Positions 1 through 64,000 of a stretch of 64,000 bases of DNA are shown piece by piece. Within the stretch, counting starts at the first letter, position 1. Each line of letters opens with the position of its first letter. Under the pieces are notes generated by a model. That model ran no database searches. It was given only the letters and a program-made list of their open reading frames with translations, and was not told the origin of the DNA. The stretch is from Motilibacter peucedani (GTDB taxonomy: Bacteria > Actinomycetota > Actinomycetes > Motilibacterales > Motilibacteraceae), in the NCBI RefSeq assembly GCF_003634695.1, contig NZ_RBWV01000014.1, positions 124,001 to 188,000 of the forward strand, in the 5' to 3' direction. Made by a program: the position numbers and the translations under genes.

Positions 1-43
1 TCGGCGCCTTGTCCGACCACGGTGACGCGGCGATGCCGGTCAT
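1..43 (-). CDS. atpF: ATP synthase F0 subunit b, 5' end only
   Basis: Only the first 14 codons lie in the window; the gene runs off the left edge. An ATG at 43 (reading leftwards) follows a GGAGGG Shine-Dalgarno about six bases upstream and opens a reading frame starting MTGIAASPWSDKAP. The call rests mainly on position: it lies 34 bp after atpE on the same strand, and atpB-atpE-atpF is the universal actinobacterial order. Subunit b would form the peripheral stalk that links F0 to F1. The visible residues are too few to identify the protein independently. Confidence 0.7.
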   Translation of the reverse strand, partial: MTGIAASPWSDKAP

Positions 44-77
44 GAGCGTCCCTCCAGGGGTGGGTGAAGGGGTCGGC

Positions 78-359
<282 letters not shown>

Positions 360-1148
360 CTAGTGCTCGTCGGCGAGTGAGCCGGCGATGTAGAGGGCTG
401 CGAGCAGCGTGAAGATGTAGGCCTGCAGCACCTCGACGAGCAGCTCGAAGGCCGTCATGACGAAGGCACCGAGGAACGGGCCCACCGACAGCACGTGCAG
501 CACGCCGGAGTCGGCGGTGCGCAGCATGTAGTCGGCGCCGGTGACGAACAGCAGCAGCAGGATGTGGCCGGCGAACATGTTGCCGAACAGTCGCAGCGCG
601 AGCGTGACCGGCCGGGTGAACAGGTCGGTGATCAGCTCCAGCAGGAAGATCGGCACGACGAGGGCGCCGGTGACGCCCGCGGGCACGAGACCCTTGAAGT
701 AGTTGACGACGCCCTTGTTCTTGATCCCCACGAAGTGGTAGACGACGAACACCACCAGCGTGAGCGCCGCCGGGAAGCCGATGCGGCTCATCGTCGGGAA
801 CTGCACGAACGGCACGATGGCCAGCACGTTGCTCAGCAGGATGATCGTGAACAGCGAGAACAGCAGCGGCACGAAGCGCAGGAAGTCGTGGCTGCCGATG
901 ATCTCGCGGCCCAGCCCGTTGCGCACCAGGCTGTAGGTGCCCTCGGCCATGAACTGGGTCCTGCTCGGCACCAGGGTCAGCTTGCGCGTCACGGCGACGA
1001 GCACGGCGACGAGCACCACGACGCTGAGCACCATGACGATGCTGGCGCGGGTCAGCGCCCAGGCGCCGTCGCCGGCGAACGGCTGCCAGAAGTCCTCGAC
1101 CCCGGGGGCCTCGAAGCCGGGGGCAGAGGCGAGCAGCTGCGCGCTCAT
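360..1148 (-). CDS. atpB: ATP synthase F0 subunit a
   Basis: This 262-residue, strongly hydrophobic protein has about five membrane helices and forms the proton half-channels against the c-ring. The essential arginine is visible in ALRLFGNMFAGH, and the last helix contains the conserved ELLVEVLQAYIF stretch. The ATG start overlaps the TGA stop of the upstream atpZ-like gene in an ATGA, so the two are probably translationally coupled. The gene sits in the usual atpI-atpB-atpE-atpF order. Confidence 0.97.
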   Translation of the reverse strand: MSAQLLASAPGFEAPGVEDFWQPFAGDGAWALTRASIVMVLSVVVLVAVLVAVTRKLTLVPSRTQFMAEGTYSLVRNGLGREIIGSHDFLRFVPLLFSLFTIILLSNVLAIVPFVQFPTMSRIGFPAALTLVVFVVYHFVGIKNKGVVNYFKGLVPAGVTGALVVPIFLLELITDLFTRPVTLALRLFGNMFAGHILLLLFVTGADYMLRTADSGVLHVLSVGPFLGAFVMTAFELLVEVLQAYIFTLLAALYIAGSLADEH

Positions 1149-1405
1149 CGCGTCCCTCTCTGTGGGTGCGGGAGAGCCTCGGGCGCCTGCCCACCGGTCG
1201 GTGCCGGTGCGCTGGCGTCCTGGCCGTAGCGGAGGAAGATCGTGTAGAGGGCCAGGGCCGCCCCTGCGACGAGGCCCACGGGGAGCAGGAACCTGCTCCC
1301 CAGCAGCCAGTCGCCGAGCCAGCCCAGCCCGCCGAAGAGGAAGACGCCGGTCAGGAGGTACGACAGGACGCCGAAGCCGTCGTCGGACGGGGACGTCTGC
1401 GCCAT
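1145..1405 (-). CDS. AtpZ/AtpI-family small membrane protein
   Basis: This 86-residue protein has two predicted membrane helices (around residues 15-35 and 43-62) and a short charged, proline-rich tail. Proteins of this size and shape just ahead of atpB belong to the AtpZ/AtpI group, which in other bacteria helps assemble the c-ring or supply magnesium. I chose the ATG at 1405 because the helices and an acidic N-terminus (MAQTSPSDDG) begin there, while the longer open frame upstream is arginine-rich shadow sequence. The stop overlaps the atpB start by 4 bp. Confidence 0.75.
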   Translation of the reverse strand: MAQTSPSDDGFGVLSYLLTGVFLFGGLGWLGDWLLGSRFLLPVGLVAGAALALYTIFLRYGQDASAPAPTGGQAPEALPHPQRGTR

Positions 1406-1440
1406 CTCGCGCGAGACCCTAGCAGCCGGCCGCACGACCT

Positions 1441-1935
1441 TCACGACGCTGCCCGCCCCGCGGGGGCGCGCGCGACGGAGGCGCGGGCGGCCACCCGGGC
1501 GGAGGCCCGGCCCGACGGCGCCGGCGACGGCGTCGACCAGCCGGTCGGCTCGACGTAGGGGGTGCGCAGCACGGTGAAGGCCCGGACCTCGCCGGCCATC
1601 CACGCCAGCGTGACGAGGACGAGCGCGACGGGCACCGCGTCCGACGACAGCGCCGAGGAGCCGCCGAAGACGGCGAGCACGCCGCCGAGCACGACGACCT
1701 TGGCGACGTAGCTCGAGACGGCCAGCGCCATGGCGGTCGCGGGCGAGGTGCCGCGGGTGAGCGAGCAGAGCCAGGCGGTGAGGCCGAACACGGCGAGGAC
1801 GAGCAGACCGGCGAGCCCGGCGCCCAGTGCGCCCGAGCCGCCGTCGGCGACCGCGGCACCGGCCACGACCAGGACGGCGACGCCCGCCGCAGGCACGCCT
1901 GCGCCGCGGAGCACCGCGGCGTCGTAGGTGTGCAT
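1441..1935 (-). CDS. ATP synthase I-like membrane protein
   Basis: This 164-residue protein has four hydrophobic segments in its first 125 residues and a disordered Ala/Arg/Pro-rich tail. It is first in the atp operon, 35 bp ahead of the atpZ-like gene and in the place of M. tuberculosis Rv1303, an AtpI-like protein. The helix arrangement resembles AtpI, but no sequence motif fixes the function, and a role in F0 assembly is inferred from position. The ATG at 1935 is the first start that gives a sensible membrane N-terminus; sequence upstream in this frame is basic and not protein-like. Confidence 0.7.
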   Translation of the reverse strand: MHTYDAAVLRGAGVPAAGVAVLVVAGAAVADGGSGALGAGLAGLLVLAVFGLTAWLCSLTRGTSPATAMALAVSSYVAKVVVLGGVLAVFGGSSALSSDAVPVALVLVTLAWMAGEVRAFTVLRTPYVEPTGWSTPSPAPSGRASARVAARASVARAPAGRAAS

Positions 1936-1994
1936 GCAGTGGACCGTCCCGTCGGGTCGTCGTTGGCTGGCGGGGGCTCTCGGAGATCCGGCCG

Positions 1995-2056
1995 CCGTCC
2001 CGCGAGGGACGGTGAACGAACCACGGAGCCGTGGGGTGCCCGCGCGCCGAAACCTA
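1995..2056 (-). promoter_or_regulatory. atp operon leader: hairpins and candidate -10 box
   Basis: The 173-bp gap between wecA and the atpI-like gene holds two tight inverted repeats and a possible promoter. One has 7-bp arms CCGTCCC/GGGACGG around a 4-base loop (1995-2012). The other is CCACGG-AG-CCGTGG (2021-2034). Read leftwards, TAGGTT at 2056-2051 fits the actinobacterial -10 pattern TANNNT and would give a leader of roughly 110 nt that contains both hairpins. No good -35 is visible. The gap may hold a separate atp promoter or an attenuator. Confidence 0.4.
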
Positions 2057-2108
2057 ACACGATTTCGCGCTCCGGCCAGCATCGCGAGGGCCGCCTGCGA
2101 GCGTGAGG

Positions 2109-3242
2109 CTACGCACTCGTACGGCGGGAACTCCTGCGCTCCGGTTCGCGTCTGATCCAGCGCCCGCGGTCGACGCCCAGGGTCGCGGCGAGCGCGGCCA
2201 GCAGCGCCACTCCGACGCCCACCTTGGGCCAGGGCCCGTCGAGGACCGAGAGCGCGACCACGCTGAACGCGACCAGGGCCGACCACGCGTACATCACCAC
2301 CACCGCGCGGCGGTGGGAGTGCCCGATCTCGAGCAGGCGGTGGTGCAGGTGCTGCTTGTCGGCCGCGAACGGCGAGCGGCCCGCCCACGTGCGGCGCACC
2401 ACCGCGAGCCCGAGGTCGAGCAGCGGCACGAGCACCACCACCACGGGCAGCACGATGGGCAGGATCGCCGGGCCCAGCCGGGCCGCGCTGACGTCACCGG
2501 GGTCGAGCTGGCCCGTGAGGCTGATGACCGAGGCGGCGAGGGAGAGGCCCAGCAGCATCGAGCCGCTGTCGCCCATGAAGACCCGCGCCGGGTGGAAGTT
2601 GTGCGGGAGGAAGCCCGCGCACATGCCGAACAGGATCGCGGTCGTGAGCGTGGAGGTGCCGGCGCGCGGGACGCCGACGTCGACCCAGAGCCGGTAGGAG
2701 CTCGCGAAGAAGGCGCCGGCGGCGATGAGCACGATGCCGGCCGCGAGCCCGTCGAGCCCGTCGACGAAGTTGACAGCGTTGATCATCACCAGCACGACCA
2801 GGATGGTCAGGACCGTGCCCTCGAGCGAGCTCAGCACGTAGGTCTGCCCAGGCAGCGGCAGCCACAGCACCTGCAGCCCCTGCAGCACCATGACGCCCGC
2901 GGCCAGGCACTGGCCGGCCAGCTTGGTCAGCGGGTCGAGGCTCCACTTGTCGTCGGCCAGCCCGAGCAGGCAGATGAGCACCGCCCCGCTGAGCAGCGCG
3001 CGCGGGTCGGAGCTCTCGTCGAAGACCGAGCTGACCAGCGGCAGCCGCTCGGCCACCAGCAGCGCCGCGGCGAGCCCGCCGAGCATTGCGAGCCCGCCCC
3101 CGCGGGGCACGGGCTCGGCGTGGACGTCGCGGTCGCGCACCGGCGTCATCGCCCCGGCCAGCACCGCGAAGCGGCGCACCGGGGCGACGAGCAGGTAGGT
3201 GACGGCCGCGGCGACGAGGGCGGTGAGGAGGTACGCGCGCAC
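2109..3242 (-). CDS. wecA: Undecaprenyl-phosphate sugar-1-phosphate transferase (WecA/MraY family)
   Basis: This 377-residue polytopic membrane enzyme has about ten helices. It should transfer a UDP-activated amino-sugar 1-phosphate (GlcNAc in most homologues) to decaprenyl or undecaprenyl phosphate, the first membrane step in linkage-unit or arabinogalactan-type polymer synthesis. Family motifs appear in order: LADDKWSL with the Asp pair, NAVNFVDGLDG, FMGDSGS, and the His-rich cytosolic loop HLHHRLLEIGH. It occupies the place of M. tuberculosis rfe/wecA (Rv1302). The GTG start at 3242 has a GGGGGAG ribosome site upstream and lies 38 bp after glyA. Confidence 0.93.
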   Translation of the reverse strand: MRAYLLTALVAAAVTYLLVAPVRRFAVLAGAMTPVRDRDVHAEPVPRGGGLAMLGGLAAALLVAERLPLVSSVFDESSDPRALLSGAVLICLLGLADDKWSLDPLTKLAGQCLAAGVMVLQGLQVLWLPLPGQTYVLSSLEGTVLTILVVLVMINAVNFVDGLDGLAAGIVLIAAGAFFASSYRLWVDVGVPRAGTSTLTTAILFGMCAGFLPHNFHPARVFMGDSGSMLLGLSLAASVISLTGQLDPGDVSAARLGPAILPIVLPVVVVLVPLLDLGLAVVRRTWAGRSPFAADKQHLHHRLLEIGHSHRRAVVVMYAWSALVAFSVVALSVLDGPWPKVGVGVALLAALAATLGVDRGRWIRREPERRSSRRTSA

Positions 3243-3280
3243 GCGCTACCGCTCCCCCGCCCCCGACGCCGGCTGCCGGC

Positions 3281-4558
3281 TCAGCCGCGCGGGTAGGCCG
3301 GGCGGCGGGCGACCAGCGCCGAGACCTCGCTGCGCACCTCGGCGGTCGCCGACTCGTCGCGGACGGCGCGGCCGATGAGCGAGGCCACCGCCTTCATGTC
3401 GTCCTCGACCAGGCCCTGCGTCGTGACCGCGGCGGTGCCGACGCGGATGCCGGAGGCGACCATCGGCGGGCGCGGGTCGTAGGGGATGGCGTTCTTGTTG
3501 AGGCTGATGCCGGCGGCGTTGCAGCGCTTCTCGGCGTCGGCGCCGGTGACGCCGGTGGCCGTGAGGTCGACCAGGGCGAGGTGGTTGTCGGTGCCGCCGC
3601 TGGTCGGGCGCATGCCCTCGGCGGCCAGCGCGTCGGCGAGCGTCTGGCTGTTGCTGATGACCTGGCGGGCGTAGGCCTGGTAGGCCGGGGTCGCGGCCTC
3701 CTTCAGGGCGACCGCCTTCGCGGCGACCGCGTGCATCAGCGGGCCGCCCTGCGCGAACGGGAACACCGCCTTGTCGATGCGCTGGGCGAGCTCCTCCTTG
3801 CACACGATCATGCCGCCGCGCGGGCCGCGCAGGACCTTGTGGGTGGTGAAGGAGACCACGTCGGCGTAGGGCACCGGCGAGGGGATCGCGCCACCGGCGA
3901 CCAGGCCGATGAAGTGGGCCGCGTCGACCATCAGCCACGCGCCGACCTCGTCGGCGATCTCGCGGAAGCGCGCGAAGTCGATGAGGCGGGGGTACGCCGT
4001 GGCCCCCGCGATGATCATCTGCGGGCGGTGCTCGAGGGCGAGGTCGCGGACCTCGTCGTAGTCGATGAGCTCGGTGTCCTTCTGCACGTGGTAGGGCACC
4101 GGCTCGAACCACTTGCCCGAGAAGTTGACCTTGGAGCCGTGGGTCAGGTGGCCGCCGTGCGGAAGGCTCATCGCCAGCACCTTGTCGCCCGGCTTGAGCA
4201 GCGCGGCGTAGACCGCGAAGTTGGCCTGCGCGCCGCTGTGGGGCTGGAGGTTGGCGTGCTCGGCGCCGAACAGCGCCTTGGCCCGCTCGATGCCGATCGT
4301 CTCGGCCTTGTCGACCACGTCGCAGCCGCCGTAGTAGCGCTTGCCCGGGTAGCCCTCGGCGTACTTGTTCGAGAGCGTCGAGCCGAGCGCGGCCAGCACC
4401 GCCGGCGAGGTGAAGTTCTCGCTGGCGATCAGCTGGAGCCCGTCGCGCTGGCGGTCGAGCTCCTCGAGCACGATGCCGGCGATCTCGGGGTCGGTCTGCT
4501 GCAGCTCGGAGAAGTCGGAGCCGTAGAACGGGGTCTCGGCGGAAGTGGGCGTGGTCAT
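3281..4558 (-). CDS. glyA: Serine hydroxymethyltransferase
   Basis: This 425-residue PLP enzyme converts serine and tetrahydrofolate to glycine and 5,10-methylene-THF in the cytosol. The PLP lysine is in [14 protein letters not shown], preceded by VDAAHFIG, and the substrate region [11 protein letters not shown] and the [13 protein letters not shown] segment are present. Length is typical. The ATG at 4558 has a strong GAGGAGG site six bases upstream, which decides the start over a longer frame. Its position between tsaC and wecA is an addition relative to the mycobacterial gene order and links one-carbon metabolism to this block. Confidence 0.97.
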
Positions 4559-4584
4559 GGTGGCCTCCTCGTACGGCGGCCCCA

Positions 4585-4590
4585 ACCCTA
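4585..4590 (-). promoter_or_regulatory. Candidate -10 box for glyA
   Basis: TAGGGT, read on the minus strand, fits the TANNNT -10 consensus and overlaps the tsaC stop codon. A transcript would start about 7 nt on and give glyA a leader of around 20 nt that includes its GAGGAGG ribosome site. No clear -35 is visible, so glyA may be read both from here and from upstream genes. Confidence 0.45.
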
Positions 4591-5253
4591 CCGTTCGGCC
4601 GCCGTCGTCTCCGGCACGACGATCTCGGGGACGACCTCGCGCAGCTGGTCGAGCGAGAGCGCACCGAGCCGCACGACGTTGGGCACGGCGCCGGTCACGT
4701 CGATGATCGTGCTGGGCACCGACCCGCCGCTCGGACCGCCGTCGAGGTAGACCGACACGAGCCCGCCGAGCTGGTCGACCGCGTCGGCGATCGTCGGCGC
4801 GGGAGCGTGCCCGGTCTTGTTGGCGCTGCTGACGCCCATCGGCCCGGTCTCGGCGAGCAGCTCCAGGGCCGCCGGGTGCAGCGGCATGCGCACCGCGACC
4901 GTGCCGTTGGTGCGGCCGAGGTCCCAGGTGAGCGAGGGCTGGGCGGTGCACACGAGGGTGAGCGCGCCGGGCCAGAACGCCTGCACGAGGTCGCGCGCGG
5001 TGTGGGTCAGCCCGAACGCGATGCCGTCGAGGGCCCGCGGACCGCTGACCAGCACCGGCACCGGCATGTCGCGCCCGCGGCCCTTCGCCACCAGCAGCCG
5101 GCCGATCGCGTCGGCGTCGAAGGCGTCGGCGCCCAGGCCGTAGACGGTGTCGGTGGGCAGCACGACGAGGTCACCGGCGCGTACGGCACGGGCGGCCGCC
5201 TCGATGCCCTGGGCGCGGTCGACGGGGTCGTCGAGGTCGAAGGTCCTGCTCAC
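4588..5253 (-). CDS. tsaC: L-threonylcarbamoyladenylate synthase (Sua5/YrdC/YwlC family)
   Basis: This 221-residue protein makes threonylcarbamoyl-AMP from threonine, bicarbonate and ATP, the first step of t6A37 tRNA modification. The YrdC-fold signatures are visible: [14 protein letters not shown] near residue 34, [22 protein letters not shown], and the [13 protein letters not shown] block. It is the short TsaC-type form without the extra Sua5 domain. The GTG start at 5253 shares a GTGA with the prmC stop. The pairing with prmC and prfA is conserved in actinobacteria (Rv1299-Rv1301). Confidence 0.93.
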
Positions 5254-6101
5254 GGCTGCTCTCCACGTCGGCGGGCGGTGACGTACCTGGGGCGGCCGGC
5301 GAGGTCCTGCACGTCGGCCACGTCGTCCCATGCTGCCGCAGCCCGCAGGACGGCCGGCGCGGAGTCCCCCTGGGAGTCGGCGTGCTCGGCCACGAGCAGT
5401 CCCCCGGCGCGCAGCAGCCGGCGCGCCGTGCGCTCGACGACCCGCAGCGCGGCGAGCCCGTCCTCGCCGCCGCCGTAGAGCGCCAGCTCGGGGTCGTGCT
5501 CGCGCACCTCGGGGTCGAGCGGCACCGCGTCGGGCGGGATGTAGGGCGGGTTGCTCACGACGACGTCGACGCTGCCGTCGAGGTCGGGGAAGGCGGTCGC
5601 GAAGTCGCCGAGCCGCAGCTCGACGCCGGTGCCCTCGACGTTGCGCGCCGCCCACGCGTGGGCGAGCGGGTCGGCTTCCACGGCGAAGACCTCGCTGCCC
5701 GGCACTTCAGTGGCCACGGCGACCGCGATGGCGCCCGAGCCGGTGCCCAGGTCGACCACGCGGGGGGCGGACAGCGCACGGGCGGCGTCGATCGCCGCCT
5801 GCGCGACGACCTCGGTCTCGGGGCGCGGCACGAAGACCCCCGGCCCGACGGCCAGGACGAGGTAGCGGAAGTACGCGGCGCCCGTCAGGTGCTGGAGCGG
5901 CACCCGGGCCTCGCGCTGGGCGACCAGCACGGCGTACGCGTCGGGCACCTCGCAGTCGCCGACCGCGGGCCGCGCGAGGTCGCGGCGCTCGACGCCGAGC
6001 ACGTGGGCGGCGAGCTCCTCTGCGTCGACGCGCGGCGAGGGCACCCCGGCGGCCGCCAGCCGGCGGGCGGCCTCGGCCACGGCTGCGCGGACGCTCGTCA
6101 C
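5250..6101 (-). CDS. prmC: Release factor glutamine methyltransferase
   Basis: This 283-residue SAM-dependent methyltransferase methylates the glutamine of the GGQ motif in release factors. It has an N-terminal helical domain (about residues 1-85) and a Rossmann domain with the SAM loop [12 protein letters not shown] near residue 115. The NPPY catalytic motif lies in [11 protein letters not shown] near residue 185. It overlaps prfA, which encodes its substrate, by 4 bp upstream (ATGA) and tsaC by 4 bp downstream (GTGA), so enzyme and substrate are translationally coupled. Confidence 0.96.
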
Positions 6102-7183
6102 GCCCCGGCGGCCGCGAGCTTGGCCGCGGTGTCGGCGTCGATGAGCGCCTGCAGCACCGCGTCGAGGTCGCCGTCGAGCACGGCGTCGAGGTTGTGGGCC
6201 TTGAAGCCGACCCGGTGGTCGGCGATCCGGTTCTCGGGGAAGTTGTAGGTGCGTACGCGCTCGGAGCGGTCGACCGTGCGGACCTGGCTCTTGCGCTCGG
6301 CGCTGGCCGCGGCGTCGGCCTCCTCCTTGGCCTTCTCGAGCAGCCGCGCGCGCAGGATGCGCATCGCGGACTCGCGGTTCTGCAGCTGCGACTTCTCGTT
6401 CTGGCAGCTGGCGACCACGCCGGTCGGGAGGTGGGTGATGCGCACGGCGCTGTCGGTCGTGTTGACGCTCTGGCCGCCGGGGCCCGACGAGCGGTAGACG
6501 TCGATGCGCAGGTCGTTGGGGTCGATCGCGAGGTCGACCTCCTCGGCCTCGGGCAGGACGAGCACGCCCGCGGCGGAGGTGTGGATGCGGCCCTGCGACT
6601 CGGTGACGGGCACGCGCTGGACGCGGTGGACACCGGCTTCGTACTTGAGCCGGGCCCAGACGCCCTCGCCGGCCTCGACCGTGCCGGGACGCGACTTTAC
6701 CGCGACCTTGACGTCCTTGTAGCCGCCGAGGTCACTGGGTTCGCTGTCGAGAATCTCGGTCTTCCAGCCGCGGCGCTCGGCGTAGCGGAGGTACATGCGC
6801 AGCAGGTCGCCGGCGAACAGCGCCGACTCGTCGCCGCCCTCGCCGGCCTTGACCTCGAGGATCACGTCGCGGTCGTCGTCGGGGTCGCGCGGCAGCAGCA
6901 GGTGGGTGAGCCGCTCGGAGACCTGCGCCCGGCGGGCCTCGAGCTCGCTCGCCTCGTCGGCGAACGCGGGGTCCTCGGCGCTCAGCTCGCGGGCCGTGGC
7001 GAGGTCGTCGTCGATGGCCGCCAGCTCTCGGGCCGCGTCGACCACGGGGGTGATCTGCGCGTAGCGGCGACCGAGGCGCCGGGCCTCGCCCTGGTCGGCG
7101 TGGACGGCGGGGTCGGCGAGCCGCTGCTCGAGGTCGGTGTGCTCGGCCACGAGGGCGTCGAGGCCGCTGGGCTGCTCGCTCAT
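6098..7183 (-). CDS. prfA: Peptide chain release factor 1
   Basis: This 361-residue class I release factor recognises UAA and UAG and triggers peptide release. The GGQ loop is visible as [15 protein letters not shown] near residue 235. The N-terminal helical domain starts [15 protein letters not shown], and the length matches RF1. RF2 is excluded by the RF1-like family context and gene order, although the short codon-recognition tripeptide was not checked residue by residue. It is first of the prfA-prmC-tsaC set, and a strong hairpin separates it from rpmE. Confidence 0.96.
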
Positions 7184-7230
7184 CTGCGCGTGTCCTTCGT
7201 GGGGGTGGTGCCTGCCGCCGGGAAGCAGAA

Positions 7231-7268
7231 CGGCGCCGGCCCCCGACCGTGGTCGGGAGCCGGCGCCG
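7231..7268 (-). terminator. Strong hairpin after rpmE
   Basis: A 10-bp GC-rich stem (7231-7240 with 7259-7268) is continued, after a C-A mismatch, by CCCGACC/GGTCGGG (7242-7248 with 7251-7257), giving an almost perfect 38-nt hairpin. It begins 8 nt after the rpmE stop codon and ends before prfA. No U-tract follows, as is common for actinobacterial terminators. It probably ends or attenuates the rpmE transcript. Confidence 0.7.
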
Positions 7269-7276
7269 CGGCGGAG

Positions 7277-7498
7277 CTACTTCTTGGCGGCCTGCAGCTT
7301 GGCGTAGCGCTGCTCGAACTTGGCCACGCGGCCACCGGTGTCGAGGATGCGCTGCTTGCCCGTGTAGAACGGGTGGCAGGCGTTGCACGTGTCGGCGCTG
7401 ATGACGCCGTTCTTGGCCGTGGACCGCGTCTCGAACGTGTTGCCGCAGGTGCAGGTCACGGTCGTCACGTGGTAGTCGGGGTGGATGTCAGCGCGCAC
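7277..7498 (-). CDS. rpmE: 50S ribosomal protein L31 (zinc-binding form)
   Basis: This 73-residue protein of the large subunit sits in the central protuberance and bridges to the 30S. It is the zinc-binding C+ form: CTCGN (residues 16-20) and [12 protein letters not shown] (37-48) supply the cysteines. The GTG start at 7498 follows an AGAGGAA ribosome site. An unusually good SigR-type promoter lies about 100 bp upstream, so its expression may rise under thiol oxidation, as described for rpmE in Streptomyces coelicolor. It lies between rho and prfA, as in M. tuberculosis. Confidence 0.97.
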
Positions 7499-7572
7499 GA
7501 GGGGTTCCTCTCATCGGGGCGGTCGCCGGGTCGGCCAGCGCCCGGGAGCGCGCCGTGGACCGGAACCTGTGG

Positions 7573-7623
7573 TGGCACCAAGTGTGCCATGTCTGAGAAC
7601 GCCGACCTGCGTACGAGCATTCC
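7573..7623 (-). promoter_or_regulatory. SigR-type promoter and leader stem-loop of rpmE
   Basis: On the minus strand GGAAT (7623-7619) and GTT (7600-7598) are separated by exactly 18 nt, which is the consensus recognised by the ECF factor SigR (GGAAT-N18/19-GTT). A start around 7590 would place a TGGCAC-CAAGT-GTGCCA stem-loop (7573-7589) at the 5' end of the transcript, followed by about 75 nt to the rpmE GTG. The only other such match I found is at sigR itself (41730-41757). Inferred from consensus only. Confidence 0.6.
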
Positions 7624-7630
7624 GGCCCTC

Positions 7631-7715
7631 CCCCGCTCGCGATGATCATGAGGTTCTCAGTGCGACACGCGGGCGTGTGTGCCGAGAACCTCATGACCAT
7701 CGCCCAGGAGCGGGG
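7631..7715 (-). terminator. 85-nt long hairpin immediately after rho
   Basis: The whole interval folds on itself. An outer 8-bp stem pairs 7631-7638 with 7708-7715, a 20-bp stem with one wobble or mismatch pairs 7639-7658 with 7684-7703, and an apical ACACGC/GCGTGT stem pairs 7665-7670 with 7673-7678. The 4-base bulge CCAG lies at 7704-7707. It ends at the base next to the rho stop codon, so it is the likely end of the rho transcript. Its length and near-perfect arms also resemble extragenic palindromes or miniature elements. Confidence 0.75.
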
Positions 7716-9941
<2,226 letters not shown>

Positions 9942-10426
9942 GAAGGGTCCTTCCCTTGACGAGCTCGGCGGGTCAGCCCCTCCATGCACGGCAGGGAGGG
10001 AGCCCGTCGGCGCCCCGACGCGTCGTCGGGGGCCCGCCTCGGTGGCGGGGCGTCTGGATGCGCCGTCGCCGGACGGCGACGTCGAGTGCGATCCTGCGTC
10101 CCTGGCGTGCAGACCCCTGCAGACCTCTGTGCAGGCGGACCGTGCACGCGGCCCGCGGGAGCCTCGAGCGGCGTTGCGACTGCGGTGTGAGGAACTGCAT
10201 TGGGGAGGGACTGCCGTGGACGACCTGGTCTCCGCGGAAGGCGTGGCGCCGGGAAGGGGCCATGCTCCCCCGGAGCCCGGACGGCACAGGGTGCAGAACG
10301 GCACCGAGCTCGCGAGAGCGTCCGGTGCACTCGAACTATAACCCCACCGGCCCGCCAGATGCTTCCCGACCGGGTGAACTTCCCCACGGGGCGTGTCGCG
10401 CGACTCCGCCTCCGGCGGCACGGCAC
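9942..10426 (-). promoter_or_regulatory. Long rho leader region with candidate promoter
   Basis: This 485-bp gap between thrB and rho holds no convincing gene; the only open frame is arginine/proline-rich and unlike a protein. On the minus strand TATAGT at 10340-10335 is the best -10 box of the region and would give a rho leader of about 390 nt. The leader contains a 7-bp stem-loop (10064-10081, loop GGAC) and a stretch with repeated GCAGACC/TGCAG words around 10108-10135. Long leaders allow Rho to terminate its own transcript in other bacteria. Confidence 0.5.
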
Positions 10427-11341
10427 CTAGAGCGGTCCGGCGCCCTCGCCCTGCAGGTCGAGCACCCGGGCGGCGAAGCCGTCCGGGGCCCGCCGGGCCA
10501 CCTCGTCCGCCGAGCCGTGCGGCACGAGGGCCAGGACGGTCGGCCCGGCACCCGAGACCACGGCGGCCACTCCGTCGGCGCGCAGCAGGCGTACGAGTGC
10601 GGCGCTCGCCGGCATCGCCGGCTCGCGGTAGTCCTGGTGCAGCCGGTCCTCGGTGGCCGGCAGCAGCAGCTCCGGCCGGCGGGTCAGCGCCTCGACCAGC
10701 AGGGCGGCGCGGCCGGCGTTGCGGGCAGCGTCGGCGTGCGGCACGCGCTCGGGCAGAAGGGTCCGGGCGAAGTGGGTCGAGACGGGCACGGTCGGGACGA
10801 AAACGACTGCAGCCACGGCAGAACTCGGCTCGAGCCGCACCGCCCGCGCGCGCCCGGCGTCGGTCCACGCGACGGTGAAGCCGCCCAGCAGGCAGGGCGC
10901 CACGTTGTCGGGGTGCCCCTCCAGCTCGCTGGCCAGCTCGAGGGCCTCGCCCTCGGCGTAGGCCCGGCCCGGGCACAGCGCCTCGACGAGCCGGAGGCCC
11001 GCGACGATGGCGGCGGACGACGAGCCGAGCCCGCGCCCGTGCGGGATGCGGTTGGTGCAGTGCAGCCGCACCGGCGGCGGCACCGGGACGCCGAGAGCGT
11101 CGAAGCCGCGCGCCATCGCGCGCACGACCAGGTGCCCCGCGTCGAGGGGTACGTCTGCGGCCCCCTCCCCCTCGGCCGTCACCTCGAGCGCGGAGCCGGC
11201 CGGCAGCACCTCGGCCTCGACGGTGTCCTCGAGCGAGAGCGCCAGCCCGAGCGAGTCGAAGCCGGGCCCGAGGTTGGCACTGGTGGCCGGGACCCTCAGC
11301 CGGGCCCGGCCGGCCGGCGGGCCGGGGTCTGCCGACCCCAC
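10427..11341 (-). CDS. thrB: Homoserine kinase
   Basis: This 304-residue GHMP kinase phosphorylates homoserine with ATP on the way to threonine. The N-terminal VPATSANLGPGFDSLGLAL motif and the ATP-binding glycine/serine loop PHGRGLGSSSAA (near residue 100) are clear, as is the C-terminal SGAGPTVLAL. The GTG start at 11341 is one base after the thrC stop, giving tight coupling. The order hom-thrC-thrB completes the threonine branch. Homologues act as soluble cytosolic dimers. Confidence 0.96.
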   Translation of the reverse strand: MGSADPGPPAGRARLRVPATSANLGPGFDSLGLALSLEDTVEAEVLPAGSALEVTAEGEGAADVPLDAGHLVVRAMARGFDALGVPVPPPVRLHCTNRIPHGRGLGSSSAAIVAGLRLVEALCPGRAYAEGEALELASELEGHPDNVAPCLLGGFTVAWTDAGRARAVRLEPSSAVAAVVFVPTVPVSTHFARTLLPERVPHADAARNAGRAALLVEALTRRPELLLPATEDRLHQDYREPAMPASAALVRLLRADGVAAVVSGAGPTVLALVPHGSADEVARRAPDGFAARVLDLQGEGAGPL

Positions 11342-11342
11342 C

Positions 11343-12410
11343 TCAGGCGAGCCCGAGGGCTGCGGCCGCGGCCACCGCGTCGACGGGCACGGCGACCGGC
11401 TCGACGCCGTCGCGCACCGCCCACTGCGGGTCCTTGAGGCCGTGCCCGGTGACCGTGCAGACGACCCGCTGGCCGGGGTCGAGCTCGCCGCGCCCGCTCT
11501 TGGCGAGCAGTCCGGCGACGCCGGCGGCCGACGCCGGCTCGACGAAGACGCCCTCGCGGTCGGCGAGCAGGCGCTGGGCGCGCAGGATCTCGTCGTCGGT
11601 CACTGCCTCGACGACGCCGCCGGAGTCGTCGCGGGCGGCGACCGCCAGGGCCCACGAGGCCGGGTTGCCGATGCGGATCGCGCTGGCGATCGTCTCGGGG
11701 TGGGGCACAGGACGACCGGAGACCAGCGGCGCGGCGCCGGCGGCCTGGAAGCCCCACATGCGCGGGCGCCGCGTCGCGTTGCCCGCCGCGACGTCCTCGG
11801 TGTAGCCCATCCAGTAGGCCGAGACGTTGCCGGCGTTGCCGACCGGCAGGCAGTGGATGTCGGGCGCGTCGCCGAGCGACTCGACGATCTCGAACGCGGC
11901 GGTCTTCTGACCGTGCAGGCGGACGGGGTTGACGCTGTTGACCAGCGCGACGGGGTAGCGGTCGGAGAGCTCGCGGGCGAGCACCAGGCACTCGTCGAAC
12001 CCGCCGTCGGTCACCTGCAGGATCGTCGCGCCGTGGATGACCGCCTGGGCCAGCTTGCCGGTGGCGATCTTGCCCTGCGGCACGAGGACCGCGCTGCGGA
12101 TGCCGGCGCGGGCGGCGTAGGCCGCGGCGCTCGCGCTCGTGTTGCCGGTGGACGCGCAGATGACCGCCTTGGCGCCCTCGCCGACGGCGACGCTCATGGC
12201 GACGGTCATGCCACGGTCCTTGAAGGACCCGGTGGGGTTGGCGCCCTCGACCTTCAGCCAGACCTCGCACCCGGTGCGCGCCGAGAGCTCGGCCGCGGGC
12301 ACCAGCGGCGTCGCGCCCTCGAGCAGCGTGACGACGGGCGTGTCAGGGGTGACGGGCAGGCGGTCGCGGTACTCCTCGACGACCCCCCGCCAGGTGCTGC
12401 GCGAGCTCAA
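11343..12410 (-). CDS. thrC: Threonine synthase
   Basis: This 355-residue PLP enzyme converts O-phosphohomoserine to threonine. The PLP lysine is in [11 protein letters not shown] near residue 60, the phosphate-binding loop is in [12 protein letters not shown], and a later GNAGN is also present. It starts at a TTG (12410) with a CGGAGG site five bases upstream, which decides the start. A possible promoter of its own lies in the 71-bp gap after hom, and the gene is followed by thrB after one base. Confidence 0.96.
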
Positions 12411-12437
12411 CGCTGCCTCCGGGGCGTAGGGGTGCCC

Positions 12438-12443
12438 AGCCTA
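12438..12443 (-). promoter_or_regulatory. Candidate -10 box for thrC-thrB
   Basis: TAGGCT on the minus strand lies 27 nt before the thrC TTG and would give a leader of about 20 nt containing the CGGAGG ribosome site. The hom-thrC gap is the only sizeable gap in the argS-thrB run, so it is the natural place for an internal promoter. No clear -35. Confidence 0.4.
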
Positions 12444-12481
12444 GCGGCGCGCGGGGACCGTGCCGCCGTGACCGGAGGACC

Positions 12482-13771
12482 TCACCCGCCCTCGACGCGC
12501 ATGACGCTCGACACGTCGCGCACGATCTCGAGCTCGCGGAGCTCCTGGACGGTGGCGGCCAGGGCCGCGTCGGGGGCCGAGTGGGTGACCAGGACGAGCA
12601 CCGCGTCGTCGGCGTGGCCCTCCTGCCGGACCGTCTGGATCGAGACGCCGTGGCCGGCGAAGGCCTGCGCCACCGCGGCGAGGACGCCGGGACGGTCGTC
12701 GACGTCGAGGCTGACGTGGTAGCGCGTGGTCGTCTCGCCCATGGGCCGCACGGGCAGGTCGGCGTAGGCCGACTCCCCCGGGCCGTTGACGCCACCGACC
12801 CGGTGGCGGGCCGCCGCGACGAGGTCGCCGAGCACGGCCGAGGCCGTCGGGTCGCCGCCCGCACCCCGGCCGTAGAACATCAGCTCGCCGGCAGCGTCGG
12901 CCTGGACGAACACCGCGTTGAAGGCGTCGTGCACCGAGGCGAGGGGGTGCGCCGCCGGGATCATCGCCGGATGGACCCGGACGGAGACGCCGCCGTCGAC
13001 GCGCTCGGCGATGGCCAGCAGCTTGACCACCCGGCCCATCGCGCGGGCGCTCGCGACATCGGCCGCGGTCACCTCGGTGATGCCCTCGCGGTGCACCGCG
13101 CCGAGCGGCACGCGGGTGTGGAACGCCAGCGAGGCCAGGATCGCCGCCTTGGCAGCCGCGTCGAAGCCTTCGACGTCGGCGGTCGGGTCGGCCTCGGCAT
13201 AGCCGAGCTCGGTCGCCTCGTCGAGCGCTTCGGCGAAGCCGGCGCCCGACTCGGACATCTTCGAGAGGATGAAGTTCGTGGTGCCGTTGACGATGCCGAG
13301 GACGCGCTGCACCCGGTCGCCCACGAGCGACTCGCGCAAGGGGCGCAGGATGGGGATCGCCCCGGCGACAGCGGCTTCGTAGTAGAGGTCGACACCAGCG
13401 GCCTCGGCCGCGGCGTGCAGGGTCGAGCCGTCCTCTGCCATCAGGGCCTTGTTGGCGGTCACGACCGACGCGCCGTTCTTCAGCGCCGCCAGCACGACCG
13501 AACGGGCCGGCTCGATACCACCCATGACCTCGACCACGAGGTCGACCTCGGGGCGGGAGACGAGCTCGACCGCGTCGGTGGTGAAGAGCGACGCGTCGAC
13601 CGGCACCTCGGGGCGGGGGCGCTGGCGGCGTACGGCGATGCCCGCGAGCTCGAGCGGACGGCCGGCGCGCGCGGCGAGGTCGTCGGCGCTCTCGACGAGG
13701 AGCCGGGCGACGGAGGCGCCGACCGAACCACATCCGACCAGTGCGACGCGCAACGGTTCGTGGTCAGGCAT
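12482..13771 (-). CDS. hom: Homoserine dehydrogenase with ACT domain
   Basis: This 429-residue enzyme reduces aspartate semialdehyde to homoserine. It has the N-terminal NAD(P)-binding GCGSVGASVA near residue 15, the central catalytic region VNGTTNFIL and GYAEADPTADVEGFDAAAK (substrate lysine and acids), and a C-terminal ACT domain (about 350-429, YHVSLDVDDRPGVLA) that usually binds threonine for feedback control. The ATG at 13771 overlaps the lysA end by 8 bp, so the lysine and threonine branches are coupled. Confidence 0.96.
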   Translation of the reverse strand: MPDHEPLRVALVGCGSVGASVARLLVESADDLAARAGRPLELAGIAVRRQRPRPEVPVDASLFTTDAVELVSRPEVDLVVEVMGGIEPARSVVLAALKNGASVVTANKALMAEDGSTLHAAAEAAGVDLYYEAAVAGAIPILRPLRESLVGDRVQRVLGIVNGTTNFILSKMSESGAGFAEALDEATELGYAEADPTADVEGFDAAAKAAILASLAFHTRVPLGAVHREGITEVTAADVASARAMGRVVKLLAIAERVDGGVSVRVHPAMIPAAHPLASVHDAFNAVFVQADAAGELMFYGRGAGGDPTASAVLGDLVAAARHRVGGVNGPGESAYADLPVRPMGETTTRYHVSLDVDDRPGVLAAVAQAFAGHGVSIQTVRQEGHADDAVLVLVTHSAPDAALAATVQELRELEIVRDVSSVMRVEGG

Positions 13772-15173
13772 TCGGCACTCCCGGGTCGAGCCGCAGCAGG
13801 TCGTCGTCGGTCTCGCGACGGAGCAGTACGCGTACGGCACCGTCGCGCACGGAGAGCACCGGCGGCCGCGCGACCGCGTTGTAGTTGCTCGCCATCGAGC
13901 GGCAGTAGGCGCCCGTGCCCGGCACGGCGACCAGGTCGCCGGCCGTCACGTCGGAGGGCAGGAACTCGTCCTTGACCACGACATCGCCGCTCTCGCAGTG
14001 CTTCCCGACGACGCGGGACAGCGCGGGAGGGGCGCTCGACGCGCGCGAGGCCAGGGTGGCGGAGTAGCTCGCGTCGTAGAGGGACGTGCGGATGTTGTCG
14101 CTCATGCCGCCGTCGACGGCGACGTACTGGCGGCGGGCGCCCGCGTCGAGGGCGACCTGCTTGACGGTGCCGACCTCGTAGAGGGTGAAGGTCGTCGGGC
14201 CGACGATCGCGCGGCCCGGCTCGACGGCGAGGTGGGGCACGGCGATGCCGAGCGACTCGCACTCGCGCTCGACGATCTCGCGCATGCCCTTGGCCAGGTC
14301 GTGGGGCGTGGCCGGGTCGTCGGCGCTGGTGTAGGCGATGCCGAAGCCGCCGCCGAGGTCTGCCTCGGGCAGGACCACGCCGAGCTCGCGCTCGATGCGG
14401 GCGTGCAGCGCCAGCACGCGGCGCGCGGAGATCTCGAACCCGGAGGTGTCGAAGATCTGCGAGCCGATGTGGCTGTGGAGACCGACCAGCTCGAGGGCAG
14501 GAGCGGCGAGCACCCGGCGCACCGCCTCGAGCGCGTCGCCCGCCGAGACCGAGAAGCCGAACTTCTGGTCCTCGTGGGCGGTGGCGATGAACTCGTGGGT
14601 GTGGGCCTCGACGCCCACGGTGACCCGGACGAGGACCCGCTGCACCACACCGGCGTCGGCGGCGACCTGCGCGAGACGGGCGATCTCCTCGAAGGAGTCG
14701 ACGACGACACGGCCGACGCCCGCGTCGACGGCGCGGCGCAGCTCGGCGACCGACTTGTTGTTGCCGTGGAAGAGCAGCCGGTCGCCGGGCACGCCGGCCG
14801 CGAGCGCGACCGCCAGCTCGCCGCCCGTGCTGACGTCGATGCAGAGCCCCTCCTCGACCACCCACGCCGCGACGCCGGTGCAGAGGAAGGACTTGCCGGC
14901 GTAGTAGACGGTCGCGGGGGCGAAGGCGTCGCGGAACGCCGCCGCGCGCGCCCGCAGGTCGAGCTCGTCGAGGACGTAGGCGGGCGTGCCGTAGCGCTGC
15001 GCGATCTCGACGACGTCGACGCCGGCGACGGTCAGGACGCCGTCGTCGCGTCGCGAGACACCGGCCGACCACAGCTCGGGGACGAGGGCGTTGACGTCGG
15101 CCGGCTCCTGCAGCCAGGACGGGCCGAGCGGTCCGGCCTGGCCGTGCAGGGCACCGGCGGGGTGGGCGCGCAC
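13764..15173 (-). CDS. lysA: Diaminopimelate decarboxylase
   Basis: This 469-residue fold-III PLP enzyme makes lysine from meso-diaminopimelate. The PLP lysine is in VYYAGKSFLC near residue 85, HSHIGSQIF and the GGGFGIAY phosphate-binding loop follow, and the C-terminal CESGD supplies a cysteine and aspartate to the partner subunit's active site. I chose the GTG at 15173, two bases after the argS stop, because it gives the MRAHPAG start shared by actinobacterial LysA proteins. It is coupled to hom by an 8-bp overlap. Confidence 0.95.
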   Translation of the reverse strand: MRAHPAGALHGQAGPLGPSWLQEPADVNALVPELWSAGVSRRDDGVLTVAGVDVVEIAQRYGTPAYVLDELDLRARAAAFRDAFAPATVYYAGKSFLCTGVAAWVVEEGLCIDVSTGGELAVALAAGVPGDRLLFHGNNKSVAELRRAVDAGVGRVVVDSFEEIARLAQVAADAGVVQRVLVRVTVGVEAHTHEFIATAHEDQKFGFSVSAGDALEAVRRVLAAPALELVGLHSHIGSQIFDTSGFEISARRVLALHARIERELGVVLPEADLGGGFGIAYTSADDPATPHDLAKGMREIVERECESLGIAVPHLAVEPGRAIVGPTTFTLYEVGTVKQVALDAGARRQYVAVDGGMSDNIRTSLYDASYSATLASRASSAPPALSRVVGKHCESGDVVVKDEFLPSDVTAGDLVAVPGTGAYCRSMASNYNAVARPPVLSVRDGAVRVLLRRETDDDLLRLDPGVPNA

Positions 15174-15175
15174 GC

Positions 15176-16834
15176 CTACATCCGCTCGGGGGCGTCGACG
15201 CCGAGCAGGCCGAGGCCGTTGGCGAGCACGATGCGGGTGGCCTCGCAGAGCCACAGCCGGGCCCGCGTGAGGTCGGTCGGCGCCTCGTCGCCCATGGGCA
15301 GCACCCGGCAGGCGTCGTAGAAGCGGTGGTACGTGCCGGCCAGCGTCTCGAGGTAGCGCGCCACCCGGTGCACCTCGCGCAGCTCGGCGGCGGTGGCCAC
15401 GACCGCCGGGAACTCGGCGAGCACGCCGAGCAGGTCGCCCTCGCGCTCGTGGGCCAGCAGCGCGGGGTCGAAGTCGTCGACCGAGCCGCGCTCGACGCCC
15501 AGCTCGGCGGCGTTGCGCAGCACGCCGCTGATGCGCGCGTGGGCGTACTGCACGTAGAAGACGGGGTTCTCGTTGGCCCGCTTGGTGAGCAGGTCGATGT
15601 CGAGCACCATGGTCGAGTCGGTGGACGAGCGGGCCAGCGCGTAGCGCACCGCGTCGACGCCCGCGAGGTCGACGACGTCCTCGAGCGTCACCACCGTGCC
15701 GGCGCGCTTGCTCAGCTTGAGGTCCTCGCCGCCTTGCACGACCTTGACGAACTGCCCGATCAGCATCTCGAACCGCGCCGGGTCGTCGCCCGCGCAGGCA
15801 GCGATCGCCTTGAGCCGGTTGACGTAGCCGTGGTGGTCGGCCCCCAGCATGATGATGCAGGTCTCGAAGCCGCGACCCCGCTTCGAGAGGTAGTAGGCGC
15901 AGTCGGCCGCGAAGTAGGTCGGCGAGCCGTCGCTGCGGACCAGCACGCGGTCCTTGTCGTCGCCGAAGTCGGTGGTGCGCAGCCAGACCGCGCCCTCGGA
16001 GTCGTAGACGTGGCCCTGCTCGCGCAGGGTCGCGACCGCCTTCTCGACCCCGCCCTCGGCGTGCAGGGTGCGCTCCGAGAACCACACGTCGAACTCGGTG
16101 CGGAACGAGCGCAGCGTCTGCTGCTGGAGCGCGAGCTGCACGCGGTAGCCGGCCTCCCGGAACGCCGGCACCTGCTCGTCGGCGGGCAGCTCGAGGATGC
16201 CCGGCTCCTGCTCGAGCACCAGGGCGGCCAGGTCGGCGACGTAGGCGCCCTGGTAGCCGTCCTCGGGCGGCTGCTCGCCGAGCGCCCGCGCCCGGATCGA
16301 CGCGCCGAACTTGTCCATCTGCGAGCCCGCGTCGTTGATGTAGAACTCGCGGGTGACCTCGGCGCCCGACGCGCTCATGATCCGGCCGAGGCAGTCGCCC
16401 ACCGCCGCCCACCGGACGTGGCCCAGGTGCAGGGGGCCGGTCGGGTTGGCGGAGACGAACTCGAGGTTCACGCGCTGGCCCGCCTCGGAGCCGTTGCGGC
16501 CGTAGGCCGCTCCCGCCCGCACCACGGTGCGGGCGGTCTCGCCGGCGGCGGCCCGCTCCAGGCGTACGTTGAGGAACCCGGGCCCCGCGACCTCGACGGC
16601 CTCGACGCCCGCGGCCGAGCGCAGCCGGGCGGCCACCAGCTCGGCGACCTCACGCGGCGGACGGCCGGCCTGCTTGGCGAGCTGCAGGGCGACGTTGGTG
16701 GCGTAGTCGCCGTGCTCCTTCTGGCGCGGTCGCTCCACCGTCACCGTCGCCGGGACCTCGACCGCGAGGTCACCGGCCTCGACGGCGTGCCGGACGGCGG
16801 ACAGGACGGCATCAGCGAGCTCGGCGGGGGTCAC
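15176..16834 (-). CDS. argS: Arginyl-tRNA synthetase
   Basis: This 552-residue class I synthetase charges tRNA-Arg. It has the N-terminal Add-1 domain, the HIGH-type motif HLGH in [14 protein letters not shown] near residue 135, the KMSKS equivalent KLSKRAGT near residue 380, and the C-terminal anticodon-binding DALR domain ending in [11 protein letters not shown]. The GTG start at 16834 has no ribosome site. Instead, a TAGCCT -10 box lies six bases upstream, so the mRNA is probably leaderless. It heads the argS-lysA-hom-thrC-thrB run. Confidence 0.95.
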
Positions 16835-16840
16835 CGGACA

Positions 16841-16846
16841 AGGCTA
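16841..16846 (-). promoter_or_regulatory. -10 box of the leaderless argS promoter
   Basis: TAGCCT fits TANNNT and is followed after six bases by the argS GTG, the spacing expected when transcription begins at the start codon. Its first three bases are the TAG stop codon of the upstream cheY-like gene, so the two genes are packed as closely as possible while keeping separate promoters. Confidence 0.6.
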
Positions 16847-17254
16847 CCGGGGGTGGTCGGCGCGACCGTTCTCGGCGAGATCGCTCACGATGCGCACCAG
16901 CTCGTCGGGGTCGAAGGGCTTGGTGACGTAGGCGTCGACGCCGATCTCGCGCCCGCGCCGGAAGTCGGCCTCCTGAGCGCAGGCGCTGACGATCGCGATG
17001 GGCAGCGACTCGGTGCGCGGGTCGGCGCGCAGCTGCTCGGCGGTGAGGAAGCCGTCCATGTCGGGCATCGTCACGTCGAGCGTCACGACGGCCGGCTCGA
17101 CGTCGTGGACCTTCTGCAGCGCCTCGCGCCCGTTGGTCGCCGTCACCACCTCGAAGCCCTCGAGCGAGAGGTTCATCGAGATCAGGTCGCGCACGGTGGC
17201 GCTGTCGTCGACCACCAGCACCCGCGGAGCGCCGCCAGCGCCATGAGGAGCCAT
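16844..17254 (-). CDS. CheY-like stand-alone response regulator receiver
   Basis: This 136-residue single receiver domain has no output domain. The phosphorylation site is Asp in VVTLDVTMPDMDGF near residue 60, the acidic pocket is VVDDS near 17, the conserved Thr/Ser is in IAIVSAC, and the lysine is in YVTKPFDPDEL. It could act on a flagellar or pilus motor or in a phosphorelay, but no kinase is nearby. Chemosensory relatives in the window are a damaged chemoreceptor (35381-37079) and PilT (38942-40030). The ATG at 17254 lies six bases after a TAGCCT -10 box. Confidence 0.9.
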   Translation of the reverse strand: MAPHGAGGAPRVLVVDDSATVRDLISMNLSLEGFEVVTATNGREALQKVHDVEPAVVTLDVTMPDMDGFLTAEQLRADPRTESLPIAIVSACAQEADFRRGREIGVDAYVTKPFDPDELVRIVSDLAENGRADHPR

Positions 17255-17260
17255 GCCCGA

Positions 17261-17266
17261 AGGCTA
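17261..17266 (-). promoter_or_regulatory. -10 box of the leaderless cheY-like promoter
   Basis: TAGCCT lies six bases upstream of the ATG of the receiver gene, and there is no ribosome-binding sequence between them. This is the same box and spacing as at argS and implies a leaderless transcript. Confidence 0.55.
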
Positions 17267-17350
17267 GACCCCGCGCCTGGGTGGGTAAGGGGCGGTCGTA
17301 CGCAGTTCATCGATGCACCCCGGAAGCCGGGTGCCGCACGAGGGAGACAC

Positions 17351-18211
17351 ATGCAGCAACGTCGCATCGGCGGGGTCGAGGTCAGCGCGATCGGACTGGG
17401 CGGCATGCCCATGTCCATCGAGGGACGCCCCGACCGCGACCGCTCGATCCGCACCATCCACGCCGCGCTCGACGCCGGCGTGACGCTCATCGACACGGCC
17501 GACGCCTACCACATCGGCGCCGACGAGGTCGGCCACAACGAGTCGCTGATCGCCGAGGCGCTGGCCTCGTGGTCGGGAGACAGCAGCAGCGTCCTCGTCG
17601 CCACCAAGGGCGGCCACCTGCGCCCCGGCGACGGCTCGTGGACCGTCGACGGCTCGGCGAAGCACATCCGCGAGGCGGTGGAGGCGTCGCTCGAGCGCCT
17701 CGGGGTCGACGCGATCGGGCTCTACCAGTACCACCGGCCCGACCCGAAGGTGGACTACTCCGAGCCGGTCGGCGTGCTCGGCGAGCTGCTCGACGAGGGC
17801 AAGATCCGCCTCGCCGGCATCTCGAACGCCAACCCCGACCAGATCCGCCAGGCGCAGGAGCTGCTCGGGGGCCGGCTGGTCTCGGTGCAGAACCAGTACT
17901 CCCCCGCCTTCCGCTCGAGCGAGCCCGAGCTGCAGCTCTGCGACGAGCTCGGCATCGCGTTCCTGCCGTGGAGCCCGCTCGGCGGGATCGGCGGCGCGGG
18001 CGACCTCGGCTCCAAGTTCGCCGCGTTCCAGCAGGTCGCCGAGGCGCACGGCGTCAGCGCCCAGCAGGTCTGCCTGGCCTGGGAGCTGGCCAAGTCGCCG
18101 GTCGTGATCCCGATCCCCGGCTCGAGCCGCCCCGAGACGATCCAGGACTCGGTGAAGGCCGTCGACCTGGTGCTCAGCGCCGAGGAGCTCGCGACCCTCG
18201 ACGCGGTCTGA
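17351..18211 (+). CDS. Aldo/keto reductase
   Basis: This 286-residue NADPH-dependent oxidoreductase has a TIM-barrel fold. The catalytic tetrad is suggested by IDTADAYH (Asp and Tyr near residue 50), ATKGG (Lys near 80) and YQYHRPDP (His near 120). GISNANPDQI and the C-terminal PIPGSSRPETIQDS cofactor region are typical. The ATG at 17351 follows GAGGGAGA. The substrate cannot be told from sequence. It is divergent from the cheY-like gene and just upstream of tRNA-Arg. Confidence 0.92.
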   Translation: MQQRRIGGVEVSAIGLGGMPMSIEGRPDRDRSIRTIHAALDAGVTLIDTADAYHIGADEVGHNESLIAEALASWSGDSSSVLVATKGGHLRPGDGSWTVDGSAKHIREAVEASLERLGVDAIGLYQYHRPDPKVDYSEPVGVLGELLDEGKIRLAGISNANPDQIRQAQELLGGRLVSVQNQYSPAFRSSEPELQLCDELGIAFLPWSPLGGIGGAGDLGSKFAAFQQVAEAHGVSAQQVCLAWELAKSPVVIPIPGSSRPETIQDSVKAVDLVLSAEELATLDAV

Positions 18212-18261
18212 GCACGGCAGCGCTGACCTCGACGCAGGTCTGAGGGGCGCAGGCGGGCTGC

Positions 18262-18267
18262 TAGTCT
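18262..18267 (+). promoter_or_regulatory. -10 box of tRNA-Arg
   Basis: TAGTCT fits TANNNT and lies 14 bp before the first base of tRNA-Arg(CCG), so transcription would start about 7 nt before the mature 5' end. No good -35 is visible in the preceding sequence. Confidence 0.5.
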
Positions 18268-18281
18268 CGTCTGCGCCCCGA

Positions 18282-18353
18282 GCCCCCGTAGCTCAGGGGA
18301 TAGAGCGTCGCCCTCCGGAGGCGAAAGCGCAGGTTCGAATCCTGCCGGGGGCA
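18282..18353 (+). tRNA. tRNA-Arg (anticodon CCG)
   Basis: The 72-nt cloverleaf is complete. The acceptor stem GCCCCCG pairs with CGGGGGC. The D arm is GCTC/GAGC around AGGGGATA. The anticodon stem TCGCC/GGCGA has loop CTCCGGA, giving anticodon CCG for the CGG codon. The T arm is GCAGG-TTCGAAT-CCTGC. The discriminator is A and CCA is not encoded. tRNA genes of this type are common integration sites, but no integrase or duplicated 3' end follows here. Confidence 0.97.
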
Positions 18354-18375
18354 CACACGCACCTCCCGTCCGGAC

Positions 18376-18450
18376 CGCAGGGATCCAGCCCGCAGGGATC
18401 CAGCCCGCAGGGATCCAGCCCGCAGGGATCCAGCCCGCAGGGATCCGGAC
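18376..18450 (+). repeat. 15-bp tandem repeat downstream of tRNA-Arg
   Basis: Four identical copies of CGCAGGGATCCAGCC (starting at 18376, 18391, 18406 and 18421) and a fifth that diverges at its last four bases (18436-18450) lie in the gap between the tRNA and the DMT transporter gene. Each copy has a GGATCC palindrome. The gap has no gene; the minus-strand open frame through it (a repeated S-L-R-A-G) is a by-product of the repeat. Copy number may vary between strains. Confidence 0.95.
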
Positions 18451-18492
18451 CGGACGCTCCAGCCGGCGGCCCGGCGCGTCGACACCCTCCCC

Positions 18493-19353
18493 ATGGTCGC
18501 CCTGCTCGCCCTGCTGTCCAGCCTGCTCTGGGGCACCTCCGACTTCCTCGGCGGCACGCTGAGCCGCCGCGTGCCGACGCTGGTCGTGCTCGCGGTCGGG
18601 CAGGCCGCCGCGACCGCCGTCGTCGTCGCCTGCGTACTGCTGTCCGCACCGCACGCGGGCTCGCTCGCCTGGCTGCCCGAGTCGCTGCTCGCCGGGCTCG
18701 CCTGGGCGCTGGCCATGGCCGCGTTCTACCGCGCGCTGGCGACCGGCACCATGGGCGTCGTCGCGCCCGTCGCCTCCTGCGGCATGGTCGTGCCCGTCGT
18801 CGTGGCCCTGGTCACCGGCGAGCGACCCACGCTGCTCCAGCTGGTCGGCGTCGTCGCCGCGCTGGCCGGGGTCGTGGGCGCGGCCGGGCCCGACCTCGGC
18901 GGCGAGCGCGCCGGCGCCCGCCTCCCGCTGCTGCTCGCACTGCTGGCCGCCGCCATGTTCGGGCTCGAGATCACCTGGCTGGCGCAGGCGTCGCAGCACT
19001 CGGTGCTGCTGAGCCTGCTGGGCATGCGCGCCGCCGCGCTCGGCGCGGTCCTCGTCGCGCTGCGCGTGCGCCCGCGCCCCGCGCAGGAGGGGCCGCTGCG
19101 GCTCGACGCCCGCTCGCTGCTCACCCTCTCGGGACTGGGGCTCATCGACCTCGCCGCCACCGCGACGTACGCGGTGGCCGCCGGCCGCGGCCTGGTGAGC
19201 CTGGTCGCGGTGCTCGCCTCGCTCTACCCCGCCGTCACCGTGCTGCTGGCCCGCCAGGTGCACCGAGAGCGGCTCTCCCGCCCGCAGTCGGGCGGCGTGC
19301 TCGTCGTGGTCGTCGCGGCCGTCTGCATCGCGCTGGGCGGCGCGAGCGCCTGA
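18493..19353 (+). CDS. DMT-superfamily (EamA) transporter
   Basis: This 286-residue membrane protein has ten hydrophobic segments arranged as two five-helix EamA halves. The first helix has the family start LLSSLLWGTSDFLGG and the second half begins near residue 150. EamA proteins export or import small metabolites such as amino acids or nucleotide sugars; the substrate is not predictable. It starts at 18493, 140 bp after the tRNA, and reads the same way as the following GGDEF-EAL gene. Confidence 0.88.
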   Translation: MVALLALLSSLLWGTSDFLGGTLSRRVPTLVVLAVGQAAATAVVVACVLLSAPHAGSLAWLPESLLAGLAWALAMAAFYRALATGTMGVVAPVASCGMVVPVVVALVTGERPTLLQLVGVVAALAGVVGAAGPDLGGERAGARLPLLLALLAAAMFGLEITWLAQASQHSVLLSLLGMRAAALGAVLVALRVRPRPAQEGPLRLDARSLLTLSGLGLIDLAATATYAVAAGRGLVSLVAVLASLYPAVTVLLARQVHRERLSRPQSGGVLVVVVAAVCIALGGASA

Positions 19354-19448
19354 GGCGCGGCCCTTTCCCCTGCCCCTGTCCCCCGATCGGCTGATCCGAC
19401 GGCGGCGGCCGGAGCCGATGAGACCGGGGAGTCGAGGAGAGGTGCCAC

Positions 19449-21757
<2,309 letters not shown>

Positions 21758-21761
<4 letters not shown>

Positions 21762-22804
21762 CCGCCACGCTGGAGCCGACCGGGTCGCTGCTCGCGCGCG
21801 AGTCGGAGGTCCGGCTGGTCGCCGGCGCGGCCGACGTCAGCGCCCTGGCCGCCGAGCTGGAGGCCCTGCGCACCGCGTGCGACCTGCCCGCCAGCGCGAG
21901 CGGTGCCTGGGTCCGCGCGGCAGTGCTCACCGCCGAGCCGCAGGAGCCGTGGGCCGTGGTCGTACGCGGTGCGACCGGCCGCCTCGACGCCGCCGCCGTG
22001 CTGCTCGACCGCGCGACCTCCGAGGGCACCCGCACCGTCCTGGCCAGCGGCGGCGACGGCCACCGCGCCGGCCTGCCGGCCGTGGACGGGCCCAGCGCAG
22101 CCCTGCTCGCGGACGCGCTGGCGCCCGAGCTGCTGCTGCGCGCCGCCGCCGGCGGCGAGGTCGTGCTCGGACCCGTCACCGACGACGAGGTGGCCCGCGA
22201 GCTGTCGCGCGCCACCGGCGTACCGCTCACCGCCGTGGACCCCGTGCCCGCGCTGCGCCGGGACGCGAGCAACGACCTGCGCGACTACCTCTCGCACGGG
22301 CTGCGCAAGACGCTGCGCAAGTCGGCCAACCGGGCGGACTCCGACGGCCTCGCGGTGCGCACGGCCTTCGAGACCTCTCCCGCGGCGATCGAGGCGCTCC
22401 TCCCGCAGATGGAGGCGGCCTACCGCGACCGCGACCACCAGCACGGTCTCCGCAGCGTCCTCGACGACCCCGCCGGCCTCGCCCTCTGGCGCGCGCGCCT
22501 GACCGGGCTGGTCGCCAGCGGCGTCGTCGAGGTCGCGACCCTGCACCTGGGCGACGCGCTCGCGGCCTACGTGGTGGGCCTGCTCGAGCCGCCGGCCTAC
22601 CGCGTGCTGGAGGGGCGCTTCGTCACCGAGTGGGCGAGGTACTCGCCCGGCCGCCTGCTCGAGGCCGCCGTGGCGCAGCGGGTGCTGAGCACGCCGCAGC
22701 TCGAGCTGCTCGACTGGATGACCGGTGTCGCGCCCGAGACGCTGCTCGCCGCCAACGAGAGCGCGCCCCTCGTGGAGCTGCGCCTGCCGGAGCCCGGGCG
22801 ATGA
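21758..22804 (+). CDS. GNAT-like (BioF2/FemAB-type) acyltransferase domain protein
   Basis: This 348-residue soluble protein has a C-terminal half (about 170-335) that resembles the Acetyltransf_6/BioF2 fold: a basic helix LRKTLRKSANRA, the central EVATLHLGDALAAYVVGLL strand pair and the GRFVTEWARYSPGRLLEAAV acyl-CoA-binding region. The N-terminal 150 residues are not recognised. It is coupled by GTGA and ATGA overlaps to GGDEF-EAL genes on both sides, so it may modify an extracellular polymer or cell-surface component under c-di-GMP control. That role is inference. Confidence 0.72.
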
Positions 22805-25107
22805 CGCGCACCGGCTCGCCCGCCCGCACGCCCTGGGTGGCGCACCTCTACGCCGCGCTGCTGCTCGGCGTCGGCGCCGCTGCCCTCGTCGTGCACCCGC
22901 CGCGGTTCGCCTCGCTGTGGGTGCTGCTCGGGGTCGTCGTCGTGCCGGTGCTCGCGCGCTTCCCGCTGACGATCCTGCGCCAGTCCGCGGGCATCGACAT
23001 CCAGCTCGACTCCGTCGTGCTGCTCTTCCTCGGCTTCGCCGCACCCGGCGCCGCCCTGCCCGTGTGGGCGCTCGGCTCGGTGCTGGCGCAGGTCTGGGTC
23101 ACCGGGCGGCCGGTCGCCGTGCGCGTCATCAACGTCGGGCTCTGCCTGGTCGCGGGCACGAGCGCCCTGGCCGCGGTCGAGCTGGTGCCCCACTCGCGGG
23201 AGGCCGGCCCGCTCGGCGTCGCCGCTGCCGCGCTGGCCGGGCTCGCCTACTTCGCCGCCGACTACGCCGGCTCCGCGCTCGGCGTGGTGCTGCTCGGGCG
23301 CGTCTCGCTGCGCGAGGCGTTCTGGGACGAGACGGCCGGCCTGGTCGCTGCCTGCGCCGGCGGCGTCGCCGCCCTCGGCTACCTCGGCGCGGTGGTGCTC
23401 CGCCACGAGCCGTGGGCGTTCCCGCTCGTCACCGTCCCGATCGCGACGGTCGTCTTCGCCGGCTACGCCTACGCGCGTACGCACGAGGAGCGGCTGCGCG
23501 TGCGCGCGCTGTTCGACGGGGCCGCGAGCCTGCAGGGCGCTCGCACCGCGGAGGACGTCCACGCGGCCGTCCTCGAGGCCGGCCGCGGCGCGCTGCGCAC
23601 GCACGACGTGAGCCTGGTCCTGCCGGGCGCGGCCGCCGGCCGGCCGGCCGGAGCGCCCCCCGGCGGACTGGTCGCGCTGCTGCCGGCGCCCGAGGCCGGG
23701 GGCGCCGGCAGCCTGGTGGCAGGTGAGCGGCGCAGCCGCGAGCCCTACACCGCTGACGACGCCCACACCCTCGACCTGCTGGCCTCGCTGGCCGCCGAGT
23801 CGCTGCGCCGCGTCGGCCAGGTCAGCGAGCTCGAGCAGCTCGCCGGCCACGACACGCTCACCGGGCTGCTGAACGCCCGCAGCTTCCGGGCCGCCCTGGA
23901 GCTCGCGCTGCCGAGCCGCCCGGCCGTGCTCTACTGCGACCTCGACGGGTTCAAGGAGGTCAACGACACGCTGGGCCACGACGCCGGCGACGAGGTGCTG
24001 CGCACGGTCGCCGGGCGCCTGCGCGGCTGCCTGCGGCCCGACGACTCGCTCGGCCGCATGGGCGGCGACGAGTTCGCCGTCGTGCTGCCGGGGGTCGACC
24101 GCGCCGAGGCCGAGGCGGTCGCCGCCCGCATCCTCGACGCCCTTCGCCCGTCGGTGCCGATCGGGCAGGTCGACGCCCACGTCGGCGTCAGCGTCGGCGT
24201 GGCCGAGCCGGCGGACGGCACGCCGGCCGCCGAGCTCGTCCGCCAGGCCGACATCGCGATGTACGCAGCCAAGTCGGCCGGCAAGTCGCAGTGGGTCGTC
24301 TGCACGCCCGAGATCTACGCCCGGCAGGTCTCGCGCCAGGTCCTCGGCGACCAGCTGCGCGGGGCCGCTGCGCGCGGCGAGCTCGTGCTCCACTACCAGC
24401 CGGTCGTCGGCGTGGTCAGCGGCCGGCTCGCCGGTGTCGAGGCCCACGTGCGCTGGGCGCACCCGCAGCTCGGCCTGCTCGAGCCCGAGGCGTTCGTGCC
24501 GCTGGCCGAGGAGACCGGCCTGGTCGACGAGCTCACCCGGTGGGTGCTGGCGACCGCGACCGCGGCAGCTCCCCGGCTCTCGGAGGCCGCCGGGCAGGTG
24601 CTCCCGCTCGGCATCGACGTCTCGCCGGCCAGCGTGGCGCGCGGCGTGGTCGCCGAGGCCGTGGCGCGCGGCGCGCGGCCCGGCCAGGAGCTCGTGCTCG
24701 AGCTCCCGGAGAACGCCCTGGGCGACCCGCGCACGGTCTCAGCGCTCGAGGAGCTGCGGCGCCGAGGCGTACGCGTCGCCGTCGACTGCTTCGGCACCGG
24801 CACGTTGTCGCTGGTGGAGCTGCGGACGCTGCCGTTCGACGCCATCAAGCTCGACCCGGCGATCTCGGCGGGGCTGGCGCACGAGCCCGCGACCCGGCGC
24901 CTGGTCGGCGCGGTCGTCGAGCTCGCGCACGCCCTCGGCAAGCCGCTGGTGCTCGGCGGCGTCGAGGACGCCGCGTCGTTCGCGGCCGCGCGCGAGCTCG
25001 GGTTCAACGCCGCGCAGGGCCCGCACCTCGGCGCGGCGGTCCCGCAGGACGAGCTAGATGGGCTGCTGACCGCGCAGCGAAGGGCCGAGGAGGCGGTCGC
25101 GGGCTAG
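22801..25107 (+). CDS. Membrane GGDEF protein with a degenerate EAL domain
   Basis: This 768-residue protein has an N-terminal region of about seven helices (residues 15-235), a GAF-like linker (about 240-345), a GGDEF domain (MGGDEF at 420) and an EAL-like domain. The GGDEF domain has an RPDD (RxxD) inhibitory site five residues before the motif. The EAL domain is damaged: EAH for EAL, GIDVSP for the NLS asparagine, VDCFGTGT for DDFGTGYS, and GGVED for EGVE. It is therefore probably a diguanylate cyclase with a non-catalytic c-di-GMP-binding or structural EAL domain. It is translationally coupled to the GNAT-like gene. Confidence 0.9.
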   Translation: MTRTGSPARTPWVAHLYAALLLGVGAAALVVHPPRFASLWVLLGVVVVPVLARFPLTILRQSAGIDIQLDSVVLLFLGFAAPGAALPVWALGSVLAQVWVTGRPVAVRVINVGLCLVAGTSALAAVELVPHSREAGPLGVAAAALAGLAYFAADYAGSALGVVLLGRVSLREAFWDETAGLVAACAGGVAALGYLGAVVLRHEPWAFPLVTVPIATVVFAGYAYARTHEERLRVRALFDGAASLQGARTAEDVHAAVLEAGRGALRTHDVSLVLPGAAAGRPAGAPPGGLVALLPAPEAGGAGSLVAGERRSREPYTADDAHTLDLLASLAAESLRRVGQVSELEQLAGHDTLTGLLNARSFRAALELALPSRPAVLYCDLDGFKEVNDTLGHDAGDEVLRTVAGRLRGCLRPDDSLGRMGGDEFAVVLPGVDRAEAEAVAARILDALRPSVPIGQVDAHVGVSVGVAEPADGTPAAELVRQADIAMYAAKSAGKSQWVVCTPEIYARQVSRQVLGDQLRGAAARGELVLHYQPVVGVVSGRLAGVEAHVRWAHPQLGLLEPEAFVPLAEETGLVDELTRWVLATATAAAPRLSEAAGQVLPLGIDVSPASVARGVVAEAVARGARPGQELVLELPENALGDPRTVSALEELRRRGVRVAVDCFGTGTLSLVELRTLPFDAIKLDPAISAGLAHEPATRRLVGAVVELAHALGKPLVLGGVEDAASFAAARELGFNAAQGPHLGAAVPQDELDGLLTAQRRAEEAVAG

Positions 25108-26768
25108 GCCGGACCGGCGGCGACGGCCGCGTCCTCCTCGCGGGCCTGCACGCCGGAGCGGTTGCGCAGCGGCAGCTCCGGCAGGAACCAGACCACGACG
25201 AGCCCGACCAGCATGATGCCGCTGGCAGCCAGGAAGACGTTGTCCATCGCGTCGGCGAAGCCGGTCTTGAACGGGTGGGCGAGCGTCGTGCCGAGCCGCT
25301 TGAGGAACGAGGTGTCGTCGAGCGAGGAACCGCCCCCGGCGCTCTGCCTGAGGATCTTCGCCTGGTCGGGGTGGTCGCGCAGCGCCGCCGTGAACGCCGG
25401 CGTCTGCTGGGCCTTGCTCAGCGCGGAGCCGATCTTGCCGCCCACGGTGCTGAACAGCACCGAGAGGAAGATCGCGGCGCCGGCGGTGCCGCCCATCTGG
25501 CGGAAGAACGTCACGGCCGAGGTCGAGACGCCGATCTCGCGCGGCGACGAGGCGTTCTGCACCGCGGTGATGACGGGCTGCATGTTGCCGCCCAGGCCGA
25601 GGCCCATCACGACCATGACGAGCATGATCCGCCACATCGGCGTGTCGGCGCCGACGAAGGAGAAGAGGAACAGCGCGAGCACCATCAGGGCGCTGCCCAC
25701 GATCGGGAAGACGCGGTAGCGGCCCGTGCGGGCGATCAGCTGGCCGGAGAGCACCGAGCCCGCCATGATGCCGAGCACCAGCGGCAGCGTCTGGAGACCC
25801 GCCCTGGTCGGCGACGAGCCCTTGACGACCTGCAGGTAGAGCGGCAGGACGAGCAGCCCGCCGAACATCGCCATGCCGAGGATCGCGCTGCTGAGGCTCG
25901 CGACGGAGAAGGTGCGGCTGCGGAACAGCCTCAGCGGCAGCAGCGCCTCGTCACCGTAGGCCCGCTCCGCGAGCAGGAAGGCGACCAGGCCCACGACGCC
26001 GATCGCGTAGCAGAGCAGCGCCCGGCCGGAACCCCACCCCCACGTGCGGCCCTGCTCGGCGACGGTGAGCAGCGGGACGAGGCTGACGACGAGCGCGGTC
26101 GCACCCGGCCAGTCGATGCGGTGGGTGCTGCGCTGCACCGGCAGGTGCAGGACGCGGATCACGACGGCGGTCGCCACCAGGCCGATCGGCACGTTGATCC
26201 AGAAGACCCAGCGCCAGCCGGTGATGCCGAGCACCGAGCCCTGGCCGGCGAAGAAGCCGCCGAGCAGCGGGCCGAGGACGCTGGAGGTGCCGAAGACGGC
26301 GAGGAAGTAGCCCTGGTACTTCGCGCGCTCGCGGGGCGGCACGATGTCGCCGACGATCGCGAGGGCGAGCGAGAAGAGGCCGCCGGCGCCGAGGCCCTGC
26401 AGGGCGCGGAACCCGGCCAGCTGGTACATGTCCTGCGCGAGCCCGCACAGCGCCGACCCGACGATGAAGACGATGATGGCCAGCAGGAAGAACTGCTTGC
26501 GCCCGTAGATGTCCGACAGCTTGCCGTAGAGCGGCGTCGAGATCGTCGAGGTGATGAGGTAGGCAGTGGTCGCCCACGCCTGGATCGAGAAGCCGTGCAG
26601 GTCGTCGGCGATGGTGCGGATCGCCGTCGACACGATGGTCTGGTCGAGCGCGGCGAGGAACATGCCCAGCATCAGGCCGACGATGATGGTGACGATCTCG
26701 CGGTGCGAGAAGCCGCCGCGCTCACCGCCCGGTGCTGAGGGGTTGTGCGATGCGGCGGTGGCTGTCAT
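25104..26768 (-). CDS. DHA2-family MFS multidrug exporter
   Basis: This 554-residue protein has the 14-helix arrangement of EmrB/QacA drug:proton antiporters. Motif A appears as GKLSDIYGRKQ (near residue 82), motif C-like glycines as SVLGPLLGGFF, and the N-terminal ALDQTIVSTAIRTIADDL signature is present. A long external loop near residues 410-470 is typical of the family. Its 3' end overlaps the preceding plus-strand gene by 4 bp. No regulator is adjacent. Substrate unknown. Confidence 0.93.
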   Translation of the reverse strand: MTATAASHNPSAPGGERGGFSHREIVTIIVGLMLGMFLAALDQTIVSTAIRTIADDLHGFSIQAWATTAYLITSTISTPLYGKLSDIYGRKQFFLLAIIVFIVGSALCGLAQDMYQLAGFRALQGLGAGGLFSLALAIVGDIVPPRERAKYQGYFLAVFGTSSVLGPLLGGFFAGQGSVLGITGWRWVFWINVPIGLVATAVVIRVLHLPVQRSTHRIDWPGATALVVSLVPLLTVAEQGRTWGWGSGRALLCYAIGVVGLVAFLLAERAYGDEALLPLRLFRSRTFSVASLSSAILGMAMFGGLLVLPLYLQVVKGSSPTRAGLQTLPLVLGIMAGSVLSGQLIARTGRYRVFPIVGSALMVLALFLFSFVGADTPMWRIMLVMVVMGLGLGGNMQPVITAVQNASSPREIGVSTSAVTFFRQMGGTAGAAIFLSVLFSTVGGKIGSALSKAQQTPAFTAALRDHPDQAKILRQSAGGGSSLDDTSFLKRLGTTLAHPFKTGFADAMDNVFLAASGIMLVGLVVVWFLPELPLRNRSGVQAREEDAAVAAGPA

Positions 26769-26868
26769 CAGCCCGTCCTCCTCGATGTGGCGTGCAGCCG
26801 ACGAGTCTCCCAGCCTCCGCCTGCCCCGGGCAACTGCATACGAAGCCGCCCGGAGCGGAGGTCAGGGG

Positions 26869-27282
26869 TCAGGAGCGGGACTCGCGCCCGCCGCCCAGCG
26901 CCTGCCAGACCTGCTCGACGTTCTCGTAGTCCTGGCCGTCGGGCAGCCGGCGCAGCTGCGCCAGCACCGAGTCGGGTGCGCTGCGCTCCTCCGCGAGGGC
27001 GCGCAGGTCGGCGGCGGCGGCAGGCCACACCTCCTTGCCGAGGTACTGCGCGAGCGTGCTGCGCTGCTCGACCTCGTCGGGCGTGATGCCGTCGGGCACG
27101 CCGCCGGTGAGCGCCTCGTCGGGCGCCACGCCGGTGCCACGCTGGTCCTCGCCCGAGGGCTCGGGGTCGCGCCACTCCTCGGCGTGCGTGGAGTGCCCGC
27201 TGCGCACCAGGCCCTCGACCTCGCCGGCGAGGGCGTCGTCGCGCATGGCGCCGTGCTTGTCGCTTCCGCGTTCGATGCTCAT
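26869..27282 (-). CDS. DUF2795 domain protein
   Basis: This 137-residue acidic soluble protein has a disordered N-terminal half (residues 1-75) with charged spacers. It ends with a DUF2795-like domain (about 80-130: a Trp-Pro near the start, LRRLPDGQDYENVEQVWQAL near the end). Small actinobacterial proteins of this family often occur near stress genes; their function is unknown. The ATG at 27282 is divergent from the epimerase gene at 27382. The shared 99-bp gap contains a run of nine cytosines near 27318-27326. Confidence 0.75.
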   Translation of the reverse strand: MSIERGSDKHGAMRDDALAGEVEGLVRSGHSTHAEEWRDPEPSGEDQRGTGVAPDEALTGGVPDGITPDEVEQRSTLAQYLGKEVWPAAAADLRALAEERSAPDSVLAQLRRLPDGQDYENVEQVWQALGGGRESRS

Positions 27283-27381
27283 GCCCGAGCGAGTACCCAC
27301 CCGCCGCCACGGCCCAACCCCCCCCCCGCGGGCCCGTCGCGGCGCGTGGTTGGGAGCCCGCCCTCCGGGCATCCGCTCGCC

Positions 27382-28137
27382 ATGAGCGCGCGCACCGTCC
27401 TCGTCACCGGCGCCGGCGGCTCGGTCGCCGGCCAGCTGCTCCCCGGCCTCGCCCACCACTACGACCTGCGGCTGACCGACCGCGAGGTGCCGACGGGACG
27501 CGCCCTGCCCGGCCCGCTGGTCGTCGGCGACCTCGGTGACCCCGAGGTCCTCGAGGAGGCCGTGGACGGCGTGCACGCCGTGGTCCACCTCGCGGGCGAC
27601 CCGCGGCCCGACGCGCCGTGGGACTCCCTCGAGCACAGCAACGTGGACACCTTCCGCTCACTGCTGGAGGGAGCCCGCCGCGCGCACGTCGGCCGCGTGG
27701 TCTACGCGAGCTCCATCCACGCGATGGGCCAGTACGAGAGCGACGGCCAGGTGCCGGTCAACCCGTTGTGGCCGCCGGCCCCGTGCTGCGCCTACGGCGC
27801 CACCAAGGCGTTCGACGAGGCGCTCGCCCGCGTCTACTCGCGGCGCGCCGGGCTCAGCACCATCGGACTGCGCCTCGGCGCCACCCGGCCAGAGCCGGTG
27901 CACGCCGGCCAGCTCGCCGCGTGGCTGGGCCCGAGCGACCTGCAGCAGCTGGTGCGCCGCTCCCTGGAGACGCAGGTGCACTTCGGCGTCTACTTCGGCG
28001 TCTCGGCGAACACCCGGCAGCACTTCGACGCCGGCAACGCGCGCCACGACCTGGGCTACGCGCCCATCCTCGACTCCGAGAGGTACGCCGCCACGGTCGC
28101 GCCCGGCGAGCAGACCACGACGTGCCTGCTGCGCTGA
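27382..28137 (+). CDS. NAD-dependent epimerase/dehydratase (extended SDR, uronate dehydrogenase-like)
   Basis: This 251-residue Rossmann protein has the cofactor loop TGAGGSVAGQLL (residues 8-19) and a catalytic Ser region YASSIHAMG with the YGATK tyrosine-lysine pair (near 135). The size and the IHAMGQY and HFDAGNARHDLGY features resemble the uronate dehydrogenase/UDP-glucose 4-epimerase branch. The substrate is uncertain. It starts at the ATG at 27382 and is followed after 43 bp by the nucleotidyltransferase-led operon, with which it may be co-transcribed. Confidence 0.85.
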   Translation: MSARTVLVTGAGGSVAGQLLPGLAHHYDLRLTDREVPTGRALPGPLVVGDLGDPEVLEEAVDGVHAVVHLAGDPRPDAPWDSLEHSNVDTFRSLLEGARRAHVGRVVYASSIHAMGQYESDGQVPVNPLWPPAPCCAYGATKAFDEALARVYSRRAGLSTIGLRLGATRPEPVHAGQLAAWLGPSDLQQLVRRSLETQVHFGVYFGVSANTRQHFDAGNARHDLGYAPILDSERYAATVAPGEQTTTCLLR

Positions 28138-28180
28138 CCACCCGGGTGTCCCGACGGGCGACGCGGGTAGGGACCGTGCC

Positions 28181-28801
28181 ATGAGCGAGGTGGAGCCGGA
28201 CCTCATCGAGACGACCAAGCTCGTCGCGGTGACGCTGAAGAAGGCGGGCATCCCGTTCGCCCTGGCGGGCGGCTACGCCGTCTACGCGCGTGGCGGGCCG
28301 CCGAGCGTCCACGACACCGACTTCTTCCTGCGCGAGGAGGACGTCAGCCGCGCGGTCGCCGCCCTCACCGAGGCCGGGCTCAGCCACGAGGAGTGCCCCG
28401 AGGACTGGCTGGTCAAGGTCTTCCACGACTCGCGGCTGGTGGACCTCATCCACCAGATGAACGGACGCCCGGTCGACCTCGAGATGCTCGAGCGCGCCGA
28501 CGAGGTCGAGGTCGGCTCCGTGCGCATGCCGGTGCTCGACGCGAGCGACATCGTCATCGGCAAGCTGCTCGCCTTCTCCGCCCACCACTGCGACTTCGCC
28601 CCGATGCTGGCCGTCTCGCGCGCTCTGCGCGAGCAGGTCGACTGGGACCGCGTCGTCTCGGCGACCGCCGCGTCGCCCTACGCCCGCGCCTTCCTGGTGC
28701 TCACCGACGGCCTCGGCATCACCGACGGCGCGTCGGGGACCGGCACCGTCGCGGCACCCCACCTCGAGCACGTACCCGACACCTATGAGGAGACCGCATG
28801 A
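28181..28801 (+). CDS. Nucleotidyltransferase-fold protein
   Basis: This 206-residue protein carries the minimal polymerase-beta nucleotidyltransferase signature: LAGGYAVYARGG (residues 27-38) followed by HDTDFFL (43-49), the glycine pair and the D-x-D metal site. A third possible acid lies in GRPVDLEM near residue 92. A helical region follows (about 120-190). Related families include stand-alone substrate-modifying transferases and AbiEii/MenT-type toxins. The substrate is not predictable. The ATG at 28181 follows AGGGA. The stop overlaps the next start (ATGA), so it is coupled to the Balon-like gene. Confidence 0.75.
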   Translation: MSEVEPDLIETTKLVAVTLKKAGIPFALAGGYAVYARGGPPSVHDTDFFLREEDVSRAVAALTEAGLSHEECPEDWLVKVFHDSRLVDLIHQMNGRPVDLEMLERADEVEVGSVRMPVLDASDIVIGKLLAFSAHHCDFAPMLAVSRALREQVDWDRVVSATAASPYARAFLVLTDGLGITDGASGTGTVAAPHLEHVPDTYEETA

Positions 28802-29919
28802 CCCGGCTGTCCCAACTGCGCCCGCTCTACGAGGCGGAGGGGCCCTTCGCCACCGCCTACCTCGACGCGACCCGCAGCACCGAGACCGGGGCTCACGAGG
28901 TCGAGCTGCGCTGGGCCGCGATCAAGGACCAGCTGCGCGCGGCCGGCGCCCCCGCCGGTGCCCTCGAGGCGATGGAGCCGGTGGCGCTCGCGCCGACGCG
29001 CCTGGCCGGCGACGCGACGCTCGTGCTGGTCGCCGACGAGCAGGGGCTGCGCTACACCTCTGTGCTGCCGGTGCGGGCGCCCGAGCGGGCCGCCTTCGGC
29101 GCCCTCCCCGACCTCGCGCCGCTGGTCGTGGCGCTGGGACGCACCGCACCGTACGTGCTGGTGCGCATCGACCGCGAGGGTGCCGACATCGACGTGGTCG
29201 GGCCCACGGGCGAGACCCGCGAGCACGAGACGGTCTCCGGCGGCGAGGAGAACCTGCACAAGACCGGGGCCGGCGACTGGGCGGCGCTGAAGTACGAGCA
29301 CCGCACCGACAACCTCTGGGACGCCAACGCCGCACGCGTGGCCCACGAGGTGGACGCGATCCTCGCCCGCACCGGCATCGAGGTGCTGGCCGTCGCGGGC
29401 GACGTCAAGGCGGCGGAGCGCTTCCGCGACTCCCTGGGCCAGCACGGGCAGCGCGCGTTCGTGGCGCTCGGGACCGGCGGGCGCGCCGAGGGCACCGACG
29501 AGCAGGCGCTGCAGGAGGAGCTCGGGCGGGTGCTCGCTGCCCACGTCGTGCGCGACGCCGAGGACCCGGTGTCCCGCTACCGCCAGCAGACCGGTGCCGG
29601 CCACGGCGCGGCGCTCAGCGGCCGCGCGGCCGTGGTCGAGGCGCTGCAGAAGGCGCAGGTCGACACCCTGCTCGTGACGGCCGGGTTCGAGGACGAGTCG
29701 CCTCTCTGGGTCGGCCCGGACCCGGTGCAGGTGGCCTCCTCGCAGCAGGCGCTGCAGGACATGGGCGTCGAGCAGGTGCGCGAGGTGCGCGCTGACGCCG
29801 CCCTGCTGCGCGCGGCGGTCGGCAGCGACGCCGGCGTGGTCGTGGTGCCCGGCGGCAGGCTGGACCTCCGCGACGGGGTCGGTGCCCTGCTGCGCTACGC
29901 CGACGCGTCGACCTCGTGA
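28798..29919 (+). CDS. Bacterial aeRF1-family protein (baeRF2; Rv2629/Balon-like)
   Basis: This 373-residue soluble protein matches the Rv2629-type baeRF2 family in length and layout: an N-terminal domain starting LSQLRPLYEAEGPFATAYLD, a central RNase H-like domain (about 130-265) and an L7Ae-like C-terminal domain (about 270-373). The family is related to archaeal/eukaryotic RF1 and Pelota. A relative, Balon, is a ribosome hibernation factor with mycobacterial homologues. I see no GGQ, consistent with hibernation or rescue rather than peptide release. It is coupled to the flanking nucleotidyltransferase and DsbA-like genes by 4-bp overlaps. Confidence 0.85.
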   Translation: MTRLSQLRPLYEAEGPFATAYLDATRSTETGAHEVELRWAAIKDQLRAAGAPAGALEAMEPVALAPTRLAGDATLVLVADEQGLRYTSVLPVRAPERAAFGALPDLAPLVVALGRTAPYVLVRIDREGADIDVVGPTGETREHETVSGGEENLHKTGAGDWAALKYEHRTDNLWDANAARVAHEVDAILARTGIEVLAVAGDVKAAERFRDSLGQHGQRAFVALGTGGRAEGTDEQALQEELGRVLAAHVVRDAEDPVSRYRQQTGAGHGAALSGRAAVVEALQKAQVDTLLVTAGFEDESPLWVGPDPVQVASSQQALQDMGVEQVREVRADAALLRAAVGSDAGVVVVPGGRLDLRDGVGALLRYADASTS

Positions 29920-30452
29920 GCACCCCGCACCCGGCGCCGGTGGCGCCCGGCACGGTGCAGGTCTGGAGCGACCTGTCGTGCCCCTACGCGACGGAGGCGG
30001 TCGCCGCGCTGCGCGAGACGCGCGCCGCGCTGGGCCTCGAGCTCGACGTCCACCTCGAGCACCGGGCCTTCCCGCTGGAGACCGCCTCGCCGGGCCACCC
30101 CGAGACCCGGGTGGGGCTCGCGGCGGTGCGCGCGGCGTCGGAGCGCTACGGGCTCGAGGCCGGCGAGGAGCTCGACTGGGCGCTGCGCCAGGGCGTCGAC
30201 GCGACCTCGCGCGAGGCCGTCCTCGAGGCGGCGGGCGCGGTGCCGGGCGTGGACGCCGACGAGCTCGCCGGCCTGCTCGAGCGCGGTGCGGCCGCGGTCG
30301 ACGCCGACTGGGCGCTGGTGCCCGAGCTCGGCATCGAGGGCAGCCCGCACGTGCGCCTGGCCGACGGGACCTCGGTGTTCAACCCCGGGGCCGGCGGCGA
30401 CCCGCAGGTGTGGGACGAGCTGCTGCGCCGGGCCCTCGACCCCGGCGAGTGA
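29916..30452 (+). CDS. DsbA-family thioredoxin-fold protein
   Basis: This 178-residue protein has the DsbA/FrnE fold: an N-terminal strand QVWSDLSCPYATEAV with Ser-Cys-Pro-Tyr at the active-site position (one cysteine, so not a classic CxxC), a helical insert, and a cis-Pro region GSPHVRLADG near residue 144. No signal peptide is visible, so it should be cytosolic, perhaps an isomerase- or glutathione-transferase-like enzyme. The GTG start at 29916 shares GTGA with the preceding stop, making it third in the coupled operon. Confidence 0.83.
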   Translation: MSTPHPAPVAPGTVQVWSDLSCPYATEAVAALRETRAALGLELDVHLEHRAFPLETASPGHPETRVGLAAVRAASERYGLEAGEELDWALRQGVDATSREAVLEAAGAVPGVDADELAGLLERGAAAVDADWALVPELGIEGSPHVRLADGTSVFNPGAGGDPQVWDELLRRALDPGE

Positions 30453-30499
30453 GCCCCTCGAGGGACCTCTGCCCCGCCCCTCGCCGTGCGCGTCGCGGG

Positions 30500-30526
30500 G
30501 TCGGCACGTGCTGGTCGCGTGCCGAC
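30500..30526 (+). terminator. 9-bp perfect hairpin between the dsbA-like gene and kgd
   Basis: GTCGGCACG (30500-30508) and CGTGCCGAC (30518-30526) are perfect inverted repeats around a 9-nt loop, about 50 bp after the dsbA-like stop and 100 bp before kgd. There is no U-tract. It may end the upstream operon or serve as an operator for kgd. The rest of the 173-bp gap holds only a weak -10-like TAGCCT near 30551-30556. Confidence 0.5.
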
Positions 30527-30625
30527 TGCCCGCGGCGCGAGAGGTGCGGATAGCCTGGAGCACGGCTGCCCTGGGCCGGTCAACCCGGTCGTGTCGAATC
30601 GTTGCGGAAGTAGGCGAACGTCGCC

Positions 30626-33600
30626 GTGTCACAGCCCACGTCCTCACAAGGACCCCTCGCGGACTTCGGTCCCAACGAGTGGCTGGTCGAAGAGATGTAC
30701 CAGCAGTACCTCCAGGACCCCAACAAGGTCGACAAGGCGTGGTGGGACTTCTTCGCCGGCTACGGCAAGGGCGCTGACGGCGCCGCCTCGCCCGCTCCTG
30801 CACCCGCTGCCGCACCCGCCGCCCCGGCACCTGCTGCTCCGGCACCCGCCGCTCCGGCACCCGCTGCTCCGGCACCCGCCGCTCCGGCACCCGCCGCTCC
30901 TGCACCCGCCGCCCAGCCGCCGGCCGCTCCTGCGGCCGCCGCAGCCGTACCCGCCGCGCAGGCGCCCGCCCCGGAGGCCGTGAAGGCACCGGCACCCCGC
31001 CCGCAGGCGGTCCCCGCGCAGGTCTCCACCGTCGTCTCGCCGACCCCGGCGACCCCCGGCGCCGACCCCGCGCCCGCAGCGCCCGCCAAGGTCGAGCCGT
31101 CGGTCACGCCGCTGCGCGGTCCGAGCGCGCGGGTCGTCACCAACATGGAGGCCTCGCTCGAGGTCCCCACCGCGACCAGCGTGCGCGCCGTGCCGGCCAA
31201 GCTGCTCATCGACAACCGCATCGTCATCAACAACCACCTCAAGCGCGGCCGCGGCGGCAAGGTCTCCTTCACCCACCTGATCGGCTTCGCCGTCGTGCGC
31301 GCGGTCGCCGCGATGCCCGACATGAACGCCGCCTACACCGAGGTCGACGGCAAGCCGGCCGTCTCCCGCCCCGGCCAGATCGGGCTCGGGCTGGCGATCG
31401 ACATGCCCAAGCCCGACGGCACCCGCCAGCTGCTCGTCCCGGCGATCAAGAACGCCGGCACCATGGACTTCTCGCAGTTCTGGGCGGCCTACGAGGACGT
31501 GGTGCGCCGGGCGCGCGCCAACAAGCTGACGGCCGACGACTTCGCCGGCACGACGATCAGCCTGACCAACCCCGGCACCATCGGCACCGTGCACTCCGTG
31601 CCGCGCCTGATGAAGAACCAGGGCGCGATCGTCGGCGTCGGCGCGATGGACTACCCGGCCGAGTACCAAGGCGCGTCGACCGAGACGATGGCGCGCCTCG
31701 CGGTCAGCAAGGTGCTCACGCTCACCAGCACCTACGACCACCGCATCATCCAGGGCGCGCTCTCGGGCGAGTTCCTGCGCCGGGTCCACGCCCTGCTGCT
31801 GGGCGAGGACGGCTTCTACGACGAGATCTTCCGCGCGCTGCGCATACCCTACGAGCCGGTCCGCTGGGCCAAGGACGTCCCCGCCTCGCACGAGGACGAC
31901 ATCACCAAGCAGGCCCGGGTCCAGGAGCTGATCCACGCCTACCGCGTGCGCGGCCACCTCATGGCCGACACCGACCCGCTGGAGTTCCGCCAGCGCAGCC
32001 ACCCCGACCTCGACGTCGTCAACCACGGGCTCACGCTCTGGGACCTCGACCGCGAGTTCGCCACGGGCGGCTTCGGCGGCAAGCCGATGGCGCCGCTGCG
32101 CGACATCCTCGGCGCCCTGCGCGACGCCTACTGCCGGCGCGTCGGGCTCGAGTACATGCACATCCAGGACCCCGAGCAGCGCCGCTGGATCCAGGCCAAG
32201 GTCGAGCACGTCCAGGACAAGCCCGACCGCGAGGAGCAGCTGCGCATCCTGCGCCGGCTCAACGCTGCTGAGGCGTTCGAGACGTTCCTGCAGACCAAGT
32301 TCGTGGGCCAGAAGCGCTTCTCGCTCGAGGGCGGCGAGTCGCTGATCCCGCTGGTCGACGCCGTGCTCGACGAGGCGGCCGAGGCCGGCATCGACGAGGC
32401 CGTCATCGGCATGGCCCACCGCGGCCGGCTCAACATGCTCGCCAACATCGCGGGCAAGAGCTACGCCCAGATCTTCCGCGAGTTCGAGGGCAACCAGGAC
32501 CCCCGCTCCGTCCAGGGCTCCGGCGACGTGAAGTACCACTTGGGCACCCAGGGCACCTTCACCGGCGCCAGCGGCAAGCAGTGCGGGGTCTACCTCGCGG
32601 CGAACCCCTCGCACCTCGAGGCGGTCGACCCGGTGGTCGAGGGCATCGCCCGTGCCAAGCAGGACCGGCTCAACAAGGGCGGCGGCGACGCCGGCTACAG
32701 CGTGCTGCCGGTGCTCGTGCACGGCGACGCGGCGTTCGCCGGCCAGGGCGTCGTGGCCGAGACGCTCAACCTCTCGCAGCTGCGCGGCTACCGCACCGGC
32801 GGCTCGATCCACGTGATCGTCAACAACCAGGTCGGTTTCACGACCTCGCCCGCGTCCTCGCGCTCGTCGTTCTACTCCACCGACGTGGCACGCATGATCC
32901 AGGCGCCGATCTTCCACGTCAACGGCGACGACCCGGAGGCGTGCGTACGCGTCGCCCGGCTCGCGTTCGAGTTCCGGCAGCAGTTCCGCAAGGACGTCGT
33001 CATCGACATGGTCTGCTACCGCCGCCGCGGCCACAACGAGGGCGACGACCCCTCGATGACCCAGCCGCTGATGTACTCCCTCATCGAGCAGAAGCGCTCG
33101 GTGCGCAAGCTGTACACCGAGGCGCTCATCGGGCGCGGCGACATCAGCGTCGAGGACGCCGAGCAGTCGCTGCGCGACTACCAGGAGCAGCTCGAGCGCG
33201 TGTTCGTCGAGACCCGCGAGGCGTCCTCGACCCCGGCCGCGCTCGAGGCCCCCGACGAGCAGCACCGCCCGAGCCACGAGGCGCCGCGCGCGACCGCGGT
33301 CTCCACCGAGGTCGTCAAGCGGGTGTCCGACGCCCACGTCAACATCCCCGACGGCTTCACCGTGCACCCGAAGCTCAAGTCGCTGCTCGAGAAGCGCGCC
33401 GCGATGGCGACCGACGGCGGCATCGACTGGGGCATGGGCGAGCTCTACGCGTTCGGCTCGCTCCTGCTCGAGGGCGTGCCCGTGCGCCTGGCCGGCCAGG
33501 ACAGCCGCCGCGGCACCTTCGTCCAGCGCCACGCGGTGCTCACCGACAAGGTGACCGGCGACGAGTGGACCCCGCTGGCCAACCTCGGCGAGGGCCAGGG

Positions 33601-34444
33601 CCGCTTCTTCGTCTACGACTCGCTGCTCTCGGAGTTCGCGGCGATGGGCTTCGAGTACGGCTACTCGGTGGCCCGGCCCGAGGCGCTGGTGCTGTGGGAG
33701 GCGCAGTTCGGCGACTTCGTCAACGGCGCCCAGACCATCGTCGACGAGTTCATCTCGTCCTCGGAGCAGAAGTGGGGCCAGCGCTCCTCGGTCGTGTTGC
33801 TGCTGCCGCACGGCTACGAGGGCCAGGGCCCCGACCACTCCTCCGCGCGCATCGAGCGGTTCCTCCAGCTGTGCGCCGAGGACAACATGACGGTCGCGCA
33901 GCCCTCGACCCCGGCGAGCTACTTCCACCTGCTGCGCTGGCAGGCCTACCACGAGCCGCGCCGCCCGCTCGTGGTCGCGACGCCGAAGTCGATGCTGCGC
34001 CTGCGCGCCGCGGTCTCGCACCCCGACGACCTGACCAGCGGCTCGTTCCGGCCGGTCATCCCCGAGGAGCAGCCGCTCGACCCGGGTTCGGTCGACCGGA
34101 TCCTGCTCTGCTCGGGCAAGGTCTACTGGGACCTCCTCGCCGAGCGCACCAAGCGCGAGGACACCCGCACCGCCATCGTCCGGCTCGAGCAGCTCGCTCC
34201 CCTGCCGGTCGACGAGATGGTCGCCGCGGTGTCGGCGTTCCCCGGCGCGGAGCTGGTGTGGGTGCAGGACGAGCCGCAGAACCAGGGCGCGTGGGCTCAC
34301 ATCCTGCTCACGCTGCCCGGCCACCTGGGCGGGCGACCGCTGCGCCGGGTCTCCCGCGCCGCGTCGGCCTCCCCCGCCGTCGGCTCGCACCGGGCGCACG
34401 AGGCCGAGCAGCGCGCGCTGGTCACCGCGGCGTTCGAGCGCTGA
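30626..34444 (+). CDS. kgd: Multifunctional 2-oxoglutarate decarboxylase/dehydrogenase (E1 with fused E2 domain)
   Basis: This 1,272-residue TCA-cycle enzyme decarboxylates 2-oxoglutarate with thiamine diphosphate and passes succinyl groups to CoA. Its parts are an E1 N-terminal helix ([20 protein letters not shown]), an Ala/Pro linker (about 50-165), an E2 acyltransferase domain (about 170-400, [10 protein letters not shown]) and the E1 core (about 430-1272), with [26 protein letters not shown] and NGDDPEA for ThDP and metal. It starts at a GTG. The fused form is specific to actinobacteria, where GarA/FHA-type proteins regulate it. Confidence 0.97.
30826..30900 (+). repeat. 15-bp coding tandem repeat in the Kgd linker
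   Basis: Five near-identical 15-bp units (GGCACCCGCCGCTCC with single T/C changes) encode repeated P-A-A-P-A in the flexible linker between the N-terminal helix and the E2 domain. Length changes of one unit keep the frame, so linker length may differ between strains. Composition is typical of E2 lipoyl-type linkers, although no lipoyl domain is present. Confidence 0.85.
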
Positions 34445-34451
34445 GCCGCAG

Positions 34452-34625
34452 GTGTACGCGAGCGACCGCGGGCTCGAGGAGCTCGAGACCCGCCGGGGTG
34501 ACGAGGAGGTCACCCTGGCGTGGCTCGCCGAGCGGCTGCGCCTGTTCGTCGACCTGAACCCGGAGTTCGAGGTGCCCGTCGAGCGGCTCGCCACCTGGCT
34601 CGCCCGCGCCGACGACGAGGACTAG
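34452..34625 (+). CDS. Small DUF6104-type protein
   Basis: This 57-residue acidic protein starts at a GTG seven bases after the kgd stop. It begins with a Tyr-Ala-Ser-Asp-Arg-Gly-Leu-Glu-Glu-Leu pattern, continues with RRGDEEVTLAWLAERL and ends in a D-D-E-D tail. Proteins of this size and sequence follow kgd in many actinobacteria and are classed as DUF6104. Function unknown; the tight spacing suggests co-expression with Kgd. It is shorter than most ORF cut-offs and easily missed. Confidence 0.8.
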   Translation: MYASDRGLEELETRRGDEEVTLAWLAERLRLFVDLNPEFEVPVERLATWLARADDED

Positions 34626-34635
34626 CTCTCCCTCT

Positions 34636-34694
34636 CCACGACGTCGTGGTGCCCCATCGCCCTATACCGGCGACCAGACACCACGACATCGTGG
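34636..34694. repeat. Palindrome pair downstream of kgd-DUF6104
   Basis: CCACGACGTCGTGG at 34636-34649 is a perfect 14-bp palindrome, and CCACGACATCGTGG at 34681-34694 is a second copy with its centre altered. The two also pair with each other over about 16 bp around a 29-nt loop. The second copy is preceded by GGCGACCAG, as are the two copies at 38868-38941. It may terminate the kgd transcript and is one member of a REP-like family. Confidence 0.8.
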
Positions 34695-34719
34695 GGCTCT
34701 GCGGCGTACGCTCGAACGC

Positions 34720-35364
34720 GTGATCGAAGACCTGGCGTTCCAGGGCTCGCTGTTCGACGGCGGTGAGACCGGCCCGGACCTCGCCTTCTCGGGCCTGCGC
34801 CGGCTGCAGCTGGACGAGCGCAGCTGGGTCGACGTGTGCCCGGGGTGGCTGCGCGGGTCCGACGCGCTGTTCGACGCGATGGTCGCGACCGGCCGCTTCT
34901 CGCAGCGCACCGTCAAGATGTGGGACTCGACGCTGCCAGAGCCGCGGCTCACCGCCGCCTTCGACCCTGAGCTCGCCGCCACCGGGCCCGACCAGGCGCC
35001 CGCCGCCCTGCGCGACATCTCCGCCGCGGTCTCGGCCCGCTACGGCATCGCCTTCGACCGCGTGTGGGTCAACCTCTACCGCGACGGCCGAGACAGCGTC
35101 GCCTGGCACGGCGACCGCAACCGGCACACCCACACCAACCCGCTGGTGGTCACCGTCTCGCTCGGGGCGCGGCGCCGGTTCCTGCTGCGCCCGCGCGGCG
35201 GGCGCACCGCCCACGAGCTGCGCCCCGGCCTCGGCGACCTGGTCGTCATGGGCGGCGCCTGCCAGCACGAGTGGGAGCACACGGTGCCCAAGGAGGCCAG
35301 GGCCGTCGGCCCGCGCATGAGCATCACCATGCGCCACAGCGCCGAGCTGGCCGCGACCGCCTGA
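34720..35364 (+). CDS. AlkB-like 2-oxoglutarate/Fe(II) dioxygenase
   Basis: This 214-residue repair enzyme should demethylate alkylated bases in nucleic acids by oxidation. The Fe(II) triad is seen as WHGD (His and Asp near residue 128) and the HEWEHTV histidine near 188, and the 2-oxoglutarate arginine is in RMSITMRH near 203. It is the AlkB/ALKBH2-3-like type with VNLYRDGRDSVAWHGD. The start is a GTG at 34720. It converges on the chemoreceptor gene with a 16-bp gap. Confidence 0.92.
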   Translation: MIEDLAFQGSLFDGGETGPDLAFSGLRRLQLDERSWVDVCPGWLRGSDALFDAMVATGRFSQRTVKMWDSTLPEPRLTAAFDPELAATGPDQAPAALRDISAAVSARYGIAFDRVWVNLYRDGRDSVAWHGDRNRHTHTNPLVVTVSLGARRRFLLRPRGGRTAHELRPGLGDLVVMGGACQHEWEHTVPKEARAVGPRMSITMRHSAELAATA

Positions 35365-35380
35365 GCCTGCTGGGAGGCGC

Positions 35381-37079
<1,699 letters not shown>

Positions 37080-37132
37080 CCGTCCTGGTTCGACCCGTAC
37101 GCGCCTCCGCTGAAGTGCCCCGGGACACCACC

Positions 37133-37453
37133 TCAGGAGCGCCGAGCCCACGGGCGACTGACGACGACGCCGACGACGTCGCAGTCGGGTACGGGTCGGC
37201 CCAGCGTCCAGGAGTCGGTGCCCTCGGCCGGGTTGTCGCTCTCGACCCACCAGCCCCCGGCGTCGCGCACGCCGGCGCGCTTCACCGAGAGCGGCCGGTC
37301 GGGCAGCCGCACGACGACCAGGTCACCGGCGCGCGGTCGGGCGCCGCGGCGTACCCAGATCCGCTGCCCGGGTGCCAGCGTCGGCAGCATCGAGCGGCCC
37401 GTGACCTCGGCCCGGAACCACGGCCACCGCGTCTGCCTCGGCACCGGGCGCAC
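37133..37453 (-). CDS. sodX: Nickel-type superoxide dismutase maturation protease
   Basis: This 106-residue S26-family peptidase removes the N-terminal leader of the SodN precursor. The catalytic serine is in EVTGRSMLPTL near residue 20 and the lysine in PLSVKRAG near residue 60. It has no membrane anchor, as expected for SodX, and the length is short but typical. It is divergent from its substrate gene sodN, 75 bp away. The GTG at 37453 was chosen by length; a second GTG nine bases downstream is possible. Confidence 0.9.
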   Translation of the reverse strand: MRPVPRQTRWPWFRAEVTGRSMLPTLAPGQRIWVRRGARPRAGDLVVVRLPDRPLSVKRAGVRDAGGWWVESDNPAEGTDSWTLGRPVPDCDVVGVVVSRPWARRS

Positions 37454-37459
37454 TCCCTG

Positions 37460-37487
37460 TTGCAGGCGGAAACGCCGGGGGTAGGGT
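37460..37487 (+). promoter_or_regulatory. sodN promoter
   Basis: TTGCAG (37460-37465), a 16-nt spacer and TAGGGT (37482-37487) make a good primary-sigma promoter, with transcription expected near 37494 and a leader of about 35 nt. A GTTGC/GCAAC inverted repeat frames the region (from 37459 to about 37492), which might bind a nickel-dependent repressor such as Nur or SrnR. The gap is shared with sodX. Confidence 0.55.
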
Positions 37488-37528
37488 CGCAACGAAAGTT
37501 CCTCAAGCAGCGGAAAGGTTGCGTGCCG

Positions 37529-37933
37529 ATGTTCGCACGACTGTTCGCGCCCAAGACTCGCGTGTCCGCCCACTGCGACCTGCCGTGCGGGGTCTACGAC
37601 CCGGCCCAGGCTCGCATCGAGGCCGAGTCGGTCAAGGCGATCTGCGAGAAGTACCAGCAGAACGAGGACCCGGTGTTCCGCACGCGGGCCCTGATCATCA
37701 AGGAGCAGCGGGCCGACCTGGTCAAGCACCACCTCTGGGTGCTGTGGACCGACTACTTCAAGCCGCCGCACTTCGAGAAGTACCCGAACCTGCACCAGCT
37801 GTTCAACGAGGCCACCAAGATGGCCGGTGCCGCGGGCGGCAAGGGCACGGTCGACCCGGCCGAGGCGCAGAAGCTGCTCGACAAGATCGCCGAGATCGAC
37901 GCCATCTTCTGGGAGACCAAGAAGGCGGCCTAG
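37529..37933 (+). CDS. sodN: Nickel superoxide dismutase
   Basis: This 134-residue precursor (about 120 after processing) dismutates superoxide in the cytosol as a hexamer. The nickel hook follows directly on a 14-residue leader: HCDLPCGVY at residues 15-23, with His1, Cys2 and Cys6 of the mature protein as ligands. The C-terminal four-helix part ending IDAIFWETKKAA is typical. The ATG at 37529 has GGAAAGG ten bases upstream; a GTG six bases earlier is less well spaced. The maturation protease gene is divergent. Confidence 0.97.
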   Translation: MFARLFAPKTRVSAHCDLPCGVYDPAQARIEAESVKAICEKYQQNEDPVFRTRALIIKEQRADLVKHHLWVLWTDYFKPPHFEKYPNLHQLFNEATKMAGAAGGKGTVDPAEAQKLLDKIAEIDAIFWETKKAA

Positions 37934-37955
37934 TCCCCCGACGCGCTCTGCGACC

Positions 37956-37979
37956 GCCTCCCGGGTGCTCCCGGGAGGC
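37956..37979. terminator. Bidirectional terminator between sodN and yihY
   Basis: GCCTCCCGGG (37956-37965) and CCCGGGAGGC (37970-37979) form a perfect 10-bp stem with a TGCT loop in the 55-bp gap between convergent sodN and yihY. It is well placed to end both transcripts. Confidence 0.8.
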
Positions 37980-37988
37980 CGTCGTGCG

Positions 37989-38837
37989 TCAGTCCTGCGG
38001 CGCGGGCGCGACGTGCAGCTCGGCGCGCAGCAGGGCGTCGACCTCGAGGGCGATGGCGTAGCCCACCAGAACCACCAGGTGCAGCACCCACAGCCACAGC
38101 CCCAGCGCCACCACGGCGCCCACCACGGGCAGCCCGCCGAAGGGCGCCGCCAGGTCGATGGGCAGGGCGAGGAACAGCACGAAGCCCTGCAGGAACCCGC
38201 TCACGAACGACGCGGCGGTGAAGCCGGCCCACGCCGCCGCCGCCCACGATCCGAGCGAGGGCCCCACGACCCGGTAGGTCCAGGTCAGCGGCAGGGCCAG
38301 CACCAGCCAGTCGACGACCAGCGCGACGAACACGCCGAGAGCGGTGGGCCCGGCGCGACCGGTGTCGAACAGCTGGGCGAGCCACGGGCTGACCAGCAGC
38401 ACCGCCGGCACCAGGATCGGCGTGAGCGCGAGCACGGGCAGCACCCGCAGCCGTCCGCGCCAGCCGGCCATCCGCTCGGTGTCGCGCTCGAGCGCGAGGA
38501 AGGCGCGGCGCAGCCCCTCGCCGTAGACCGAGGCGGGGAACAGCGCAACCAGCGCCCCTAGCCCGCCCAGGCCTGCGCCGGCGACGACGAGCTGGTGGGC
38601 GGTCGAGGGCGCGCCGAGGCTGTCGGGCAGCGCGGCACCGACCGAGTCGGCCAGCCGGAGCACCCGGTCGCGGCCCAGCACGAGCCGCGCGGTCCACGTG
38701 CCGAACAGCAGCGACGGGACGATCGCGATGCCGGCGTAGAAGGTGAGGCCCGCCCCGGTCAGCGCGAGGTCGTGCCCGCGCAGCGAGCGGACGGTCGCGA
38801 GGAGCACGAGACGTACGCGGCGCTCGAACGAGCGCAC
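37989..38837 (-). CDS. YihY/BrkB-family membrane protein
   Basis: This 282-residue protein has about six membrane helices. It matches the YihY/BrkB (virulence factor BrkB) family: an N-terminal basic segment, GAGLTFYAGIAIVPSLL in helix 1, and the late WTYRVVGPSLGSWAAAAWAG loop. Its function is unsettled; the old RNase BN assignment was wrong. The GTG at 38837 is preferred over one nine bases upstream because GGAGGTGG lies about six bases before it. Two palindromic repeats lie just upstream. Confidence 0.85.
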   Translation of the reverse strand: MRSFERRVRLVLLATVRSLRGHDLALTGAGLTFYAGIAIVPSLLFGTWTARLVLGRDRVLRLADSVGAALPDSLGAPSTAHQLVVAGAGLGGLGALVALFPASVYGEGLRRAFLALERDTERMAGWRGRLRVLPVLALTPILVPAVLLVSPWLAQLFDTGRAGPTALGVFVALVVDWLVLALPLTWTYRVVGPSLGSWAAAAWAGFTAASFVSGFLQGFVLFLALPIDLAAPFGGLPVVGAVVALGLWLWVLHLVVLVGYAIALEVDALLRAELHVAPAPQD

Positions 38838-38867
38838 GACGTCCACCTCCGCAGCGTAGTCGCTGCG

Positions 38868-38941
38868 CAGGGCGACCAGGCACCACGACGTCGTGGGTCC
38901 CCGTGGGCGCCACAGGGCGACCAGGGACCACGACGTCGTGG
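38868..38941. repeat. Two 29-bp direct repeats, each ending in a 14-bp palindrome
   Basis: Two copies of a unit that begins CAGGGCGACCAGG and ends with the palindrome CCACGACGTCGTGG lie at 38868-38896 and 38913-38941, differing at one base. The second ends exactly at the base before the pilT stop codon. The same palindrome, with the same GGCGACCAG lead-in, lies after kgd (34636-34694). This repeat family fills most of the yihY-pilT gap. Confidence 0.85.
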
Positions 38942-40030
38942 CTAGGCGGCGACCAGCCCCACCCGGCGCAGCTCGACCTGGAGGTCGTGCGGGCTGGTGG
39001 ACACGGCGAGCGCGTCCTCGAGCGTCACGACGCCGTCGCGGAGCAGCGCGACGAGGTGCTGGTCGAAGGTCTGCATGCCGTAGAAGCCGCTCTCGGTGAT
39101 GATGTCGCGGATCGAGCCGGTCTTCTCGGGGTCGACGATCGCCTCGAGGATCCGCCCAGTGCCGACGGCGACCTCCATGACGACGCAGCGGCCCTGCCCG
39201 TCGGCGCGCGGCGCGAGCCGCTGGCACACGACGCCCTTGAGGGCCCCCGCCAGCGAGTGGCGCACCTGCTGGCGCTCGTGGGGCGGGAAGACGTCGATCA
39301 CGCGGTTGACCGTCTCCTGCGCGTCGGTCGTGTGCAGGGTCGAGAGCACCATGTGGCCGGTCTCGGCGGCGGAGATCGCCGCGCGCACCGTCTCGGCGTC
39401 GCGCATCTCGCCGATCAGGATGACGTCGGGATCCTGGCGCAGCGCGCCGCGCAGGGCGGAGGCGAAGCTCTCGGTGTCGACGTGGACCTCGCGCTGGTTG
39501 ACCATGCCGAGCTTGTCGGTGTGCAGGACCTCGATCGGGTCCTCGATGGTGACGATGTGCGACTCGCGCGTGGAGTTGATGTGGTCGATCATCCCGGCCA
39601 GCGTCGTGGTCTTGCCCGAACCGGTCGGGCCCGTCACCAGCACCAGGCCGCGCGGCTCGGCCGCGAGCGTCTCGAGCACCGGCGGCAGGCCGAGCTCCGA
39701 GAGCGGCACGGCCCCGACGCTGACGCGGCGGAAGACCAGGCCGACCGAGCCGCGGGCGCGGAAGGCGTTGACGCGGAAGCGGCCGAAGCCCGGCACGGAG
39801 TAGGCGAAGTCGGCCTCCTGCGTGCGGGCGAAGGACTCGAGCAGGTCGGCGCGCAGCACCTCGCCGAGCATCGCCTCGGTGTCGTCGGGTCCGAGGCTCG
39901 GTGCCTGGAGGCGGCGCAGGCGACCGTCGATGCGTACCCGCGGCGGCGAGCCGACCTTGCAGTGCAGGTCTGACCCGCGCAGCTCGCACAGCGCGCGCAG
40001 GAAGGGGACGACCGACAGCGGGGTGCTCAC
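38942..40030 (-). CDS. pilT: PilT-family twitching motility ATPase
   Basis: This 362-residue hexameric ATPase retracts type IV pili. It shows the N-terminal PAS-like region, Walker A GPTGSGKTTT near residue 135, the Asp box IVTIEDPIE, Walker B DPDVILIGEMRD, and the His box GHMVLSTLHT. These retraction-ATPase features separate it from PilB. No pilin, PilB or PilC gene is nearby, so it is an orphan here. The GTG at 40030 is used; there is little ribosome-site evidence. It is divergent from the DUF5317 gene. Confidence 0.92.
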   Translation of the reverse strand: MSTPLSVVPFLRALCELRGSDLHCKVGSPPRVRIDGRLRRLQAPSLGPDDTEAMLGEVLRADLLESFARTQEADFAYSVPGFGRFRVNAFRARGSVGLVFRRVSVGAVPLSELGLPPVLETLAAEPRGLVLVTGPTGSGKTTTLAGMIDHINSTRESHIVTIEDPIEVLHTDKLGMVNQREVHVDTESFASALRGALRQDPDVILIGEMRDAETVRAAISAAETGHMVLSTLHTTDAQETVNRVIDVFPPHERQQVRHSLAGALKGVVCQRLAPRADGQGRCVVMEVAVGTGRILEAIVDPEKTGSIRDIITESGFYGMQTFDQHLVALLRDGVVTLEDALAVSTSPHDLQVELRRVGLVAA

Positions 40031-40077
40031 GCGGGACCATCGGCAGCAGTGCGCCCGGGCTGAGCCACACTGGGGCC

Positions 40078-40623
40078 ATGGGGCTCGTCCTGCTCGCCGC
40101 GGTCGGCGCGGTGCTGGTGGGCCTGGCGACCGGCGGCTCACTGCGGGCGCTCGCGAGCGTGCGCGTGCTCGGCCTGCCCGTGCTGGCGCTGGGCGTGGCC
40201 GCTCAGGCGGGAGCGCTGCTGGCGCCGGCGGGCGACGGCGTACGCGCTGCGCTCGTCGCGCTCTCGGTGCTCGCGGCGCTCGTGGTCGTCGTCGTGAACC
40301 GCGGACTGGCCGGGGTCTGGCTGATCGGCGCCGGGCTGCTGCTCAACGCCGCGGTCGTCGCCGCCAACGGCGCGATGCCGGTCTCGCTCGACGCGGCCCA
40401 CCGGGCCGGGATCAGCGAGCGAGCCCTCGGGCTGGGCGCCGACCCGGGCCGGGAGGAGGCGGGCTCCGGCACGAGGCTGCGGGTCCTCTCGGACACGCTG
40501 CCCCTCGCGTTCCCGCCGCGGCGGGAGGTCGTCAGCGCCGGGGACGTGCTGGTGGCGGCCGGCGCCGCGGCGTTCCTGCTCAGCGCGCTCAGGTCGGGCG
40601 GTGCGCTGCGGCGCAGGAGCTAG
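40078..40623 (+). CDS. DUF5317 membrane protein
   Basis: This 181-residue protein has about five membrane helices in its first 115 residues, a short loop and a last helix. It resembles actinobacterial DUF5317 proteins, with a GLLLNAAVVAANGAMPVS segment typical of the family. Function unknown. Its 3' end overlaps the convergent rsrA gene by 4 bp, and it is divergent from pilT across 47 bp. Confidence 0.75.
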   Translation: MGLVLLAAVGAVLVGLATGGSLRALASVRVLGLPVLALGVAAQAGALLAPAGDGVRAALVALSVLAALVVVVVNRGLAGVWLIGAGLLLNAAVVAANGAMPVSLDAAHRAGISERALGLGADPGREEAGSGTRLRVLSDTLPLAFPPRREVVSAGDVLVAAGAAAFLLSALRSGGALRRRS

Positions 40624-40892
40624 CGCTCGGTCTCCACCATCGTGACCTGGATCTGCTGGATGCGGGTGAGCACCTTGGAGCGCAGGGCGGCGGGAGCCGG
40701 GTCGGTGCACGAGCGCTTGACCAGCACCTTGACCTCCTCCTCGATGCCGAACTCGCGCAGGCAGGGCCCGCACTCCTCGAGGTGGTGCTGGATGCTCGCG
40801 CAGTCAGCGGTGGCCAGCTCGCCGTCGATGTAGGTGTAGACGCGGGCCAGGACCTCGACGCACGGGGTCTCGTGGTGGTTGCCGCAGCTCAT
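40620..40892 (-). CDS. rsrA: Zinc-binding redox anti-sigma factor (RsrA)
   Basis: This 90-residue ZAS-family protein holds SigR in reduced cells and releases it when thiols are oxidised. The cysteine and histidine positions, C3, C11, C31, H37, C41 and C44, match those of Streptomyces RsrA exactly, including the HxxxCxxC motif HLEECGPC. A further C62 is present. The start overlaps the sigR stop by 4 bp (ATGA), which keeps the two proteins in balance. Confidence 0.96.
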
Positions 40893-41551
40893 TCGGACCC
40901 CTCCTCGGCGGACGCGGACGTGACGGCGGCCGAGACGAGCCCGCGCTCGCGGGCGTAGTCCTCGAGCAGGCTGCGCAGCTGGCGCCGGCCGCGGTGCAGG
41001 CGGGACATCACGGTGCCGATCGGCGTGCCCATGATGTCGGCGATCTCCTTGTAGGCGAACCCCTCGACGTCGGCGAGGTAGACCGCGATGCGGAAGTCCT
41101 CGGGGATCGACTGCAGCGCGTCCTTGACGTCGCTGTCGGGCAGGTGCTCGAGCGCCTCCGCCTCGGCCGACTTGAGCCCGGCCGAGGTGTGCTCGCCCGC
41201 GGCCGCGATCTGCCAGTCCTCGATCTCCTGGCTGTCGGCCTGCTGGGGCTCGCGCTGCTTCTTGCGGTAGGTGTTGATGAACGTGTTGGTCAGGATCCGG
41301 TAGAGCCAGGCCTTGAGGTTGGTGCCGACCTGGAACTGGTGGAAGCTGGAGTACGCCTTGGCGAAGGTCTCCTGGACCAGGTCCTCGGCGTCGCTGGGGT
41401 TGCGCGTCATGCGCAGCGCCGCCGAGTAGAGCTGGTCGACGAAGGGCAGCGCGTCGCGCTCGAAGCGCGCGGTGCGCTCTGCCGCCGTCTCCGCGGCCTG
41501 CTCCGGCTCTGCGCGCTGCGGCTCTGACTGGGGTGACACGTCCTGGCTCAT
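40889..41551 (-). CDS. sigR: ECF sigma factor SigR (disulphide stress)
   Basis: This 220-residue ECF sigma factor contains region 2 (about 30-100; [17 protein letters not shown] and [10 protein letters not shown]) and region 4 (about 140-200; [29 protein letters not shown]). It directs RNA polymerase to GGAAT-N18/19-GTT promoters after thiol oxidation. The usual start is the ATG at 41551, with a poor ribosome site. The same frame has an ATG at 41656 with an AGGAGG site five bases upstream, giving a 255-residue form comparable with SigR' of Streptomyces. It is coupled to rsrA, and a SigR-type promoter lies upstream. Confidence 0.95.
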
Positions 41552-41656
41552 CGAGGACGAGCCTAGCGGCGCGGGCGACGACAAGCCGCCCAGCGGCCAC
41601 TCGGCCCACGAGAGCACGGGCAGCTCGCCCTGTCGTAGGGAGCTCGCGGCGAGCAT
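41552..41656 (-). other. In-frame N-terminal extension of sigR (SigR'-like start)
   Basis: This 35-codon extension begins at the ATG at 41656 with AGGAGG and a 4-5 base spacer, a far better initiation site than that of the short form. It starts [20 protein letters not shown]. In S. coelicolor the stress-induced transcript yields a longer, protease-sensitive SigR'; this may be the same arrangement. Confidence 0.6.
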
Positions 41657-41729
41657 CCGGCCTCCTGGGACGTGTCGCGCGGGGCGACGTCGGGGTGGTG
41701 CGCGCCTCGCGTTGCTGGCGCGTCAGGTG

Positions 41730-41757
41730 AACACCCGGGAGGGTGACGACGATTCCC
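41730..41757 (-). promoter_or_regulatory. SigR-dependent autoregulatory promoter
   Basis: On the minus strand GGGAAT (41757-41752) and GTT (41732-41730) are separated by 19 nt, matching GGAAT-N18/19-GTT. Transcription should start near 41723, about 65 bp before the upstream sigR start, so the induced mRNA would include the long reading frame. Positive autoregulation of sigR by such a promoter is known in Streptomyces. Confidence 0.75.
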
Positions 41758-41790
41758 CACGACCCGGGCACGAGGTCCGGGACGTCCGGC

Positions 41791-42414
41791 TCACCCCCGG
41801 GCCCACACCGCGACGCGCTCGACGACCTCGGCCGGCAGCCCGGCTCGCAGGGCGTGGTCGGCGCCCGCCACGGCTGCCAGCGCGGCGCCGGCGGGGAGCG
41901 CCGCCCGCAGCTCGTCCGGCCGCCCGAAGGCGTCGCGCTCGCCCTGCACGACCAGCAGCGGCGCCACGGCCAGGCCCAGCTCGCCGGCCCGCGAGCGCTC
42001 GGGGCGCCCCGGCCGGTGCAGCGGGAACGCGAGCGCCAGGGTGCCGGCGGCCCGCAGCCCGGCGCCGGTGCGGCAGGCGACCCGGGCGCCGGCCGAGCGC
42101 CCTCCGAGGAGCAGCCGCCGCGCGGCGGGGAGCGCTCCGACGACCTCCAGCCAGGCGCGGTCGAGCGTCGCGGGGGCCGGCGCCAGCCGCCTGCCGGCGA
42201 CGACCCACGGCTGGTCGACGCGGACCACCTCGACGCCGTGCGCGGGCAGCGCGGCGGCCAGGCCGAGCAGGTCGGCGGTGTCGCTCCCCCGCCCGGCGCC
42301 GTGGCCGAGCACCAGGGTCGCGCGCCGGCGGCGCGCGGGGTGCACCCACGCGTACGCGGTGCCGAGCGAGGTCTCGACGACCACGCGCTCGAGCTCAGAA
42401 GAGCGTGGCGGCAT
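41791..42414 (-). CDS. Alpha/beta hydrolase (KANL3/Tex30, dienelactone hydrolase-like)
   Basis: This 207-residue hydrolase has an oxyanion-hole strand LVLGHGAG near residue 37, a nucleophile elbow LLLGGRSAGAR with Ser near residue 103, an acid in VVQGERDAFG near 161 and a His in AGADHALRAG near 188. The triad looks complete. The substrate is unknown. Its ATG lies inside the upstream SRAP gene (20-bp overlap), so co-expression with a DNA-protection protein is likely. Confidence 0.85.
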   Translation of the reverse strand: MPPRSSELERVVVETSLGTAYAWVHPARRRRATLVLGHGAGRGSDTADLLGLAAALPAHGVEVVRVDQPWVVAGRRLAPAPATLDRAWLEVVGALPAARRLLLGGRSAGARVACRTGAGLRAAGTLALAFPLHRPGRPERSRAGELGLAVAPLLVVQGERDAFGRPDELRAALPAGAALAAVAGADHALRAGLPAEVVERVAVWARG

Positions 42415-43123
42415 CGTGGACGAGCGGCTCGACGAGCTCGGGCCGGTTGTTGCGGACGTTGCCCACGGCCGCGTCGACCGGCCACGCGCGCAGGACGCCC
42501 GGGCCCGGCGGCACGAGCAGGCCGGTCAGCCCGGGGTCGGCCCCCGCGCCGGGGTCGAGCCAGCGGGCCCAGTCGGCGCGCTCGAGCAGCACGGGCGAGC
42601 GGTCGTGGATGTGGCCGAGCTCGTCGGTCGCAGTGGTGGTGATGACGGTGGCCGACCAGACGAGCGGCGCCTCGGGACCGCCGGCCGGGTCGCGCCACAG
42701 CTCGTAGAGCCCCGCCATCGCGAGGGGCGCACCGTCGGGGCGGCTGATGTAGTAGGGCTGCCGCCCGCCGGTCTCGGTGGCGTACCACTCGAAGTAGCCG
42801 TCGGCCGGCAGCAGGCAGCGCCGCGCGGCGAAGGCGGCGCGGAACGCCGGCTTCTGGGCCACGGTCTCGGCGCGGGCGTTGATGAGCCTGGCACCGCCCT
42901 TGGCGTCGCGCGCCCACGAGGGCACCAGGCCCCAGCGCACCGGGCGGAGCAGGCGCTGCGCCGGGCCGCCGCCGTCTCGCGGCCGCCGGACCAGCACGGC
43001 GGACACCTCGTCGGTCGGGGCGACGTTCCAGCTGGGCGGCGGGAGCTGCCCGGGCACGAGCTCGACCTCGAACTCCTCGACGAGGTCGTCCGGGTCGCGG
43101 CTCGCGGCGTACCTCCCACACAC
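42395..43123 (-). CDS. HMCES/SRAP-family abasic-site cross-linking protein
   Basis: This 242-residue protein forms a covalent DNA-protein cross-link with abasic sites in single-stranded DNA. The catalytic cysteine must be residue 2 after Met removal, and the GTG at 43123 gives exactly M-C-G-R-Y. Other active-site residues are the Asn in WNVAPT, the Glu in DGYFEW and the His in HDRSPVLL. A TAGGGT box eight bases upstream supports the start. A GTG six bases earlier would bury the cysteine at position 4. Confidence 0.95.
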   Translation of the reverse strand: MCGRYAASRDPDDLVEEFEVELVPGQLPPPSWNVAPTDEVSAVLVRRPRDGGGPAQRLLRPVRWGLVPSWARDAKGGARLINARAETVAQKPAFRAAFAARRCLLPADGYFEWYATETGGRQPYYISRPDGAPLAMAGLYELWRDPAGGPEAPLVWSATVITTTATDELGHIHDRSPVLLERADWARWLDPGAGADPGLTGLLVPPGPGVLRAWPVDAAVGNVRNNRPELVEPLVHDAATLF

Positions 43124-43131
43124 GGTCACCC

Positions 43132-43137
43132 ACCCTA
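43132..43137 (-). promoter_or_regulatory. -10 box of the leaderless SRAP gene promoter
   Basis: TAGGGT is eight bases before the GTG at 43123. This spacing puts the transcription start at or next to the start codon and independently supports the N-terminus that exposes the catalytic cysteine. Confidence 0.6.
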
Positions 43138-43199
43138 CGGCGCCGGGCCGGACCCCACGAGGAGGTCCGGCCCGGTCGGGACGTGCGGCGAGGCTGGCC

Positions 43200-44696
43200 T
43201 CAGACGGCCATGGCGCCCTCGGTGGGCACGTCCTCGCGCTTGGCGTTGATGAACAGGACCGCGGAGACGAGCCCGCCGAGGAGCAGGATCCCGCCCCAGA
43301 AGAACGCGACGTGGTAGCCGTGGATCAGGCTCGCACCCTTGACCGCGTCGGTCACCCCGCTCTTGGTGGCGTGGTCGGTGATGTAGGCGGTCACCGCCGA
43401 GGCGTACAGCGTGTTGAGCAGCGCGGTGCCGAGCGAGCCGCCGATCTGCTGCGAGGTGTTGAGCACCGCGGAGGCGATGCCGGCGTCGTGGCCGCCCACG
43501 CCGACCAGCGCGGTGCTGGAGGCAGGGATGAACACCAGCGCGAGTCCGGCGCTCATGACGACCTCGGAGGGCAGGACGTGCGCCCAGTAGGCCGTGTCGG
43601 CGTCGATCGTCAGCAGCCAGAACATGCCGGCGATCGCCATGACGAGACCGACGATGAGCAGCGGGCGGGGGCCCACCCGCGGCAGCAGCTGCGCGGCGAT
43701 GCCCGCCGTGACGATGATGCCGGCGCTGAAGGGCAGGAACGCGACGCCGGACTTCAGCGGGGTGTAGCCCAGCGTGGCCTGGAAGTAGTAGGTGAGGAAG
43801 AGGAACATCGCGAAGAGCCCTGCGCCCACGAGCAGGAACACGAGGTAGGAGCCGCCGCGGTTGCGGTCGAGCAGGATGCGCATCGGGAGCAGCGGGTTCT
43901 GGATGCGGCTCTCGTAGATGACGAACGCGGCGAGCAGGACGACCGCCGCGCCCAGGAAGGCCAGCGTCGTGCCGCCGGACCAGCCGGTGTCGGGCTTGGC
44001 CGCCTCGGTGAAGCCGTAGACCAGCGAGACCAGGCCCGCGGTCGCGAGGATGGCGCCGGGGATGTCGTAGCGGGTGTCGCCGTGCGCCTTGCTCTCGTGG
44101 ACCAGCGGCACCGCCGCGAGCGCGGTCGCGATGGCGATCGGGACGTTCACGCCGAGGCACCAGCGCCACGAGGCGTACTCGGTGAGCACACCGCCGACGA
44201 TCAGGCCGATGGCCGCGCCGCCACCGGAGATCGCGCCGAAGACGCCGAAGGCCTTGGCCCGCTCCTTCGGCTCGGTGAAGGTCACCGTGAGCAGGGACAG
44301 CGCCGCGGGGGCGAGCACGGCGGCGAAGGCGCCCTGCAGGCCGCGGGCGGCGAACAGCATGCCCTGGTTGGCGGCCACGCCGCCGATGGCCGAGGCGCCG
44401 GCGAAGCCGAGCAGCCCGACGATGAAGGCGCGCTTGCGGCCGGCGTAGTCGGCGATGCGCCCGCCGAGCAGGAGCAGGCCGCCGAACGCCAGGGTGTAGG
44501 CCGTGATGACCCACTGGCGGTTGGCGTCGGTGATCCCGAGGTCCTTCTGGGCGCTCGGCAGGGCGATGTTCACGATGGACGCGTCGAGGACGACCATCAG
44601 CTGGGCGACAGCGATGACCCCCAGCGCGATCCACCTGCGTGGGTCGGGTGCGTCGGCCGTCTGGGCCGGCGCCACGGACGTGGTGTTGCTGGTCAC
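43200..44696 (-). CDS. DHA2-family MFS exporter
   Basis: This 498-residue, 14-helix drug:proton antiporter has motif A GGRIADYAGRKRA near residue 78, the N-terminal VLDASIVNIALPSAQKDL signature, and the motif C-like GGGAAIGLIVGGVLTEY. The GTG at 44696 overlaps the stop of the upstream TetR gene (GTGA). It is the second DHA2 exporter in the window (the other is 25104-26768), but this one has a regulator. Substrate unknown. Confidence 0.93.
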   Translation of the reverse strand: MTSNTTSVAPAQTADAPDPRRWIALGVIAVAQLMVVLDASIVNIALPSAQKDLGITDANRQWVITAYTLAFGGLLLLGGRIADYAGRKRAFIVGLLGFAGASAIGGVAANQGMLFAARGLQGAFAAVLAPAALSLLTVTFTEPKERAKAFGVFGAISGGGAAIGLIVGGVLTEYASWRWCLGVNVPIAIATALAAVPLVHESKAHGDTRYDIPGAILATAGLVSLVYGFTEAAKPDTGWSGGTTLAFLGAAVVLLAAFVIYESRIQNPLLPMRILLDRNRGGSYLVFLLVGAGLFAMFLFLTYYFQATLGYTPLKSGVAFLPFSAGIIVTAGIAAQLLPRVGPRPLLIVGLVMAIAGMFWLLTIDADTAYWAHVLPSEVVMSAGLALVFIPASSTALVGVGGHDAGIASAVLNTSQQIGGSLGTALLNTLYASAVTAYITDHATKSGVTDAVKGASLIHGYHVAFFWGGILLLGGLVSAVLFINAKREDVPTEGAMAV

Positions 44697-45403
44697 GCGG
44701 ACTCCTTCATGGGTTCCCCGGTCGCGGGGGTCTTGGGCCGCTGCATCAGCGGGAGGATCACGTCGTCGACGACGTGGGTGAGGAAGGCCTCGTCGATGGG
44801 CTCCGCCAGCACCGTGGCGCGGAAGAAGATGAGGGCGGGGGCGATCTCGAAGAACAGGTCGGGGTCGGCGTCGGGCGGCAGCTCGCCGCGGGCGACGGCC
44901 CGCTCGGTCAGCGTGCGGGACACGGCCCGCTTGCTCTCGTGCATCTCGCCGCGCACGTAGTCGGCGATCTCCGGGCACGCGCGCAGCTCGCGCAGGACGG
45001 CGGTGATGACCTCCTGCTCGGTGCCGAGCAGCCCCTTGCCGGCCTGTCGCAGCGTGGCGAGGGCGTCGCCGCGCAGGGTGCCGGTGTCGGGCACCTCGAT
45101 GCAGGCAGGACCCCGGCGGCGCATGGCCTCGACGACCAGCTCGCGCTTGCCCGACCAGTGCCGGTAGATCGTCGCCTTGCTGGCACGCGCTCGGGAAGCG
45201 ATCGCGTCCATGCTCATGTTGTCGTAGCCGACCTCGGCGAGCAGGGAGAGCGCCGCGTCGCAGATGGCGTCGTCCCGGGACCCCTCGGACCGCACCGGCT
45301 CGCTCGCCACCGACGCCTCGCGCTCCGGCTCGGACGCCTCGCGCTCCGGCTCGACCGACGCCACGGGCTCCACGGTCGTCGTCCTCCTCGCAGCGGTTGT
45401 CAT
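44693..45403 (-). CDS. TetR-family repressor of the adjacent exporter
   Basis: This 236-residue protein has an unusual 40-residue acidic/Arg extension with a repeated EPEREAS, then a TetR helix-turn-helix (about 45-92; MDAIASRARASKATIYRHWSGKRELV). The C-terminal TetR_C_11-like ligand domain contains ITAVLRELRACPEIADYVR. It should sense the exporter substrate. It reads into the MFS gene with a 4-bp overlap. A 13-bp palindrome lies just upstream as a likely operator. Confidence 0.92.
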   Translation of the reverse strand: MTTAARRTTTVEPVASVEPEREASEPEREASVASEPVRSEGSRDDAICDAALSLLAEVGYDNMSMDAIASRARASKATIYRHWSGKRELVVEAMRRRGPACIEVPDTGTLRGDALATLRQAGKGLLGTEQEVITAVLRELRACPEIADYVRGEMHESKRAVSRTLTERAVARGELPPDADPDLFFEIAPALIFFRATVLAEPIDEAFLTHVVDDVILPLMQRPKTPATGEPMKESA

Positions 45404-45414
45404 CGAAACGAAAC

Positions 45415-45427
45415 GGTGTCGTACACC
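45415..45427. promoter_or_regulatory. Putative TetR operator
   Basis: GGTGT-CGT-ACACC is a perfect inverted repeat around a 3-base centre, 12 bp upstream of the TetR start codon in the 93-bp gap shared with the divergent DoxX-like gene. The flanking C and G extend it asymmetrically. The size and place fit a TetR dimer site controlling both directions. Confidence 0.55.
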
Positions 45428-45496
45428 CGCAGTGTGGCAGAGCGTCACCGCCGCCCGCAAGCGGATAAACCGGCGGAGCGCGGGAAGAGGGCGATC

Positions 45497-46009
45497 ATGA
45501 CCCTGGTACGACGCCTCGCGCGCCCCTGCATCGCCGGCATCTTCATCAGCGGGGGGCTCGACCAGCTCCGCGCCCCGCAGACCAAGTCCGAGAAGGCCGA
45601 CCCGGTGGCGCAGCCGATCACCAAGGCGCTGCCGTGGCTGCCCGAGGACACCGAGACCCTGGTGCGCGTCAACGGCGCGGTGCAGGTGGGCGCCGGCGCC
45701 CTGCTCGCGCTCGGGAAGCTGCCCCGCCTCTCGGCGCTGGCCCTCGCCGCCTCGCTGGTGCCCACCACCGCCGCCGGCCACGCCTTCTGGTCGGCCCCGG
45801 ACGGCGCCACGCGCGCAGCGCAGCGCACGCAGTTCCTCAAGAACCTCTCGATCCTGGGGGGCCTGCTGCTCGCGGCCGTCGACACCGCCGGCGACCCGTC
45901 GCTGGCCTGGCGCGCCAAGCACGCGGCGAAGGACGTCTCGCGCGCCACGCGCAGCGCCCGCCGCGCGACCGCCGCAGCCCCGACCCGGGTGCTCAAGGCC
46001 GTCGCCTGA
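45497..46009 (+). CDS. DoxX-family membrane protein
   Basis: This 170-residue protein has three to four membrane helices and the DoxX-like start [37 protein letters not shown] and the [12 protein letters not shown] helix are typical. DoxX proteins form membrane oxidoreductase complexes in mycobacteria (with SodA and SseA), but the partner here is unknown. The ATG at 45497 follows GGAAGAGG. It is divergent from the TetR gene and lies just before aroA. Confidence 0.85.
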
Positions 46010-46038
46010 GCGGGGGCTCCGGCCGCGGGCCCGGGCTC

Positions 46039-46044
46039 TAATGT
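46039..46044 (+). promoter_or_regulatory. -10 box of the leaderless aroA promoter
   Basis: TAATGT fits TANNNT and lies eight bases before the GTG at 46053, so the aroA mRNA probably begins at its start codon. The ATG at 46041 lies inside this box and is therefore unlikely to be the start. Confidence 0.55.
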
Positions 46045-46052
46045 TGTCCGCC

Positions 46053-47351
46053 GTGAGCACGCGCACCGCACCCCCGGACCTGTGGCCGGCCCCTGTCGCC
46101 GACCGGCCGGTCGACGCCCGCGTCGAGCTGCCCGGGTCGAAGTCGGTGACCAACCGCGCGCTGGTGCTCGCGGCGCTGGCCGGCTCCCCCACCCGGGTCC
46201 TGCGGCCCCTGCGGGCGCGCGACACCGAGCTGATGGCCGGGGCCCTGCGCGCGCTCGGGACAGGCGTCGCCGACGGGCCGGGCGGTGGCTGGGAGGTCAT
46301 GCCCGGCATCCTGCACGGACCCACTGACATCGACTGCGGCCTCGCGGGCACGGTCATGCGCTTCCTGCCGCCGGTGGCGACCCTGGCCGACGGGGACGTG
46401 CGCTTCGACGGGGATCCGCACGCGCGGGTGCGCCCCATGGCCACCGTGCTCGACGCGCTCCGGGCGCTCGGCGCGCAGGTCGACGACGACGGGCGCGGCG
46501 CCCTGCCCTTCACGGTGCGGGGCACCGGGGCGCTGCGCGGTGGCGAGGTCACCGTCGACGCCAGCGCCTCGAGCCAGTTCGTCAGCGGGCTGCTGCTGTC
46601 GGCCGCCCGCTTCGAGCGCGGCGTCGTCGTCCGCCACGTCGGGCGCCCCGTGCCCTCGCAGCCGCACATCGCGATGAGCGTCGCCATGCTGCGCCAGCGC
46701 GGGGCCGAGGTCGACGACAGCACGCCCGACCGGTGGGTGGTGTCCCCCGGGCCGCTCGAGGGCGGCGTCGTCGAGGTCGAGCCCGACCTGTCGAACGCCG
46801 CGCCCTTCCTCGCCGCCGCGCTGGTCACCGGCGGCCGGGTCACCGTGCCGGGCTGGCCCGCCAGCACGACCCAGGCCGGCGACGCCCTCCGCGAGCTGCT
46901 CACCGCCATGGGCGGCACCGTCGAGCGCACCCCCGACGGCCTCTCCGTCAGCGGCACCGGCCGCATCTCCGGCATCGACGTCGACCTGCACGACGTCGGC
47001 GAGCTGACCCCGGTGCTCGCCGCCCTCGCGGCGCTGGCCGACTCCCCCTCGCGGCTGCGCGGCATCGGTCACTTGCGCGGCCACGAGACCGACCGGCTGG
47101 CGGCCCTGGCCCACGAGATCAACGCGCTCGGCGGCGACGCCCGTGACGACGAGGACGGCCTGGAGATCCGGCCGCGGCCGCTGCACGGCGGCACGTTCGC
47201 CACCTACGCCGACCACCGGATCGCCACCGCCGGCGCGGTGCTCGGCCTCGCCGTGCCGGGCGTCCTCGTCGAGGACATCGCGACGACCGGCAAGACGCTC
47301 CCCGGCTTCGCTGGCCTGTGGGCGAGCGCGCTGGGCGGGACCGCCTCGTGA
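46053..47351 (+). CDS. aroA: 3-phosphoshikimate 1-carboxyvinyltransferase (EPSP synthase)
   Basis: This 432-residue shikimate-pathway enzyme joins shikimate-3-phosphate and PEP. Motifs in order are [18 protein letters not shown] (residues 23-40), the PEP-binding [11 protein letters not shown] near 95, [12 protein letters not shown] near 170, and the C-terminal [12 protein letters not shown] near 340 with [12 protein letters not shown] near 388. It is the class I-like actinobacterial form. The GTG at 46053 is chosen from a -10 box that overlaps the earlier ATG. rsgA follows, as in Streptomyces and mycobacteria. Confidence 0.96.
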
Positions 47352-47367
47352 GCGGCGGGCGCTAGGC

Positions 47368-48360
47368 GTGCCGCGCGAGCTCGACGAGGACGACGTCCGG
47401 GTGCGCCCGGGGCGCGGCAAGTCGCGCCCGCGCACCAAGGACCGGCCCGGCCACGAGAGCGCCGCGGCCGCCTTCGTCACCCAGGTCGACCGCGGCCGCT
47501 ACACCTGCGTGCTCGACGACCGCGCCGGCACGGAGGTGACCGCGATGCGGGCCCGCGAGCTCGGCCGCAAGGGCGTCGCGGTCGGTGATCGCGTGGCGCT
47601 GGTCGGCGACGTCGGCGGGGGCGACGACGCGCTGGCCCGCATCGTGCGCCTCGAGCCGCGCTCGACGGTGCTGCGGCGCACCGCCGACGACGACGACCCG
47701 GTCGAGCGCGTGCTGGTGGCCAACGCCGACCAGCTCGTGGTCGTCACGGCGACGGTCGACCCCGAGCCGCGTGCGGGCCTGATCGACCGCTGCCTCGTCG
47801 CGGCCTACGACGCCGGGCTCGAGCCGCTGCTCTGCATCACCAAGACCGACCTCAAGCCGCCTGACGAGCTGCTCGCCGCCTACGGCGCGCTCGGCGTGCG
47901 CTGGGTCGCCGTCTCGCGCGGGGAGGGCGTCGGCACCGTCGCCGAGCACCTGGTCGACCGGGTCTCGGTCCTCGTCGGGCACTCCGGCGTGGGCAAGTCG
48001 ACGCTGGTCAACGCCCTGGTGCCGGGCACCGGCCGGGCGACCGGCGTGGTCAACGCGGTCACGGGGCGCGGCCGGCACACCTCCAGCTCGGCGGTGGCGC
48101 TGCCGCTGCCCGACGGCGCCGGCTGGGTGGTCGACACCCCGGGCGTACGCAGCTTCGGCCTCGCGCACGTCGACCCCTCGCGGGTGGTGACCGCCTTCCC
48201 CGACCTCGCGGGCGGGATCGAGCAGTGCCCGCGCGGGTGCACGCACGACGAGCCGGAGTGCGCCCTCGACCAGTGGGTGGCCGAGGGACACGCGACGCCC
48301 GAGCGGCTCGAGAGCCTGCGCCGCCTGCTGGCGGCGCGGACGGCGGCCGACGCGTACTGA
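47368..48360 (+). CDS. rsgA: Small ribosomal subunit biogenesis GTPase RsgA
   Basis: This 330-residue circularly permuted GTPase matures the 30S subunit. It has an N-terminal OB-like domain (about 25-95), G4 TKTD near residue 155, then G1 GHSGVGKSTLVNAL near 205, G3 DTPGVRSF near 258 and a C-terminal zinc knuckle (CPRGCTHDEPECAL, near 290). The order G4-G1-G3 is diagnostic. It starts at the GTG at 47368, sixteen bases after aroA. Confidence 0.95.
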   Translation: MPRELDEDDVRVRPGRGKSRPRTKDRPGHESAAAAFVTQVDRGRYTCVLDDRAGTEVTAMRARELGRKGVAVGDRVALVGDVGGGDDALARIVRLEPRSTVLRRTADDDDPVERVLVANADQLVVVTATVDPEPRAGLIDRCLVAAYDAGLEPLLCITKTDLKPPDELLAAYGALGVRWVAVSRGEGVGTVAEHLVDRVSVLVGHSGVGKSTLVNALVPGTGRATGVVNAVTGRGRHTSSSAVALPLPDGAGWVVDTPGVRSFGLAHVDPSRVVTAFPDLAGGIEQCPRGCTHDEPECALDQWVAEGHATPERLESLRRLLAARTAADAY

Positions 48361-48364
48361 GCCG

Positions 48365-50440
48365 CTAGCGCGGGTCCGGCTCGTGCAGCTCGACCTCGAA
48401 CCAGATCCGCTTGCCCACCGGCAGCGGCTCGACGCCCCACCGGCTGGCCAGCAGGTCGACCAGACGCAGACCGCGGCCGCCCTCGGGCACCGCGTCGAGC
48501 GGCTGCGAGCCCTCCTCGACGCCGTTGCCCCGCGGGCTCGGGAGCCGCGGGCTCTCGTCGGTGACCGACACCCGCAGGTAGGTTCCGGTGGCCCGCACCT
48601 GCAGGCGCAGCGGCGACTGGGCGTGCACGACCGCGTTGGTCACCAGCTCGTCGGTGAGCAGCACGACGGCGTCGACAGCCTCGAACCCTCCGGGGCCGCC
48701 CGCGTCGTCGGAGCCGCCGTGGCCCCACCCGGTGAGGGCGGCGAGGACCCGGGCGCGGGCGATGCGTGCCGCCTGGAGGCTCGCGGGCAGCTCGATCTCG
48801 AGCGAGCGGGCCCCGGCCGGGTCGACCGGCTCGGCGACCGCCGCGCGCAGGGCCACCAGGGCGACGTCGTCGGGGGCGTCGGCCCCTCCGGGCACCTCGC
48901 GCAGCACCCGCTCGACCAGCTCGGCGACGGGCCGGTCGACCGCGCCGCCGGCGGCGCGCAGCACCGCGGCCCGCGCGCCCTCGGCGCCCTCGACCAGCCC
49001 GTCGGCCTGCCCGCCGGTGCGCCCGTCGGCACCTGCCGCACCGCCGAAGTGGCGCAGCAGCCCGTCGGTGAACAGCAGCACCGTCGTGCCCGGGTGCACG
49101 GTCACGACCGTGTCGGCGTAGGCGCCCGGGCGCATGCCGCCGGCGCCGAGCGGCACGCCGACCTCCACGTCGAGGTAGCCGCCGCCGTCGCCGTCGACGA
49201 GCAGGGGCGGCAGGTGCCCGGCGCACGCGGCGGTCATCCGCCGGGCGACCGGGTCGTAGACCGCGTAGACGCAGGTGGTGAGCGAGGGCTCGTCGAAGGC
49301 GCTGACCACGCCGTCGAGCCGGCGCAGCAGCTCGGCGGGGCCGTGCCCCTCGAGCGCGAAGCCCCGCAGCGCCGCCCGCGCCTGGCCCATGGCCGCTGCA
49401 GCGGCCACGCCCCGGCCCATCGTGTCGCCCACCGCGAAGCCCAGCCGGCCGCCGGGCAGCTCGAAGGCGTCGTACCAGTCGCCGCGCGCACCGGACCCGC
49501 CCGGCGCGTAGTGGGCCGCCACCTCGACGCCCGGCAGCTCGGGCAGCGAGCCGGGCAGCAGCGCGCGCTGCAGCGACTCGGCGACCGAGCGCGAGGCCGC
49601 GATGCCGGCGGCGTGGTGGAGCGCGACGGCGGCGTGCCGGGCGACCTCCTCGACCAGCTCCACCACGGCGGGCGGGAGCGGCCGGCCCGGGTCGCACACC
49701 GTCACCGAGCCGAACGAGCTGCCGAGGGCGCCGAGCGGCACCGTGAGGGCGTCAGGGGCGGGCACCACGGGCGTACCGGCCGCGGCGAGCGAGACGGGGA
49801 ACCCGTCGAGGAAGGCCTCGAGCGCCTGCTGCTCGGCGGGGTCGGCGTGCGCGACGGCCGCGAGCTCGAGCCGGGCGCGCGACGCGTCGAGCAGGTGGAC
49901 GGCGCACCACTGGCCGCAGGCCGGCACGAGCAGGCCGGTCAGCGCCGCCAGCACGGCGGCCCGGTCACGGGCGGCGCCGAACGCAGCGGCCGCCTCCACC
50001 GTGCGCCGCAGCCGCAGGCCGGCGAGCGCGAGCCCGCAGACCTGGCCGACGGCTGAGAGCATCGCGAGGTCGTCGGGCCCCGGCCGCTGCGTGCTGCCAG
50101 CGGCGAGCAGCCCGCCCGAGGGCCACCGCTCGGCCACCCACCACAGCCCGTCGAGCTGCTGCGGCTCGGGGCCCAGGGCCTCCGCGACCTCGAGCACGGC
50201 GGGCTCCAGGCCGTCGGCAGTCCGGCGCAGCGGAGCCCCCAGGCCCGGCGCCAGCAGCACCAGGTCGTGCGGGCCGAGGGCCGACCAGGCTGCCTCGAGC
50301 ACCTCGGCCGCGGACGCGGCCGCAGCGGCGAGCCGGGCACAGCGGCCGAGCGCGTCGACCCGGTCGCCCCCCGGCCCTTGCCGACGACCGGACGGCTCAC
50401 CCGCGGAGGTGCCTGGCACCGTCGGGGTCACCTCCTGCAC
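48365..50440 (-). CDS. SpoIIE-type PP2C phosphatase with GAF and anti-sigma kinase-like domains
   Basis: This 691-residue soluble regulator has a GAF-like region (about 150-275), a SpoIIE PP2C domain (about 290-515; [18 protein letters not shown] and [11 protein letters not shown] hold the metal aspartates) and a C-terminal HATPase_c domain (about 545-690; [12 protein letters not shown]-box, [11 protein letters not shown]-box). Such proteins dephosphorylate anti-sigma antagonists and phosphorylate them through the kinase domain. The N-terminal 150 residues may be another sensor. The GTG at 50440 diverges from hisN. Confidence 0.9.
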
Positions 50441-50524
50441 GTGCTGGGGAGCCGCCCATTCTGCCCTTGCGGGCGCGCAGGCGTGCGCCGGGTGCCGCGG
50501 CGGGCCGCTGCGCCACCCGGCCGG

Positions 50525-50530
50525 TAGCGT
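50525..50530 (+). promoter_or_regulatory. -10 box of the leaderless hisN promoter
   Basis: TAGCGT lies eight bases before the hisN GTG with no ribosome site between. It is the same arrangement as at aroA and the SRAP gene. Confidence 0.5.
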
Positions 50531-50538
50531 CGCGTGCC

Positions 50539-51315
50539 GTGCAGACCCCCTGGGACGACGACCTCGCCCTCGCCCTCCGGCTCGCCGACGCGGCCGACAC
50601 CATCACGGTGCGCCGCTTCGGCGCGCTCGACCTGCAGGTCGAGGCCAAGCCGGACTCCTCGCCCGTGAGCGACGCCGACACGGCGACCGAGCGGGAGCTG
50701 CGTACGCTGCTGGCCCGCGAGCGGCCTGCCGACGCCTTCCACGGCGAGGAGTTCGCGGACACCGGCACCGGCCCGCGCCGCTGGATCGTCGACCCGGTCG
50801 ACGGCACGAAGAACTACGTGCGCGGGGTGCCGGTGTGGGCGACGCTCGTCGCGCTCGAGCACGAGGGCCGCATCGTCGTGAGCGCGGTCTCGGCGCCGGC
50901 CCTCGGCCGCCGCTGGTGGGCGAGCGAGGGCGGCGGCGCGTGGACCGCGACCGCCGACGGGCCGCGCCGGCTGGCCGTCTCGCGGGTGGCCCGCCTGGCC
51001 GACGCGTCGGTGTCGTGGTCCGACCTGGCCGAGTGGGGGCCGCGGCGCGACGCCTGGCTCGGGGTGCTCGACAGCGCCTGGCGCAGCCGCGGCTACGGCG
51101 ACTTCTGGTCCTACGCACTGCTCGCCGAGGGTGTCGTCGACGTGGCCGCCGAGCCGGTGGTCGAGCTCTACGACCTCGCGGCCCTCGACCTGCTGGTCCG
51201 CGAGGCCGGCGGCACCTTCACCGACCTCGCGGGCCGCCCGGGCCCCGGCGGCGGCAGCGCGCTGGCCACCAACGGCCTGCTGCACGACGAGGTGCTGCGC
51301 GCGCTGCAGCCCTGA
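50539..51315 (+). CDS. hisN: Histidinol-phosphatase (inositol monophosphatase family)
   Basis: This 258-residue magnesium-dependent phosphatase is placed in histidine synthesis by its actinobacterial orthologues. IMPase motifs are HGEEFAD near residue 75, the metal and substrate site [15 protein letters not shown] near 90, and [18 protein letters not shown] near 210. Its neighbourhood near aroA, rsgA and sigR is conserved in Streptomyces. It starts at a GTG at 50539, probably on a leaderless mRNA. Confidence 0.92.
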
Positions 51316-51322
51316 GCCCGGT

Positions 51323-52747
51323 TCACTCCGCCACTGGCACGCCGTGGTTCGCCCGCAGCAGGCCCTGGGGGTCGACCTCGCGGCGCAGCCGCTGCAGCCG
51401 GTGCCAGGAGCCGGCCGCGTAGCCGGTGGAGGTGTCCGTGGCGTGCTCGACGAAGTTGAGGTAGCACTGGCGCGACGCCCACGGCGACAGCGCCTCCACG
51501 AGCGCAGCCGCACCTGCCGCGACGGCGGCGCCCATCTCCGGGGTCGCCGCGATGCCCACGCCGAAGACGAGGAAGTCGCCCTCGAGGTGCGAGAGAGCCG
51601 CCTTGTAGGGCGCCGGCCGGCTCACGGCGCCGCCCAGCTGGCGGATCTCGGCCGCCAGCAGCGGCGAGCCCGAGCCGGGTCCCGCGACGCGCAGGAAGGT
51701 CTCGATGCCCTCAGGGGTCAGCTCGGAGAGCAGCACGGTGTTCGAGACGCCGGGGGTCGGGCCCTCCGGGTCCATGTGCAGACGGGTGAGCGTCTCGACC
51801 GGCACGTGGGCGAAGGTGTCGAGCTCCGGGTGCAGGGCGCGCAGCGGGGCCAGCAGCGCCGACACGGCCGGGGTGTCGCCCATGACGGCGCCGTCGATCA
51901 CCACGAGGTTGCGGCCGCGGAACGGCTCCGGGATGACCGGCAGCGGCGGCAGCTGCAGCAGCCGGAACGACGTGGTGACCGACTCGTCGACCTCCCTGGC
52001 CCAGGCTGCCCACACGGGCAGCACCTCGGCGGCGCGCTCCCAGTCCCACACCAGCATCCCGGCGTAGGCGGTGGTGAAGTCGAAGGCCTCGATCTCGAGC
52101 TCGGTGACGATGCCGATGTTGCCGCCGCCGCCGCGCAGGCCCCACAGCAGGTCGGGGTTCTCCTCGGGCGAGACGCGCACGACGGAGCCGTCTGCCAGGA
52201 CCAGCTCGGCGCCGGTGATCGAGTGGGCGGCGAAGCCGAGCTTGCGCGCGTACCACCCCATGCCACCACCGAGGCAGTAGCCGACCACGCCGACGTCGGG
52301 CGACGAGCCGTGCAGGACGGCGAGGCCGTGCTGCGCAGCCGCTTCGACGGCCTCGAGCCACAGGGTGCCGGCACCGACGGTCACCCGGCGGCGGGCGGCG
52401 TCGACGCGTACGCCGATCATCGCCGACGTGCGGAGCAGCACCGCGTCGCGCAGGTCGCCGAGCGGGCCGGCGTTGTGGCCGGTGCCCTGCACCGCGACGC
52501 GCAGGCCGGCGGCCGCGGCGGCACGCACGACCTCGGAGACCTCGGCGGCCGACGCGGGGTAGGCGACGGCGGCCGGCCGCTGGTCGACGGCGACGTTCCA
52601 GGGCTGGCGGGCGTCGTCGTAGCCCGGGTCGCCGGGAAGGTGCACCGCGCCGCCGCACAGCTCGCGCAGCGACGGGGCGCCGTGGCGCGACTGGGTCGGG
52701 AAGTGGGTGGTCGGGAGGACGTCGGCGGACTGGACGGGGGTGGACAT
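51323..52747 (-). CDS. BBE-type FAD-linked oxidase
   Basis: This 474-residue flavoprotein belongs to the berberine-bridge/hexose-oxidase family. It probably binds FAD covalently at two sites: His in VQGTGHNAGP near residue 90 and Cys in VVGYCLGGGMG near 155. The FAD domain (about 35-215) is followed by the substrate domain and the C-terminal BBE motif with YLNFVEHATDTSTGYAAGS. The substrate may be a sugar or secondary metabolite. The ATG follows GAGGAG. The large AfsR/LuxR regulator lies directly upstream on the same strand. Confidence 0.92.
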   Translation of the reverse strand: MSTPVQSADVLPTTHFPTQSRHGAPSLRELCGGAVHLPGDPGYDDARQPWNVAVDQRPAAVAYPASAAEVSEVVRAAAAAGLRVAVQGTGHNAGPLGDLRDAVLLRTSAMIGVRVDAARRRVTVGAGTLWLEAVEAAAQHGLAVLHGSSPDVGVVGYCLGGGMGWYARKLGFAAHSITGAELVLADGSVVRVSPEENPDLLWGLRGGGGNIGIVTELEIEAFDFTTAYAGMLVWDWERAAEVLPVWAAWAREVDESVTTSFRLLQLPPLPVIPEPFRGRNLVVIDGAVMGDTPAVSALLAPLRALHPELDTFAHVPVETLTRLHMDPEGPTPGVSNTVLLSELTPEGIETFLRVAGPGSGSPLLAAEIRQLGGAVSRPAPYKAALSHLEGDFLVFGVGIAATPEMGAAVAAGAAALVEALSPWASRQCYLNFVEHATDTSTGYAAGSWHRLQRLRREVDPQGLLRANHGVPVAE

Positions 52748-52841
52748 CTCTGGCTCCTCAATGGGTTGCGGTCAGGGCGACCTTCCACCTGAGGGCTTGA
52801 GGAACTCTTGCGTACGACTTGTGCCTGGCTGGTCGCGAGGA

Positions 52842-52857
52842 CTGCCCGATCGGGCAG
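52842..52857. promoter_or_regulatory. 16-bp perfect palindrome between the regulator and the FAD oxidase
   Basis: CTGCCCGATCGGGCAG is a perfect 16-bp palindrome that starts at the base next to the regulator's stop codon, in the 110-bp gap before the oxidase. It could end the regulator mRNA or be the binding site for its LuxR-type domain or another dimer. The rest of the gap has a GTACGC/GCGTACG-like cluster near 52810-52820 but no clear promoter. Confidence 0.5.
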
Positions 52858-55800
52858 CTAGCGGGCGAGCGCGAGCGCGAGCTGGCCGTCGTCGTCGATG
52901 CCGAGGCTCCGCCGCACCGAGTCGAGGGTGACCTCCACGGAGCGCGGGGTGAGGAACAGCATCTCGGCGATGCGCCGAGGGTCGTCGCCGCGCGCGGCCA
53001 TCGTCGCGATGCGCCGCTCGGTGGTCGTCAGGCGTACGGCTGCCTCCTGCGCCTCGCGCACCTCGGCGCCCGCGGCGCGCAGGGCGGTGGCCGCCTCGGT
53101 GCGCAGGGCGTCGGCGCCGCAGCGCTCGGCCAGGTCGAGGCAGCGGTGCAGCAGGGCCTCGGCCTCGGCCGGGTCGGGCACCACCCGGGCCAGCGCCATC
53201 GTGGCGCGGGCCAGCTCGAGCCGGGCTCGGGTGGCGGCCAGCACGTCGACGGCCTGGCGCAGCGCAGGCTCGCCCGCGGCCCCCTGCTGCTCGCCGAGCA
53301 GTCGGAGCCCCCGCCCGAGGAACCGCGGCGAGCCCCACTCGCGGACGAGCTCGAGCTCCTCCTCCAGCAGGGCGACCGCTTCGCGCTGGGAGCCGAGGGC
53401 GCCGAGCGCCGCCGCGCGCAGCGAGCGCCACGGCGCCCAGACCGGGTTGCGGATCGAGCGCCCGAGCCCCGGCTCGGAGTCGAGCAGGGCGAGCGCCTCG
53501 ACCGGCCGCCGCTCGGCGAGCAGCAGCGCGACCTCGGCCTCGGTGTTGAGCCGGGCGCCGTCGCCGATGCGCGCGCGCCAGCGCTTGGAGTCGAAGAAGG
53601 CGCGCGCCTGCTCGACCTGGCCGCGGTCGACCAGGACGCCGGTCAGGAACGCCTCGCCGTAGGACACGCCGATCGCCGGCCCGGCCCACTTCTCGCTCTG
53701 CCAGTTGGCCAGGCGCAGCGAGCGCTCGGCCTCGCGCAGGTCGCCCGCCCACCACTGGGCGTGCCCGCGCCACAGGTGCGTGGCCAGGGCGGAGAACAGC
53801 GAGCCCTGCGCGTGGGCGCGCAGCAGCACGTCGTCCCAGAACGCGTCGAGGTCCTCGTCGGCCATGTCGAGCAGGAACGCAGCGACCACCCAGAACAGCC
53901 CGGGGTCGGCGCTCAGGAGGACGCCGTCGGCAAGGCCCCAGCGCGCCAGCTCCTGGCAGCGCGGCAGGTCCCGGTTGTGGATCACCATGTCCCAGGCCAT
54001 GGACACCGCGAGCATCCGCGCACCCGGTCCAGCCCCGACCAGCTCGGGCAGCGGCCCGTCGCCCCACCCCCGCGTCGGCACGGCGTGCATGTGGGCGCTG
54101 ACCACCTCGAGGGCCAGCAGCGCCTGCCGGACGTCGACCAGGGCCTCGGGCAGCGCGGCGCTGGCCTCGCGGGCGAAGGCGGCGGCCTCGCCCGGGGCGG
54201 CGGCGAACACCAGCGTGTGGCACAGCAGCAGCGCCGCCTGCGCCTTGACCTCGACCTCGTCGGCGAGCGCGTAGGCCTCGCGCAGGTGCTCGATCGCCGC
54301 GATGCCGTCCGAGAGCGTCTCGACGCTGCCCAGCTCGAGCAGCACGCGGGCGCGCAGGGCGGGCTCGGGCGGCTCGCGCAGCGCGCGGGCGAGGTACGTG
54401 GTGCTGCTGTCGGGCGCGCCCCGGTCGCTCGCGATCGCTGCCGCCCGGCGCAGCGCCGCGACCACCTCGGGGCCGCCGCGGGCCGGCACGTGCATCAGGT
54501 GCGCGGCGACCTGCTCGGCCGTCGCGGTGCCCTCGGCGAGGATGCGGGACGCGCGCTCGTGGGCGAGCTCGCGCTCGCCCGGCGGGATGCTGCGGTAGAC
54601 CGCCTCGCGCACCAGCGGGTGCACGAAGCCGAGCGGGTGGCCGTCGTGCAGGATCTCGGCGCCCGCGAGGCTGCCGACGGCGGCCGCGGCGTCCGGGTCG
54701 CTGAGGCCGGCGAGCGCCGCGACCTCGGGCAGCGCGGCGCCGTCGCCCAGCACGGCCACGGCGCGCGCGACGGCGCCGGCCGCGTCGGGCAGGCGACGCA
54801 GGCGCATGAGCACCATGCTCGAGACCGCCCGCGACCCGATCGCCGTCACCGTGCCGGCGTGCGAGGCGTCGGGGCGCACGCCGTCGCTCTCGAGCGCGCG
54901 CAGCAGCTGCCGGAGCAGCAGCGGGTTGCCGCCGGTCGTGCGGTGGCAGGCCGCCACGAACGCAGCGTCCGGCTCGGCGCCCAGCCGACGGCGTACGAGC
55001 CCGGCCACGCCGTCGACGCTCAGCGGGCCGGGCGCGACGGTGACCGAGGATGCGTCGTGCGCGACCTCGGCCACGAGCGCCGGCTCGGCCGGCTGCTCGC
55101 CCGTGCGCAGCGTGACCGCGACCAGCAGCGGCAGGCCGTCGAGCCGGCGGGCGAGGTAGGCGAGGAAGCGCAAGGAGGAGGCGTCGCACCACTGCAGGTC
55201 GTCGACGGCCAGCAGCACGCGGCGCTCGGCGGCGAGGTTCTCGACCAGCCAGTAGAGCCCGTGGAGCACCGCGAACGAGCTGTCGCTGGAGCGCTCTGCC
55301 GACCCGGTGTCGTCGAAGACGCCGGCAGCGGCAGCGGCAGGGCCGGCGAGCAGCCGCTCGCGCCCGGCCGGGTCGAGCAGCAGCGGCTCGAACAGCTGGC
55401 GCACCGCGCCGAAGGCGAACTCCCGCTCGAGCACGCTGCCGCGCGCGCCCAGCACCAGCGCGCCGCGCTCCTGCGCCGAGCGGCGGGCCTCGGCGAGCAG
55501 ACGGCTCTTGCCGATGCCGGCCGGACCCTCGATGACGGCGACGACGCCCGCACCGTCGAGCGCGTCGTCGAGGCAGGCCGCCAGGCGCTCGAGCTCGGCG
55601 TCGCGGTCGACCATGTCGTCAGGGCCCGCCTCCTGGGCGCGCCGCTCGCGGGGCGGCGGCTGCGCAGCCCCCGGCGGCTGGAGGGGCTGGACGGGCTGCG
55701 CGGGCACCGGCTCGGGCGCCAGCGCGGGGTCCTGGGCGAGGATCTGCGCCTCGACCTCGCGCAGTGCCGGGCTCGGGTCGACGCCGAGCTCGTCGAGCAG

Positions 55801-56511
55801 CACCGAGCGCGCCGAGCGCAGCGCCGCGAGGGCGTCGGACTGCCGGTGCGAGCGGTAGAGCGCGAGCGCGAGCAGCCGCCAGCGCTCCTCGCGCAGCGGC
55901 TCCTCGGCGGTCATCGCCTCCAGCTCGGGCACCAGGACCGCCGCCTCGCCGGTCGCGAGCCGTGCCGCGAGCAGCCGCTCGAGCGCCACCGCGCGCAGCT
56001 CGTCGAGGCGCGCGGTCTCCGAGTCGGCCCAGCGCTCGCCCGCCCACTCGGTGTAGCCCGGGCCGCGCCACAGCGACAAGGCGCGCTCCAGCAGGTCGCG
56101 CGCCACCGCCGGCTCGCCCGCCGCCGTGCCGGCCGAGACCAGCCGCTCGAAGGCCCAGGCGTCGACCGCCTCCTCGGGCAGCCGGCAGGCGTAGCCGCCG
56201 CGCTCGCGCACGATGACCGAGGTCCGCTCGCGCGCGTCGCGCCCGGGCTCGAGGGCGCGGCGCAGGTGCGAGACGTACGACTGCAGCGCCCCCGCCGCTC
56301 CCGCGGGCGCCGACTCCCCCCACAGCAGGTCGATGACGCGCTCCGGCGGCAGCGCGGCACCCCGGGCGAGGAGCAGCAGCGCCAGCACGCCGCGCTGACG
56401 ACGGCCACCCAGCTCGAGCTCCACGCCGTCGCGGCGGGCCGACAGGCCGCCGAGCACGGAGACCGCGAGCCCGGAGCCGGGTCCGGGCACCGCTGCAGCA
56501 GCGACAGGCAC
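52858..56511 (-). CDS. Large AfsR/LuxR-type transcriptional regulator with ATPase domain
   Basis: This roughly 1,217-residue regulator has an N-terminal winged helix and BTAD bacterial transcriptional activation domain (about 10-240), a signalling ATPase with Walker A EGPAGIGKSRLL (about 340) and Walker B VLLAVDDLQWCD (about 430), a TPR-like helical region (about 680-1130) and a C-terminal LuxR helix-turn-helix (about 1150-1217). BTAD and LuxR together are unusual. The start is uncertain: the GTG at 56511 has TACGGT six bases upstream (leaderless pattern), and another GTG at 56529 is possible. It probably controls the downstream FAD oxidase. Confidence 0.85.
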   Translation of the reverse strand: MPVAAAAVPGPGSGLAVSVLGGLSARRDGVELELGGRRQRGVLALLLLARGAALPPERVIDLLWGESAPAGAAGALQSYVSHLRRALEPGRDARERTSVIVRERGGYACRLPEEAVDAWAFERLVSAGTAAGEPAVARDLLERALSLWRGPGYTEWAGERWADSETARLDELRAVALERLLAARLATGEAAVLVPELEAMTAEEPLREERWRLLALALYRSHRQSDALAALRSARSVLLDELGVDPSPALREVEAQILAQDPALAPEPVPAQPVQPLQPPGAAQPPPRERRAQEAGPDDMVDRDAELERLAACLDDALDGAGVVAVIEGPAGIGKSRLLAEARRSAQERGALVLGARGSVLEREFAFGAVRQLFEPLLLDPAGRERLLAGPAAAAAGVFDDTGSAERSSDSSFAVLHGLYWLVENLAAERRVLLAVDDLQWCDASSLRFLAYLARRLDGLPLLVAVTLRTGEQPAEPALVAEVAHDASSVTVAPGPLSVDGVAGLVRRRLGAEPDAAFVAACHRTTGGNPLLLRQLLRALESDGVRPDASHAGTVTAIGSRAVSSMVLMRLRRLPDAAGAVARAVAVLGDGAALPEVAALAGLSDPDAAAAVGSLAGAEILHDGHPLGFVHPLVREAVYRSIPPGERELAHERASRILAEGTATAEQVAAHLMHVPARGGPEVVAALRRAAAIASDRGAPDSSTTYLARALREPPEPALRARVLLELGSVETLSDGIAAIEHLREAYALADEVEVKAQAALLLCHTLVFAAAPGEAAAFAREASAALPEALVDVRQALLALEVVSAHMHAVPTRGWGDGPLPELVGAGPGARMLAVSMAWDMVIHNRDLPRCQELARWGLADGVLLSADPGLFWVVAAFLLDMADEDLDAFWDDVLLRAHAQGSLFSALATHLWRGHAQWWAGDLREAERSLRLANWQSEKWAGPAIGVSYGEAFLTGVLVDRGQVEQARAFFDSKRWRARIGDGARLNTEAEVALLLAERRPVEALALLDSEPGLGRSIRNPVWAPWRSLRAAALGALGSQREAVALLEEELELVREWGSPRFLGRGLRLLGEQQGAAGEPALRQAVDVLAATRARLELARATMALARVVPDPAEAEALLHRCLDLAERCGADALRTEAATALRAAGAEVREAQEAAVRLTTTERRIATMAARGDDPRRIAEMLFLTPRSVEVTLDSVRRSLGIDDDGQLALALAR

Positions 56512-56564
56512 GAGCAGACCGTAGGACACGCGGCTCGCCCGGCGGGGCAGAACCGCCGCACGCG

Positions 56565-57218
56565 CTAGTGCAGCAGCCCCACCCGGCTCGGCGGCCAGAA
56601 CCTCGCGACCGCCTTGCCGACGATGTTGCCGATCGGGATGGGGCCCACGAACCGGGAGTCCTCCGAGGCGCTGCGGTGGTCGCCCATGAGCCAGACGGTG
56701 CCCTTGGGCACCTCCACCGCGGAGAAGGGTGACGTGCCCTCCCAGACGTAGGGCTCGTCGATGCCGCGGCCGTCGACCGTCACCCTGCCCGTCGCGTCGC
56801 AGCACGCGACGGTCTCGCCGGGCAGCCCGATGACGCGCTTGATCACGTCCTTCTCGTCGGACTCCCGGGCGTAGGGCGTGCCGTCGGTCGAGAAGACGAC
56901 GATGTCGCCGCGGGAGAGGTCGTGCCAGTGGTAGCGCGTCCGGTCGACCAGCACCCGGTCGTTGTCGGAGCAGCCCTCGCAGCCGTGCAGCGTGTGCTCC
57001 ATGCTGCCCGACGGGATGTAGAACGCCTGCACCACGAACGAGCGCAGCAGCAGCGCTCCCCCGATGCCCACGACCGCGAGCGCCAGCAGCTCGGCCAGCG
57101 ACGCGAGCCGGTTGCGGCGGCGCGCGTGCGCCCTCGCGTGCGCGCGGTGCCGGCCGCCCAGCCCCGCCCGCCGGTGGGCGGGCGCATCAGCGGCGCCGCC
57201 GCGGTGCCTGCCCGCCAC
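56565..57218 (-). CDS. lepB: Signal peptidase I
   Basis: This 217-residue membrane protease cleaves Sec and Tat signal peptides. After a basic N-terminal tail and one helix (about 40-62), the catalytic serine is in YIPSGSMEHTL near residue 73 and the lysine in DVIKRVIGLPGE near 120. GTVWLMGDHRSASEDSR near 180 is the third box. It has a Cys-rich GCEGCSDND insert. The GTG at 57218 lies eight bases after the ppgK stop, so the two genes form an operon. Confidence 0.92.
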   Translation of the reverse strand: MAGRHRGGAADAPAHRRAGLGGRHRAHARAHARRRNRLASLAELLALAVVGIGGALLLRSFVVQAFYIPSGSMEHTLHGCEGCSDNDRVLVDRTRYHWHDLSRGDIVVFSTDGTPYARESDEKDVIKRVIGLPGETVACCDATGRVTVDGRGIDEPYVWEGTSPFSAVEVPKGTVWLMGDHRSASEDSRFVGPIPIGNIVGKAVARFWPPSRVGLLH

Positions 57219-57226
57219 CGCGCGGG

Positions 57227-58030
57227 TCAGCCGTGCGCAGCGGCGAGCAGCGCGGCGCCGGCGATGCCGGCGTTGTTGAGGAGGGCCGCGGGGATGATCT
57301 CGGTCTCGAGCGAGAGGTGCGGCAGGAACTTCTCGCTCTTCTTGCTCACCCCGCCGCCCACGACGAACAGCGACGGGGAGAAGAGCGCCTCGACGTGGGA
57401 GAAGTAGCGCTGCAGCCGCTTGGCCCAGTCCTGCCACGACAGGTCGTCGCGCTCGCGGGCCGCGTCGGAGGCCTTGGTCTCGGCGTCGTGGCCGTTGACC
57501 TCCAGGTGGCCGAGCTCGGTGTTGGGCACCAGCAGCCCGTCGGAGATGAGCGCCGAGCCGATGCCGGTGCCCAGGGTGATGACCAGCACCACGCCGTCGC
57601 GGCCCTTCGCCGCGCCGTAGGCCACCTCGGCGAAGCCGGCCGCGTCGGCGTCGTTGACCGCCGTCACCGACGAGACCCCGGTCGCCTCGCGCACGAGCGT
57701 GGCGACGTCGGTGCCGATCCAGCTGGGGTCGATGTTGGCGGCGCTGCGAGCGACACCACCGCGTACCACCGCCGGCACCGTGCACCCGATGGGTCCGGTC
57801 CACCCGAACGTCGCGGTGACCTCCGCGACCGTGGCGGCGACCGCCTCCGGGGTCGCGGGCTGCGGCGTGGGGATGCGGACGCGCTCCTCGAGGAACTCGC
57901 CGGTCGCCAGGTCGACGGGCGCGCCCTTGATGCCGCTGCCGCCGATGTCGACACCGAAGCCGGTGCCCTCGCGCGGACGCGCCAGGCCGGTGGTCCGGGT
58001 GCTCGTGGCCTCGCTCGACTCCTGCGTCAT
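57227..58030 (-). CDS. ppgK: Polyphosphate glucokinase
   Basis: This 267-residue ROK-family enzyme phosphorylates glucose with polyphosphate or ATP and is typical of actinobacteria. It shows the phosphate loop [11 protein letters not shown] near residue 30, NDADAAG near 130, [12 protein letters not shown] near 148, the ROK-like [12 protein letters not shown] near 170 and the [15 protein letters not shown] segment of polyphosphate-dependent members. The ATG at 58030 is used. It is co-transcribed with lepB, and the GH13 gene lies 73 bp upstream. Confidence 0.95.
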
Positions 58031-58103
58031 GGCTCATGCTTACCCCATCGGGTCTGCCCGGCACCGCAGGGCCCGGCCGTGTCGGGACTCCGGCGGCCGA
58101 CGC

Positions 58104-59762
58104 TCAGCCGCTGCCCGCGAGCCGCAGCCAGCGGAAGCCGTAGCCGTGCAGGTCGACGCGCTCGAGCCCGAGCCCTCCCACGGCGTCGGTGTCGTCGTAG
58201 CCCCCGTCGCTGAACACCTGCGTGGCGCGGGCGCCCAGAGCACCGAGGTCGAGGACCGCCGGGCGGTCGGCCAGGTTGTGCAGGAACACCAACGAGCCGC
58301 CGGCGGCGTCGGCGCGGTGCGCGAGCACACCGGCGGGCGCGTCGTCGCCCACGTCGACGACGGCGTGGTCGCCCGTGCCGATCTCCTCGCACTCGCGCAG
58401 CGTGTGGATCATGCGCTCGAACCACGACAGCAGCGAGTGCGGGTCCTGCCGCTGCACCGCCACGTTGACGTTGTCAGGACCGAAGGCCTCGTCCTGCACG
58501 AGCGGGCGCACGAGCCGGTCCTCGGGGGCGGTGGAGAAGCCGGCCCCGGGTCCCGGCGCCCACTGCATCGGCGTGCGGATCGCCTCCCGCTGGGGCAGGT
58601 CGAGGTCCTCCCCCATGCCGATCTCGTCGCCGTAGCGCAGCACCGGAGTGCCGGGCATCGTGAACTGCAGGCTGTAGGCCATCTGCAGCCGGCGGACGTC
58701 GCCGCCGAGCATCGGCGCCAGGCGGCGCCGGATCCCCCGGCCGTAGAGCTGGTGCTCCGGCCGCGGCCCGAAGGCGGCGAAGACGTCGGCACGCTCCGAG
58801 GGCTGCAGCGTCGAGAGGTCGACCTCGTCGTGGTTGCGCAGGAACGTCGCCCACTGCCCGTGCTCGGGCAGGCGGGGCACGGTCGCGAGCGACGCGCGTA
58901 CGGGTGTGGCGTCCTCCCGCGCCAGCGCCAGCATGGTCGCGGCGTTGAGCTCGAAGGCGAACAGCATCTGCAGCCGGTCGGCGACGCCGGACCCGGTGCT
59001 GAAGAACCGCTGCTGCTCCTGCTGCGGCACGTTGGCCTCGGCGAGCAGCAGGGCGTCGCCCTGGCGCCACGAGAGGCGCTGGCGCAGCTCGGTGAAGAAG
59101 CCGTAGTCGTGCTCGCCCTGGCCCTCGTCGGGGCGCGAGAGCTCGATGACGAACGGCGCGGCGTCGATGCGGAACCCGCTCACCCCGAGGCGCGACCAGA
59201 ACCCGACGATGCGGTGAATCTCCTCGCGCACCGCGGGGTTCTCGATGTTGAGGTCGGGCTCGAAGTCGAAGAAGCGGTGGTGGTACCACCGGTCGACCAC
59301 CGGCGCGTAGGTCCACGTCTCCTGCTGCACGCCGGGGAACACCATGCCCTCGGTGCGCGCCGCCGGCTCGTGGTCGGACCACACGTAGAAGTCGCGCCAC
59401 GGCGACCCGGGGTCCGTCGAGGCCGACCGGAACCACGGGTGGGCGCTGCTCGTGTGGTTGACGACCAGGTCGAGCATCACCCGGAGGCCCCGCTCGCCGG
59501 CCTCGTCGAGCAGCTCGGCGAAGTCGCCCAGCGTCCCCAGCGCCGGGTCGACGCCGTAGAAGTCGGTGACGTCGTAGCCGCCGTCGCGCCCCGGCGAGGG
59601 GTGGATCGGGTTGAACCACAGGGTGGTCACGCCCAGGCGGGCGAGGTGGTCGAGTCGGGCGGTCAGCCCGGCGAAGTTGCCCGTGCCGTCGCCGTCGGAG
59701 TCCTGGAAGGTGTGGACGTCGAGGCTGTACATGACGGCGTTGCGGTACCAGCGGTCGGCCAC
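58104..59762 (-). CDS. GH13 alpha-amylase family enzyme (trehalose synthase-like)
   Basis: This 552-residue glycoside hydrolase has the four GH13 regions: [11 protein letters not shown] (near 100), GFRIDAAPF with the nucleophile Asp (near 200), LLLAEANV with the acid Glu (near 245) and FLRNHDEVD with the transition-state Asp (near 310). The start [22 protein letters not shown] and the layout resemble TreS (maltose/trehalose interconversion), but a different specificity is possible. No secretion signal is present. The GTG at 59762 lies 13 bp after the zinc-ribbon gene. Confidence 0.88.
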
Positions 59763-59775
59763 GGTCGGCGCGCGC

Positions 59776-60111
59776 TCAGCTCGAGGTCCGCCTCGACGCG
59801 TTGGCCGGTGGGACCGGGTCGGTGCGCTTGCGGTCGCGCAGGTCGAGGCCGGTCGCGCCCGGCTTGGTGGACTTGTCGACCACGTCCTGGAGCTCGATGC
59901 GCTGCGGGCCGTCCCACCACGTGCGGGTGTCGCACTCGCCGCAGCTCATCAGCGTCACCGGTGTGCCGTCGGTCAGCTTCACGGCCATGCGGGTGACCTT
60001 GGTGCTGTGGCACTGGGGGCAGGCGGTCGGCACGTCGGGAGCCGGCTCGGTCGTGACCGGGCCGAGCGAGCGCCCGCCGGAGCTGCGCTTCCCCTTGGAC
60101 ATCGAGCTCAT
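59776..60111 (-). CDS. Conserved zinc-ribbon protein of unknown function
   Basis: This 111-residue soluble protein has a disordered basic N-terminus (1-28), a four-cysteine zinc ribbon CPQC...CGEC (residues 32-61) followed by [13 protein letters not shown], and a charged C-terminal tail. I recognise the type as widespread in actinobacteria but know no function; a role in RNA or transcription is only a guess from the ribbon. AGAGGAA six bases upstream decides the ATG at 60111 over the ATG at 60102. It is probably co-transcribed with the GH13 gene. Confidence 0.8.
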
Positions 60112-60178
60112 GCTGCGTTCCTCTCCCGGTCGACGACGTCTGGCGCACTGCCCGGCACTGCTCGCCCGCCTCCCACGG

Positions 60179-60233
60179 TTGGCACGACGGGCCGTCGTGC
60201 CGACAGGACCGTCACGACGGCCCATCGTGCCAA
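60179..60233. terminator. 24-bp inverted repeat between the alcohol dehydrogenase and zinc-ribbon genes
   Basis: Arms 60179-60202 and 60210-60233 pair with two mismatches around a 7-nt loop (ACAGGAC). Each arm is itself nearly palindromic (GGCACGACGG/CCGTCGTGCC), so alternative cruciforms are possible. It lies just after the alcohol dehydrogenase stop and 68 bp before the zinc-ribbon gene and probably ends the dehydrogenase transcript. It shares the CACGACG/CGTCGTG words of the 34636 and 38868 repeats but not their full unit. Confidence 0.7.
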
Positions 60234-60246
60234 ACGAGGGGCGGGG

Positions 60247-61440
60247 CTAGGGCTGGAGGATGACCTTCACGCAGTTGTCCTCCTTCTTCTGGAACATCTC
60301 GTAGCCCCGGGGGGCCTCGGCCAGCGGCAGCAGGTGCGTGGCGAAGTCCTCGGTGCCCAGCGGGTCGGCGTCGTCGACCACGAGGGGCAGGATGTCGTCG
60401 ATCCAGCGCTTGACGTGGGCCTGGCCCATGCGCACCTGGATGCCGCGGTCGAACATCTCCATCATCGGCAGGGGCTCGACCTCGCCGCCGTAGACGCCGG
60501 AGATCGAGACCGTGCCGCCGCGCCGGACGCCCTTGAAGGCGGCGACGAGGGCGTCGACGCGGTCGACCGCCGCCTTGTCGATGAACGGCTTGGACAGCGC
60601 GTCCGGCAGCAGGCCGGCCGCGGTCTGCGCGGCCTTGGCCAGCGAGGCCCCCGGGCCGCCGTGCGCCTCCATCCCGACGGCCTCGATCACGGCGTCCGGC
60701 CCGCGGCCGTCGACGGTCTCGATCAGCGCCTCGGCCACGTCGTCGACCTGGGACAGGTCGACGATCTCGGCGCCGTGCTTCTGCGCCATGGCGATGCGCG
60801 CAGGCACGTCGTCGACGCCGATGACCCGCTCGACGCCCAGGTGCTTGGCGATGCGCACGGCCATCTGCCCGATCGGCCCGAGGCCGAGGACGGCCAGCGA
60901 GCTGCCGGGACCGACGTCGGCGTACTGCACCGCCTGCCACGCGGTGGGGAGCACGTCGGAGAGGTAGAGGAAGCGCTGGTCGCTCGGGCCCTCGGGCACC
61001 TTGATCGGGCCGAACTGCGCCTGCGGCACGCGCAGCAGCTCGGCCTGCCCGCCCGGCACCTGGCCGTAGAGCTCGGTGTAGCCGAACAGCGACGCGCCCT
61101 TGCCGAACTCGCGCACCTGCGTGGTCTCGCACTGGGCGAACAGCCCCCGCGAGCACATCCAGCAGTGGCCGCACGAGATGTTGAAGGGGACGACGACGCG
61201 GTCGCCGGGCTTGATGTGCGTGACCTCCGAGCCCACCGCCTCGACGATGCCCATCGGCTCGTGGCCGAGGATGTCGCCCGCGTGCAGGTAGGGGCCGAGC
61301 ACCTCGTACAGGTGGAGGTCCGAGCCGCAGATCGCGGTGGAGGTGATGCGTACGATCGCATCGGTCGAAGCCTGGATCGTGGGGTCGGGGACCTCCTCGA
61401 CCCGGACGTCGCGCTTGCCGTGCCAGGTGAGTGCCTTCAT
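60247..61440 (-). CDS. Zinc-dependent alcohol dehydrogenase (MDR family)
   Basis: This 397-residue enzyme has catalytic zinc ligands in AICGSDLHLYEV (Cys near residue 38) and GHEPMG (His-Glu near 60), the four structural-zinc cysteines in CGHCWMCSRGLFAQC (near 90-105) and the NAD loop LGLGPIGQMAVRIA near 185. Its length and insertions resemble the glutathione-independent formaldehyde dehydrogenase/threonine dehydrogenase-like group, so the substrate may be an aldehyde or polyol. It is divergent from the acVLRF1 gene across 30 bp. Confidence 0.92.
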   Translation of the reverse strand: MKALTWHGKRDVRVEEVPDPTIQASTDAIVRITSTAICGSDLHLYEVLGPYLHAGDILGHEPMGIVEAVGSEVTHIKPGDRVVVPFNISCGHCWMCSRGLFAQCETTQVREFGKGASLFGYTELYGQVPGGQAELLRVPQAQFGPIKVPEGPSDQRFLYLSDVLPTAWQAVQYADVGPGSSLAVLGLGPIGQMAVRIAKHLGVERVIGVDDVPARIAMAQKHGAEIVDLSQVDDVAEALIETVDGRGPDAVIEAVGMEAHGGPGASLAKAAQTAAGLLPDALSKPFIDKAAVDRVDALVAAFKGVRRGGTVSISGVYGGEVEPLPMMEMFDRGIQVRMGQAHVKRWIDDILPLVVDDADPLGTEDFATHLLPLAEAPRGYEMFQKKEDNCVKVILQP

Positions 61441-61470
61441 GGTCCCGCCCGTACCCAGCGAGAGGCGCTC

Positions 61471-62139
61471 TTGACCACCTCCCAGCCGTTCCGCCGCGTC
61501 GAGGTGGCGCCCGAGCGGCTCGCGCGCTGGCTGGCGACGTTCGCGGAGCGGCACGGCGGCGTACGCGTCGAGCCCTCCCCCGGGCTCGTGACCGTGCTCG
61601 CGGGCGACGGGTCGGTGGCCCGGGTCGAGGTGCCGTCACCGCCGCTCGCCGGCGCGGCGGACGCCGACCCGGTCGACCGGCTGGTGCGCCACGCCTCGCG
61701 CGAGCGGCGGCTCGGGCTGCTGCTCGTGCGCCGCGGCGGCTACGCGGCCGGCGTGGTCGTCGGCCCACGGGTGGTCGCGAGCAAGGTCGGCCGGCGCCAC
61801 GTCCAGGGCCGCAGCGCCGCGGGCGGCTGGTCGCAGCAGCGCTTCGCCCGGCGCCGAGAGGGCCAGGCGCACGAGGCGGCGCAGGCGGCGGTCGAGGCCG
61901 CCGTGCGGGTGCTGCTGCCGGAGGCCGGGGGCCTGGAGGAGCTCGTGACCGGCGGCGACCGCGACATGCTCGCCGAGGTGCTGGCCGACCGGCGGGTCGC
62001 GCCGCTGCGCCCGCTCGTCTCGGCCCGCGTGCTGGCCGTGCCCGACCCCCGTCGCGACGTCCTAGAAGCGTGCGCCGCGCAGGTGCGCGCGGTGCAGGTG
62101 GACGTGCACGACGTGCTCCGCGACGCCGCCCGGCCCTAG
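61471..62139 (+). CDS. Actinobacterial Vms1-like release factor (acVLRF1)
   Basis: This 222-residue peptidyl-tRNA hydrolase-like protein matches the acVLRF1 family, a Vms1/ANKZF1-related release factor fold. The catalytic loop is seen as AAGGWSQQRFARRR near residue 125, with the glutamine used for release. It probably rescues stalled 50S-peptidyl-tRNA complexes. It starts at a TTG (61471) with AGAGG upstream. It converges on the CDF gene with a 4-bp overlap. A different aeRF1-like factor lies at 28798-29919. Confidence 0.87.
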   Translation: MTTSQPFRRVEVAPERLARWLATFAERHGGVRVEPSPGLVTVLAGDGSVARVEVPSPPLAGAADADPVDRLVRHASRERRLGLLLVRRGGYAAGVVVGPRVVASKVGRRHVQGRSAAGGWSQQRFARRREGQAHEAAQAAVEAAVRVLLPEAGGLEELVTGGDRDMLAEVLADRRVAPLRPLVSARVLAVPDPRRDVLEACAAQVRAVQVDVHDVLRDAARP

Positions 62140-63056
62140 GGCCGGCGCCAGATGTCCGGCTCGAGGTAGATCACCCGGGCGATCGGCTCGGCCGCCCGGA
62201 TCGCCACCTCGGTCTCGTCGATGGCGGTGGCCACGGCGGCAGCGGTGTCGTCGTGGCGCACGGCGATCTTCGCCGCCACCAGCAGCTCCTCGGGCCCGAG
62301 GTGCATCGTGCGCATGTGGATGAGCCGCTCGACCCGTGGGTTGCCCTCGATGGCCGCCCGGATACGGGCGACCGACTCGGCGCTGGCGGCCTCGCCGAGC
62401 AGCAGCGACTTGGTCTCGACCGCCAGGATCGTGGCGATGCAGACCAGCAGCAGGCCGATCATCGCCGTGCCGACCGCGTCCCAGCGCCCCTCGTCGGTGA
62501 GCAGGGTGAGCCCCACGCCGAAGAGTGCGAAGACCAGGCCGACGAGCGCGCCGGCGTCCTCCAGCAGCACGATCGGCAGCTCGGGCGCCTTGGCGGTGCG
62601 CACGAACTCGACCCAGGAGCGCGAGCCCCGGGCCGGGTTGGACTCGTGGACGGCGGTGCGGAAGGAGAACCCCTCGAGGCCGATCGCGATGACCAGCACC
62701 ACCAGCGGCACCCACCACCAGCGGCCCTCGATGGGCTCGGGGTGCTGCCACTTGTGGAAGGCCTCGTAGAGCGCGAAGAGCCCGCCGACGCTGAACAGCA
62801 CCACCGAGACGATGAAGGCGAAGACGTAGCGCTCGCGGCCGTAGCCGAACGGGTGCGACTCGTCGGCGTCCTTGCGCGCCCGCTTGCCGCCGACCAGCAG
62901 CAGCAGCTGGTTGCCCGAGTCGGCGACCGAGTGGATGCCCTCGGCGAGCATCGAGGACGACGAGGTGAGGGCGAAGGCGACGAACTTGGTCGCTGCGATG
63001 CCGAGGTTGGCGCCGAGCGCCGCCAGGATGGCGCGGCTGCCGCCGTGCGAGCTCAC
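62136..63056 (-). CDS. Cation diffusion facilitator transporter
   Basis: This 306-residue protein has six helices and a cytosolic tail domain (about 210-306). The first metal motif, HSVADSGNQ (near residue 42), is the HxxxD pair of TM2. The TM5 motif reads EDAGALVG (near 168) instead of HxxxD, as in the SLC30A9-like branch of the family. It may export zinc, manganese or iron. The GTG at 63056 overlaps the SIS-domain gene stop (GTGA). Confidence 0.9.
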   Translation of the reverse strand: MSSHGGSRAILAALGANLGIAATKFVAFALTSSSSMLAEGIHSVADSGNQLLLLVGGKRARKDADESHPFGYGRERYVFAFIVSVVLFSVGGLFALYEAFHKWQHPEPIEGRWWWVPLVVLVIAIGLEGFSFRTAVHESNPARGSRSWVEFVRTAKAPELPIVLLEDAGALVGLVFALFGVGLTLLTDEGRWDAVGTAMIGLLLVCIATILAVETKSLLLGEAASAESVARIRAAIEGNPRVERLIHMRTMHLGPEELLVAAKIAVRHDDTAAAVATAIDETEVAIRAAEPIARVIYLEPDIWRRP

Positions 63057-64000
63057 GATCCGGCCTCTCGGGTGCGTCCGGCGACCTCGTCGAGCGCGAG
63101 GTCGGCCGCAGGGTTCACGCCGGTGGCCAGCGCGAGGTACGTGGTGGCGAAGTCCGCGAGCCCGACCAGCGCCGCGAGCCGCTGGAGGGCGCTCTCGCCC
63201 TCGCCGCGCAGCACGGTGAGCGGCACGCCGCGCCGCTCGGCGACCGTGCCGAGCGCGACTGCGCGGGCCGCCACCCGCGGGTGCTCGACCGCGTCGCGCA
63301 CGAGCACGACGCGCAGCCGCAGCCCCGGCGGGGAGTCGAACGGGTCGCGGAAGATGTCGTCGCCGTCGTCGCTGGTCAGCGGGCCGTCGAGCACGGCCGC
63401 CCCGGAGTGGACGACGTCGGGCAGCTCCCCGAGCAGCGCGGGCAGCTTGGCGGCGGCGGCGAGCTGGGCCACCAGCCGGGCGCCGGCCGCGCTGGCCACG
63501 GGCGAGGTGCCCCACACGACCGGCAAGGTGCCGGCGAGCGCGAGGGCGAGGTCCTTGGCGGGGTTCAGCCCGACCTCGACCGAGGGCGCGCAGTCGGCGG
63601 CGAGCCGGTCGAGCACGTCGGCGGTGCCCGAGAGGTCGCTCGCCGGCACGGCCGCCAGGCCCAGCGCGTCGGCGACGACGAGCAGCGGCACGGCGAGCGA
63701 CCACAGGCTGGCCCGCGCCGAGCGCCCGGCGCGCTGCACGGGCACGTGCAGCGCGCGCGCCTGCTCCCCGAGCGCGTGCAGCGGCGAGCCGCTCGCGGTG
63801 ACGGTCACCAGGCGTACGCCGCGGCGCGCGGCCTCCTCGGCCACCGCCAGCGTCTCCTCGGTGCGCCCGCTCGCCGAGACCGCGAGGACCAGGTCGAGCG
63901 GGCCGACCCAGCCGGGCAGGGTCAGGTGGTGCACGCAGACGACGGGTACGGCGCCGACGGGCCCGGCGACCGCCTCGAGCACCGTGCCGGCCAGGCCGGC
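63053..64000 (-). CDS. SIS-domain phosphoglucose/phosphomannose isomerase-like protein, 5' end cut off
   Basis: At least 315 residues are visible; the gene runs off the right edge and its start is not seen. The first SIS domain shows LAVSASGRTEETL and the second LPVVWGTSPVASAAGARLV, as in bifunctional phosphoglucose/phosphomannose isomerases and the TobH-like proteins next to manA/manB in actinobacteria. The C-terminus is typical, with the LADFATTYLALATGVNP segment. It is coupled by GTGA to the CDF gene. Confidence 0.85.
   Translation of the reverse strand, partial: AGLAGTVLEAVAGPVGAVPVVCVHHLTLPGWVGPLDLVLAVSASGRTEETLAVAEEAARRGVRLVTVTASGSPLHALGEQARALHVPVQRAGRSARASLWSLAVPLLVVADALGLAAVPASDLSGTADVLDRLAADCAPSVEVGLNPAKDLALALAGTLPVVWGTSPVASAAGARLVAQLAAAAKLPALLGELPDVVHSGAAVLDGPLTSDDGDDIFRDPFDSPPGLRLRVVLVRDAVEHPRVAARAVALGTVAERRGVPLTVLRGEGESALQRLAALVGLADFATTYLALATGVNPAADLALDEVAGRTREAGS

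Follow-up and report, generated by a model that had tools for sequence, protein, structure and literature searches.

A predicted CAAG-repeat promoter may link a giant SARP-type regulator to a McrA-like flavin oxidase and a scattered detoxification-type regulon in Motilibacter peucedani

Does the giant regulator encoded at this locus control the oxidase gene that lies behind it, and if so, through which DNA element and to what end? The locus lies in a 64,000 nt stretch of Motilibacter peucedani DNA, here called the window (GCF_003634695.1, contig NZ_RBWV01000014.1, positions 124,001-188,000, forward strand). As originally predicted, the oxidase is the sole gene downstream of the regulator on the same strand, and the next gene is convergent (Table 1). 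The regulator start codon is uncertain (GTG at 56529 or at 56490). The annotated neighbours of the pair include no exporter and no biosynthetic cluster, an Rfam search returned no match at the pair, and sigma-70 and terminator consensus scans gave no matches.

Table 1. Features of the regulator-oxidase locus, in window coordinates
Feature	Position	Strand	Description or basis
Giant regulator CDS, 1223 aa	52858..56529	-	SARP domain, STAND ATPase, helical/TPR-like region, C-terminal LuxR-like HTH
SARP domain: Trans_reg_C winged helix (residues 43-111) and BTAD (122-264)	55738..56403	-	Pfam; AfsR PDB match
AAA_16 / STAND-type ATPase (residues 309-470)	55120..55605	-	Pfam; alignment
LuxR/GerE-like HTH, C-terminal (residues 1167-1218)	52876..53031	-	Below Pfam cut-off
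Perfect 16-bp palindrome	52842..52857		Abuts regulator stop codon; no T run
Degenerate fourth repeat CCAG-N7, in register	52822..52832	-	Sequence
Predicted SARP operator CAAG-N7-CAAG-N7-CAAG, 11-bp period	52796..52821	-	Reads towards oxidase; sequence
Predicted -10 element GAAGGT, family pattern NANNNT	52780..52785	-	10 bp past last CAAG
GAGGAG, likely ribosome-binding site of oxidase	52754..52759	-	Sequence
FAD oxidase CDS, 474 aa	51323..52747	-	FAD_binding_4; McrA/EncM-type BBE-like family; predicted monocovalent (His91)

The regulator begins with the OmpR-type winged helix followed by a BTAD domain that characterizes the SARP family. Of the SARP-ATPase-TPR-LuxR arrangement initially proposed for this single protein, Trans_reg_C (27.4 bits, Pfam cut-off 26.2), BTAD (126.3 bits, cut-off 22.1), and AAA_16 (70.5 bits, cut-off 32.6) all exceed their thresholds, while the LuxR/GerE match falls below its own (21.7 bits, cut-off 23.5). 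The Walker A (GPAGIGKS) and Walker B (LAVDD) motifs are mostly retained in the alignment of relatives. Because GerE is found in 13 of 16 close regulator relatives at E<=0.01, the C-terminal HTH is probably real though degenerate; it is missing from L088 and L079 in the same alignment, and among the more distant regulators (22, almost every one paired with an oxidase) GerE matches just one. LuxR regulators with a large ATPase (LALs) carry Walker A close to the N terminus and have a clear LuxR HTH at the other end. The regulator does not fit this class, since its SARP domain precedes the ATPase and its HTH match is under the cut-off.

The nearest solved relative of the oxidase is the mitomycin radical oxidase McrA, with the near full-length match (6.4e-77) expected of a McrA-type enzyme. 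It also matches EncM chains at about 1e-51 and the BagK/FevA1 model at 1.4e-89, yet the latter score is 300.6 bits against a curated cut-off of 800, and, unlike the EncM and BagK-FevA FAD oxygenases, the window pair has no adjoining biosynthetic cluster. McrA differs in turn in that its nearest sampled relatives are not paired with BTAD regulators. His91 is conserved in 151/151 alignment rows, and McrA carries the same flavin-site His. A bicovalent flavin, linked through His and Cys, had been claimed for the oxidase, but the expected Cys occurs in 0/151 rows at the column that we take to be the second attachment site, a position assigned from BBE motifs. The Cys at residue 158 is found in a single row of the 151, that of the window protein itself. 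The bicovalent assignment was therefore rejected, and the oxidase is predicted from sequence to be monocovalent via His91.

If the regulator controls its neighbour, then the pair might be kept in other genomes. The oxidase set used here comprised the matches listed, minus the last four rows, and only matches of at least 180 bits and at least 150 residues were kept; a replicate set was taken from named genomes, after removal of seven genes already present in identical form in the first set. The search for the pair elsewhere gave a divided answer. Among the matches listed, a giant BTAD regulator lies within two genes of the oxidase in 59/147 relatives, and the replicate set contains 12/74 paired oxidases, but 88/147 of the listed matches, taken over the whole family, are without an adjacent BTAD regulator. 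In the oxidase clade of the window itself, 17/22 members are paired. The 59 pairs among the matches listed are arranged in several ways (24 divergent, 15 with the regulator preceding the oxidase, eight with the oxidase preceding the regulator, one convergent, and 11 one gene away), and the genes that flank the pair vary between genomes. BTAD genes among the matches listed occur at offset -1 in 39/144 cases and at +1 in 13/146, together 52/290, versus 3/641 at offsets 4-6 on either side, and the replicate set has BTAD at -1 in 10/72. For unpaired oxidases among the matches listed, no other regulator family was prominent among the 25 families listed for 85 of the 86 upstream neighbours, one having been left out by the size or forced-call filter; GerE was present in 14 of those 85.

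The region upstream of the oxidase has a predicted operator that the first reading of the sequence overlooked and that constitutes a new result: direct CAAG repeats with a -10-like element beyond them. The repeats are 11 bp apart and close to the -10, as in SARP promoters generally (PMC10936776), and their spacing is also that of the PimR operator, which is described as three CGGCAAG heptamers with 4-bp spacers (PMC5930380). Operators were scored out of 12 and counted as present at a score of at least 10. Among the matches listed, the operator precedes 44/61 paired oxidases, 7/88 unpaired oxidases, and 27/1,403 other genes (Fisher, 1.4e-16 for paired versus unpaired and 3e-51 for paired versus other genes), and the remaining 17/61 paired oxidases score under 10. 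The replicate set gave 7/12, 2/62, and 5/763, respectively, at the same threshold. The -10 element played no part in site selection. Among the matches listed, it is nonetheless in register at 10/10 perfect paired sites, at 16/18 scoring at least 11, and at 4/4 perfect unpaired sites, though at just 22/38 paired sites when all those scoring at least 10 are considered. In the replicate set it is in register at 8/8 sites scoring at least 10. At any shifted offset the -10 pattern was found 0-4 times. The full promoter pattern, counted by hand, occurs at 118 sites in 63 of 393 genomes, versus five for the reversed pattern.

In comparison to known systems, the regulator resembles the SARP-LAL proteins PimR, FilR, and SanG in its N-terminal SARP domain and large ATPase half (AAA_16, in a protein of 1223 aa, against about 1,000 residues for the class) and in the CAAG-ending heptamers with 4-bp spacers described for them (PMC5930380, PMC10972967). 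However, the same sources state that a C-terminal LuxR HTH is absent from SARP-LALs; the window regulator has a weak LuxR-like HTH, as do the 13 close relatives above, and is therefore not classed with them. SARP-LAL targets are described as antibiotic clusters, whereas the predicted target here is a lone oxidase, and PimR is described as binding upstream of the -35, whereas at the oxidase promoter the -10 follows the last CAAG at a distance of 10 bp, which is the classical SARP arrangement. AfsR, a large SARP with NOD and TPR parts, shares the SARP-ATPase-TPR order, a SARP domain PDB match of 1.6e-39, and 11-bp direct repeats near the -10 (PMC10936776). In contrast, the window regulator scores 157 bits on the AfsR equivalog model (cut-off 1430) and has a different target, and no LuxR end is reported for AfsR in the descriptions drawn on here.

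The operator is not confined to the oxidase. Perfect CAAG triplets number four in the 4.19 Mb genome: two precede its two close oxidases, one a RidA-like gene, and one a secreted-protein gene. Allowing up to one mismatch gave six pattern matches versus 11 for the reversed control; one-mismatch triplets were thus rejected as regulon members, and only perfect sites were used for this genome. The RidA-like and secreted-protein genes carry the operator again in the genus mate G001, their relatives adjoin oxidases in other genomes, and exporters bearing the operator occur near some oxidase-regulator pairs only. Therefore, of the minimal sensor-enzyme unit originally envisaged, the recurrent pairing and a conserved predicted SARP-type promoter hold up, and its minimality does not, as the operator precedes other genes.

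From the domains, the pairing, the operator with its -10 element, and the recurring partners, all read from sequence, we infer a course of binding and activation, with an inducer, a chemistry, and an assignment of regulator to site. The regulator would be a SARP/STAND-type activator of transcription, gated by a ligand or by ATP, whose ATPase/helical part senses an inducer. Several SARP domains would then align on one DNA face along the repeats (52796-52832), beside the -10 (52780-52785), and bring RNA polymerase to the promoter of the oxidase gene. This mitomycin-radical-oxidase/EncM-like flavoprotein probably uses oxygen to oxidise a small molecule that is toxic or redox-active, perhaps an amine. 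The same operator probably also turns on the second oxidase, the RidA-like imine-handling protein, and the secreted protein, so that the regulator-oxidase unit would be one visible piece of a small regulon of the detoxification type, scattered over the genome, a role suggested by homology and by the operator partners. We consider it likely that the regulator activates the oxidase and such a regulon in this way. The recurrence of the operator at related oxidases and partner genes in many actinobacteria likewise suggests that giant regulators directly activate a detoxification-like gene set.

The window regulator is one of several candidates for acting at these sites, because the genome encodes further BTAD-ATPase proteins, including a 63%-identical paralogue on contig 13 that lacks an oxidase. 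It is thus conceivable, though unlikely, that the operator is real but served mainly by such a paralogue, and that the window regulator, whose targets would be others, owes its place near the oxidase to common ancestry. G001 retains the operator-bearing RidA and secreted-protein/oxidase genes, and the sole close regulator found there is unpaired, on C2, and groups with the contig-13 copy; sites can therefore be served in trans. However, retention of the pair by most of the oxidase clade, in several orientations, is what control by the neighbouring regulator would predict. A somewhat better contender, although still on the unlikely side, is that the oxidase serves in biosynthesis or catabolism under a classical SARP pathway activator, and that detoxification is a misreading: biosynthetic functions are described for EncM, BagK/FevA, and further BBE-like relatives (PMC11375781), and known SARPs are described as activators of biosynthesis (PMC10972967). 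Against this stand the lack of biosynthetic genes among the annotated neighbours of the window pair, the varying neighbours of pairs elsewhere, the operator-bearing exporters near some of them, and the description of McrA as a resistance enzyme (PMC9570651).

A different DNA contact was implied by the perfect 16-bp palindrome reported between the two genes. The palindrome is present, and with a LuxR-like HTH available it could be a second site, bound by the C-terminal domain; it has no other perfect copy in the genome and one one-mismatch copy. However, the window contains 13 perfect palindromes of at least 16 bp, versus 6.3 expected (20 order-1 simulations), the orthologous gap of L077 has none of at least 10 bp, that of L082 has a different one only, and GerE is nearly confined to close regulator relatives. 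Near chance level and unconserved, the palindrome was rejected as an operator, its recognition by the LuxR-like domain is highly improbable, and it is possibly a weak RNA hairpin. A chance association of the two genes, with repeats that are compositional noise, would agree with how common BTAD regulators are in these genomes, but this explanation is close to negligible given the excess of BTAD at ±1 over offsets 4-6 among the matches listed, the -10 in register, and the rarity of the reversed promoter pattern in the 393 genomes. Activation of the oxidase by the regulator via the CAAG repeats is thus the reading that we retain.

SARPs are treated as antibiotic-cluster activators in the literature consulted, and medium and large members are called not well investigated (PMC10972967). 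No published description of the pair, operator, or regulon was found in the open-access literature searched. We tentatively propose a broader role for giant SARP-STAND regulators across Actinomycetes, which may be the sensors in a widespread response that lies beyond antibiotic clusters. In it, one promoter type (three CAAG repeats and a fixed -10) would drive the members of a recurring, scattered toolkit, namely a McrA-like oxidase, a RidA-like protein, a secreted protein, an MMPL or MFS exporter, and a hemerythrin-like protein, which would counter toxic amines or redox-active natural products. An operator defined together with its fixed -10 would make the targets of giant STAND-type SARPs readable from genomes. 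It points to a response that is inducible, centred on the oxidase, and located outside biosynthetic clusters, and it offers a direct test of what giant STAND sensors detect.

The regulator and the oxidase (Table) are separated by 110 bp. The top PDB match of the regulator was the AfsR SARP domain structure (1.6e-39), and the top solved relatives of the oxidase were mitomycin radical oxidase (6.4e-77) and also EncM. Because the gene beyond the oxidase is a convergent member of the inositol monophosphatase family, and the genes upstream of the pair encode a signal peptidase, a ROK-family protein, and an amylase, the pair stands alone. A ribosomal protein leader is also present elsewhere in the window (Table). 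All results are based on draft-genome sequences and simple gene calls.

Features of the window and of two loci from the comparison
Feature	Location	Strand	Description
Giant regulator	52858-56529	-	1,223 residues; Trans_reg_C + BTAD + AAA_16, weak LuxR-like C terminus
Oxidase	51323-52747	-	474 residues; FAD_binding_4
Predicted operator	52796-52821		CAAG-N7-CAAG-N7-CAAG
Predicted -10 element	52780-52785		
Ribosomal protein leader	7521-7569	-	L31-Actinobacteria
Regulator paralogue	L024:7177-10800		Own genome; 63% identical
Hemerythrin-like gene	L224:2873-3517		

Oxidase relatives (E<=1e-70) were found in 124 of 393 genomes of the class. In a first set of 140 loci, cut around the best rows among the matches listed (the last four omitted) and annotated with a simple codon-usage caller, a giant BTAD regulator lay within two genes of 59 of 147 oxidases; the BTAD search profile was built from an initial set of pairs. 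BTAD genes occupied offset -1 in 39/144 cases and +1 in 13/146, compared with 3/641 at control positions 4 to 6 genes away in either direction. The 59 layouts are varied: 24 divergent, 15 with the regulator first, eight with the oxidase first, one convergent, and 11 with one intervening gene. Mapped onto a tree of 151 oxidase rows built by a quick method, pairing required 14 changes versus a mean of 47.3 in shuffles, and paired oxidases were spread over three or more clades that stand well apart. The window's own clade is paired in 17 of 22 rows, and a second pair in the same genome, on contig 11, has an oxidase from another clade. In a replicate set of named genomes (80 loci; 74 genes once seven repeats were removed), 12/74 were paired, including those of Geodermatophilus sabuli, Blastococcus, Nocardioides, and Rhodococcus hoagii. 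Tandem duplications of the whole pair, as two consecutive divergent pairs, occur in genomes of one family (loci L169, L170, and L172). Beside unpaired oxidases, the BTAD neighbour is frequently replaced by a divergent LuxR-family regulator, most of ~375 aa (loci L137, L138, L139, L141, L148, L150, L151, L106, L096, and L089).

GerE matched 13/16 close relatives of the regulator, but of 22 regulators at greater distance, almost all of which are paired with an oxidase, it matched only one. By sequence, the LuxR-like end is thus a clade feature, and its rarity in the distant regulators argues that pairing does not depend on a second DNA-binding end.

Two elements of the original prediction were not upheld. 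Perfect palindromes of at least 16 bp, such as the one singled out between the genes, number 13 in the window versus 6.3 expected (mean of 20 simulations, range 3 to 10), and the intergenic copy is not conserved in L077 or L082, the tandem pairs most similar to this one. As for a bicovalent flavin, the flavin His is present in 151/151 aligned oxidase rows, while the column that we take, from BBE motifs, to be the second (Cys) attachment in bicovalent relatives is mostly Ser, Ala or Thr and is Cys in 0/151; Cys158 is found in the window oxidase only. A related VAO-type enzyme having Ser at the Cys site is described as monocovalent in the available text of PMC6017366.

A different element, CAAG repeated every 11 bp and oriented to the oxidase, was spotted by eye in the regulator-oxidase gaps. 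When scored as matches to its 12 letters within 350 bp upstream, this predicted operator reached the threshold of at least 10 in 44/61 paired oxidases (including the window and the second own pair), versus 7/88 unpaired oxidases (Fisher 1.4e-16) and 27/1,403 other genes (3e-51); replicate values were 7/12, 2/62, and 5/763, respectively. The high-scoring other genes include MMPL or MFS exporters near the pair (L085, L086, L087, L090, L210, and own-genome L023). Alignment of the 28 best sites revealed, downstream of the repeats, A and T at constant positions, which form a NANNNT -10 element 10 bp past the last CAAG. This element played no part in site selection, and was in register at 10/10 perfect paired sites, 16/18 scoring at least 11, 22/38 scoring at least 10, 4/4 perfect unpaired sites, and 8/8 replicate sites scoring at least 10; shifted offsets gave 0 to 4. 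The spacing is that of the PimR operator, described in part of PMC5930380 as three CGGCAAG heptamers with 4-bp spacers, and the nearness to the -10 matches SARP promoters as described in part of PMC10936776. Some target genes (L218, L219, and L306) have their ATG a few bases past the -10, suggesting leaderless transcripts. Separately, G344, G082, G067, G168, and G328, genomes of one family, carry other CAAG triplets, whose units read CAAGGATCC or CAAGAATCC and probably reflect a different SARP specificity.

Four perfect triplets occur in the 4.19-Mb genome of Motilibacter peucedani, preceding the window oxidase, the second oxidase, a RidA/L-PSP family gene, and a gene for a secreted protein not assigned to a family. 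Relatives of the latter two genes adjoin oxidases in other genomes. For instance, in the genus mate (G001) the gene for a 55%-identical secreted protein follows a perfect site of its own and immediately precedes the oxidase, further relatives lie immediately past the oxidase in Humibacillus (L241), Agromyces (L238), and Microbacterium (L243), and a 70%-identical RidA relative directly precedes it in Blastococcus endophyticus (L269). The five genomes of the order have 16 perfect triplets versus five reversed controls, all of those in G002. The putative targets are seven oxidases (one via the secreted gene), two RidA genes, two further secreted-protein genes, a secreted protein common to G002 and G003 (two sites), and other or no genes (three sites); G004, which lacks a close regulator, has no perfect triplet.

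By hand tally, the full promoter pattern occurs at 118 sites in 63/393 genomes, versus five sites for the reversed pattern, and at least 16 of the 118 precede oxidases among the matches listed. Thirty loci examined had as putative targets eight oxidases, four hemerythrin-like genes, three members of the secreted-protein family described above, three MMPL exporters (the gene call at L315 being unsure), one RidA, and, in the remaining 11, other or no genes. The promoter or its CAAG triplet is seen at hemerythrin-like genes in several genomes (L333, L335, L339, L342, and L224). In 148 genomes, a regulator match at E<=1e-60 was found in 28, and a promoter site in 17 of these versus 8/120 others (Fisher 1.4e-9; hand tally, taking the 148 to be G000-G147, with genome size as a confounder).

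In the regulator tree, the window protein clusters with unpaired copies of its order (support 83/100), so paralogues could possibly act in trans on the predicted operators. The own-genome paralogue on contig 13 adjoins a Gfo/Idh-like gene, assigned by eye from sequence, and no operator site was found near it. Both SARP operators and enzymes of the McrA type have been described before; searches of the open-access literature found no account of a giant SARP-STAND regulator that ends in a LuxR-like domain, together with its conserved promoter and an oxidase-centred regulon scattered over the genome.

In the mechanism that we consider most likely, SARP domains on consecutive repeats, one helical turn apart and beside a poor -10, would recruit RNA polymerase, and the ATPase and helical part of the regulator would gate this recruitment, as shown for AfsR in the available text of PMC10936776. 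The oxidase family includes amine-to-imine enzymes (PMC11375781, in part), chemistry that would fit a RidA partner. McrA re-oxidises reduced mitomycin and protects its producer (PMC9570651, in part), and is termed inducible in the title of a work cited by PMC6804068. Therefore, with lower confidence than for the regulation, we favour by analogy a role for the oxidase and its associated genes in inducible detoxification.
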